Assembly: GCA_003331265.1 (NCBI GenBank)
Contig: QOPV01000010.1
Coordinates: 1-41,510, forward strand
Length of the DNA: 41,510 nucleotides
From: Cryomorphaceae bacterium
GTDB lineage: Bacteria > Bacteroidota > Bacteroidia > Flavobacteriales > Flavobacteriaceae
Direction of reading: 5' to 3'
The first letter of the stretch is position 1. Every line of letters starts with the position of its first letter. Below, in pieces: positions 1-41,510 of the stretch. The translations under genes and the position numbers were made by a program. A model generated the notes under the pieces. That model saw only the letters and a list, made by a program, of their open reading frames with translations. It had not been told where the DNA came from and did not search any database.

Positions 1-1
1 A

Positions 2-691
2 AGAAGTAATTCAATTCAAAATAAAACTTTAATTAGTGGAATCAATAGCGTTAGATCTTCGGAAAACTCAAATATTCCTCGGGAGTCTTACTCAGCTTCT
101 GGGAGAATAGATAAAAGATTTAAAAATTTTAGGGCAGGATTTACTATGAACTTTAATTATAGTGATTTTAATAACGTTGTAAATGGAAATCCTTTAAAAT
201 CTATAAATTTTACACAAAGATATAGAGCTTCTTTAGCAACTAATTTTAGGGACAAACCAAATATTGAAATTGGTTATACTTACAACAAAAGAAAGTATGA
301 AAATGGTAATAATGTAAATAACTTCTACACTGATTCACCTTTTATAGAGCTAGATGCTTATTTTGGGAAAGGTTTTGTGTTTACAGCAGAATATTCGTAT
401 AACTATTACAGAAATCAAGATGTAACATTAAATGAATATAGATTTTTAGAAGCAGACTTATCATATAACAAAGATGGCTCTAAATGGGAATTTGGAGTTG
501 GAGTCACTAATTTATTTGATGATACTTCCATCAATAGGGATAGTTTTAATCAACTTTTCAATCAAACAAGATCCTATATTATTCAACCTAGATATACAGT
601 ATTTAGAATTAAATATGATTTAACTAGTTTGAATTCCTCTGGAGGCGGACAAGGAGGTCGAGGAGGTCGAGGAGGTCGAGGAGGTCGATAA
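2..691 (+). CDS. Outer-membrane beta-barrel protein, C-terminal part (5' truncated)
   Basis: The frame is open from base 2, so this is the 3' end of a longer gene and the Met at 146 is internal. The visible part is rich in alternating aromatic and polar residues arranged as amphipathic beta strands (for example EIGYTYNKRKYENG and VFTAEYSYNYYRN). It contains a segment like FGVGVTNLFDDTSINRDSFNQ and a closing strand QPRYTVFRIKYDL. These resemble the last strands of Bacteroidota outer-membrane beta-barrel proteins related to TonB-dependent receptors. After the last strand comes a Gly/Arg tail, GGGQGGRGGRGGRGGR. The role in the outer membrane is inferred from the strand pattern; substrate and plug domain lie outside the window. 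The next gene starts 55 bases downstream in the same direction. Confidence 0.7.
   Translation, partial: RSNSIQNKTLISGINSVRSSENSNIPRESYSASGRIDKRFKNFRAGFTMNFNYSDFNNVVNGNPLKSINFTQRYRASLATNFRDKPNIEIGYTYNKRKYENGNNVNNFYTDSPFIELDAYFGKGFVFTAEYSYNYYRNQDVTLNEYRFLEADLSYNKDGSKWEFGVGVTNLFDDTSINRDSFNQLFNQTRSYIIQPRYTVFRIKYDLTSLNSSGGGQGGRGGRGGRGGR
653..688 (+). repeat. Four tandem copies of a 9-bp unit encoding Gly-Gly-Arg
   Basis: The unit GGAGGTCGA occurs four times head to tail and in frame, immediately before the TAA of the outer-membrane protein gene. It is preceded by a degenerate copy (GGAGGCGGACAA). It is conspicuously GC-rich against its AT-rich surroundings. Copy number could vary by slippage without frameshifting, since the unit is 9 bp. 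Confidence 0.9.
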
Positions 692-746
692 AATTTTATA
701 AACTTTTGTTTCCATAAAGGTGTTAACTTTACTCAAATTTTAAAAA

Positions 747-1757
747 GTGAAGTTTTACAACCTAATTATTGTTTTAATTTTCCCCTTTTTTGTTTGGTCT
801 CAATCTGGTTTTGAATCCATATTATTAGCTGTAGAAAGTGATTCTAAAAAATTATTTCAGGGTTATATGAACCCTTTGATGAAGGGCGCTATTTATAGTT
901 CTAATTCAGGTTGGTATAATACAGCTAAGGTTCATAAGAAATTGGGTGTAGATTTGAGTTTGAGATTAAACACATCATTTATTCCACCATCTGACCAAGT
1001 TTTTTCTATTAATGATTTAGAATATATTACATCTGAAAGCAAAAATTTACCAACTATTGTTGGAGAAAATAGACAAGAAAATTTACTAATCACAATACCT
1101 AAAGAGGGTGTTTTACCTGAGCTTAAAACAACAATAAAAGCTCCTAGGGGAATTAAAAGTAAACTGCCCTTAGGCGGGGTTCCTGCACCTGTTCTGCAAT
1201 TGGGGATTGGTATTCCATTTGATACAGAAATTATTTTGAGATATAGTCCAGAATATCATAGAAGAGGGATTGATATGTCATTAAAAGGTATTGGTATTAA
1301 ACATAATTTATTACAGTATTTTGGACCTGTTGATAAATTTCCATTAAACATTTCGGCATTTGCTTCTCTTTCTAAAATGAAAATTGATTATGATATTCAA
1401 TCTTTTAGTTCTATCAAAGGCTCTGATCAAGTAGCAAAATTTAGTTTAAACAATTACAATTTATTGCTATTAGCATCTTTTGATGTTTTAGTTGTTAATT
1501 TTTATGGAGGATTTGGTTTAAGCGGAGGTACATCTTCTTTCAAAATGATTGGGAAATATGACTTAGAATACGAAACTCAATCTAACCTTCCTGTCACAAG
1601 AACTTTAATAGATCCCATTGATATGAATTTTAAAGCTTCAGATTTTCAAACTACATTTGGGGCAAAATTTAAATTTTTGATTTTTAGTGCTTTTATAGAT
1701 TTTACTTTTCAAGAGTATAACACTTTATCTGCAGGCTTATCTGCAAATTTTAGATAA
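747..1757 (+). CDS. Secreted DUF6588-like protein of unknown function
   Basis: Starts at a GTG; the N-terminus MKFYNLIIVLIFPFFVWSQ is a typical signal peptide with a cleavage site near the Ser-Gln at residues 18-19. The 336-residue mature part has a Pro/Gly-rich middle (GGVPAPVLQLGIGIPF) and many alternating hydrophobic segments. It ends in a beta-strand-like AGLSANFR. The pattern suggests a small outer-membrane or periplasmic beta-rich protein. It resembles proteins annotated as DUF6588 in Flavobacteriia; this assignment is from memory of the family. No catalytic motif is evident. It lies downstream of the beta-barrel gene in the same direction and could be cotranscribed with it, but the following methionine genes have their own leader. 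Confidence 0.6.
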   Translation: MKFYNLIIVLIFPFFVWSQSGFESILLAVESDSKKLFQGYMNPLMKGAIYSSNSGWYNTAKVHKKLGVDLSLRLNTSFIPPSDQVFSINDLEYITSESKNLPTIVGENRQENLLITIPKEGVLPELKTTIKAPRGIKSKLPLGGVPAPVLQLGIGIPFDTEIILRYSPEYHRRGIDMSLKGIGIKHNLLQYFGPVDKFPLNISAFASLSKMKIDYDIQSFSSIKGSDQVAKFSLNNYNLLLLASFDVLVVNFYGGFGLSGGTSSFKMIGKYDLEYETQSNLPVTRTLIDPIDMNFKASDFQTTFGAKFKFLIFSAFIDFTFQEYNTLSAGLSANFR

Positions 1758-1810
1758 TTTTTTTTTATTATCTAAAAAAAAACTTTAGTTTAGCATTCTA
1801 ATTTACTGTT

Positions 1811-1889
1811 AGAGGATCGATTTGACTGATTGCAACCTCTTAAAAAAAGTGCTAAAGCAGATGCTTTCACTCAAATAAACAGTCAAATC
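1811..1889 (+). promoter_or_regulatory. SAM-II-type riboswitch in the metY leader
   Basis: P1 is AGAGG (1811-1815) with CCTCT (1836-1840). The loop carries GATTTG (1819-1824) and TTGCAA (1830-1835), and GCTAAAG follows at 1851-1857. The pseudoknot P2 can be drawn as CTG (1826-1828) with CAG (1858-1860) plus TTGC (1830-1833) with GC-T-AA (1851-1855), leaving the unpaired T of GCTAA. This is the layout of the H-type SAM-II aptamer (P1, AUUU-containing loop, UUGCAA, P1', A-rich stretch, GCUAAA). A methionine gene follows 44 bases later, the expected target. Downstream, CAGTCAAATC (1880-1889) is a perfect 10-base complement of GATTTGACTG (1819-1828). A hairpin AGTG-CT-AAAGC/GCTTT-CACT (1848-1871) would also compete with P2. 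These look like an alternative, ligand-free fold. No T-run terminator is seen, so the output step is unclear. Confidence 0.8.
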
Positions 1890-1932
1890 TCCCTTTAATT
1901 ATAAATTTAATTTATTAATTAAAAATATTATT

Positions 1933-3187
1933 ATGAGTGAACAAAAATTATCTACTAAAGCTTTACATGCGGGACAAGATACTAACCTAAGTCAAGGCAC
2001 AAGAGCTGTGCCAATTTACCAATCTACATCTTATGTCTTTAATGATTCTGAACATGCTGCAAATTTATTTGCACTTGCCGAGCCAGGTTATATTTACACA
2101 AGGTTAAACAACCCAACTAACGATATATTAGAACAAAGACTCGCAGCATTAGAGGGTGGGATTGCTTCTGTGGTGACTGCATCTGGAGCCTCTGCAATAT
2201 CAACAGCATTACTTGTTATGCTCAAATCTGGAGACCACATTGTTGCTTCGTGTAGTCTTTACGGGGGGACATTTAATTTACTAAATGTAACATTACCAAG
2301 ATTAGGAATAACAACCACGTTCGTTGATTCATCAAACCCACAAAATTTCGCGGACGTTAGGTAACCCTAAACTAGACGTTCTAGATTTAAAAGAAATATC
2401 TGTTCATGCAAAGACATCAAAAATTCCATTTGTTGTAGATAACACAGTAGCTTCTCCAGCATTATTAAACCCCATTCAACATGGTGCAAATATTGTAATT
2501 CATTCTTTAACTAAATACATTAATGGAAATGGAACTGCTTTAGGAGGTGTTATTATTGATTCGGGAACATTTGATTGGTCAAGCGGAAAATTCCCAGAGT
2601 TTACTGAGCCTTCACCAGGATATCACGGACTGGTCTATCATGACGCTCTAGGTGCGGCAGCTTTTATAGCTAAAGTGAGGATAGAGGGTTTAAGAGACTT
2701 AGGTGGTGCGTTAAGTCCTTTTAATGCTTTTCAAATTATTCAAGGTTTGGAAACACTAGACATTAGAATGAAAAAACATAGTGAAAATGCACTTGAATTG
2801 GCTAAATGGTTAGAAAAAAGAGAGGAAGTAGAATGGGTTAATTATCCTGGCTTAGCTTCGAGTAAGTATAAAACTCTTGCAAAAAAATATCTTCCCAAAG
2901 GACATAGTGGGATTATTACTTTTGGAGTAAAAGGAGGTTACGAATCTGCTAAAACAGTTGCTGATAAAACCACACTTTTTTCATTAGTAGCTAATATTGG
3001 TGATACAAAATCATTAATAATACACCCAGCAAGTACAACTCACCAACAACTTAGCAAAGAGGACCAAACTATTACAGGTGTTACAACCGACCTAATAAGA
3101 CTTTCAGTTGGATTAGAAGACGTAGAAGATTTAAAAAATGATCTTGAAATAGCCTTTTCTAAGATTGATTTAAAAGTTTTAGTATAA
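1933..3187 (+). pseudogene. metY: O-acetylhomoserine sulfhydrylase (metY-like), broken by an internal out-of-frame deletion
   Basis: The family is a PLP-dependent Cys/Met-metabolism enzyme that makes homocysteine from O-acetylhomoserine and sulfide. The first reading frame (1933-2364, 143 residues) begins MSEQKLSTKALHAGQD and ends NFADVR-stop. The family resumes in another frame at about 2354 (TLGNPKLDVLDLKEI) and continues to 3187, including the PLP-lysine motif HSLTKYINGNG. Between FAD and LGNP the family normally has about 13 more residues (the segment leading into the conserved E-[ST]-[IL]-G-N-P). So bases are missing rather than merely shifted; the loss must be 2 modulo 3 bases. All other conserved blocks look intact. 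This is either a recent inactivating deletion or an assembly error. The gene sits behind the SAM-II element and 9 bases before metX. Confidence 0.85.
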
Positions 3188-3196
3188 AAAATTAAC

Positions 3197-4183
3197 ATGA
3201 AAAATTTACAAATTATTAAAATTGATAATTTTATTTCTTTTAATAAAACAAATTTTGATATTGAACTTACTTATGAAATTTTCGGTCTTCCACTTGGAGA
3301 CGCGCCAATTGTTTTGGTAAATCATGCCCTGACAGGTAATTCAAATTTAGCTGGAGTTAATGGGTGGTGGAATCCAATAATTGGAGAGAAAAAGTTAATT
3401 GATACTACAAGGTTTACAATATTAGCTTTTAATTTTCCTGGTAATGGTTATGGGGGTAAATCAATTGAGAATTATAAAGATTTAATATTACGAGATATTG
3501 CTAAAATTTTCTTAATCGGCTTGAAGAAATTAAAAATAGAGTCTTTATATGCAGTAATTGGAGGCTCTATTGGGGGAAGTTTAATTTGGGAGATGGCAGC
3601 TTTATCTCCAAATATTGCTGAGAATTTAATCCCAATTGCATGTGATTGGAAATCTTCAGATTGGCTTTTAGCAAATACAAGGCTTCAACATCAAATTTTA
3701 AATAATTCTTCGTCACCAATCCATGATGCCAGAATTCATGCCATGTTATGTTATAGATCTCCAAAATCATTCGAAAAAAAATTTAATAGATCTTTAAATG
3801 AAGATTTGAAAATTTTTAATGTTGAAAGTTGGCTTTTACATCATGGAAGTAAATTGCAAAAAAGATTTCAATTAAGTTCTTATAAGTTAATGAATCATTT
3901 ATTGTCTACAATTGATATAACTAGAGATACTGAAAAAGAATTTGAGGATATTGCGTCGAAGATTAATGGAAATATTTATATCGTTTCAGTTGATTCAGAT
4001 TTGTTTTTCACTGATTCTCAAAATAGAAATACATTTTATAAATTATGTAAGGTAAAAGATAATGTGTTTTTTAAAACTATTAAATCTGATCACGGTCACG
4101 ATGCATTTTTAATTGAATTTCCAAAATTGGTAAATTTACTATCAAATATTTTCAGTAAAAACAGTCTACTTGTAGAGTCTTAA
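3197..4183 (+). CDS. metX: Homoserine O-acetyltransferase-like alpha/beta hydrolase
   Basis: Acetyl-CoA-dependent acylation of homoserine supplies the substrate of MetY. The 328-residue protein shows the family's NHALTGNSN block (residues 42-50) and LAFNFPGNGYGGKS. The nucleophile elbow GGSIGGS has Ser124. The acid is near VDSD (265-268) and the histidine is in GHDAF (H301). This is the Ser-Asp-His triad arrangement of MetX proteins. It is a little shorter than the usual 350-380 residues, mainly in the lid. It starts 9 bases after the metY stop and so probably shares the SAM-II-controlled transcript. No terminator of its own is visible before the pheA leader. Confidence 0.87.
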   Translation: MKNLQIIKIDNFISFNKTNFDIELTYEIFGLPLGDAPIVLVNHALTGNSNLAGVNGWWNPIIGEKKLIDTTRFTILAFNFPGNGYGGKSIENYKDLILRDIAKIFLIGLKKLKIESLYAVIGGSIGGSLIWEMAALSPNIAENLIPIACDWKSSDWLLANTRLQHQILNNSSSPIHDARIHAMLCYRSPKSFEKKFNRSLNEDLKIFNVESWLLHHGSKLQKRFQLSSYKLMNHLLSTIDITRDTEKEFEDIASKINGNIYIVSVDSDLFFTDSQNRNTFYKLCKVKDNVFFKTIKSDHGHDAFLIEFPKLVNLLSNIFSKNSLLVES

Positions 4184-4205
4184 AATTAAATTTTTAGGAT
4201 CGTTT

Positions 4206-4236
4206 TTTGTTTTTTCAATAAGTAATATTACTTTTA
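4206..4236 (+). promoter_or_regulatory. Possible Bacteroidota-type promoter for the pheA leader
   Basis: TTTG at 4206-4209 and TACTTTTA at 4229-4236 are separated by 19 bases. They resemble the -33 TTTG and -7 TAnnTTTG elements of Bacteroidota (the last G is replaced by A). Transcription would then begin just before the leader ORF at 4245, giving a very short or no 5' untranslated region. This is inference from weak consensus only. Confidence 0.35.
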
Positions 4237-4244
4237 CGTTCGTT

Positions 4245-4331
4245 ATGATTGATTTTAACCATTCTTATTACACTGAAAGATTTTATTTTTACTTCTATTT
4301 CCTAGATAAAAATGGACTTTCACTTGTATAA
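4245..4331 (+). CDS. pheL-like: Phe/Tyr-rich leader peptide of the pheA operon attenuator
   Basis: This short ORF begins ATG ATT GAT and ends GTA TAA, giving 28 residues. Five are Phe and five are Tyr, including the run RFYFYFYFL (residues 12-20, codons 4278-4304) and a Tyr-Tyr pair at 8-9. Such a run is expected of a leader peptide that senses Phe-tRNA and Tyr-tRNA charging, as E. coli pheL does with its Phe run. The next genes make phenylalanine and tyrosine. The stop codon lies 24 bases before the terminator stem. The last codons (4314-4320) form the antiterminator strand, which is the geometry of classical attenuation. The peptide itself probably has no other function. The symbol is by analogy of role, not homology. 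Confidence 0.8.
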   Translation: MIDFNHSYYTERFYFYFYFLDKNGLSLV

Positions 4332-4384
4332 GATATTAATAAAATATATAATTCAAAGTCCTGATTTTTCAGGACTTTTTTTTT
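4274..4384 (+). promoter_or_regulatory. Transcription attenuator (1:2, 2:3 antiterminator, 3:4 terminator)
   Basis: Four segments can be placed. Segment 1 is TGAAAG (4274-4279) and pairs with CTTTCA (4317-4322), enclosing the Phe/Tyr codons. Segment 2 is GGACTTT (4314-4320), inside the last leader codons. Segment 3 is AAAGTCC (4355-4361). Segment 4 is GGACTTT (4372-4378). Segments 2 and 4 are identical, so they compete for segment 3. Ribosomes stalled on the Phe/Tyr codons would leave segment 2 free for 2:3 and permit read-through into pheA. Ribosomes reaching the stop at 4329 would cover segment 2 and allow the 3:4 terminator. The pairings are read directly from sequence; the mechanism is inferred from classical amino-acid attenuators. 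Confidence 0.78.
4355..4384 (+). terminator. Intrinsic terminator immediately upstream of pheA
   Basis: Stem AAAGTCCTGA (4355-4364) with TCAGGACTTT (4369-4378), loop TTTT, followed by T through 4384. The stem is 10 perfect base pairs and the T run is strong. It ends 8 bases before the pheA ATG, so it can only make sense for pheA expression if it is conditional. It may also stop read-through from the upstream met genes. Confidence 0.93.
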
Positions 4385-4392
4385 AAAACAAA

Positions 4393-5217
4393 ATGAAGAA
4401 AGTAGCAATTCAAGGGATTAAAGGATCTTACCACCATCAGGTGGCAACAGAGTATTTTGAAAATGAAATAGAAATAATAGAATTTTTATCCTTTGATGAA
4501 GTAGCGAACTCAATTGTGCAAAGTCATTGTGATTTCGGAGTTATGGCAATAGAAAATTCAATAGCTGGCTCAATAATTCCTAATTACGCTCTAATCGATA
4601 AATTAAATTTAAATATCAACGGAGAATACTATATAAATATAAACCACCAATTGATGGCTATTTCTGGATCTAAATTTGAAGATTTAGAAATTGTTGCGTC
4701 ACATCCAATGGCTCTTCTTCAGTGTAAAAACTTTTTTAAAAAATATCCTAAAATAACATTAGTTGAGGACAAAGACACAGCAGAGGTAGCTTATAGAATT
4801 CAAAGAGACAAGATTAAAAATATGGGTGCTATAGCAAGTGTAAATGCCGCAAAACTGTATGAATTAAACATTCTATGTAAGGATATTCAAACCATAAAAA
4901 ATAATGAGACTCGATTTGTTATTATTTCAAAAAACTCGAAGGATCATGACAAAGGAAACAACAAAGCTTCAATTAAATTTTCTTTAAGTCACCGCACAGG
5001 AAGTTTAGCTACAATTTTAAATATTCTAAAAGACTGTAATTTAAATTTAACAAAAATTCAATCTTTACCAATCATTGAGATTCCATGGAAATACTCTTTT
5101 TTTATTGATACAACCTTTGAGCTTTATGATAATTTAAAAGTAGCATTAAAATTAATTGATGATAAATCGGAATCTCTAAAAGTTTTAGGAATATATCAAA
5201 ACAATATAAATGATTAA
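4393..5217 (+). CDS. pheA: Prephenate dehydratase
   Basis: Converts prephenate to phenylpyruvate, the phenylalanine branch. The 274-residue protein has the dehydratase domain at residues 1-180 with GxxGSYHHQVA near the start, MAIENSIAGS (51-60), SHPMALLQC (103-111) and the catalytic Thr-Arg-Phe at 173-175 (NETRFVII). A C-terminal ACT domain (about 191-270) carries the GxL motif as TGSLATIL. The usual Phe-binding ESRP motif is replaced by QSLP (223-226), so feedback binding may differ. It has no fused chorismate mutase; that activity is on the DAHP synthase three genes downstream. It starts 8 bases after the attenuator T run and overlaps the aminotransferase gene by 8 bases. Confidence 0.93.
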   Translation: MKKVAIQGIKGSYHHQVATEYFENEIEIIEFLSFDEVANSIVQSHCDFGVMAIENSIAGSIIPNYALIDKLNLNINGEYYININHQLMAISGSKFEDLEIVASHPMALLQCKNFFKKYPKITLVEDKDTAEVAYRIQRDKIKNMGAIASVNAAKLYELNILCKDIQTIKNNETRFVIISKNSKDHDKGNNKASIKFSLSHRTGSLATILNILKDCNLNLTKIQSLPIIEIPWKYSFFIDTTFELYDNLKVALKLIDDKSESLKVLGIYQNNIND

Positions 5218-6358
5218 AGGATCAAACAGATTAAAAACAGTTCAGGAATATTATTTTTCAAAAAAATTGAGAGAGGTAGCTAATTTAATTAAGTCAGGTA
5301 AACCCATTATTAATATGGGAATTGGTAGCCCAGACCTTTTTCCATCTAAATCTATTATTGATGTTTTGAAAAATAGTTTAACAGACCAAAATGCTCATAA
5401 ATACCAAAGTTATCAGGGCTTGTTGGAGTTACGTGAGGCAATTTCTAAATTCTATTTAAAATTTTTCAATGTTCAATCAAATCCTATCAATGAGGTTTTG
5501 CCTTTGATGGGTTCTAAAGAGGGAATTATGCATATTTCTATGGCATTTTTAAACCCAGGAGATGAAGTTTTAATTCCAAATCCTGGATACCCTACATATT
5601 CATCTGTGACTAAACTAGTTGAAGCAATACCGGTTAGTTATGACTTAAATAAAAAAAATAATTGGTTCCCAGATTTAACTGTTTTAGAAAAAAAAGACTT
5701 ATCAAAGGTTAAAATTATGTGGATTAATTATCCTCATATGCCAACTGGTTCCACTGCAAATAAAAAACAATTAAATGAATTAGTTTTATTCTCTAAAAAA
5801 TATAATATTCTTTTGGTTAATGATAATCCGTATAGTTTTATTTTAAATAATGATTTTATTAGTTTATTATCAATCAACGGATCCAAAGATAACTGTATGG
5901 AATTAAATTCTTTAAGTAAATCATTTAATCTCTCTGGCTGGAGAGTGGGAATGTTAATAGGTTCCAAAAAAAATATCTCTAGAGTCTTGAAAGTTAAAAG
6001 CAATATGGATTCAGGAATGTTTTATGGTATTCAAAAGGGAGCTATTGAGGCGCTTAAATTGGAAAAAAAATGGTTTGATGATTTGAATGAAGTTTATAAA
6101 AGAAGAAGAGAGTTAGTCTGGAAACTTGCCTCTATTTTGAAATGTAATTATGATCAAAATGCAAAAGGTTTATTTGTTTGGGCTAGACTTCCTGACGGAA
6201 TTAAAAATTCTGAGAAATTTATTAACCATATATTATTGGAGAAAAATATTTTTATTACGCCTGGAATGATTTTTGGAAGTAATGGGGAGGGTTATATTAG
6301 ATTTTCTTTATGCATTGAAGAGAGTAAAATTAAGGAAGCTATAAATAGATATAAATAA
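5210..6358 (+). CDS. Class I/II PLP-dependent aminotransferase (aromatic/aspartate type)
   Basis: A fold-type I aminotransferase of 382 residues. It has the substrate/cofactor motifs NPGYPTY (124-130) and NYPHMPTG (173-180, the usual N-P-[NH]-N-P-T-G block). The PLP-phosphate Asp-x-x-Tyr appears as DNPY (205-208), and the PLP lysine is Lys237 in SLSKSFNLSGWR. A conserved C-terminal Arg sits in GYIRFSLC. Its place between pheA and tyrA suggests the last transamination step to Phe and Tyr, acting on phenylpyruvate and 4-hydroxyphenylpyruvate. Precise specificity cannot be read from sequence. The start codon lies inside the end of pheA and its TAA overlaps the tyrA ATG (TAATG), indicating translational coupling. 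Confidence 0.87.
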   Translation: MIKGSNRLKTVQEYYFSKKLREVANLIKSGKPIINMGIGSPDLFPSKSIIDVLKNSLTDQNAHKYQSYQGLLELREAISKFYLKFFNVQSNPINEVLPLMGSKEGIMHISMAFLNPGDEVLIPNPGYPTYSSVTKLVEAIPVSYDLNKKNNWFPDLTVLEKKDLSKVKIMWINYPHMPTGSTANKKQLNELVLFSKKYNILLVNDNPYSFILNNDFISLLSINGSKDNCMELNSLSKSFNLSGWRVGMLIGSKKNISRVLKVKSNMDSGMFYGIQKGAIEALKLEKKWFDDLNEVYKRRRELVWKLASILKCNYDQNAKGLFVWARLPDGIKNSEKFINHILLEKNIFITPGMIFGSNGEGYIRFSLCIEESKIKEAINRYK

Positions 6359-7221
6359 TGAAATTAGGTATTGTAGGTTTGGGTTTAATGGGAGGGTCTT
6401 TTGCTTTAGATTTTAAATCAATCTATCCAAAATCCAAAATTTATGGATTAGATATCTCTAATGAAAATGAAAATCGTGCTATTGATTTAGGCTTAGTTGA
6501 TGAATTAATAGAGTTTGAAAAGTTGTCTATGCTTGATGTTGTCCTAGTTTCTATCCCTGTTGATAAATCTTTAATAGTCTTACCTAAAGTTTTAGATTTA
6601 GTTAATAGAGAAACATTAGTTTTTGATGTTGGCTCCACTAAAAACTCTATTTGTAAGGTATTGACAAATCATCCAAAAAGAGGAAATTTTTTACCAGTTC
6701 ATCCAATGGCAGGAACAGAATTTTCAGGTCCAAATGCTGCTGTTAAAGGCTTGTATATTAATAAAACTAATATTATTTGTGAGATGGAAAAAACGGATAG
6801 AGAAATTTATAAAATAGCATTAAAAATATTTACAAAATTAAATATGAATATTATACATATGGACACAAAATCTCACGACATGCATGTCGCCTATGTATCA
6901 CACTTGTCACATATAAGTTCATTTATGCTAGGAAAAACCGTAATAGAAAAAGAAAAAAATCAAAAAAATATTTTTGATTTAGCGGGTAGTGGGTTTGAAT
7001 CTACCGTTAGGCTAGCAAAAAGTTCACCTGAAACCTGGACTCCAATTTTTCTGCAGAACAAAAAAAATTTAGTTTTAGCAATTGAAGAATATATTTATAA
7101 CCTGAATGATCTAAAAGAAATAATCAAAGAAGATAATCACCTAAGGTTATCTGAAATTTTAAATAATACAAATAGAATAAAAGAAATATTAACAAATAGA
7201 ATAATTGAAAATGGAAAATAA
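6358..7221 (+). CDS. tyrA: Prephenate dehydrogenase
   Basis: Oxidatively decarboxylates prephenate to 4-hydroxyphenylpyruvate, the tyrosine branch. The 287-residue protein opens with an NAD(P)-binding Rossmann motif GIVGLGLMGGS. It has the conserved FDVGSTKNSI and the prephenate-site block PVHPMAGTEFSGP, with HVAYVSHLSHISSF in the helical dimer domain. There is no fused chorismate mutase or ACT domain, so regulation may rest on the attenuator and on DAHP synthase. It starts on the overlapping TAATG with the aminotransferase and overlaps the next gene by about 11 bases. Confidence 0.93.
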   Translation: MKLGIVGLGLMGGSFALDFKSIYPKSKIYGLDISNENENRAIDLGLVDELIEFEKLSMLDVVLVSIPVDKSLIVLPKVLDLVNRETLVFDVGSTKNSICKVLTNHPKRGNFLPVHPMAGTEFSGPNAAVKGLYINKTNIICEMEKTDREIYKIALKIFTKLNMNIIHMDTKSHDMHVAYVSHLSHISSFMLGKTVIEKEKNQKNIFDLAGSGFESTVRLAKSSPETWTPIFLQNKKNLVLAIEEYIYNLNDLKEIIKEDNHLRLSEILNNTNRIKEILTNRIIENGK

Positions 7222-8293
7222 GAAAGAGATGAAAAAATGGTTAGATGGTTTTAATTTAAATCATCCTTTAGTAATTGGTGGCCCATGTAGTGCTGAAACA
7301 GAGGATCAAGTTTTGAAAATCGCACATGAATTGAAAACAACAGATGTTTCAATTTATAGAGCTGGAATATGGAAACCTAGAACCAGACCAGGAATGTTTG
7401 AAGGAGTTGGTGCTATAGGATTAAAATGGTTAGAAAAAGTCAAAAAAGAAACCGGTCTTTTAATTGCAACCGAGGTAGCGAATGCAAGTCATGTAAAATT
7501 AGCTTTGCAGCACGATATTGATGTTTTATGGATTGGGGCAAGATCAACTGTTAGCCCTTTTATTGTACAAGAAATTGCAGATGCTTTAAGGGATACTAAT
7601 AAAATTGTTTTAGTTAAAAATCCTGTGAATCCAGATTTATCACTATGGCTTGGTGGAATTGAAAGACTATATAGTGCTAATATTAAAAATTTAGGAGTAA
7701 TTCATCGTGGTTTTTCAACATATGAAAAAACAAAATATAGAAATAATCCTGAGTGGCAATTACCTATTGAGTTACAAAATAGATTTCCAGATTTACCCTT
7801 AATCTGCGATCCCTCTCACATTGCTGGTAGAAGAGATATTTTACAAGATATCTCACAAACTGCTTTGGATTTAAACTTTGATGGCTTGATGATTGAAACT
7901 CATATAAACCCTGATAAAGCCTGGAGCGATGCAGCTCAACAAATTACACCAAAAGTTCTTGTTAAAATGATGGAGGATTTAAAAATGAGAAAAGTGACAA
8001 ACGAAGAAATAGATTATAAGAATAGTTTAAATACATTAAGAACTCAAATAGATGTGATTGATCACGGCCTACTGGATACGTTAGGAAAAAGAATGAAAGT
8101 TGCTATTGAAATCGGAAACCTTAAGAAAAAGAAAAATGTGGCTGTTTTACAAACTAAAAGGTGGAACGAAATTTTAGGTAAAATGATTTTAGATGGTGAA
8201 GAAAAAGGGTTGAGTGAAGAGTTTATTTTACGAATGTTCAAAGCTATACATCAAGAGTCAATAAATCATCAGAAAAAGGTTATAAATAGTTAA
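7211..8293 (+). CDS. Bifunctional DAHP synthase / chorismate mutase
   Basis: Residues 1 to about 260 form a DAHP synthase (3-deoxy-D-arabino-heptulosonate 7-phosphate synthase) of the KDO8P-synthase-like type. Motifs are VIGGPCSAET, RAGIWKPRTRPG, ATEVAN, GARSTVSPF, LVKNPVNPD, HRGFS and CDPSHIAGRR. Residues about 265-350 form an AroQ-type chorismate mutase helix bundle (LRTQIDVIDHGLLDTLGKRMKVAIEIGNLKKKKNV). The one polypeptide therefore commits carbon to the shikimate pathway and makes prephenate. I chose the ATG at 7211 because MENKKEMKKW matches the usual N-terminus in Bacteroidota; a TTG at 7205 and ATG at 7229 are alternatives. The gene closes the core Phe/Tyr block; rsgA follows 3 bases later. 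Confidence 0.93.
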   Translation: MENKKEMKKWLDGFNLNHPLVIGGPCSAETEDQVLKIAHELKTTDVSIYRAGIWKPRTRPGMFEGVGAIGLKWLEKVKKETGLLIATEVANASHVKLALQHDIDVLWIGARSTVSPFIVQEIADALRDTNKIVLVKNPVNPDLSLWLGGIERLYSANIKNLGVIHRGFSTYEKTKYRNNPEWQLPIELQNRFPDLPLICDPSHIAGRRDILQDISQTALDLNFDGLMIETHINPDKAWSDAAQQITPKVLVKMMEDLKMRKVTNEEIDYKNSLNTLRTQIDVIDHGLLDTLGKRMKVAIEIGNLKKKKNVAVLQTKRWNEILGKMILDGEEKGLSEEFILRMFKAIHQESINHQKKVINS

Positions 8294-8296
8294 AGA

Positions 8297-9238
8297 ATGA
8301 GGGGAATTGTTTATAAATCAACAGGGAATTTGTATTTAGTACATACTGATTTAAATATGATTTATAAATGTAATATCAAAGGTAAATTTAGATCTTTTGG
8401 AATAAAAAGTACCAACCCAATTGCTGTTGGAGATATAGTTCATTTTGAAATTATTGATCATAATGAACTGACTGGTGTAATATATGAAATTGAGACAAGA
8501 AAAAACTATATTGTTAGGAAATCAGTTAATTTATCAAAACAGTCTCATATAATTGCTTCTAATATTGATTGTTGTTTTTTATTTGTAACACCAAATAATC
8601 CAATTACCTCTTCTATTTTTATTGATAGGATTTTGGTAGCGACAAAATCTTTTGGAATAGAAACAATTATTTTATTTAATAAAATAGATTTATATACTAA
8701 AATTGATATTGAATATATAGATTCATTAAATAAGATTTATTCAAGTGTAGGATACAGGTGTTTAAATATTTCTGTTTTAAAAAAAACTAATATAAATCAT
8801 GTTGAAGATTTAATGAAAAATAAAACTTCGATCTTTACAGGTCATAGTGGAGTTGGAAAGTCAAGTTTAGTGAATCTTTTAGATTCTAATTTAAATCTTA
8901 AAACTGCAAAAGTTTCAAAGCAAAATGAACAAGGTCAACATACCACTACATTTGCAGAAATGTTTGATTTAAATTTTGGAGCCAAGATCATTGATAGTCC
9001 TGGCATCAAAGGTTTTGGTTTAATTGATATCGAAAAAAGAGAATTAGGTGATTGTTTTAGTGAGTTTTTATTATTTAAGGGAGATTGTAAATTTAACAAT
9101 TGTCTACATGAAAATGAACCAAATTGTGCTGTAAAGCAAGCTGTAAAAAGTGGAGTGATTTCAAAGTCTAGATATAAAAGTTATTTGAGCATGTTAGTTG
9201 ATGAAGATAAAAATTATAGAACAGATTTTTGGAACTAA
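8297..9238 (+). CDS. rsgA: Small-ribosomal-subunit biogenesis GTPase RsgA
   Basis: A circularly permuted GTPase acting late in 30S subunit maturation. The 313 residues comprise an N-terminal OB-fold, then G4 (NKID, near residue 128), G1 (GHSGVGKSS, near 174), G2 (TTT in GQHTTTF) and G3 (DSPGIKGF). The C-terminal zinc site is C-x4-C-x-H-x5-C in GDCKFNNCLHENEPNC. The length is normal. It lies 3 bases after the DAHP synthase gene and overlaps dtd through TAATG, so it is likely read from the same transcript although functionally unrelated. Confidence 0.95.
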   Translation: MRGIVYKSTGNLYLVHTDLNMIYKCNIKGKFRSFGIKSTNPIAVGDIVHFEIIDHNELTGVIYEIETRKNYIVRKSVNLSKQSHIIASNIDCCFLFVTPNNPITSSIFIDRILVATKSFGIETIILFNKIDLYTKIDIEYIDSLNKIYSSVGYRCLNISVLKKTNINHVEDLMKNKTSIFTGHSGVGKSSLVNLLDSNLNLKTAKVSKQNEQGQHTTTFAEMFDLNFGAKIIDSPGIKGFGLIDIEKRELGDCFSEFLLFKGDCKFNNCLHENEPNCAVKQAVKSGVISKSRYKSYLSMLVDEDKNYRTDFWN

Positions 9239-9690
9239 TGAGAGCTATTATTCAAAGAGTTAAAAAAGCTAGCGTTGAAGTTGATAATTCAATTGTTTCC
9301 TCCATTAATGAGGGACTTGTTGTTTTATTAGGTATTGAAAACGAAGACAATGAAAATGATATTGATTGGATATCCAGTAAAATAACTGGATTAAGAATTT
9401 TTAATGATCATAATAAAGTAATGAATAATTCAATAATTGATGTAAATGGTGAAATAATAGTTGTTAGTCAATTTACACTTCACGCTTCAACTAAAAAAGG
9501 AAATAGGCCCTCATATATTAAAGCCGCTAAAAGTGAATTTGCACTGAAATTATATGAAAAATTCTTAATTCATATCGGGGAAAAAATTAACAATAAGCTG
9601 AAGTCTGGTATTTTTGGGGCTGAGATGCTAGTCAAAATTGAAAATGATGGCCCTGTCACTATTTTCATAGATTCAAAAAATAAAGAATAA
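9238..9690 (+). CDS. dtd: D-aminoacyl-tRNA deacylase
   Basis: Hydrolyses D-amino acids (classically D-Tyr, also Gly on tRNA-Ala) from tRNA. From the ATG at 9238 the protein is 150 residues, the normal length, beginning MRAIIQRVKKASVEVD. Two signature motifs are present: SQFTLHAST (the SQFTLxA motif) and the Gly-cisPro motif in NDGPVTIFID. An upstream in-frame ATG at 9229 would add three residues and is less likely, because the 9238 ATG overlaps the rsgA stop as TAATG. The neighbouring aromatic amino acid genes make coregulation with tyrosine supply an attractive inference. Confidence 0.95.
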   Translation: MRAIIQRVKKASVEVDNSIVSSINEGLVVLLGIENEDNENDIDWISSKITGLRIFNDHNKVMNNSIIDVNGEIIVVSQFTLHASTKKGNRPSYIKAAKSEFALKLYEKFLIHIGEKINNKLKSGIFGAEMLVKIENDGPVTIFIDSKNKE

Positions 9691-9696
9691 TAAAAA

Positions 9697-10032
9697 ATGG
9701 GATTAAAAAAATTACAAAAAGAAGTCGATGCATGGATTAAAGAATATGGGGTTCGTTATTTTGACCCACTTACAAATATGGCCCAGCTTTCTGAGGAAGT
9801 TGGTGAAGTCGCAAGAATAATTTCTAGAAGATATGGAGAGCAATCTGAAAAAAAATCTGACAAAAATAAAGATTTAGCAGAAGAATTGTCTGATGTTTTA
9901 TTTGTTGTTTTTTGTTTAGCTAATCAAACAAATTGTGATTTAGAATCTGCTTTTAATGATAAATTAAAGCTAAAAACAAACAGAGATCGAATCAGACATC
10001 AAAATAATCCTAAACTAAAAAAAAAGAAATGA
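9697..10032 (+). CDS. MazG-like nucleotide pyrophosphohydrolase
   Basis: A small all-alpha NTP pyrophosphatase of 111 residues. Metal-binding acids appear in LSEEVGEVARI (the ExxE motif) and AEELSDVLFVV (the ExxD motif), followed by KLKLKTNRDR. This is the single-domain MazG-like form, not the tandem-domain MazG of E. coli. It probably hydrolyses non-canonical or excess NTPs or dNTPs, with exact substrate unknown. It lies 6 bases after dtd, and its TGA overlaps the aroA start as ATGA. Confidence 0.87.
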   Translation: MGLKKLQKEVDAWIKEYGVRYFDPLTNMAQLSEEVGEVARIISRRYGEQSEKKSDKNKDLAEELSDVLFVVFCLANQTNCDLESAFNDKLKLKTNRDRIRHQNNPKLKKKK

Positions 10033-11255
10033 GTTTTTTAATTTCACATTCTAACAATGAAATAAAAACCTCTTTTAATATTTCTGGCTCTAAAAGTGAA
10101 TCCAATAGGTTACTTATTTTAAAACATCTTTTCAATGATTTGGAAATAAAAAATCTTTCGGATTCTGACGACACTCTTGTATTACAAGAAGGCCTTTCAA
10201 AAGATTCAGGTTCAGTAAATGTTCACCACGCTGGAACTGCTATGCGCTTTCTAACAGCATATTTTTCTACACAAGAAAATAAATATTACGAAATCTTAGG
10301 TTCAAGTAGAATGCATGAAAGACCCATAAAAATATTGGTCGATGCTCTAAATAGTTTAGGAGCTGATATTAAATATCTTGGCAAAAAAGGATACCCACCA
10401 TTAAAAATAAATGGCAAAAAAATAAATAAATTTGAAGTTTCCTTAAACGCAAATATTAGTAGTCAATATATAACAGCTTTAATTTTAATAGGTCCCAGTT
10501 TAGATAAGGGATTATCTATTAATTTATTGGGTAAAATAACATCTAAACCTTATATAGAAATGAGCATAGCTTTATTACAAAGAATTGGAGCCAATGCTAC
10601 CTTTATAAATAATCGAATTGAAATTAAACCAATTAAAAACAAAAAAACTTGTATTTATAATGTTGAATCAGATTGGAGCTCATTATCTTATTTTTTTAGT
10701 ATCGTGGCATTATCTAAAAAATCAAACTTAGAAATTGGAACATATTTTTCAGATTCTATTCAAGGTGATAAAAAATTGATTGAAATTTATAACAAACTAG
10801 GAGTAAAAACTTTTTTTAAAAACAATATTATAAATCTAAAAAAAGATGAAAATTTTAATTTACCTCAAAGTCTTGAACTTAGACTAAACGATACGCCAGA
10901 TTTGGCACAAACTATTGCTGTAAGCTGTTTTGGATTAGGTTTACCATGTGATTTACACGGACTACATACATTAAAAATTAAAGAAACAGACAGGTTGTTA
11001 GCCCTAAAAATAGAGCTTGAAAAATTAGGAGCAGAAGTAAAAATAACCCCAAATAGTCTTCATTTGAAAAAATCAAATCAAATAAAAAAAAATATTAAAA
11101 TAAACACATATAGCGATCACAGAATGGCAATGGCATTTGCGCCTTTAGGGATTATTAGCCCTATAATAATTAATGATCCTGATGTTATTTCTAAATCTTT
11201 TCCTTCCTTTTGGAGACTTATACGAAAATTAAATTTCAAAGTAACAGAGTATTAG
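10029..11255 (+). CDS. aroA: 3-phosphoshikimate 1-carboxyvinyltransferase (EPSP synthase)
   Basis: Transfers the enolpyruvyl group from PEP to shikimate-3-phosphate, a step of the pathway begun by the DAHP synthase upstream. The 408-residue protein shows SGSKSESNRLLIL (Ser/Lys substrate site), HHAGTAMRFLTAYF, SSRMHERPI, SSQYITALILIG, SLRLNDTPDLAQ-like (read as RLNDTPDLAQTIA), KIKETDRLLAL and YSDHRMAMAFA. The sequence is shorter than the about 430 residues of the E. coli enzyme but within the range for Bacteroidota. The start ATG overlaps the TGA of the MazG-like gene. It is the last gene of the unidirectional block starting at pheA; 73 bases later a new promoter precedes queA. Confidence 0.93.
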   Translation: MSFLISHSNNEIKTSFNISGSKSESNRLLILKHLFNDLEIKNLSDSDDTLVLQEGLSKDSGSVNVHHAGTAMRFLTAYFSTQENKYYEILGSSRMHERPIKILVDALNSLGADIKYLGKKGYPPLKINGKKINKFEVSLNANISSQYITALILIGPSLDKGLSINLLGKITSKPYIEMSIALLQRIGANATFINNRIEIKPIKNKKTCIYNVESDWSSLSYFFSIVALSKKSNLEIGTYFSDSIQGDKKLIEIYNKLGVKTFFKNNIINLKKDENFNLPQSLELRLNDTPDLAQTIAVSCFGLGLPCDLHGLHTLKIKETDRLLALKIELEKLGAEVKITPNSLHLKKSNQIKKNIKINTYSDHRMAMAFAPLGIISPIIINDPDVISKSFPSFWRLIRKLNFKVTEY

Positions 11256-11276
11256 AAGAATTATATACGAATAAAC

Positions 11277-11308
11277 TTGACTTTGCTAGTATCAGGAGTG
11301 TATATTTG
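11277..11308 (+). promoter_or_regulatory. Bacteroidota-type promoter of queA
   Basis: TATATTTG at 11301-11308 is a perfect TAnnTTTG -7 element. Upstream are TTGA (11277-11280, 20-base spacer) and TTTG (11282-11285, 15-base spacer). The former has the spacing typical of the phylum. Transcription would start near 11315, shortly before the queA ATG at 11329. Confidence 0.6.
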
Positions 11309-11328
11309 CAACTTTAAAATTTATATAT

Positions 11329-12378
11329 ATGAAATTATCCCATTTTAATTTTGACTTACCACCTAAGCTGTTAAGTGAATATCCCTCTGATCATCGTGAT
11401 GAATCAAGATTAATGGTTCTTGACAGAAAAAAAGAGTCTATTGAACATAAAACTTTTAAAGATGTTGTTAGTTATTTTAATGAAGGAGACGCTTTTGTAT
11501 TAAATAATACTAAAGTTTTCCCTGCCAGATTAATGGGTAATAAGGAAAAGACTGGGGCAAGAATTGAAGTTTTTCTTCTTAGAGAATTAAGTGATGAACA
11601 AAGATTATGGGATGTATTAGTAGATCCAGCAAGAAAAATAAGAATAGGAAATAAACTTTATTTTGGAGATGATGAAAGTTTAGTTGCCGAAGTAATTGAT
11701 AACACAACCTCTAGAGGAAGAACATTGCGATTTTTATATGACGGCTCTTATGAAGAATTTAGAAAAGCACTTTTTGAGCTAGGACAAACTCCTTTACCAA
11801 AATATATTGAAAGAGACGAAGAAGGATTTGATAAAGAAAGATACCAAACAATATATGCGAAGCATGAAGGAGCTGTTGCAGCTCCGACTGCGGGAATGCA
11901 TTTCTCAAGACACTTATTAAAAAGACTTGAAATCAAAGGAATTAATATTGCAGAAATAACACTACATGTTGGTTTAGGGACCTTTAATCCTGTTGAAGTT
12001 GAAGACTTGTCTAAACATAAAATGGATTCTGAAGAACTTTTTATTGATCAAAAAGCATGTGACATCGTTAACAATGCTAAAAAACACAAAAAACGAATTT
12101 GCGCTGTAGGAACTACATCAATGAGAGCATTGGAATCATCAGTATCATCTTTTAAAACCTTGAACCCTTATTCAGGTTGGACACATAAATTTATTTTCCC
12201 ACCATATGATTTTAGTTTAGCAGATTCTATGATTACAAATTTTCATACACCTAAATCCACTTTACTTATGATGGCTGCTGCCTTTGGAGGACATGATTTT
12301 ATAAAAGAAGCTTACCAAGTTGCTATTAAAGAAAAATATAATTTTTATTCTTATGGTGATGCAATGTTAATTATATAG
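11329..12378 (+). CDS. queA: S-adenosylmethionine:tRNA ribosyltransferase-isomerase
   Basis: Adds the ribosyl moiety of SAM to preQ1 in tRNA to make epoxyqueuosine at the wobble base of GUN anticodons. The 349 residues contain [30 protein letters not shown] at the start. They also have [10 protein letters not shown], the conserved [23 protein letters not shown] and [10 protein letters not shown], with [11 protein letters not shown] near the end. Length is normal. A strong promoter precedes it, and rlmN follows after 10 bases, so these two RNA-modification genes probably form one transcript. Confidence 0.96.
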
Positions 12379-12388
12379 TTTAATAAAG

Positions 12389-13429
12389 ATGAAAAAAGAC
12401 ATACGTTCTTTAAACCTTAAAGAGTTATGTTCTTTTTTTGAATCTAACGATTTCCCATCCTTTAGAGGAAATCAAGTATATAATTGGCTTTGGAATAAAT
12501 CTGTTTTTTCTTTTGATGAAATGACAAATATTTCTCTTCAATTAAGAGATTTACTCAAAAAAGAGTTTGTTATTAATCATATTAAAATTGATAATATTCA
12601 AAAAAGTAAAGATGGAACTATAAAAAATGCTGTAAAATTATTTGATGATCTTTTAGTTGAGTCGGTGTTAATTCCTGTTAAGAACAGAACCACAGCATGT
12701 ATTTCAAGTCAAGTAGGTTGTAGTTTAGATTGCGAATTCTGTGCTACTTCAAAATTAAAAAGAATAAGGAATTTAAATGCTGATGAAATTTTTGATCAGG
12801 CTTCTACTATTAATCTACAAAGTAAGCATTATTATAATCGTCCAATTTCTAATATAGTTTTTATGGGTATGGGTGAACCATTATTAAATTACAAAAACTT
12901 AATTCTTGGAATCGAAAAGATAACTAGTAAGGATGGTTTGGGGCTTTCTCCAAAACGTATCACAGTATCAACATCTGGAATATCTAAATTAATTATTAAA
13001 ATGGCTGATAGTCAAGTGAAATTTAATTTAGCCGTATCACTACACTCTGCAATTGAAGAAACGAGAAATAAAATAATGCCATTTTCTGTAAAATTTCCCT
13101 TAGATGAATTATTAAACGCAATAAAATATTGGAATAAAAAAACCGGTAAAATTGTTACATACGAATATATTGTTTGGAAGGAAATAAACGATGATTTAAG
13201 ACATATAAATGCTCTTGTTAAATATTGCAAAGCTTCTCCATCAAAAGTTAATTTAATTCAATACAATAAAACTGCAAATTCACTTTTTGTTTCAGCTGAG
13301 GATAATATAATTGATAAATATATTTATGAGCTTGAAAAAAACAGAATTCCTGTAACTATTAGAAAATCAAGAGGGAAAGATATTGATGCGGCTTGTGGTC
13401 AGCTTGCTAATAAATTAATAAATCAATAA
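12389..13429 (+). CDS. rlmN: Dual-specificity RNA methyltransferase RlmN
   Basis: A radical-SAM enzyme that methylates C2 of adenine in 23S rRNA (A2503 in E. coli numbering) and in some tRNAs. The 346-residue protein has the iron-sulfur cluster motif C-x3-C-x2-C at Cys111, Cys115 and Cys118 (GCSLDCEFCAT). The second catalytic cysteine is at Cys104, seven residues upstream as in E. coli. The methyl-carrier cysteine lies in DAACGQL near the C-terminus. Also visible are VFMGMGEPLLN and VSTSG. It follows queA by 10 bases. Confidence 0.96.
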   Translation: MKKDIRSLNLKELCSFFESNDFPSFRGNQVYNWLWNKSVFSFDEMTNISLQLRDLLKKEFVINHIKIDNIQKSKDGTIKNAVKLFDDLLVESVLIPVKNRTTACISSQVGCSLDCEFCATSKLKRIRNLNADEIFDQASTINLQSKHYYNRPISNIVFMGMGEPLLNYKNLILGIEKITSKDGLGLSPKRITVSTSGISKLIIKMADSQVKFNLAVSLHSAIEETRNKIMPFSVKFPLDELLNAIKYWNKKTGKIVTYEYIVWKEINDDLRHINALVKYCKASPSKVNLIQYNKTANSLFVSAEDNIIDKYIYELEKNRIPVTIRKSRGKDIDAACGQLANKLINQ

Positions 13430-13458
13430 ATATTTATTTTGAATTGTATATTTAATTA

Positions 13459-14436
13459 ATGAAAGAAATCGAAAAAATAAAATTTCCTATAAAAAAGGAA
13501 ATGGAGCTTTTTGAAGCAAAGTTTTTAAAATCGATGAATTCAAATGTTCCTTTATTAAATAGAATTACTCACTATGTGGTAAATAGAAAAGGAAAACAAA
13601 TGAGACCTATGTTTGTTTTTTTAACTGCTAAAATGATTACTAATGGTGTAATTAATGAAAAAGTATATAGAGCGGCATCAGTAATTGAATTGATTCATAC
13701 TGCTACATTGGTGCATGATGATGTTGTAGATTCAAGTTACATGAGAAGAGGTTTTTTTTCATTAAATGCCCTATGGAAAAATAAGATAGCTGTTTTAGTA
13801 GGAGATTTTTTATTATCCAAGGGAATGCTTTTGTGTATAGATAATGATGATTTCGATCTTTTAAAATTGATTTCAAAGTCTGTTAAAGACATGAGTCAAG
13901 GGGAACTCTTACAAATTGAAAAAGCTAGGAGATTGGATATTGACGAAGAAACATATTTTGAGATAGTAAGAAAAAAAACAGCTTCTTTAATTTCTTCATG
14001 TTGTGCTTTAGGCGCATCTGCGTCTGGAGTTTCTAAGGATAAAATTGATCAATTTTCTAATTTTGGTGAAAAAATTGGTATTGCCTTTCAATTAAAAGAT
14101 GATTTGTTTGATTATGGAGAAAAAAAAATAGGAAAACCAACGGGTATTGATATAAGAGAAAAAAAATTAACTCTTCCTTTAATATATACTTTAAATAACT
14201 CATCTAAATCCAAAAAAAGATGGTTAATTAATTGTATTAAAAATCACAATAATGACAAGAAAGTAGTTAAAGAAGTTATAAATTATGTGAAAGAATCTGG
14301 AGGGATTGAGTATACAGTTTTAAAACTTAAATCATTCCAAAAGGCAGCAATTGATACACTTAATGATTATCCAGATAATCAGTATAAACAAAGCTTAATT
14401 GAATTAGTCAATTATGTAATTGAAAGAGAATATTAA
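13459..14436 (+). CDS. Trans-polyprenyl diphosphate synthase
   Basis: Elongates prenyl diphosphate chains for the quinone side chain (menaquinone in Bacteroidota). The 325-residue all-alpha protein has the first Asp-rich motif in TLVHDDVVDSSYMRRG and the second in QLKDDLFDYG. It also has GKQMRPMFVFL for the pyrophosphate site and the Lys-Thr pair in RKKTASLISSCC. The chain length of the product depends on residues before the first Asp-rich motif and is not assigned here. It is 29 bases downstream of rlmN. Confidence 0.92.
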   Translation: MKEIEKIKFPIKKEMELFEAKFLKSMNSNVPLLNRITHYVVNRKGKQMRPMFVFLTAKMITNGVINEKVYRAASVIELIHTATLVHDDVVDSSYMRRGFFSLNALWKNKIAVLVGDFLLSKGMLLCIDNDDFDLLKLISKSVKDMSQGELLQIEKARRLDIDEETYFEIVRKKTASLISSCCALGASASGVSKDKIDQFSNFGEKIGIAFQLKDDLFDYGEKKIGKPTGIDIREKKLTLPLIYTLNNSSKSKKRWLINCIKNHNNDKKVVKEVINYVKESGGIEYTVLKLKSFQKAAIDTLNDYPDNQYKQSLIELVNYVIEREY

Positions 14437-14503
14437 TTTTCTTTAATAATTTATTTAAAAACATTTTTTTTATTTAAATTCAATACACATTAAATTTAAT
14501 AGT

Positions 14504-16444
14504 TTGATTACTAAAAACACCATAGATAAAGTCTTTGAGCAATCACGTGTTGAAGAAGTAGTTGGAGACTTTGTTCAATTAAAGAAAGCGGGATCAAATT
14601 ATAAAGCGTTGAGTCCGTTTTCAAATGAAAAGACACCAAGTTTTGTGGTTTCTCCAGTAAAGCAAATTTGGAAAGATTTTAGTAGTGGAAAGGGTGGAAA
14701 CTCAGTCGCTTTTTTAATGGAGCACGAACATTTTACGTACCCTGAAGCAATAAAGTACCTAGCAAGAAAATATAATATTGAAATTGAAGAAACTCAATTA
14801 AACAATGAAGATAAAGAAAAAGCAAGTGAAAGAGAAAGTTTATATATCGTTTCTGAATTTGCTAAAGAATTTTTTAAAAAAACTTTAAATGATTCTCAAG
14901 AGGGTAGATCCATCGGACTTTCTTATTTTCAGGAAAGGGGTTTTTCAACTCAAACAATCGAAAATTTTGATTTAGGTTTCTCTCCTAAAGAAATTAATTA
15001 TTTTTCGGAAGTTGCTTTAAAAAAAGGCTATGATAAAATTTTCTTAGATAAAACAGGTCTTTCTATTTTTCATGAAAACAAAACTATAGATAGGTTCAGA
15101 GGCAGAGTTATTTTTCCAATTAAAAGTATGTCAGGAAGAGTATTAGGTTTTGGAGCAAGGATTCTGGATAATAAAATTAAAACAGCAAAATATTTAAATT
15201 CCCCAGAGAGTTTAATATACAATAAAAGTAAAGTTCTATATGGAATTTATTATGCAAAACAAGAAATAGCAAAGTTAGATAATTGCTATATAGTAGAAGG
15301 TTACACTGACGTGATTCAGCTTCATCAAAAAGGAATTAAAAACGTTGTTTCATCCTCTGGAACATCATTGACAAATGATCAAATAACATTGATAAGAAGA
15401 TTAACTTCTAATATTACTATGTTGTACGATAGCGATAAAGCTGGTATAAATGCGACTTTAAGAGGAATTGATATGATCTTGTCAGCTGGAATGAATGTAA
15501 GTATTTGTACTTTTCCAGAAGGTCAAGATCCAGATAGTTATAGTCAAGAACGTAGCTTAGAAGAAATTGAAGATTTTTTAAAGGACAACTCTAAAGATTT
15601 TATTCAGTTTAAGGCTTCTTTCCTTTCTAGTCAAACTGTAAACAATCCAATTTTAAAAGCTAAAACAATTAATGAAATAGTTACTAGCATATCAACAATT
15701 CCAGATAGAATTAAACAAGAGCTGTATGTAAAACATTGTTCTAAAATAATGGATGTTTCTGAAGATGTTTTATTTAATTCGTTAGCTCAACAAAATAAAA
15801 GTGAGGGATCATATTTCTCAAGAAGAAAGGTTGCTAAAGTTCATAAGACTCCCAAAAATATAAAAGTTGATGTATTATTTGAATTAGAGAAAAAAATTAT
15901 TGAAATTTTATTGCTTTATGGAAGTAAAAAAGAAAAGTTTGAGGAAGTTATTCTGAAAAAAGATAAAAATGGTGAAGTTTTAATGGAACCAACTACAGTT
16001 GAGTCTTTAGTTTATGAAAAAATATTTTTGGATTTACAACAGGACGAAGTAGATTTTGCTAATGAATCTTTTAAATCTTTATATAAAACTATAATAAATG
16101 AGCTTCAAAAAAACGGGAAATTAGTTTTAGACATTTTTTTAAATGATTTAGATGCCGAACTTTCAAATCAAGTGACTTCAATTTTAATGAACGAGGATAG
16201 ATATCAGCTTCACGATTGGTTTAGTAAAGATATTGTTGTAAAAGGTAAAAAAAAGGTAATATCTCAATTAGTTTCTGAAACAATTCTTAGTTTAAGAACT
16301 TATTTAATTAATGAAAAAGTGAAAGAATTACAGGAAAAAACTCAAAAAAATCCCGAAGATAATAATAATGAAATACTGGAAGAAATAACAGATTATTATA
16401 AATTGAAGTCTTTATTGTCTAAAAAGCTTAATAGAGTATTGTAA
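14504..16444 (+). CDS. dnaG: DNA primase with altered zinc-binding domain
   Basis: Synthesises RNA primers for replication. I chose the TTG at 14504 because the product then starts MITKNTIDKVFEQSRVEEV, the expected N-terminus. The TOPRIM domain (about residues 260-345) has the catalytic Glu in VEGYTDVI and the DxD acids in LYDSDKAG, followed by a helicase-binding-type C-terminal region. In the N-terminal CHC2-type domain the fold signature is kept, but all four zinc ligands are replaced. The segment normally C-P-F-H reads SPFS (NEKTPSF follows), and the segment normally C-F-G-C reads DFSS (GKGGN follows). I recall this as common in Flavobacteriia rather than a private loss. At 646 residues the length is normal. 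It abuts the convergent nadE with no spacer. Confidence 0.95.
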   Translation: MITKNTIDKVFEQSRVEEVVGDFVQLKKAGSNYKALSPFSNEKTPSFVVSPVKQIWKDFSSGKGGNSVAFLMEHEHFTYPEAIKYLARKYNIEIEETQLNNEDKEKASERESLYIVSEFAKEFFKKTLNDSQEGRSIGLSYFQERGFSTQTIENFDLGFSPKEINYFSEVALKKGYDKIFLDKTGLSIFHENKTIDRFRGRVIFPIKSMSGRVLGFGARILDNKIKTAKYLNSPESLIYNKSKVLYGIYYAKQEIAKLDNCYIVEGYTDVIQLHQKGIKNVVSSSGTSLTNDQITLIRRLTSNITMLYDSDKAGINATLRGIDMILSAGMNVSICTFPEGQDPDSYSQERSLEEIEDFLKDNSKDFIQFKASFLSSQTVNNPILKAKTINEIVTSISTIPDRIKQELYVKHCSKIMDVSEDVLFNSLAQQNKSEGSYFSRRKVAKVHKTPKNIKVDVLFELEKKIIEILLLYGSKKEKFEEVILKKDKNGEVLMEPTTVESLVYEKIFLDLQQDEVDFANESFKSLYKTIINELQKNGKLVLDIFLNDLDAELSNQVTSILMNEDRYQLHDWFSKDIVVKGKKKVISQLVSETILSLRTYLINEKVKELQEKTQKNPEDNNNEILEEITDYYKLKSLLSKKLNRVL

Positions 16445-17230
16445 TTACCTTAAATCTTCCGGAACTATATATATTGGAATAGGATTCATTTTGTGGAGAT
16501 TTTGTTTATTAAATTTATTAAGTATCTCAAAAACCTCTTTTTTTCTACCTTTATAATCTAAAGATGTTTTACCAAAATCTTTTTCTCTCATGGCCCATTC
16601 CAGCTCTTTATAAGTTGCTCCAATTTGGTCTTCATCAGTTCTATCGTCATCCCATAAACCATCGGTAGGTTTAGCTACAATTATATCATCAATTATTTCT
16701 AATTCCTCAGCAATTTTAAAAACTTCTGTTTTGTATAAGTCAGCGATCGGACTTATGTCAACACCACCGTCACCATATTTAGTGTAAAAGCCAATTCCAA
16801 AATCTTCTACCTTATTTCCAGTTCCAACAACTAAGCTAGATTGAATTCCAGCATAATAATATAATGTAGACATTCTTAATCTTGATCTAGAATTTGCTAG
16901 GGATAATAAATTATTGTTACTAGAACTTATTTCAACAGAATCTTTAAAAGAAGAAAAAGTTTTACTTAAATCAATCGATTTAAAAGAAACATTAGGGTAT
17001 TTTTTTTCTAACCACTTTATATGTTTAGTAGCCCTGTTGTGTTCATTTTTGTTCTGTATTATTGGTAAATCTAGACATAGAACGGGTAAACCGGTTTCTG
17101 CACAAAGAGTGGAGGTAACCGCGGAATCAATACCACCAGAAATCCCAACGACAAAACCGTTTGTTTTGGATTTCACTGAATAATTTTTCAACCAATCTGT
17201 TATATTATCAATAATTTTTTTTGTGTTCAT
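16445..17230 (-). CDS. nadE: NH3-dependent NAD synthetase
   Basis: Amidates deamido-NAD to NAD with ammonia and ATP. The 261-residue protein contains the ATP pyrophosphatase P-loop SGGIDSA (residues 31-37), the conserved VVGTGNKVEDFGIGFYTKYGDGG region and ISPIADLYKTEV, with the PTDGLWDDDRTDEDQIG segment. There is no nitrilase (glutaminase) domain, so this is the ammonia-dependent form. The gene runs opposite to dnaG, and their stop codons are adjacent (TAA then TTA). It is divergent from gldB, with 89 bases between the two starts. Confidence 0.95.
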   Translation of the reverse strand: MNTKKIIDNITDWLKNYSVKSKTNGFVVGISGGIDSAVTSTLCAETGLPVLCLDLPIIQNKNEHNRATKHIKWLEKKYPNVSFKSIDLSKTFSSFKDSVEISSSNNNLLSLANSRSRLRMSTLYYYAGIQSSLVVGTGNKVEDFGIGFYTKYGDGGVDISPIADLYKTEVFKIAEELEIIDDIIVAKPTDGLWDDDRTDEDQIGATYKELEWAMREKDFGKTSLDYKGRKKEVFEILNKFNKQNLHKMNPIPIYIVPEDLR

Positions 17231-17319
17231 ATTAATTTTTTTTGAGTAATTGAAATTATTGAGTTAGTTTATATTAAGTTTGATACTAAATCTTTAAGAA
17301 GTGTAAAATTAATGGTTTT

Positions 17320-18261
17320 ATGATTGATTGTAAAATTTCCAGAGCTTTTTTGTATTTATTTTTAGTAATATTTTTTGGTTGTGAATCAAAAGCTATTTCA
17401 GAAGATTTAAATATATATCGTTTTGAAAATGAATTTTATAAATCTAATGAGGAGAATCTTCACTTGTTGATGAAGAAATACCCTTATTTGTTCCCCAATG
17501 AATTCCCAATCGATAGTTGGAAATCATTTTTAAAAGATTCTACTAGGCTTAGTGTTTATAAAGAAAGTAAAAAAGTTTTTAAAGATTTTAGTAATATCTC
17601 TAAAAATATTTTAAAAGTATTTCAGAACTTAGAAATAATCTTTCCAGATTTTACAAGACCTAAAGTGATTACTTTAAACTCTCAATCTGGGTATGAAAAT
17701 CGAATTATATATGCAGATTCCTTATTGTTAGTTTCACTAGACTCTTATCTTGGTTACGATTTTTACCCAGATTTACCTGACTATATTTCTTTAAATATGT
17801 CAAAAGAATATATTGTAAATGATATTTCTGAACAAATAGTTCAAAAATTTATTAAAAAACCAAACGACAGGACACTATTGGGCGAGATGATATATTATGG
17901 AAAAATTTTATATTTTAATAAATATTTAACTCCTTTCAATAATGATTATTTAATTTTTCATTCAAGTGTTAGTAAGATTAAATGGGCTGAAGAAAATGAA
18001 TATAACATATGGGCTTATTTTGTAGAAAACGATCTATTATTTGACACAAGGAACGATTTAAAATCTAGATTTATTTCTTTTGCTCCTTTTTCAAAGTTTA
18101 ACCTAGAAATTGACCAAAAATCTCCAGGTAGTATTGGTAGATGGATAGGATACAAAATTGTAAATTCGTATATGAAATTTAACAACGTGGATATCAATGA
18201 TCTTTTAAATGAAGATTATTATCAGATTTACATAAACTCTAAATATAAACCAAAAAAATAA
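17320..18261 (+). CDS. gldB: Gliding-motility lipoprotein GldB
   Basis: A component needed for gliding and type IX secretion in Flavobacteriia. The N-terminus MIDCKISRAFLYLFLVIFFG ends at Cys21, a lipobox (FFGC), so the protein should be lipid-anchored. The 313-residue body contains the family-like blocks PYLFPNEFPIDSW, ADSLLLVSLDSYLG, YPDLPDYIS and the C-terminal PGSIGRWIGYKIVNSYM. The assignment is supported by gldC directly after it (the stop overlaps the gldC start as TAATG) and by nadE next door, a familiar flavobacterial arrangement. Confidence 0.92.
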   Translation: MIDCKISRAFLYLFLVIFFGCESKAISEDLNIYRFENEFYKSNEENLHLLMKKYPYLFPNEFPIDSWKSFLKDSTRLSVYKESKKVFKDFSNISKNILKVFQNLEIIFPDFTRPKVITLNSQSGYENRIIYADSLLLVSLDSYLGYDFYPDLPDYISLNMSKEYIVNDISEQIVQKFIKKPNDRTLLGEMIYYGKILYFNKYLTPFNNDYLIFHSSVSKIKWAEENEYNIWAYFVENDLLFDTRNDLKSRFISFAPFSKFNLEIDQKSPGSIGRWIGYKIVNSYMKFNNVDINDLLNEDYYQIYINSKYKPKK

Positions 18262-18596
18262 TGAAAAAGACTCGTATATCATTTGATGTGGAATTAGATG
18301 AAAACAAGGTTCCAGAGAAGATTACTTGGTCAGCACCAGACGGAGGAGTCTCGAATGAGAAATCTAAAGCTGTATTTTTATCTGTTTGGGATGACAATAA
18401 ACAAGAAACTTTAAAAATTGATTTATGGACAAAAGATATGCCCTTAGATCAAATGAATGTTTTTTTTCATCAAACTTTAGTTAGTATGAGTGAGACATTT
18501 TTTAAATCAACCCAAAATGAAAAAATGACAGATGCTTTTAAACAGTTTTGTGAATATTTTGCTGAAAATTTAAAGTTACAATCACCCCCTAATTAA
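18261..18596 (+). CDS. gldC: Gliding-motility protein GldC
   Basis: A small soluble protein (111 residues, no signal peptide) associated with GldB in gliding. Conserved-looking parts are the start MKKTRISFDVELDENKVPEKITWSA (only the first residues need be read) and KAVFLSVWDDNKQETLKIDLWTKDMP. The helical tail around TDAFKQFCEYFAENLKL is also typical. It begins on the gldB stop. Its stop overlaps that of the convergent engB in a TTAA palindrome at 18593-18596. Confidence 0.92.
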   Translation: MKKTRISFDVELDENKVPEKITWSAPDGGVSNEKSKAVFLSVWDDNKQETLKIDLWTKDMPLDQMNVFFHQTLVSMSETFFKSTQNEKMTDAFKQFCEYFAENLKLQSPPN

Positions 18597-19180
18597 ATTT
18601 CAGATAAAATTAAATTAGAAATTTCATTTCTTCCTTTCTTAGTTTTGGATGAACTAACAACAAATTCTGGGTATATTTTTAACTTTTGAAAAACTTCATT
18701 AATATATTTTGAAGCATTTTCATTCTTTTGATTTAATTTCAATTTATCTTCTTTCGTAAAAATAATTTTAAACCTTATGTTATTGTTACTTAACCAGTTC
18801 ATAAATTCGATATCAATTAGTTGGGGTTTGAGTCTAATGTCTATCAATACAAAAGTTAAAGAAATATTAACTCTTTGGGTAAAATAATCAATTATAATAT
18901 TTTCGATTTTCTTTTTTTCTTTTTTTGAAATTTTAGCATAACCATATCCGGGAAGATCTACTAAAAACCAGTTTTTATTTATTAAAAAATGATTAATAAG
19001 TAAGGTTTTACCAGGATTACCTGAAATTTTAGCAAGTTTTTTGTTTTGAGTCAGCATATTAATTAATGACGACTTTCCGACATTAGACCTACCTATAAAA
19101 GCAAACTCAGGAATATCATTTTTTGGACATTCAATAGATTTTGAACTACTTTTAATAAAATCACTAGACTTTATTATCAT
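18593..19180 (-). CDS. engB: Ribosome-biogenesis GTP-binding protein EngB/YsxC
   Basis: A small TrmE-Era-type GTPase involved in 50S subunit assembly. The 195 residues show G1 GRSNVGKSS (30-38), G3 in DLPGYGYAKIS, G4 in FTKEDKL and a G5-like VSSSKTKKG. The full length is normal. It is separated by 2 bases from the alpha/beta hydrolase gene upstream, so the two form a minus-strand operon read from the promoter near 19977. Confidence 0.95.
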   Translation of the reverse strand: MIIKSSDFIKSSSKSIECPKNDIPEFAFIGRSNVGKSSLINMLTQNKKLAKISGNPGKTLLINHFLINKNWFLVDLPGYGYAKISKKEKKKIENIIIDYFTQRVNISLTFVLIDIRLKPQLIDIEFMNWLSNNNIRFKIIFTKEDKLKLNQKNENASKYINEVFQKLKIYPEFVVSSSKTKKGRNEISNLILSEI

Positions 19181-19182
19181 GG

Positions 19183-19950
19183 CTAGAATTTTTTTTCAGC
19201 AAACCATTTTTTTATGATACTATTGAACTTATCGGGATGTTCCATCATAGGAGCATGCCCACATTGTTTTATCCAAAAGAGTTTTGAATCGGGCAGTAAA
19301 TTATTAAATTCTTCTGCTACTTCAGGCGGGGTAACTTTATCATTTTCTCCCCATATCAGAGCAGTTGGTATTTTAATTTTAGGAAGGTCTTTTGCCATAT
19401 TATGTCTAATTGCACTTTTTGCCATAGCTAAAATTCTAATCACTTTATTTCTGTCGTTTACGGACTCAAACACTTCGTCAACAACTTCTTTAGTTGCGAT
19501 TTTGGGTGAGTAGAAAACATTTTCAGTTTTCTTTTTAATAAAGTCATAATCTCCTCTTTTAGGATAGGTGTCCCCCATTGCGTTTTCATACAATCCAGAG
19601 CTGCCAGTAAGTACTAGGGCTTTAGTAAACTCAGGAAAAAGTTTGGCGTGTAGAAGTCCTACATGTCCTCCTAAAGAATTCCCAACTAAAATAACTTTAT
19701 CTAGTTCTAAAAACTTTATAAAATTATTAATGAATTTTGAAAAATATTTGACATTAGTATTGAGAAGAGAGGCAGTGTATATTGGTAATTCTGGCATAAA
19801 AAGTTGATATCCCAATTTTGGAAAATGAGAAATAAATCCTTCAAAATTACCTAAACCACCCATTAAACCATGAAGTATTACTATAGGCTTACCTTTTCCG
19901 CTAGTCAAGTATTTGAACCCTCCTTTTTCAATACGTTTCTTTTTAATCAT
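19183..19950 (-). CDS. Alpha/beta-fold hydrolase
   Basis: The 255-residue protein has an oxyanion-type HGLMGG (27-32) and a nucleophile elbow GNSLGG with Ser92. The acid is in WGENDKVTP (near residue 204) and the histidine in CGHAPMMEHP (near 231), a complete Ser-Asp-His triad. No signal peptide is present, so it should be cytoplasmic. The family covers esterases, lipases and C-C hydrolases; the substrate cannot be named. Its conserved place between engB and mraZ in Flavobacteriia suggests a housekeeping task. Confidence 0.85.
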   Translation of the reverse strand: MIKKKRIEKGGFKYLTSGKGKPIVILHGLMGGLGNFEGFISHFPKLGYQLFMPELPIYTASLLNTNVKYFSKFINNFIKFLELDKVILVGNSLGGHVGLLHAKLFPEFTKALVLTGSSGLYENAMGDTYPKRGDYDFIKKKTENVFYSPKIATKEVVDEVFESVNDRNKVIRILAMAKSAIRHNMAKDLPKIKIPTALIWGENDKVTPPEVAEEFNNLLPDSKLFWIKQCGHAPMMEHPDKFNSIIKKWFAEKKF

Positions 19951-19969
19951 AAAAAAATATACTTAGCAG

Positions 19970-19977
19970 CAAATATA
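19970..19977 (-). promoter_or_regulatory. -7 element of the hydrolase-engB promoter
   Basis: On the minus strand the sequence is TATATTTG, a perfect TAnnTTTG, with its last base 19 bases upstream of the ATG at 19950. No TTTG is found at the usual distance upstream, so only the -7 element is called. Confidence 0.5.
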
Positions 19978-20098
19978 GCTAATTAGGATTTATAATTTTT
20001 AAATCGCTTTCAAGCTTTTTAAACTTATAATTTACAATTAAATATGTGATAATCAATTATTTACGTTTAATGAATGTTGAGACAATTTTTTTATTAAC

Positions 20099-20128
20099 AA
20101 AGTGGTAAAAAGTGGTAAAAAGTGGTAA
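20099..20128 (+). promoter_or_regulatory. Putative MraZ operator: three 10-bp direct repeats
   Basis: AAAGTGGTAA occurs three times in perfect tandem, once per helical turn, 39 bases before the mraZ ATG and just upstream of the -7 element. Mycoplasma MraZ is reported to bind AAAGTG[T/G]N3 direct repeats, and E. coli MraZ binds TGGG boxes at about 10-bp spacing; these repeats fit the first exactly. They occupy the place of a -33 element, consistent with repression of the dcw operon by its own first product. Confidence 0.8.
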
Positions 20129-20136
20129 AATTTCAA

Positions 20137-20144
20137 TATATTTG
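20137..20144 (+). promoter_or_regulatory. -7 element of the dcw-cluster promoter
   Basis: TATATTTG is a perfect TAnnTTTG 22 bases before the mraZ start codon. No TTTG lies 19-21 bases upstream; the operator repeats occupy that position. Confidence 0.6.
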
Positions 20145-20166
20145 AGTTTATTCATAAAAATTACAG

Positions 20167-20631
20167 ATGATTAATTTAATTGGAACTTATGAGTGTAAGG
20201 CAGATGTTAAAGGTCGTCTTATGTTACCTGTAACTTTAAAGAGGCAATTAGGTGATCAAATTAACGAAAGTTTTATTCTTAAAAGATCGGTATTTCAGCC
20301 ATGTTTAGAACTACACCCATATGGAGAATGGAAGTTAACAATGGACAAGGTTAATAAGCTTAATAGGTTTTTAAAAAAAAATAATGATTTTATTAGAATG
20401 TATACTGCTGGGGTTAGGCTTGTTGATTTGGACAGCAGTGGTAGAATTCTAATTCCTAAGGATCTATTAAAATCACATTTTTCAAAAAACAATGTTGTTT
20501 TAACTTCCGCAATAAATATGATTGAAATCTGGGACAAAGAGTCTTACGAAAAAGTTATAAATAGTTCAGATATAGATTTTGCCGATTTATCTGAACAAGT
20601 AATGGGAAATCAAGAAAACAATGTATCATAA
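20167..20631 (+). CDS. mraZ: Transcriptional regulator MraZ
   Basis: An AbrB-like double-domain DNA-binding protein and the first gene of the dcw cluster. The 154 residues contain two related halves. Each has the D-x-K/S-G-R signature: first DVKGRLMLPVTLKRQL, second DSSGRILIPKDLLKSH. This matches MraZ. The protein usually represses its own operon, and three matching direct repeats stand just upstream. It overlaps rsmH by 11 bases. Confidence 0.96.
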   Translation: MINLIGTYECKADVKGRLMLPVTLKRQLGDQINESFILKRSVFQPCLELHPYGEWKLTMDKVNKLNRFLKKNNDFIRMYTAGVRLVDLDSSGRILIPKDLLKSHFSKNNVVLTSAINMIEIWDKESYEKVINSSDIDFADLSEQVMGNQENNVS

Positions 20632-21514
20632 ACCTGTAATGCTTAATGAAACTATTGATTGTTTAGAGATTAAGAAAGATGGAGTTTATGTGGATTTAAC
20701 ATATGGGGGGGGCGGGCATTCAAAAGCTATCTTAAATGATTTAAGTCATAAAGGAAAGTTATTAGCTTTTGATCATGATGAAGATGCAATAGAAAATAAA
20801 ATATCTGACAATAGACTTCTGGTAATTAACCAAAATTTCAAGTTTTTAAAACAAAACTTAAATTATCATGGATATACTATGGTCGATGGTGTACTTGCAG
20901 ACCTTGGAGTTTCATCTTATCAATTTGACAAACCTGAAAGGGGTTTTTCTATTAGACATGAATCTAAGTTAGATATGAGAATGAATAAGAACGGAGAGTT
21001 GAGTGCATCGGAAATATTAAATAACTATTCTGAAGTCGAATTATCAAATATTTTTCACGAATATTCTGATTTAAGAAATTCAAAATCAATTGCAAAACTA
21101 ATTGTTCAAAAAAGAAATGAAAATAAGATACTTTACACAGAACAATTTAATAAAATCCTAAGTCCATTTCTATCAAAAGGGTATGAAAATAAAACTTTAG
21201 CTAAAGTATATCAAGCACTAAGAATTGAAGTCAATGACGAAATTGAAGCCTTAAAACAGTTATTAGTTCAATTGCCAGATGTTTTAAAAAAGGGAGGAAA
21301 AATAGTGATAATAACCTACCATTCGGTTGAAGATAGAATTGTAAAAAGATTTATTCAAAACGGTTGTTTTGAGACTGAACCAATAAAAGATGATTTTGGC
21401 AAATATAATTTGCCATTTAAAAAGTCTTTTAAGTTCAAATCACCAAGTTTAAAAGAGATAAAAAAAAACAGCAGATCAAGAAGTGCAAAGTTAAGATCAG
21501 CTGAAAAATTATGA
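20621..21514 (+). CDS. rsmH: 16S rRNA (cytosine-1402-N4)-methyltransferase
   Basis: Methylates N4 of C1402 in 16S rRNA with SAM. The 297-residue protein begins MYHKPVMLNETIDCL and has the SAM-binding block VDLTYGGGGHSKAIL, then LADLGVSSYQFDKPERGFS. It also has QALRIEVNDEIEALKQLL and the C-terminal VITYHSVEDRIVKRF and RSRSAKLRSAEKL. Length is normal. It starts within mraZ and overlaps ftsL by 4 bases (ATGA). Confidence 0.97.
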   Translation: MYHKPVMLNETIDCLEIKKDGVYVDLTYGGGGHSKAILNDLSHKGKLLAFDHDEDAIENKISDNRLLVINQNFKFLKQNLNYHGYTMVDGVLADLGVSSYQFDKPERGFSIRHESKLDMRMNKNGELSASEILNNYSEVELSNIFHEYSDLRNSKSIAKLIVQKRNENKILYTEQFNKILSPFLSKGYENKTLAKVYQALRIEVNDEIEALKQLLVQLPDVLKKGGKIVIITYHSVEDRIVKRFIQNGCFETEPIKDDFGKYNLPFKKSFKFKSPSLKEIKKNSRSRSAKLRSAEKL

Positions 21515-21816
21515 GTAAAATAAATAAAATAATTCTTGGAAATTTTTTAATTGAAGAAGGTTCTTTTAAAAACTGGAAATTTATAATATTCTTATTCATA
21601 ATGGCAGTTATAATGATCTTTTCTTCACATTCAATAGATAATAAAATTATATCAATCGCTGATTTAAAATATGAAATTTCTGTTTTAGAGAGTGAATTTT
21701 TAGATAACAGAAAAAGAGTTATGAATCTAAAAATGGAATCAAATGTCAGATCATTTATGAAAGAAAGAAAAATAAAGAGTTCGATTAATCCCCCAAAAAA
21801 AATAATTATAAATTAA
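21511..21816 (+). CDS. ftsL: FtsL-like cell-division membrane protein
   Basis: A 101-residue bitopic protein with a short cytoplasmic N-terminus, one transmembrane helix (about residues 24-41, KFIIFLFIMAVIMIFSS) and a periplasmic heptad-like segment (LKYEISVLESEFLDNRKRVMN) suited to a coiled coil. Sequence similarity within FtsL is always weak. The call rests on size, topology and position between rsmH and ftsI, where it overlaps both genes (ATGA and a one-base TAATG overlap). Confidence 0.85.
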   Translation: MSKINKIILGNFLIEEGSFKNWKFIIFLFIMAVIMIFSSHSIDNKIISIADLKYEISVLESEFLDNRKRVMNLKMESNVRSFMKERKIKSSINPPKKIIIN

Positions 21817-23795
21817 TGCTAACAAACCAAAAACAATTTTTATACAGACTATATTTTGTTGCTAGTATTCTGGTTGTCTTAGGTTTTGGTATTGGTTATA
21901 AAATTTTCCAGATTCAATTTATCGAAGGAGAAAGATTTAGAAACTTAGCTAAGGAAAAAACAATTCAAAATTTAATTATTACCCCTAAAAGAGGAAATAT
22001 TTATTCTGATGATGGAAGTTTGTTAGCTTCTTCATCCACAAATTATGATATATATTTTGATGCAGTAACTGTATCTAATAAAAATTTTGATCTTTTTATT
22101 AATCCTCTTTCTAATTCGTTATCTAAAAAATTTAACAAACCACCAGCTTTTTTTAAAAACTCTTTAGTTAATGCAAAAAAAACAAATAAGAGGTATCATT
22201 TAATAGCTAGAAATGTTTCAATAAACCTTTTAAATGATATTAAGAAAATGCCTTTGTTTAAAATGGGCGGAGTGAGAGGGGGGTTGATAATTGAACAAAA
22301 AATTTTTAGAGAATATCCTTTGGGTAAAATAGCAGAAAGAACAATTGGTTATGAAAGAAAAAATAATGACAAGTATGTTGGGGTTGGATTAGAACATGCA
22401 TTTGGAGAAATATTAAGAGGAAAAGAGGGGTCTCAATTGATGCAAAAGATATCAAATGGTAAATGGAAACCTATTGAGAGTTTAGGCGAAATAGAACCCA
22501 AAGCAGGTCTTGATATTGTAAGTACAATAAATGTTGGTTTTCAAGATATTGCTCATCATTCACTTTTATCTCAACTAGAAAACTTCGAAGCAGATCATGG
22601 CTCTGTTGTAATTATGGAAACTAATACTGGAGCTATTAAAGCTATTTCAAATTTAGGCAGAACCTCAGAAGGTAAATATTATGAAAAATTAAATTATGCA
22701 GTTGGGGAATCTCATGAACCAGGATCAACTTTTAAATTAATGGCAATGATAGCTGCTCTTGAAGACAAGATAATAGATTCTTCAACTATAATTGACACCA
22801 AAGACGGAATACTATCATTTTACGGAAATAAAGTTAGAGATTCTAAAAAAGGTGGGTATGGTAAAATAACAGTAAATGATGTGTTTAAGTTTTCATCTAA
22901 TACAGGAATTGTAGATATAATAACTAAAGGTTACGCAGAAAATCCTAAAAAATTTTCAGATAGATTGTATAATATGGGTTTAAATTCTATTCTTGATTTA
23001 TCTATAAAGGGAGAGGGTGAACCTAAAATTCCTCATCCAAAAGATAAAAACTGGAATGGGCTTTCATTACCATGGATGGCATATGGATATGGTGTTTCTC
23101 TCACCCCTCTTCAAATATTATCATTTTATAATGCTGTTGCGAATGACGGGGAATTATTAAAGCCTGTATTTATAAATAGGTTAAGTTCAGATTTTAAATC
23201 AAATAATATTTTTAAGAAAACTGTATTAAACCCTTCTATATGTTCTAAAGAAACTTTAAAAAAAGTAAAATTGATGATGGAAAGTGTTGTAAATGAAGAA
23301 GGGGGAACTGCTCATAACATAAAATCTGATGAAGTTAAAATTGCTGGAAAAACTGGCACTTGTCAGGTAGATTATAATACAGAAAATGTACAATATATTT
23401 CTACTTTCGTTGGTTACTTTCCTGCCGATAAGCCAAAGTATTCATGTATAGTTGTTATTCACAAACCTAATAAAAACAAAGGATATTATGGTTCAACAGT
23501 AGCAGCACCAGTGTTTAAAAAAATAGCAGAAAAACTACATTCTATAACTCCTCAAATTAAATCTGAATTTACTTGGGAGGAGATTAATCAAAATAAATTA
23601 GACAACAGTCAGTCTAAAATAGAGATTAAAAATGGAGAACTTGAAAATATAAAAGGAAAAAACTTTAATGAGGTTTTGCCTTTTTTAGAAAATCTAGGAT
23701 TTAATGTGGAACACCAAGGTAACGGATTGATTATTAAAAAGTATAACATTATTAAAAATTCAAATTATAAAAAAATCATTTTAGAATTGTCATGA
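21816..23795 (+). CDS. ftsI: Peptidoglycan D,D-transpeptidase FtsI (PBP3) with C-terminal PASTA domain
   Basis: The division-specific class B penicillin-binding protein that cross-links septal peptidoglycan. It has an N-terminal membrane anchor (about residues 12-32) and a dimerisation domain starting at RGNIYSDDGSLLASS. The transpeptidase domain carries all three motifs: STFK (active Ser near 302), SSN (near 359) and KTGT (near 511). A single PASTA-like domain (about 605-655, IKGKNFNEVLPFLENLGFNV) closes the 659 residues. It overlaps both ftsL and murE. Confidence 0.96.
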   Translation: MLTNQKQFLYRLYFVASILVVLGFGIGYKIFQIQFIEGERFRNLAKEKTIQNLIITPKRGNIYSDDGSLLASSSTNYDIYFDAVTVSNKNFDLFINPLSNSLSKKFNKPPAFFKNSLVNAKKTNKRYHLIARNVSINLLNDIKKMPLFKMGGVRGGLIIEQKIFREYPLGKIAERTIGYERKNNDKYVGVGLEHAFGEILRGKEGSQLMQKISNGKWKPIESLGEIEPKAGLDIVSTINVGFQDIAHHSLLSQLENFEADHGSVVIMETNTGAIKAISNLGRTSEGKYYEKLNYAVGESHEPGSTFKLMAMIAALEDKIIDSSTIIDTKDGILSFYGNKVRDSKKGGYGKITVNDVFKFSSNTGIVDIITKGYAENPKKFSDRLYNMGLNSILDLSIKGEGEPKIPHPKDKNWNGLSLPWMAYGYGVSLTPLQILSFYNAVANDGELLKPVFINRLSSDFKSNNIFKKTVLNPSICSKETLKKVKLMMESVVNEEGGTAHNIKSDEVKIAGKTGTCQVDYNTENVQYISTFVGYFPADKPKYSCIVVIHKPNKNKGYYGSTVAAPVFKKIAEKLHSITPQIKSEFTWEEINQNKLDNSQSKIEIKNGELENIKGKNFNEVLPFLENLGFNVEHQGNGLIIKKYNIIKNSNYKKIILELS

Positions 23796-25255
23796 AAATT
23801 TTAAGAGACATACTATATAAAGTGAATATTGATTCTGTGATAGGATCAACAGAAATAAGTATTAATAAAATAGAATTCAATTCTTTAAAAATAGATAATA
23901 ATGATTTGTTTGTTGCAATTTCTGGAAATCAAATAAATGGCCATCAATTTATTTCACAAGTAATTGAAAAAGGAGCTAAAGTTATTTTATGCGAATTATT
24001 ACCTAAAGAAATAGTAAAACATGTAACATACATAAAAGTTAAAGATGTTAGAGAATCATTGTCTTTAATATGTAATAATTTTTATGATAATCCGTCAAAA
24101 AAATTAAAACTTATCGGAATAACAGGAACTAATGGTAAAACTACTACTGCAAATTTAATGTTTCAGTTATTTAGAATGTTTAATTATAAAGTTGGTTTAA
24201 TTTCAACCAATAAAATTAAAATTGGGGACAAAAAAATCGAATCAAATTTAACAACACCTGATCCAATAACTCTTAATAAGGTTTTAAAACAAATGGTAGA
24301 ATCTAAAATTCAATTTTGTTTTATGGAGGTTTCATCACATTCAATTCAGCAAAAAAGAATTTCTGGATTAAATTTTAATGCGGGAGTTTTTACTAATCTT
24401 TCTCATGACCATTTAGATTATCACAAAACATTTAGTGAATATAGAGATGTTAAAAAGATGTTTTTTGATTCTTTAAATAACAATGCATTTGCTATTGTAA
24501 ACATAGATGATAAGAATGGTAATTACATGACTCAAAACTCTTGCGCAAAAATTTATAAATATGCTTTAAAATCTAGAGCAGATTTTTCCCTCAAAATTTT
24601 TGAAAAAGACTTTAATGGAATGAAGATGTTAATAAATGGATCGGAAATTTGGACAAAATTAATAGGAGAATTTAATGCCTATAATATTTTGGCAACGTAT
24701 AGCTTAGCCAAATGCTTTGAGTTAGACGAGGAAAAGATATTAAATAAAATTAGTGCATTAAATACAGTTGATGGCAGATTTGATAAAATTATAAGTAGAA
24801 GTATAAATAAAATTGGAATTGTAGATTATGCACATAGTCCAGACTCAGTTCAAAAAATATTGGAAACATTAATTGAATTAAAATCAAATGATGAATCTCT
24901 AATAACAGTGATTGGTTGTGGTGGAGACAGAGATAAAGATAAAAGACCTATAATGGGGAAAATTGCAGCTTCATTAAGCGATAAAGTTATTTTTACATCA
25001 GATAATCCAAGGTTTGAAGATCCAAAATTAATTCTTGATCAAATACAATCTGGTGTTGATAAAAAAGATCTTCACAAGGTTTCTAATATTATAGATAGAA
25101 AAAAAGCTATAAAGTATGCTTGTGAAATAAACTATGGAAATGATGTCATATTAGTTGCAGGAAAAGGTCATGAAAAATTTCAGATACTGGGAGATGTTAA
25201 AACAGAATTTGATGACAAGAAAATACTTCAAGAATTTTTAAAAAAACAGAAATGA
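23792..25255 (+). CDS. murE: UDP-N-acetylmuramoyl-tripeptide synthetase, meso-diaminopimelate type
   Basis: Adds the third residue to UDP-MurNAc-L-Ala-D-Glu. The 487 residues contain the Mur-ligase ATP site [11 protein letters not shown] (near residue 110), [22 protein letters not shown] and VDYAHSPDS. The specificity motif DNPR (near residue 404, in [11 protein letters not shown]) marks meso-diaminopimelate as substrate rather than lysine. It overlaps ftsI by 4 bases and mraY follows after 1 base. Confidence 0.96.
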
Positions 25256-25256
25256 T

Positions 25257-26456
25257 ATGTTATATTTTTTATTTGAATACTTAGAATTAAAATATCAATT
25301 GCCTGGTGCAAGTTTATTTCAATACTTGTCATTTAGATCTGCATTAGCATTTATTTTTTCACTAATGCTCTCCGTAAAATACGGAAAAAATATAATTAAT
25401 TTTCTAAGAAAAAAACAAATAGGAGAAACAATAAGAGACTTAGGTTTAAGCGGACAAAAAGAAAAAACAGGAACTCCTACAATGGGTGGTTTAATAATAA
25501 TTATGGCAACAATAATACCTGTTCTGCTTTTATCAAATTTTAAAAATATTTATATAATAATATTAATTTTTACCACTTTGTGGTTAGGCTTTATTGGATT
25601 TGCAGATGATTACATAAAGATTTTTAAAAAAAATAAGGCAGGTCTCAAGGGTAAATTTAAATTAATAGGTCAAATTTCTTTAGGTCTAATTATAGGCTTG
25701 ACTTTATTCTATCATCCTGACGTTACTATTAAAGATCAATATGGGGTTGATGAAATTCAAAAAAAAATCGAATATAAATCAACTAAAACAACAGTTCCTT
25801 TTTTGAAAGATAATGAATTAGATTATTCATATTTAATTTCATGGACAGGAAACGAATCAAAAAAGTTTAGTGTAATTGTTTTTGTGTTTTTTGTCATTTT
25901 AATAGTTAGTGCTGTTTCAAATGGAGCTAATTTAACTGACGGAGTAGACGGATTAGCAGCTGGTTCTTCTGTGATAATCACTCTTACACTTGGCATCTTT
26001 GCTTGGGTTTCGGGTAACATAATATTTTCTGAATACTTGAACGTGATGTATATCCCAAGAATAAGTGAGATAGTTATTTTTATTTCAGCTTTTATTGGGG
26101 GATTAATAGGTTTTTTATGGTATAATACTTTTCCCGCACAAATTTTTATGGGAGATACTGGAAGTTTGACTATTGGAGGAGTAATAGCTGTAATAGCAAT
26201 TATTGTTAGAAAAGAACTTCTTCTACCAATAATTTGTGGAATTTTTCTAATTGAAACTCTTTCAGTAATAATTCAAGTAAGTTATTTTAAGTACTCAAAA
26301 AATAGATCAGGCGTCGGAAAAAGAATATTCTTAATGTCGCCAATTCATCATCATTTTCAAAAACTAGGTTATCATGAAAGTAAAATTGCAGTTAGATTTT
26401 GGATTATAGGAATATTAATGGCTATTCTTTCACTAATAACATTAAAAATTAGATAG
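25257..26456 (+). CDS. mraY: Phospho-N-acetylmuramoyl-pentapeptide-transferase
   Basis: Makes lipid I from UDP-MurNAc-pentapeptide and undecaprenyl phosphate at the inner membrane. A polytopic protein of 399 residues with about ten hydrophobic helices. It has the Asp pair FADDYIK (near 117-120), [10 protein letters not shown] (near 225) and the histidine-rich [13 protein letters not shown] near the C-terminus. It carries an extra hydrophilic stretch after the fifth helix (around [14 protein letters not shown]), making it longer than the about 360-residue E. coli enzyme, as is usual in Bacteroidota. Confidence 0.97.
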
Positions 26457-26457
26457 A

Positions 26458-27798
26458 ATGAATGATAATTTGATTGTATTGGGTGGAGGAGAAAGTGGGG
26501 TTGGAGCTGCTTATTTAGCAAGTCAAAATGGAATTTCGGTTTTTTTATCTGATAAAAATTTAATTGAATTGAAATACAAAGAAATATTGATAGATAATGG
26601 TATAGAGTTTGAAGAGGGATCGCACAGTATAGATAAAGTTTTAAAAGCAAGCGAAATAGTTAAAAGCCCAGGAATTCCTAATGATTCTGTTTTAATAAAT
26701 GATATTATAAAAAAGAACATTCCTATCATTTCAGAAATCGAATTTGCTAGTAGATTCACTAATGCAAAAATAATTGGAGTTACTGGATCAAATGGAAAAA
26801 CTACAACTGTAAGTTTAATATATCATATTTTAAAAACGTCAGGTTTAAATGTTGGTATTGGAGGTAATATAGGTAATAGTTTAGCTTTCTTAATTGCAAA
26901 GAATAAGTTTGATTATATCGTTTTAGAATTAAGTAGTTTTCAATTGGAGGGGATAAATAAATTCAAACCCTCTATAGCAGTAATAACTAATCTATCTCCA
27001 GATCATTTAGAAAGATACGACTACAGTTTTGAAAAATATGTAGATGCTAAATTTAATATAGTTAATAATCAAACAAGTTCTGATTATCTAATTTATAATT
27101 CTCAAGATACTACAATAGATAATGAGTTAAAATCGAGGAAAATAAGCTCATCTAAAATACCTTTTTCACTTGTAAAAGGTCGTTTGTCTAATCAAACTTA
27201 CATAGAAAAAAATAGTTTAAAATCGGAAATAAATAAAAATCAATTTATGATATCATTAGAAAATTTATCCCTAAAAGGAAAACATAATCTTCAAAATAGT
27301 ATGGCAGCAGCAACCGTTGCTCATCTTCTAAAGATTACAAATCAAGACATAAAAGAATCCTTAAGTAATTTTCATTCTATCAATCATCGAATGGAAAATG
27401 TGCTTACTATTCAAAAAGTTAAATATATAAATGACTCTAAAGCTACTAATGTGAACGCTGTTTATTATGCTTTAGATTCAATGAAAAATTCTACAGTTTG
27501 GATAGTTGGTGGAGTCGACAAAGGAAATGATTATAATGAATTATTACCTCTGGTAAGAGAGAAGGTAAAAGCTATTATTTGTTTAGGTCTTGACAACAAA
27601 AAAATTATCGAGACCTTTTCTTCTATTTCAGATTTAATTTTAGAAACCACAAGTATGTCTGAGGCTGTTAATTTTGCATATAAAATTGCAAAGCCAAACG
27701 ATGCGGTATTATTATCACCTGCTTGCTCAAGTTTTGATTTATTTGAAGATTATGAGGACAGAGGAAATCAATTTAAAGAATGCGTAAGAAAACTTTAA
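26458..27798 (+). CDS. murD: UDP-N-acetylmuramoyl-L-alanine:D-glutamate ligase
   Basis: Adds D-Glu to UDP-MurNAc-L-Ala. The 446 residues include an N-terminal nucleotide-binding start LGGGESGVGAAYLA and the P-loop GVTGSNGKTTT (near 107). Also present are ELSSFQLEGI, NLSPDHLERY, NDSKATNVNAV and the closing LLSPACSSFDLFEDYEDRGNQF region. It begins one base after mraY and its TAA overlaps the preferred ftsW start. Confidence 0.97.
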   Translation: MNDNLIVLGGGESGVGAAYLASQNGISVFLSDKNLIELKYKEILIDNGIEFEEGSHSIDKVLKASEIVKSPGIPNDSVLINDIIKKNIPIISEIEFASRFTNAKIIGVTGSNGKTTTVSLIYHILKTSGLNVGIGGNIGNSLAFLIAKNKFDYIVLELSSFQLEGINKFKPSIAVITNLSPDHLERYDYSFEKYVDAKFNIVNNQTSSDYLIYNSQDTTIDNELKSRKISSSKIPFSLVKGRLSNQTYIEKNSLKSEINKNQFMISLENLSLKGKHNLQNSMAAATVAHLLKITNQDIKESLSNFHSINHRMENVLTIQKVKYINDSKATNVNAVYYALDSMKNSTVWIVGGVDKGNDYNELLPLVREKVKAIICLGLDNKKIIETFSSISDLILETTSMSEAVNFAYKIAKPNDAVLLSPACSSFDLFEDYEDRGNQFKECVRKL

Positions 27799-28973
27799 TG
27801 AGGAAAATTGTAGAAAAAATAAAAGGTGACAAAATAATATGGACCATCGTGTCTTTACTTGCTATTTTTTCTTTTTTACCAGTTTATAGTGCTAGTTCAA
27901 ATTTTGGAAATGATCTTATTTTTTCAAATATGATAAAGCATGTAGCAATAGTTTTTATTGGAATGTTAATTATGTATGCTACTCATTTAATTCCTTATAG
28001 ATATTTTAAAGGTTTATCTATTATTGGTTTACCTGTTATAATTATTTTATTATTACTAACTGCCCTACAAGGGAATTTAATTGATGGTGCTAATGCAAGC
28101 AGATGGATTAAGCTACCAGTTGTTGGTTTGTCCTTTCAACCCTCATCAATGGCAATTGTAATTTTAATGGTATATACAGCTTCTTATTTATCAAAAAACT
28201 ATAGCCAAGAAATAAAATTTAGCAAATCAATTCTACCATTATGGTTACCAATATCAATTATTATTTTATTGATTTTGCCTTCAAATTTTTCTACTGCTGC
28301 AATGATATTTTTAATGATTTTGACTCTGATATTTATTGGTCGATATCCAATTAAATATTTAATTGGAATAATTTTTTCAGGAATATTTTTCCTAACATTT
28401 TTCATTCTTTTGGCCAAGAGTTATCCTGAAATGATGCCAAACAGAATAGATACTTGGACCAATCGTATTGAAAATTATTTGGGTTCCCAAGAAGGACAAG
28501 CAAATTATCAAATAATTAGAGCTAAATCAGCTATTGCCAATGGTTCAGTATTTGGAGTTGGAGCTGGAAAAAGTTCAATGAAAAATCTACTTCCACAAAG
28601 TACTTCAGATTTTATTTATGCTATAATTACTGAAGAATATGGTACAATAGGTGCTATTTCTATATTATTATTATATACTTGGCTTTTATTTAGATTTATA
28701 ATAGTCTCATATAAATCTGAAACTATTTTTGGACAATTACTTGCGCTAGGTGTTGGATTACCAATTATTTTTCAAGCTTATATAAACATGGGTGTAGCTG
28801 TACAGCTTTTACCAGTAACTGGTCAACCACTTCCTTTAATAAGTACTGGAGGAACTTCAATTTGGATGACATTTATGGCAGTAGGAATAGTTTTAAGTGT
28901 TAGTGTGAATAAAAAAAATGGAGAAAAAACAGATAATAGTAATCCTTTAAATGTTTTAAGTGAAGAAATATAA
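27798..28973 (+). CDS. ftsW: Septal peptidoglycan glycosyltransferase FtsW (SEDS family)
   Basis: A polytopic SEDS protein polymerising glycan at the septum with FtsI. The ATG at 27798 overlaps the murD stop (TAATG) and gives a start MRKIVEKIKGDKIIW just before the first helix; an ATG at 27780 would add six residues. Hydrophobic helices fill most of the 391 residues. Family signatures are GANASRWIKLP in the first half, SAIANGSVFGVGAGKS and the terminal GQPLPLISTGGTSIW. It overlaps murG by 14 bases. Confidence 0.95.
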   Translation: MRKIVEKIKGDKIIWTIVSLLAIFSFLPVYSASSNFGNDLIFSNMIKHVAIVFIGMLIMYATHLIPYRYFKGLSIIGLPVIIILLLLTALQGNLIDGANASRWIKLPVVGLSFQPSSMAIVILMVYTASYLSKNYSQEIKFSKSILPLWLPISIIILLILPSNFSTAAMIFLMILTLIFIGRYPIKYLIGIIFSGIFFLTFFILLAKSYPEMMPNRIDTWTNRIENYLGSQEGQANYQIIRAKSAIANGSVFGVGAGKSSMKNLLPQSTSDFIYAIITEEYGTIGAISILLLYTWLLFRFIIVSYKSETIFGQLLALGVGLPIIFQAYINMGVAVQLLPVTGQPLPLISTGGTSIWMTFMAVGIVLSVSVNKKNGEKTDNSNPLNVLSEEI

Positions 28974-30063
28974 ATTTTTAATCTCAGGTGGAGGAACGGG
29001 TGGACATATCTACCCTGCTATTTCTATTGCAGATGAATTATCTAAAAGCTTTATTTCTTCAGAAATTTTATTCGTTGGTTCTAAACATAGAATGGAGATG
29101 AAAAAAGTTCCTGAACGTGGTTACGATATTATAGGTTTATGGATTAGCGGAATTAAAAGAAAGGTTTATTTTTCTAATTTATTAATTCCATTTAAAATAT
29201 TACACAGTTTAATTAAATCTTATTTAATTATTAAAAGATTCAATCCTGATTTTGTAATTGGAACAGGAGGTTTTGCTAGTGGCCCCATTTTATATATAGC
29301 CTCAAAATTAAGACTCCCAACTCTTATTCAGGAACAGAATTCTTATGCTGGACTTACAAATAAAATATTATCAAATTCTGTTGAAACAATTTGTGTAGCT
29401 TACGATAATATGAATAAGTATTTCCCAGTAAATAAAATTTTATTTACTGGAAATCCTGTTAGAAATGAAATATTTGAATCAAAAGTTTCTAAAAAAGAAT
29501 CAGATGATTTTTTTAAAATCAATAGATCTAGTAAGGTCTTATTAGTATTGGGAGGAAGTTTGGGAGCTAAAAATATAAATGAATTTATTTCAAAAAATTT
29601 AGATTTTTTTGATAATAATAAAATTGAAATTATTTGGCAATGTGGCAACATGTATTATGATTCATATAAAAAATTTAACTCAAAAAAAATTAAAGTATTT
29701 CCATTTATAAAGGATATGAATAAAGCATATTGCTCGGCAGATTATATTATTTCAAGATCTGGTGCTAGTGTAATTTCTGAACTATGTATTGTTGGAAAAC
29801 CAGTTGTTTTCATTCCATCTCCAAATTTGGCAGAGGATCATCAAACAAAAAACGCTTTAAATATCGTTAATAAAAATGCGGCAGTTATGGTAAAAGAAAA
29901 AGATTTAAATGATAAATTTTTTAGTGTTTTCAAAAAATTAATTAATGATAAATCTTATAGTAATGAACTCTCTAAAGCTATAAAGTTATTAGCAAAGCCC
30001 AAAGCAACAATTAAAATTATTGAACAAATTAAGTCAAGATTAAAAAATGAAAATAAATTATAG
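28960..30063 (+). CDS. murG: Undecaprenyl-PP-MurNAc-pentapeptide GlcNAc transferase MurG
   Basis: Makes lipid II from lipid I. The GTG at 28960 is the start, because it leads straight into MKKYKFLISGGGTGGHIYPA, the family's N-terminal glycine-rich loop. Other marks in the 367 residues are GTGGFASGP, QEQNSYAGLTNK, LVLGGSLGAKNIN and the UDP-GlcNAc site SRSGASVISEL, followed by PSPNLAEDHQTKNA. It overlaps ftsW and murC by 14 and 17 bases. Confidence 0.97.
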   Translation: MKKYKFLISGGGTGGHIYPAISIADELSKSFISSEILFVGSKHRMEMKKVPERGYDIIGLWISGIKRKVYFSNLLIPFKILHSLIKSYLIIKRFNPDFVIGTGGFASGPILYIASKLRLPTLIQEQNSYAGLTNKILSNSVETICVAYDNMNKYFPVNKILFTGNPVRNEIFESKVSKKESDDFFKINRSSKVLLVLGGSLGAKNINEFISKNLDFFDNNKIEIIWQCGNMYYDSYKKFNSKKIKVFPFIKDMNKAYCSADYIISRSGASVISELCIVGKPVVFIPSPNLAEDHQTKNALNIVNKNAAVMVKEKDLNDKFFSVFKKLINDKSYSNELSKAIKLLAKPKATIKIIEQIKSRLKNENKL

Positions 30064-31387
30064 TAAAGTATATTTTATTGGTATTGGAGGAATAGGAATG
30101 TCTTCAATTGCATTGTATTTTTTAAATGGAGGAAAATTAGTTGGCGGTTATGACAAAACAAAAACAGATCTAACTTTAAGCTTGTCAAAAAAAGGTGCTA
30201 TAATTAATTATGAATTAAATTCTAATATTATTCCAGACCAGTTTAAAGATAAAAAAAATACATTGGTAGTTTACACCCCTGCTATTTCAAAAGATAATAT
30301 TCAATTAGACTATTTTATAAAAAATGGTTTTAATATTTTGAAAAGATCTCAAATATTGGGTGTTATTTCAAAAAATAAATTTTGTATTGCCATAGCAGGA
30401 ACTCATGGTAAAACGACAACCTCAACTATTTTATCACATTTACTATATGAAAATAATGTAAGTTTTACTTCATTTATTGGGGGTATTTCAGAAAATTACA
30501 ATAGTAATTTGATAGAAAATGGTCAAGAAATTATCTTAGTTGAAGCTGATGAATTTGATAGGTCTTTTTTAACTTTGAAGCCAAATATTGCATGTATAAC
30601 CTCCATTGATCCAGATCATTTAGACATATATAGTTCTGAAAAAGAATTAGAAGAATCTTTCAAGGAGTTTGCTGGAAATTTAAAAGAAAATGGTGTGCTT
30701 TTCAAAAGTTTTGATTTACCAATTGATGGAGTTGATTATGGCTTTGATTCTAAAGCCAAATATTCTATAGAAAATTATAGATCTGAAAATGACTGCGCTT
30801 ATTTTGATATTAAATATCAAAATTCAATCTGTAAAGATGTCAAGTTTAAAATGCCAGGGAAACATAATGTATGCAATGCTTTAGCTGCTTTTGCAATTTG
30901 TAAGAATTTAAAAATTCAAGATGATGATTTGGTGAAATCACTTGGGACATTTAAAGGAGTTAAAAGAAGATTTAGTTATGTTTTAAAAACCCCTAAGATA
31001 CTGATTGATGATTATGCTCACCACCCAAATGAAATTAGAGCTATTTATGATTCAGTTTATTCTTTATATCCTAATAAAAAAATTATGGCAATTTTTCAGC
31101 CTCATTTATTTTCAAGAACAAAGGATTTTATGGACGAGTTTGCAAGTGAGTTGTCAAAGTTTAATGAAATAGTACTAATAGATATTTATCCTGCACGAGA
31201 AAAACCCATTAAAGGAGTCAGTTCTAAAGAATTATTAAATAAGATTCATAATAATAAAAAAAAATTAGTTGAAAGAGTTGATTTGACAGATTATATTGTT
31301 AAATCAGAAACAGAAGTAATAGTGGTGATGGGTGCTGGTGATATATCAAAAGAAGTAGATAATATTAAAAATGCAATATTGAATTAA
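30047..31387 (+). CDS. murC: UDP-N-acetylmuramate:L-alanine ligase
   Basis: Adds L-Ala to UDP-MurNAc. The 446-residue protein has the N-terminal FIGIGGIGMSSIA and the P-loop GTHGKTTTS (near residue 118). It also has EADEFDRSFL, DPDHLDIY, DDYAHHPNEI and FQPHLFSRTKDF, all typical of MurC. It starts inside murG and ends one base before ftsQ. Confidence 0.97.
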   Translation: MKINYSKVYFIGIGGIGMSSIALYFLNGGKLVGGYDKTKTDLTLSLSKKGAIINYELNSNIIPDQFKDKKNTLVVYTPAISKDNIQLDYFIKNGFNILKRSQILGVISKNKFCIAIAGTHGKTTTSTILSHLLYENNVSFTSFIGGISENYNSNLIENGQEIILVEADEFDRSFLTLKPNIACITSIDPDHLDIYSSEKELEESFKEFAGNLKENGVLFKSFDLPIDGVDYGFDSKAKYSIENYRSENDCAYFDIKYQNSICKDVKFKMPGKHNVCNALAAFAICKNLKIQDDDLVKSLGTFKGVKRRFSYVLKTPKILIDDYAHHPNEIRAIYDSVYSLYPNKKIMAIFQPHLFSRTKDFMDEFASELSKFNEIVLIDIYPAREKPIKGVSSKELLNKIHNNKKKLVERVDLTDYIVKSETEVIVVMGAGDISKEVDNIKNAILN

Positions 31388-31388
31388 A

Positions 31389-32096
31389 ATGAAATTGCGA
31401 GTATTTAAATTATTGATAATGTTTTTTTTAGTTATTTTTTTAACAGCTTTTAGTATGGTTAAAAATGGAGAAAGAAAAATTGATTTTAACAGTATTAATT
31501 ACCTTGATTCCAATTTTAAGTTTATATCTGAGGAATCGGTTAATAAATTGTTAAAACAAAGTGATTCTATTTCTTTAAAGCTTATAAAAAGAGATTTAAA
31601 TTTGAAAAGTTTAGAAAGAATAATTAATGAAAATGCATTTATTGACTCTGCTGAAATTTCTTTAAGATTAGATGGGCAAATAGGAGTTGAGATTGTTGAA
31701 AAAGAACCAGTTTTTAGAGTTTTAAATGGCAATTATTATGTTGATTTAAATGGAAATAAAATGCCATTATCTAAAAATTATTCTCAGAGAGTTCCTCTAA
31801 TTATGAGCAAGGTTGATTCTGCTGAATTAGAGGATTTAGGTTTATTAGGTACTTATTTTAAAAAAGATAATTTTTTAAATGATCATATAATAGGTTTAGA
31901 AATAATTAAAGATGAATATATTTTTCACATAAATAATTTTTCATATTTGATTAAAATGAAAGATTTAAACGGATATAAAAATCGGTTTAATAATTATAAA
32001 ATATTTTATAAGGCTGTTTTAAATGACAGTATTTTAGGTAAAATAAGTTCAATTAATTTGAATTTTAAAAATCAAGTAATTGTTCAAAAAAAATAA
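31389..32096 (+). CDS. ftsQ: Cell-division protein FtsQ/DivIB-like
   Basis: A bitopic inner-membrane protein of the division complex. The 235 residues have one N-terminal helix (about 6-23, FKLLIMFFLVIFLTAF) and a periplasmic part with a POTRA-like segment in which LNLKSLERIINENAFIDSAEISL precedes VEIVEKEPVFRV and YYVDLNGNKMPLS. The E-K-E/R-x-P-x-x-R block is the most recognisable FtsQ feature. Position between murC and ftsA supports the call. Confidence 0.92.
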   Translation: MKLRVFKLLIMFFLVIFLTAFSMVKNGERKIDFNSINYLDSNFKFISEESVNKLLKQSDSISLKLIKRDLNLKSLERIINENAFIDSAEISLRLDGQIGVEIVEKEPVFRVLNGNYYVDLNGNKMPLSKNYSQRVPLIMSKVDSAELEDLGLLGTYFKKDNFLNDHIIGLEIIKDEYIFHINNFSYLIKMKDLNGYKNRFNNYKIFYKAVLNDSILGKISSINLNFKNQVIVQKK

Positions 32097-32097
32097 T

Positions 32098-33405
32098 ATG
32101 AAAGAAAATAACTTATTTGTTGGATTGGATATTGGTACCACTAAAATTGTAGCAATGATTGGTTCATTGAACGAGTACAGTAAATTGAAAATTATTGGAA
32201 TAGGAAAGTCTAAAAGCCTCGGAGTTCATCGTGGCGTAGTTAATAATATTACTCAAACCATTCAATCGATTCAAGCTGCTATTAGCGAAGCTGAAGCAGA
32301 TTCCTCCGAAAAAATTCAAAAAGTAATTGTTGGAATTGCTGGACAGCATATAAGAAGTTTACAGCATAGCGACTATATAACAAGAACAAATTCTGATCAA
32401 GTTATAGATCAGGATGATCTTGAGAGTTTGATTAATCAAGTTTATAAACTAGTTATGTTACCAGGCGAGGAGATTATTCATGTACTTCCTCAGGAATATA
32501 AAGTCGATGGTCAAGGAGAGATTAAAGAACCTATTGGAATGTTTGGAGGAAGATTAGAAGCGAACTTCCACGTTGTTGTTGGTCAAGTTTCATCAATTAA
32601 AAATATTGCTAGATGTATCAAAAGTGCTGGAATTGATTTCGAAGGAATTACTTTAGAACCTATAGCTTCTGCTGATGCAGTTCTAAGTCAAGAAGAAAAA
32701 GAGGCAGGTGTAGCTTTAATTGACATTGGTGGCGGAACAACAGACTTAGCTATTTTTAAGGATGGAATAATTAGACATACATCCGTAATACCATTTGGAG
32801 GTAATGTGATAACTGATGATATTAAAGAAGGGTGTTCTATAATTGAGAAACAAGCCGAATTATTAAAAGTTAAATTCGGTTCAGCTTGGCCTGGTGAAAA
32901 TAAAGAAAATGAAATTGTTTCTATACCCGGACTTCGTGGAAGAGAACCAAAGGAGATAACTCTGAAAAATTTATCTAAAATAATTCATGCTAGGGTTGTC
33001 GAGATTATAGAGCAGGTTTATATAGAGATTAAAAATTATGGACATGAAGAACAGAAAAAAAAGTTGATTGGAGGAATCGTATTGACAGGTGGAGGAAGTC
33101 AACTAAATCATCTAAAACAATTAGTAGAATACATTACAGGAATGGACACAAGATTAGGTTATCCAAGTGAACATTTAGCTGGTAATAATTCAATTGAAAT
33201 TTCAAGTCCAATGTACGCAACAGCTGTTGGACTAGTTATGAATTCAACTAAAGTTAAAAAGATTAATGATAAAGAAGAAATAGAAGAAAATATTGAACCA
33301 AATAGTAACAATAAAAGTGAAAGTAAGAGCGATACTGTTGAAAGAACAACCATTTTTGAAAGATTCACTCAATCACTCAAGACTTTTTTAGATAACGCTG
33401 AATAA
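32098..33405 (+). CDS. ftsA: Cell-division protein FtsA
   Basis: An actin-like ATPase tethering FtsZ to the membrane. The ATG at 32098 gives the usual start MKENNLFVGLDIGTTKIVAM; a TTG at 32080 inside ftsQ would add six atypical residues. Features in 435 residues are phosphate-1 DIGTTK, the SHS2/1C region (VIVGIAGQHIRSLQ), phosphate-2 in LIDIGGGTTDLAIF and the adenosine motif VLTGGGSQL. A low-complexity linker (EENIEPNSNNKSESKSD) is followed by the C-terminal membrane-targeting helix TIFERFTQSLKTFLDN. Confidence 0.97.
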   Translation: MKENNLFVGLDIGTTKIVAMIGSLNEYSKLKIIGIGKSKSLGVHRGVVNNITQTIQSIQAAISEAEADSSEKIQKVIVGIAGQHIRSLQHSDYITRTNSDQVIDQDDLESLINQVYKLVMLPGEEIIHVLPQEYKVDGQGEIKEPIGMFGGRLEANFHVVVGQVSSIKNIARCIKSAGIDFEGITLEPIASADAVLSQEEKEAGVALIDIGGGTTDLAIFKDGIIRHTSVIPFGGNVITDDIKEGCSIIEKQAELLKVKFGSAWPGENKENEIVSIPGLRGREPKEITLKNLSKIIHARVVEIIEQVYIEIKNYGHEEQKKKLIGGIVLTGGGSQLNHLKQLVEYITGMDTRLGYPSEHLAGNNSIEISSPMYATAVGLVMNSTKVKKINDKEEIEENIEPNSNNKSESKSDTVERTTIFERFTQSLKTFLDNAE

Positions 33406-33416
33406 AAACAATAATT

Positions 33417-35264
33417 ATGCAATTAAATCCAGAAATTAACAATCTTCCATTTGATTTACCAAAAAATCAGAGTAACGTAATTAAAGTAATTGGTGTTGGT
33501 GGCGGAGGAAGTAATGCTATTAATTACATGCACTCTAAGGGAATTAAGGGTGTTGATTTTGTAGTTTGTAATACAGATTCTCAGGCTTTAGAAAATAGCC
33601 CAGTTGAAAACAAAATTCAACTAGGAATAACTTTAACTGAGGGTCTAGGAGCAGGCGCTAATCCCGAAATTGGTGAACAAGCAGCTGTAGAAAGTTTTGA
33701 TGATATTAGAAAAATGTTTGAAACCAATACAAAAATGGTTTTCATTACAGCAGGAATGGGAGGAGGAACTGGTACTGGAGCAGCTCCAATTATTTCAAAG
33801 CTGGCGAAAGAAATGGATATCTTGACTGTAGGAATTGTAACAATGCCTTTTCAATTTGAGGGTAAAATTAGATCTGATCAAGCTAAAATTGGTGTTGATA
33901 AATTAAGAAAACAAGTCGATGCATTGATAGTTATAAATAATAATAAATTAAGAGATATTTATGGAAATTTAGGTTTCAAGGAAGGATTTGCTAAAGCTGA
34001 TGAAGTATTAGCTACTGCTTCTAAGGGAATTGCAGAAGTTATTACTCATCATTACACTCAAAATATAGATTTAAAAGATGCTAGAACTGTATTGTACAAT
34101 AGTGGAAATGCAATAATGGGCTCAGCCGTTGCTTCAGGATCTAAAAGATCAATTGAAGCGATTTCTTCTGCTTTAGATTCTCCTCTGTTAAATGACAATA
34201 GAATAACTGGAGCTAAAAATGTATTGCTTTTAATTGTTTCTGGAAGAGAGGAAATTACAATCGATGAAATTGGATTGATAAACGATTATATACAGGAAAG
34301 AGCTGGCCATGGTGCTAATATAATTATGGGCGTTGGAGAAGACGATTCACTAGAAAGCTCTATTTCTGTGACTGTAATTGCAACAGGTTTTGATCCGAGT
34401 CAACAACAAGAAATTATTCATGCAGATCCTAAAAAAATTATTCACAGTTTAGACGACAATAATGAAATTGTCCAAAATTTTGATAATAATATTAATGAAA
34501 AAATTCCTTTACAATTTGATTTTTCATCTGATTCTATAGATTTTAAAAATACGGATCTCTCATTAGACTCTAATTTAGAAAATAAAGTAAAATCAGATTT
34601 CTTGGGTGAGGAATCTGATTCAAAACCTGAAGTTAACGTTAATGAAATGGAGGTTTCTTATGAAGAGATTAGTTTAGATTTTATAAAAGAAGATGAAATA
34701 GAAATTGAAGATATTTCTTTAAAATTAAATGATTTCGAAGTTGTTGATCCTGAAATAGTCGATCCAGCCGATCAAGTTTCTTTAGATTTTGACATGCCAA
34801 TTAAAAACAATAAAGATTATTCTGATAAAATAGTTCATGAACTAATTGAGGATGTAAATGAAATTATTGTAAACGATCCTATACATATTATTCCAGTTAG
34901 TGAAGTAGATGGTTCTGAAATTAAAAAATCTGGTGTGGATGATTATTCTAAATTGAAAGAGGAGACAAATTCTTCTAATTTAAAAGAAAATAATAAAGTT
35001 TTCAACCCTATTAATAGTTCAATAGCAGAGGGTTTAGCAAAAAGAACTGAAGACAGGAAAATAAAACTTAAAGAGTATAACTATAATTTTTCTAAAGCTA
35101 AAAGAATCTCCGATATGGAAAAAGAACCTGCATTTAAAAGAGCAGGTGTTAGTTTAGAGGATGTAGAATCTGTCAAAACTTCTAGGACCAGTATTAGTGA
35201 AGACTCAAATGGAGAAATTAATTTGAGAACGAATAACTCATTTTTACATGATAATGTTGATTAG
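33417..35264 (+). CDS. ftsZ: Cell-division protein FtsZ with long acidic linker
   Basis: The tubulin-like GTPase that forms the Z-ring. The globular part (about residues 1-325) has KVIGVGGGGSNAINYM, the tubulin signature GGGTGTGAAP (near 115) and the T7 loop region NNNKLRDIYGNLGFKEGF. About 250 residues of acidic, Asn/Ser-rich linker follow, then a basic segment (AEGLAKRTEDRKIKLKEYN) and EPAFKRAGVSLED. The tail ends RTNNSFLHDNVD, the type of C-terminal peptide expected to bind FtsA. At 615 residues it is much longer than E. coli FtsZ (383), as usual in the phylum. Confidence 0.97.
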   Translation: MQLNPEINNLPFDLPKNQSNVIKVIGVGGGGSNAINYMHSKGIKGVDFVVCNTDSQALENSPVENKIQLGITLTEGLGAGANPEIGEQAAVESFDDIRKMFETNTKMVFITAGMGGGTGTGAAPIISKLAKEMDILTVGIVTMPFQFEGKIRSDQAKIGVDKLRKQVDALIVINNNKLRDIYGNLGFKEGFAKADEVLATASKGIAEVITHHYTQNIDLKDARTVLYNSGNAIMGSAVASGSKRSIEAISSALDSPLLNDNRITGAKNVLLLIVSGREEITIDEIGLINDYIQERAGHGANIIMGVGEDDSLESSISVTVIATGFDPSQQQEIIHADPKKIIHSLDDNNEIVQNFDNNINEKIPLQFDFSSDSIDFKNTDLSLDSNLENKVKSDFLGEESDSKPEVNVNEMEVSYEEISLDFIKEDEIEIEDISLKLNDFEVVDPEIVDPADQVSLDFDMPIKNNKDYSDKIVHELIEDVNEIIVNDPIHIIPVSEVDGSEIKKSGVDDYSKLKEETNSSNLKENNKVFNPINSSIAEGLAKRTEDRKIKLKEYNYNFSKAKRISDMEKEPAFKRAGVSLEDVESVKTSRTSISEDSNGEINLRTNNSFLHDNVD

Positions 35265-35276
35265 TCATTTTTAAGT

Positions 35277-35284
35277 TAAATTTG
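35277..35284 (+). promoter_or_regulatory. Possible -7 element before the YqeY-like gene
   Basis: TAAATTTG is a perfect TAnnTTTG, 11 bases before the ATG at 35296. A loose GTTG (35256-35259) stands 17 bases upstream. If real, the transcript would be almost leaderless and the gene would be partly independent of ftsZ. Confidence 0.35.
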
Positions 35285-35295
35285 AAAAAAAATAG

Positions 35296-35745
35296 ATGGC
35301 ATTAATAGATAAAATTTCAGAAGCAATAAAAGCTTCAATGAAGGAAAAAGATACAGTATCCTTGGAGTCTCTAAGAGCAATTAAATCAGCTTTGCTTTTA
35401 GCTCAGACTCAAAAAGGTAATCCCTCAGGAATTTCTGTGGAAGAAGAAATTAAAATTTTACAAAAATTGGTAAAGCAAAGAAAAGAAAGTGCAGAGATTT
35501 ATATTTCTCAAAACCGTGCTGAACTTGCTGAAGTTGAGATTAATCAATACAAAATAATAGAACGTTTTTTACCTAAACAAATGAGTGTAGATGAGGTTGA
35601 AAAAATTATATCAGATTTAATAAATAAAACTGGAGCATCTGGAATGAAAGACATGGGCAAGATTATGGGGATGGCATCCAAACAATTATCAGGGATGGCA
35701 GATGGAAAAACTATTTCCAATATAGTCCGGGCTAAATTATCATAA
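35296..35745 (+). CDS. yqeY: GatB/YqeY-domain protein
   Basis: A 149-residue all-helical protein of the YqeY family, related to the tRNA-binding tail domain of GatB. Family marks are LESLRAIKSALLLAQTQKG, EEIKILQKLVKQRKESAEIY, IIERFLPKQMSVDEVEKII and the C-terminal MKDMGKIMGMASKQLSGMADGKTISNIV. No catalytic residues are known; a role with tRNA or amidation is possible but not established. It follows ftsZ in the same direction, and a tRNA gene comes 7 bases after its stop. Confidence 0.92.
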   Translation: MALIDKISEAIKASMKEKDTVSLESLRAIKSALLLAQTQKGNPSGISVEEEIKILQKLVKQRKESAEIYISQNRAELAEVEINQYKIIERFLPKQMSVDEVEKIISDLINKTGASGMKDMGKIMGMASKQLSGMADGKTISNIVRAKLS

Positions 35746-35752
35746 AATAAAT

Positions 35753-35826
35753 GGCCCAGTAGTTCAACTGGATAGAATATCAGATTTCGGCTCTGAGGGT
35801 TGGGGGTTCGAATCCTCCCTGGGTCA
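35753..35826 (+). tRNA. tRNA-Arg (anticodon TCG)
   Basis: A complete cloverleaf can be folded. The acceptor is GGCCCAG with CTGGGTC (one G-U pair) plus discriminator A. The anticodon stem is TCAGA with TCTGA around the loop TTTCGGC, giving anticodon TCG. The T arm is GGGGG-TTCGAAT-CCTCC. Length is 74 bases. The 3' CCA is not encoded. It should read CGN arginine codons. Confidence 0.95.
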
Positions 35827-35832
35827 CTATAT

Positions 35833-35862
35833 AAGCCTCACTTACTTTGTGAGGTTTTTTTT
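35833..35862 (+). terminator. Intrinsic terminator after tRNA-Arg
   Basis: Stem AAGCCTCAC (35833-35841) with GTGAGGTTT (35849-35857, one G-T pair), loop TTACTTT, followed by T to 35862. It ends the tRNA transcript and probably the dcw operon, as no other terminator is seen after mraZ. Confidence 0.9.
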
Positions 35863-35909
35863 AATTTTTTATTAAAAAGTAAGGTAAACATTACAAAATA
35901 TAAAATAAA

Positions 35910-36299
35910 ATGAAAAAAATATTAAAGAAATATACTAAAAAACTAGCTATTTGGACAGTTGCTTGGGTTGGAAGTTTAGCTTTTTTAACAGGTGCAGAAA
36001 ACACCCTGTGGGATAGTTTATTAATAACTAAAATAGGTCTTTTAATAAATTTTTCTATTGGAATAGGAATGATTATTGCAAACAAAAATTTATTTGACCA
36101 TTATGATGAACTACAAAAGAAAATTCATTTGGAAGCATTGGCACTTACCTTAGGATTAACAGTAATTGTTGGTATTTCATATGAAGTTTCTTTTGATTTT
36201 GGTATTATTAACTCAGAACCTGAAGGTGAGTATTTAGTATTTTTTATTAGCATTTGTTATATAGTTTCAACTTTACTTAATTCTAGAAGATATAAATGA
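35910..36299 (+). CDS. Small integral membrane protein, unknown function
   Basis: A 129-residue protein with a basic N-terminus (MKKILKKYTKK) and four likely membrane helices around residues 12-28, 41-58, 74-92 and 103-120. It ends in a short basic tail. I recognise no family. It overlaps the following XRE-type regulator by 4 bases (ATGA), an arrangement often seen for small membrane proteins paired with a YozG-like helix-turn-helix regulator. The N-terminal segment (AIWTVAWVGSLAFLTG) starts just after the positively charged stretch, suggesting an N-in topology. Confidence 0.7.
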   Translation: MKKILKKYTKKLAIWTVAWVGSLAFLTGAENTLWDSLLITKIGLLINFSIGIGMIIANKNLFDHYDELQKKIHLEALALTLGLTVIVGISYEVSFDFGIINSEPEGEYLVFFISICYIVSTLLNSRRYK

Positions 36300-36493
36300 A
36301 AAATAGAGTTAAAGAATTAAGAGGTAAAAGAAAAATAACACAGGAGGAATTGGCTGCGTTAATAGGTATATCTCGCCAGGCAATAAATGCAATTGAAAAA
36401 GAAAAATTTGACCCAAGTTTACCTACTGCTTTTAAAATGGCTAAACTATTCAAAATATCCATCGAAAAACTCTTTTTACCTGATGAAAAATAA
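36296..36493 (+). CDS. XRE-family HTH transcriptional regulator (YozG-like)
   Basis: A 65-residue single-domain Cro/CI-type DNA-binding protein. The helix-turn-helix is in ITQEELAALIGISRQAINAIE, whose residues 14-34 carry the T-Q-x-E-L-A and S-R-Q-A-I-N-x-I-E pattern. It ends LFKISIEKLFLPDE, as in compact YozG/YgzD-like regulators. It is translationally coupled to the membrane protein upstream and may regulate that pair. It converges on the epimerase gene with 8 bases between stops. Confidence 0.88.
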   Translation: MKNRVKELRGKRKITQEELAALIGISRQAINAIEKEKFDPSLPTAFKMAKLFKISIEKLFLPDEK

Positions 36494-36501
36494 ACTACTA
36501 A

Positions 36502-37626
36502 CTAATTTGTTGAAAATTTATATATACAAATTGAATAATATTCTTCATTAGGCTTTAAAAGTGTACTAGGAAAATTATCCTGGTTAGGACTATTTGGAAA
36601 ATGTTGAGTTTCAAGACAAAATGCGGATCTCTTTTTATAAGTTTTATCGTGTTTTCCAATTGTTCCACTTAAAAAATTTCCTCCGTAAAACTGCATCCCA
36701 GGTTCATTTGTGTAGACCTCCAATATTCTTCCAAATTCCTTTTCAATTACTTTTGCTGCAATTATTTCTTTTGATTGTGAATTGTTGAGCACGTAATTAT
36801 GATCGTATCCTTTTCCAAAGTTTAATTGATTATAATCTTGATCAACCCTATTTCCTATTTTTGTTGGTAAATTAAAATCGAATGGCGTATCTGACACTAA
36901 TTTTATTTCTCCGGTGGGGATTAATGTTTCATCTACAGGCGTAAACGAATTTGCATTTATGTAGAGTAAATGATCATTAATTGTTTCTTCTCCAGCACCT
37001 AGTAAATTAAAGAAAGAATGATGTGTTAGATTAAGATGGGTAGATTGATCTGTATTTGCAAAATATTCTATTTTTAATTCATTAGAGTCGTTTAAATTAT
37101 AAACAACCCTAATATTTAAATTACCAGGATATCCCTCCTCCATATTCTTAGAATAGTACTTAAGCTCTAAAGTTTGATTGTCAATTTGTTTCGCATCCCA
37201 TATAACATCACTAAACCCTCTTTGCCCTCCATGAAGATGATTTGGACCATTGTTCTTTTCTAAATAATATTCTTTATTATTAATAATGAATTTACCATCT
37301 TTAATTCTATTTCCATATCTTCCTATTGTAGCACCAAAATATTTCTCATCTGCATTGATATAGTCATCAATATTATCAAATCCTAAAACAATATCTTCAA
37401 AATTTCCATTAGAATCTGGCGTCCATAAGGAAACAACTCTTCCTCCATAATTTGTGATTTCAGTAATTACGTTATGCTTATTTTTAAGAATAAATAAATC
37501 AGTTGTTTTACCTTCAATATTTTTTTGAAAATCACTTTTATTTAATAGTTTAATGTCATTTTTCATATTACAAGATTGATTATTAAAAAGTGAAATTATT
37601 AACAAAATTCTTAAATTTTTTTTCAT
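36502..37626 (-). CDS. galM: Aldose 1-epimerase (mutarotase), exported lipoprotein
   Basis: Interconverts alpha and beta anomers of aldoses. I chose the ATG at 37626, because MKKNLRILLIISLFNNQSC is a clear lipoprotein-type signal; an ATG at 37650 would add eight unusual residues. In the 374 residues are ITNYGGRVVSLWTPD, GATIGRYGNRIKDGKF, the substrate histidine in NHLHGGQRGFSD, the catalytic histidine in NLTHHSFFNL, and ETQHFPNSPNQ with the catalytic Glu. The predicted export suggests it acts outside the cytoplasm on sugars released there. It is the last gene of a minus-strand trio with the PHP and DUF4091 genes. Confidence 0.92.
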   Translation of the reverse strand: MKKNLRILLIISLFNNQSCNMKNDIKLLNKSDFQKNIEGKTTDLFILKNKHNVITEITNYGGRVVSLWTPDSNGNFEDIVLGFDNIDDYINADEKYFGATIGRYGNRIKDGKFIINNKEYYLEKNNGPNHLHGGQRGFSDVIWDAKQIDNQTLELKYYSKNMEEGYPGNLNIRVVYNLNDSNELKIEYFANTDQSTHLNLTHHSFFNLLGAGEETINDHLLYINANSFTPVDETLIPTGEIKLVSDTPFDFNLPTKIGNRVDQDYNQLNFGKGYDHNYVLNNSQSKEIIAAKVIEKEFGRILEVYTNEPGMQFYGGNFLSGTIGKHDKTYKKRSAFCLETQHFPNSPNQDNFPSTLLKPNEEYYSICIYKFSTN

Positions 37627-37651
37627 TAATTGGATACAGTACCACATCATT

Positions 37652-38776
37652 TTAATCTATAGTTATAGTTTTTATCGTTTTAAGGTTTGTTTTTGGTGCA
37701 ATTACATAATTTAAAATTTCGAATTCAAGGTCAATAGCTTCTTTAATTTTTTTTGTTTTGACATATATAATTTTACTTGACCTTGGTTCAAGTTCAATAA
37801 ATTTATAGTCATTATGAAATGTATATTCTCCAATATAGTTTAGACTAATTGGAGCTACAGATTTATTTCTTAGTTCTAATTGTAATATTTCTACTTTTCT
37901 ACCTTTGAATCCATAACCTTTGGAAATAACTTCTAAATTATTTTCGATAACTTGTTTTAAATTGTTTGATTTACCAATAATTAAATCTCTATACCAAATA
38001 AATGTATCGCCATTAAATAAAGCATCTCTAATGGATTTTATTGTTCGGTTTTTTGACATAATAAAAGTTATAGGTCTGTGAAAACTTTCCTTTTCTATAT
38101 TAAAATCCCATTCTATTAATATATGAACATCACTTGTACCCATCATAGTTAATTCGTAGTCTAGAGCGATTTGCATTGCTTCCTCAGAGAATGTATCGAA
38201 GTTTACAACCTCAATACCATGTAATAATTTTTTATTAATAACTTCTTTGTGAATTGGGTCAAGTTTAGCTATTCCGTCACTTCTGTTTGCTTCCCACATT
38301 GGATGATTCCAAAAAACAAATGCTCCTTGATTATTGGCTTCCTTAATTCCTTTTATGAAATTTAAAGGCTCTTTGTTTTTATCAAAAAATTTATTGGCAT
38401 CCTTAACAAAAATAGCATTAAAGTGGCCTGGTGGCATTGGTTTTGTAATCTCTGTTCCGTGTACAACCGCAAGTGGCCTTTTCTGTACATAACCACCTGC
38501 AATTTGAAATGATCTATTTCTATTTGTATGAGGAATATCAGAAATATGCGATTGATATTCTAAATGTTCAGTGAGAGATATTAAATCTAAGCTATCTTTA
38601 ATAGCCTCATCTACTCTAACTGTAGGCCACACAGCCCCATCTGAAAATACACTATGAATATGTAAATCTGAGGAAATAAAGTATACCCCCGCGGGACTTT
38701 TAAAAAACACTTTTCTTTTTTGCGAGTAAGAGTTTAAGGATGCTATGATCAATAATATAGATATAATTTGTCTCAT
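37652..38776 (-). CDS. Secreted PHP-domain putative phosphoesterase
   Basis: The N-terminus MRQIISILLIIASLNSYSQ is a signal peptide with a likely cut before or after the Ser-Gln. The PHP metal-binding motifs are all visible in the 374 residues: DLHIHSVFSDG, LTEHLEY, HGTEI, HFNAIF, FWNHPMW and GTSDVHI. The C-terminal 100 residues look like a beta-sandwich (LEVISKGYGFKGRKVEILQ). Such exported PHP proteins accompany polysaccharide or sugar-use genes in Bacteroidota; the substrate is unknown. It lies 10 bases after the DUF4091 gene and 25 bases before the chosen galM start. Confidence 0.87.
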   Translation of the reverse strand: MRQIISILLIIASLNSYSQKRKVFFKSPAGVYFISSDLHIHSVFSDGAVWPTVRVDEAIKDSLDLISLTEHLEYQSHISDIPHTNRNRSFQIAGGYVQKRPLAVVHGTEITKPMPPGHFNAIFVKDANKFFDKNKEPLNFIKGIKEANNQGAFVFWNHPMWEANRSDGIAKLDPIHKEVINKKLLHGIEVVNFDTFSEEAMQIALDYELTMMGTSDVHILIEWDFNIEKESFHRPITFIMSKNRTIKSIRDALFNGDTFIWYRDLIIGKSNNLKQVIENNLEVISKGYGFKGRKVEILQLELRNKSVAPISLNYIGEYTFHNDYKFIELEPRSSKIIYVKTKKIKEAIDLEFEILNYVIAPKTNLKTIKTITID

Positions 38777-38786
38777 AATATTTTAT

Positions 38787-40436
38787 TTAAAGGGATTTTA
38801 ACAATTTTCTTTTTACTCTACTATATTTACTAATTGATATTGAATAATTCTGATAATCTGAAAATAATTTTTTTACAATTTTAGAATGTTTTATTTTATT
38901 TTTTGATTTTAAAATTTCAAGAAGTTCATAGTCCTCAACTCCTTTTCGATGTGCTTCAAATCTTAATGATGATAACGGACCATCTTTTCCTGGATATATA
39001 ATGTGTGTATCTCCAGCAGGAAGGTAATTTGTTGGAGATGCAATAGGAGAGGGATGTTTTACAACGCTTTGTTTAAAAGGATCTGCTTTGTATTGATTTA
39101 ATCCCCAATGGAGATACCCAAAAGTATTATATTTTGATCCAGCCCATCCAAAATAGACTTGTCTAATTCTTTCCATATCAAGAGTTCTATTCAACCATTT
39201 CCCACCTGGAACCAGACAGGTATATATAAGTACTTTTTCACCTATTTTTTCTCTGGATCTAAAAAATTCTTCATTTTCTTGAAAATCATTTATAATTGGA
39301 CACCAAAAATCAATAGCACCGTTTAAAGATTCTTTAGCATTAGTAGCTTCCATAATTTTAATTTCAGGATAAATAGCTTTTATTTGTTTAGAAACTTGTT
39401 TATAGCATTCAGCATTATTATTTGTTGGTTCATCTGCGATGTGTTGAAGCCATTGGTTGGTTAAATTGTGTTTTTTTGTGAATTTTTTGATTTTTCTAAT
39501 AATCGTATCAATATCTTTTTTTGCTTCTTCACTAAAATAACCTCTTCCTCTCAAATTAGTAATCAACTCGGGACTTCCCCAGTCATCATTTTTCCCTCTA
39601 CCCAAAAGATGAGGAGATTCAAAGTATTTGAATCCATTTTTTCTAAATACATCAATAAATGAAATCATTTTTTCTTCATCTAAATGAATCCTATTATCTT
39701 TAAGGCTAATAAGATCACCGGGAATAATAACACAATTTTGTCTTCCGTCAGCCATAATTTTAGCATACTTTTCCAACATTTCGTACCATTTATCATCCCA
39801 TCTGGTTAGTCTATGTTTTTCTTCCATCTTATTAATGTTAAACCAATTAGTATAAAAGAAATTACTGTCAATTAGTTTTGGAATTGACGCATGATGAACC
39901 TTAATTTTAAAATTAAGATTTTGTATTTCTTTTGAATTATCTTTTAGTGAGATTTCAATTAAATAATTTTTTTTATTTATAAGATTATTCGAATTTATAG
40001 AAAGCCGTAATAATGAATACTTATGTTTGGTTATGAAACTTTTCTCATTTAATGGGTAAATGATCTCAAAAACATCAAATGGAGCTCTTCTTATGACATA
40101 TGGATTAATTTTTCCCTGAAATTGTTCCGTTCTACTATCTAAACCTGTATTTTCTTCCACAGGAACAGGCTCAATAATTTCCAAATTAATAGAACTAATA
40201 TTTTTTGATTTAGTATCTATTGAAATTTTATTTCCAATACTAGACTCTATTATAATGTGAACTTCTGCATAAGAATTTGTAGCAATATCAGTCCTAAAAC
40301 TCTTTTTAAACTCTAAATTATTATGATCTGGATAAACTTCTTGTAAACTATTTAATAAACCAGCTTTAAATTGGGCATAATTTGTAAAACATGAAAGAAT
40401 GCATAATGATAATATTGGGATTATTTTAATATTCAT
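38787..40436 (-). CDS. Secreted DUF4091 glycoside-hydrolase-like protein
   Basis: A 549-residue exported protein (signal MNIKIIPILSLCILSCFTNY, possibly a lipoprotein at Cys16). N-terminal beta-rich part, then a TIM-barrel-like part containing WLQHIADEPTNN, whose Asp-Glu pair resembles the catalytic pair of GH123-like enzymes. The C-terminal DUF4091 block is SLRFEAHRKGVEDYELLEIL. Other marks are FGYLHWGLNQYKADPF and PAGDTHIIYPGKDGP. This points to a carbohydrate-active enzyme; the substrate is not predictable. It is the first gene of the minus-strand trio and is divergent from the DUF1080 gene. Confidence 0.85.
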   Translation of the reverse strand: MNIKIIPILSLCILSCFTNYAQFKAGLLNSLQEVYPDHNNLEFKKSFRTDIATNSYAEVHIIIESSIGNKISIDTKSKNISSINLEIIEPVPVEENTGLDSRTEQFQGKINPYVIRRAPFDVFEIIYPLNEKSFITKHKYSLLRLSINSNNLINKKNYLIEISLKDNSKEIQNLNFKIKVHHASIPKLIDSNFFYTNWFNINKMEEKHRLTRWDDKWYEMLEKYAKIMADGRQNCVIIPGDLISLKDNRIHLDEEKMISFIDVFRKNGFKYFESPHLLGRGKNDDWGSPELITNLRGRGYFSEEAKKDIDTIIRKIKKFTKKHNLTNQWLQHIADEPTNNNAECYKQVSKQIKAIYPEIKIMEATNAKESLNGAIDFWCPIINDFQENEEFFRSREKIGEKVLIYTCLVPGGKWLNRTLDMERIRQVYFGWAGSKYNTFGYLHWGLNQYKADPFKQSVVKHPSPIASPTNYLPAGDTHIIYPGKDGPLSSLRFEAHRKGVEDYELLEILKSKNKIKHSKIVKKLFSDYQNYSISISKYSRVKRKLLKSL

Positions 40437-40516
40437 CTTAAAATTATTTGTCTTCTTATTCTTACTTAAATTATGAAAAATTAATTATTTTAACGTAATT
40501 AAATTATTTAAAAAAG

Positions 40517-41230
40517 ATGAAAAATTTTTTATTCTCATATTTATTCATATGTTTTATAACACTAAATTCATGCACATCATTAAAAATATTCTCACCTCAA
40601 ACCGATAATCATTATTATTCAAATAATGAAACCTTAGTGGATAGTAAATCGCAAATAAGTGGAACTAAATTAGATTTTAAAGAACTGTTTAATGGAAAGG
40701 ATTTGAGTGGTTGGATTGTTTACGGTACAGAAAAATGGTATATAGAGGATGGACTTCTAGTTTGTGAGAGCGGTCCTGACGCTCAATATGGTTATTTAGG
40801 AACTGAAAAATATTATAAAAATTTCATATTAAACCTTGAGTTTATGCAAGAAGCAAATGGAAACAGTGGAGTATTTTTTAGATCTACTGTCGAGGGAACT
40901 AAAGTGAGTGGTTGGCAAGTTGAAGTGGCACCCCCAGGATCATTTACTGGCGGAATTTACGAATCTTATGGTAGAGGATGGCTAATAAAGCCAGATGATG
41001 GTAAAGACTCATCTTTAAAAATGGGGGAGTGGAATAAATTAACTATCAAGGTTTATGGTGGTTCTGTAACTACTTTTCTTAACGGAAAACAAATGATCAC
41101 TTATTCAGATGATAAAATAGGTCAGGCAAATGGAAGAATAGCACTGCAAATTCATGACGGAGGAGGAATTAAAGTAAAATGGAAAAATATTAAAATACAT
41201 GAATTTAAAAAATCTGAAAAAATATTTTAA
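40517..41230 (+). CDS. DUF1080 (3-keto-disaccharide hydrolase-like) lipoprotein
   Basis: The start MKNFLFSYLFICFITLNSC has a lipobox LNSC with Cys19. The 237-residue protein then has the DUF1080 concanavalin-like fold signatures FKELFNGKDLSGWIVYG, WYIEDGLLVCESG, GNSGVFFRSTVEG, WQVEVAPPG, EWNKLTIKVYGGSVTTFLNG and GRIALQIHDGGGIKVKWKNI. Members are extracellular sugar-binding or hydrolysing proteins, some acting on 3-keto-sugars. It is divergent from the DUF4091 gene with 80 bases between the starts, and its stop overlaps that of anmK in a TTAA palindrome. Confidence 0.9.
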   Translation: MKNFLFSYLFICFITLNSCTSLKIFSPQTDNHYYSNNETLVDSKSQISGTKLDFKELFNGKDLSGWIVYGTEKWYIEDGLLVCESGPDAQYGYLGTEKYYKNFILNLEFMQEANGNSGVFFRSTVEGTKVSGWQVEVAPPGSFTGGIYESYGRGWLIKPDDGKDSSLKMGEWNKLTIKVYGGSVTTFLNGKQMITYSDDKIGQANGRIALQIHDGGGIKVKWKNIKIHEFKKSEKIF

Positions 41231-41510
41231 TTTTTAAACATCTCCCCTGAAGAATGATCTTTTAATGCCCCAGTTACGCTTTTCAGACAGTTAACCTCAC
41301 CTTTGCTTCTAAGTAGACCCATATAAGCAAAAATCATTGCTTCCTTAAAATCAACTATTTTTTTTTCTGGAATTATTATTTCAGATTTTACTTTTATTTT
41401 TATTGCATTAATTAAGGTCTGATTGTAAGCTCCTCCACCAGTTATTAATATTTTATTTTTTGTATCATAATTTACAGATCTGTTTATTTGATCTGAAATA
41501 TGTTCTATAT
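41227..41510 (-). CDS. anmK: Anhydro-N-acetylmuramic acid kinase, C-terminal part (5' truncated by window end)
   Basis: Reading the minus strand from the window edge gives 93 residues ending in TAA at 41227-41229. The content is diagnostic: ILITGGGAYNQTLINAI, then VDFKEAMIFAYMGLLR, then SKGEVNCLKSVTGALKDHSSG. AnmK recycles cell-wall 1,6-anhydro-MurNAc by hydrolysis and phosphorylation. The N-terminal ATP-binding half is outside the window. Its stop codon overlaps that of the DUF1080 gene. Confidence 0.93.
   Translation of the reverse strand, partial: IEHISDQINRSVNYDTKNKILITGGGAYNQTLINAIKIKVKSEIIIPEKKIVDFKEAMIFAYMGLLRSKGEVNCLKSVTGALKDHSSGEMFKN

Follow-up and report, generated by a model that had tools for sequence, protein, structure and literature searches.

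How might a flavobacterium adjust transcription of its aromatic amino acid genes to the supply of both phenylalanine and tyrosine? This question is raised by the region in front of pheA in a 41,510-nucleotide stretch of Cryomorphaceae DNA (referred to here as the window), in which a short reading frame rich in aromatic codons is followed by a terminator. A preliminary description of this region had read it as a Phe/Tyr leader-peptide attenuator. Control of this kind is usually taught from Proteobacteria, and Bacteroidota are known for lacking Shine-Dalgarno sequences. From the analysis described below, the pheA leader is very probably a classical ribosome-mediated (Yanofsky-type) transcription attenuator of an operon encoding PheA, an aminotransferase, TyrA and a DAHP synthase/chorismate mutase, and it probably senses both Phe and Tyr. 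The attenuator reading is supported, by computation, by the anatomy of the leader, its conservation, species-matched stems, ribosome-compatible spacing, codon alternation and co-occurrence with the operon. The conserved open reading frame (ORF), the matched 2:3 stems, the alternation and the two-branch operon bear out the original reading.

Organization of the pheA operon and its leader

All features of the leader and the operon are located on the forward strand. The first structural gene, pheA (4393-5217), encodes a prephenate dehydratase (Pfam PF00800, E 3.6e-54) with an ACT-like C-terminal part, for which the match to ACT (PF01842) was below the cut-off. It is followed by genes for a class I/II aminotransferase (5210-6358; PF00155), for prephenate dehydrogenase (tyrA, 6358-7221; PF02153 and PF20463), and for DAHP synthase fused to chorismate mutase (7205-8293; PF00793 and PF01817), 7205 being the first start codon given by the ORF tool. 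The Pfam assignments of the dehydratase, the dehydrogenase and the synthase/mutase agree with the proposal that this operon feeds both branches.

The leader-peptide ORF, MIDFNHSYYTERFYFYFYFLDKNGLSLV, extends from 4245 to its TAA stop at 4331, and counterparts were found in relatives. Its 28 codons, its ten Phe/Tyr residues and its run of putative control codons, FYFYFYF at 4281-4301, were all located where they had been described, and codons for the operon's own products are enriched in this short ORF. The 28-amino-acid peptide matched no Pfam leader family. A phage origin was considered and rejected, the phage collection having given no match.

The sequence GGACTTT occurs twice, as had been pointed out, at 4314-4320 (region 2, the 5' arm of the putative antiterminator, a position kept in relatives) and at 4372-4378 within the terminator; each copy is able to pair with AAAGTCC at 4355-4361 (region 3), which is the arm shared between regions 2 and 4. 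The 3:4 intrinsic terminator (4355-4384) is formed by a 10-bp stem, 4355-4378, leading into nine T (4376-4384). As described, it ends 8 nt short of the pheA ATG (4393), and it sits between the ORF and the first structural gene; its predicted energy is -13.5 kcal/mol. For the 1:2 hairpin, TGAAAG at 4274-4279 can indeed pair with CTTTCA at 4317-4322, but the extent originally given was too short: this 6-bp core by itself yields only -1.1 kcal/mol, and in the predicted fold the pairing is extended over 4263-4333, enclosing the Phe/Tyr codons.

Predicted folding and model of attenuation

For the 151-nt region the predicted folding energy is -32.4 kcal/mol, while shuffled sequences average -16.95 (z = -4.74; none of 200 shuffles as good). 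The complete untranslated leader RNA is predicted to form the long 1:2 hairpin together with the terminator. For RNA from 4299, 4305 or 4312 to 4363, which mimics a stalled ribosome covering the RNA upstream while region 4 is still unmade, the predicted structure is the 2:3 antiterminator with an inner helix (4324-4330 with 4345-4351), at -10.0 kcal/mol, the 7-bp 2:3 stem by itself giving only -4.1 kcal/mol. When the ribosome is taken to stand at the stop codon, which is mimicked by RNA from 4344 onward, the predicted structure is the terminator (-14.1 kcal/mol). By these predictions and by the species-matched pairing described below, the 2:3 antiterminator and the 3:4 terminator are mutually exclusive. 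Once region 4 is included the terminator beats 2:3 (-14.8 kcal/mol), and therefore the antiterminator must act kinetically, as also holds for known attenuators.

From this anatomy we infer translation of the leader ORF, ribosome stalling, transcription termination and a response to both amino acids, in the following way. With ample charged tRNA-Phe and tRNA-Tyr, the ribosome would reach the stop codon and cover region 2, leaving region 3 to pair with region 4, and transcription would end before pheA. When either Phe or Tyr is short, the ribosome would stall within FYFYFYF, blocking region 1 and freeing region 2; the 2:3 stem could then form and RNA polymerase would read into the operon. If the leader RNA were left untranslated, the 1:2 and 3:4 stems would fold and termination would be expected.

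Candidate promoter and start of the leader

Upstream of the ORF, the TTTG at 4206-4209, which agrees with the -33 consensus TTTG, is a candidate -33 element; its location, -35 to -32 for a start at 4241, is deduced from that of the -7 box. The latter candidate is TACTTTTA (4229-4236), located 8 nt from the ATG and carrying one mismatch to the Bacteroidota box TAnnTTTG, which was placed at -12 to -5 in a Flavobacterium psychrophilum study (PMC9723704). With this box, transcription would be expected to begin near 4241, leaving a 5' UTR of about 4 nt. An equal-scoring box with one mismatch, TACGTTCG at 4235-4242, only 2 nt from the ATG, was the one chosen by the script. Its use as -7 box would put the transcription start inside the leader ORF, and we prefer TACTTTTA as the candidate. 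Of the 66 non-redundant leaders defined below, 57 (86%) have within 38 nt of the ATG a box in which no more than one of the 6 fixed bases is changed, as compared with 36% in shuffled sequences. The gap between box and ATG is 4-8 nt in 20 of these 57 boxed leaders, for which a 5' UTR of 0-4 nt is predicted.

Conservation of the leader upstream of pheA

A set of 180 pheA upstream regions was assembled from 59 loci of a first genome scan, 120 further loci and the window. A PheA match was present in 210 genomes including the window's own, and the 120 were sampled by hand across families from the other 209. In the first scan, 57 of the 59 loci had, upstream of pheA, an ORF in which four or more Phe/Tyr residues follow one another; the exceptions were L012, where the leader is cut off by the end of the contig, and L059, a locus from the distant Phycisphaerales. 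For the whole set, a short ORF with at least six Phe/Tyr per 10 codons was detected in 116 of the 180 regions. The controls gave 30 of 1440 for stretches drawn at random from these loci and 68 of 1800 for dinucleotide-shuffled upstream regions, the shuffles having been added because the random stretches are mostly coding DNA. When the threshold was raised to seven in 10, the figures were 104/180, 2/1440 and 5/1800. A terminator precedes pheA at 112 of the 116 Phe/Tyr-dense loci. After removal of L086 and L107, at which the terminator is far from the ORF, 110 leaders remained, and 66 of these, less than 85% alike, were used as the non-redundant set. The check that had been proposed, on related Flavobacteriia, came out in favour of the attenuator: these relatives retain an ORF rich in aromatic codons as well as stems 2:3:4.

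These counts bear on an alternative in which the terminator belongs to the upstream gene and acts constitutively, beside an AT-rich stretch that reads as Phe/Tyr by chance. That gene ends at 4183, where a terminator would be ordinary, and AT-rich DNA favours TTT and TAT codons. Phe/Tyr-dense ORFs are, however, rare in the random stretches and shuffles (30/1440 and 68/1800) as compared with the pheA upstream regions (116/180). Together with the matched antiterminators and the promoter-like box situated between the upstream gene and the ORF, this difference makes the chance reading extremely unlikely.

Spacing and pairing of the competing stems

The arrangement expected of an attenuator was examined for the 66 non-redundant leaders. 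The distance from the aromatic run to region 2 is short and uniform (median 10 nt, interquartile range 8-11). In 60 of the 66 leaders it is between 6 and 14 nt; with shuffled segments, this holds for a mean of 11.1 leaders and for 19 at most. When region 3 was swapped between species, the place of region 2 was kept in a mean of 51.5 of the 66, because the cores are alike, and this control is accordingly not an independent one. If the edge of the ribosome is taken to be 15 nt from the first P-site base, stalling with the last aromatic codon in the A site would put this edge a median of 0 nt before region 2 (interquartile range -2 to 1), with an overlap of no more than 2 nt in 56 of the 66 leaders. 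With the stop codon in the A site, half or more of region 2 would be covered in 58 of the 66. With this assumed edge, the stalled ribosome would leave region 2 just free and the ribosome at the stop codon would cover it.

The energy of the 2:3 pairing averages -13.3 kcal/mol for native partners and -8.7 kcal/mol for partners swapped between species. Of the 66 native pairings, 63 surpassed the mean of their swaps and 48 surpassed all 50 shuffles, but only 11 surpassed all 30 swaps. Covarying stems had also been anticipated, and in the aligned arms the letters do change together with those of their partners, for example T-A with C-G in the 3:4 core, matched by A-T and G-C in 2:3. Since the pairings were searched for, counts of such paired changes lean upward, and the re-optimising swap test is the fairer control. 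The 1:2 stem, clear in the fold predicted for the window leader, gives a more modest signal across the set: 56 of the 66 beat the mean swap and 15 beat all 50 shuffles; with region 1 shuffled, on average 18% of the segments pair equally well.

A leader in which a riboswitch, a T-box or a bound protein works the terminator, the short ORF being a by-product, would also be strongly folded, and terminators of many control types look similar. No Rfam family was matched at its curated score within 4245-4384, however, and the 24 weak matches (E up to 10) were all below cut-off, with neither a T-box nor a riboswitch among them. The aromatic ORF persists in relatives while the sequence of the leader RNA diverges, and the spacing fits a ribosome. 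We consider such control very unlikely here and retain ribosome-mediated attenuation as the explanation.

Phenylalanine and tyrosine in the leader peptides

If the ribosome reads the leader, which amino acids does it sense? Both Phe and Tyr are present in all of the 110 leaders (66 of 66 in the non-redundant set), and the longest run is a mixture of the two in 109 (65 of 66), L086 and L107 having been excluded before these counts on account of their distant terminators. The order of the two residues is more alternating than expected by chance, as claimed in the preliminary description: unlike neighbours make up 221 of the 345 within Phe/Tyr runs, while shuffles of the same runs gave a mean of 182.8 (sd 8.0) and none of 1000 was as high, a statistic that is optimistic because the 66 leaders are related. 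Phe/Tyr codons account for 38.9% of the leader frame against 13.8% and 16.2% of the other two frames, a contrast that is partly circular because the ORF was chosen by its Phe/Tyr content.

An attenuator sensing mainly phenylalanine, as that of E. coli pheA does, with Tyr codons as tolerated filler, would agree with the higher content of Phe than of Tyr in the 66 leaders (22.0% and 16.9% of residues) and with L086, which has two Phe-rich leaders in tandem, both devoid of Tyr. It does not readily account for the universal presence of both residues, for runs that are mixed in all leaders but one, or for alternation beyond shuffling, and tyrA and DAHP synthase are usually in the operon. Sensing chiefly of phenylalanine is for these reasons unlikely, and sensing of both amino acids is the reading that we adopt. 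The alternation of Phe and Tyr codons represents a simple, testable two-input design.

The tandem leaders of L086 are located within the last 300 bases before pheA, each followed by its own terminator, and the pheA match of this locus holds one in-frame TAG. A rule by which a Phe-only leader accompanies an operon without tyrA was considered and rejected: L086 fits it, but L101, L109, L111, L113 and L115, in which pheA is followed by DAHP synthase and no tyrA was found, have mixed runs.

A different signal was also considered, namely arrest of the ribosome by the aromatic nascent peptide in response to free ligand, in place of stalling at codons for uncharged tRNA. A hydrophobic aromatic run could conceivably act within the exit tunnel. 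The order of Phe and Tyr varies freely by species, though, and only composition and position are kept; this freedom suits the reading of codons better than a peptide motif. The counterpart leaders for His and Trp described below, moreover, bear their own cognate residues. Peptide arrest is accordingly improbable, and stalling for want of charged tRNA is preferred as the signal.

Tryptophan as a third sensed amino acid was not adopted. Trp is present in 45 of the 110 leaders (23 of 66) and makes up 1.5% of residues (23/1533), near its usual level of about 1% in proteomes. All 23 Trp residues are within three residues of Phe or Tyr, and 12 of the 23 adjoin one, as do 328 of 937 for all residues other than Phe and Tyr; this adjacency is suggestive only. 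As a separate observation, the codons TGG AAC are invariant in all 29 loci with WN in the leader (for example, L034, L049 and L072), the synonymous third base of AAC being likewise fixed.

Distribution of the leader in Bacteroidota

Among the 120 further loci, leaders called by script were confined to those with operon genes downstream within the retrieved stretch (52 loci, against none without such genes). No leader was called for 30 loci with operon genes and 38 without. Inspection by eye showed that ten of the 30 uncalled operon loci (L083, L086, L087, L090, L103, L107, L157, L162, L166 and L171) carry either a leader or an ORF rich in aromatic codons together with a terminator; in two others of the 30, L108 and L112, pheA immediately follows another coding frame. 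With the doubtful cases L155 and L161 counted as having none, 20 of the 82 further loci with operon genes yielded no clear leader by either approach.

The presence of the leader differs among families. In the window's own family (f1), all 18 of 18 loci were sampled and all carry it. It was missing in 5 of 5 loci of family f57, all of which were sampled, and in the 6 loci sampled of 17 in family f2, for which no operon gene was seen in the retrieved stretch. Family f46, of the same order as the window, consists of 0.6-Mb genomes that are Blattabacterium-like in size and order; the operon is kept, and leader with terminator was not found in the 4 loci sampled of 16 (L091-L094), as if this control had been given up. 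One of these, L093, has a YYYYFF ORF and lacks the terminator. Lineages without the leader provide natural contrasts.

On a tree of PheA with 141 rows, all of the 83 leader rows are located in a single branch of 101 rows (SH-aLRT 99), and 18 rows of this branch lack the leader. Eight of the 83 were labelled by eye, L086 and L171 being skipped, and the tree leaves out L012, L056, L059 and near-copies of first-scan loci. One origin of the leader in Bacteroidota is likely, though not proved, because its presence requires at least 11 changes on a tree rooted at the midpoint. We lean slightly towards a wider proposal, in which a single ancient sensor responding to either Phe or Tyr, with its alternation maintained by selection and often with a near-leaderless start, controls aromatic synthesis in much of Bacteroidota. 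If the proposal is true, the ribosome-fitted spacing of this sensor would imply that RNA polymerase remains coupled to the first translating ribosome in Bacteroidota.

Relation to known attenuators

The type of mechanism is textbook Yanofsky attenuation and is already known. The E. coli pheA attenuator shares with the window a short leader ORF of aromatic residues in front of pheA, stems that compete with one another, and an intrinsic terminator. The run is of Phe only in E. coli, whereas that of the window is mixed, and the window operon in addition contains tyrA and DAHP synthase; against the corresponding Rfam family (Phe_leader, RF01859) the window leader scored 18.6 bits, the cut-off being 55. 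Sensing of more than one amino acid of an operon by one leader is known from the multivalent ilvGMEDA and thrABC leaders of E. coli, which sense other amino acids; in the window leader, Phe and Tyr alternate.

Within Bacteroidota, strong clues for leader-peptide attenuation before amino acid operons were presented in 2021 for Flavobacterium psychrophilum, with 5' elements upstream of pheA and hisG that are conserved among Flavobacteriaceae (PMC9723704). The same gene in the same family was concerned. Because attenuation by leader peptides had already been proposed there for a flavobacterium, the novelty is smaller than the preliminary description implied; the sections of that main text considered here give neither a Phe/Tyr sensor nor the stems nor the wider spread. 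In Bacteroides thetaiotaomicron, of the same phylum, short ORFs reminiscent of leader peptides were noted in long 5' UTRs, the example in the section considered being a hypothetical gene, with no amino acid operon or amino acid named there (PMC7366714). A survey of 2010 stated that, to its authors' knowledge, demonstrated cases of leader-peptide attenuation were limited to Proteobacteria and Actinobacteria, and went on to report it in Firmicutes (PMC2965389). In the parts of the open-licence literature that were searched, no Phe/Tyr leader was found described for Bacteroidota. What is added here is the Phe plus Tyr sensor, as read from sequence, with its anatomy and its spread in Bacteroidota. 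A conserved attenuator with ribosome-compatible spacing may serve as a native reporter for transcription-translation coupling in this phylum, and it also bears on how translation of a leader ORF starts without a Shine-Dalgarno sequence.

Other leaders in the same genome

The source genome, about 80% complete, contains counterparts for other amino acids. The hisG gene (L141) is preceded by the leader MKFNRNNHHHLNILKRVM, with three adjacent His codons (HHH), and a terminator, and the trpE gene (L142) by the leader MLKNLKFNIWWWIINLDISR, with WWW, and a terminator. Both resemble the window leader in having a short ORF followed by a terminator, and each is cognate to a single amino acid. On the reverse complement of L141, the hisG leader occupies 1222-1278 and a strong terminator begins at about 1299; CAAACG near the end of this leader matches a terminator arm. 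On the reverse complement of L142, the trpE leader occupies 772-834 and its terminator begins at about 863; the -7 box TATATTTG is located 4 nt before the ATG, and a leaderless start is predicted.

The idea of a leader for every amino acid operon of this genome was rejected. No leader was seen for thrA, and the ilvD upstream region has a terminator with no clear Ile/Leu/Val-rich ORF. The same region (about 1292-1390 on the reverse complement of L145) also contains TACATTTG, a perfect box. Within the window itself, Rfam detected a SAM-II riboswitch at 1806-1865 (73.1 bits), preceding the overlapping frames 1933-2364 and 2324-3187, which together (1933-3187) have the appearance of a single gene interrupted by a frameshift.
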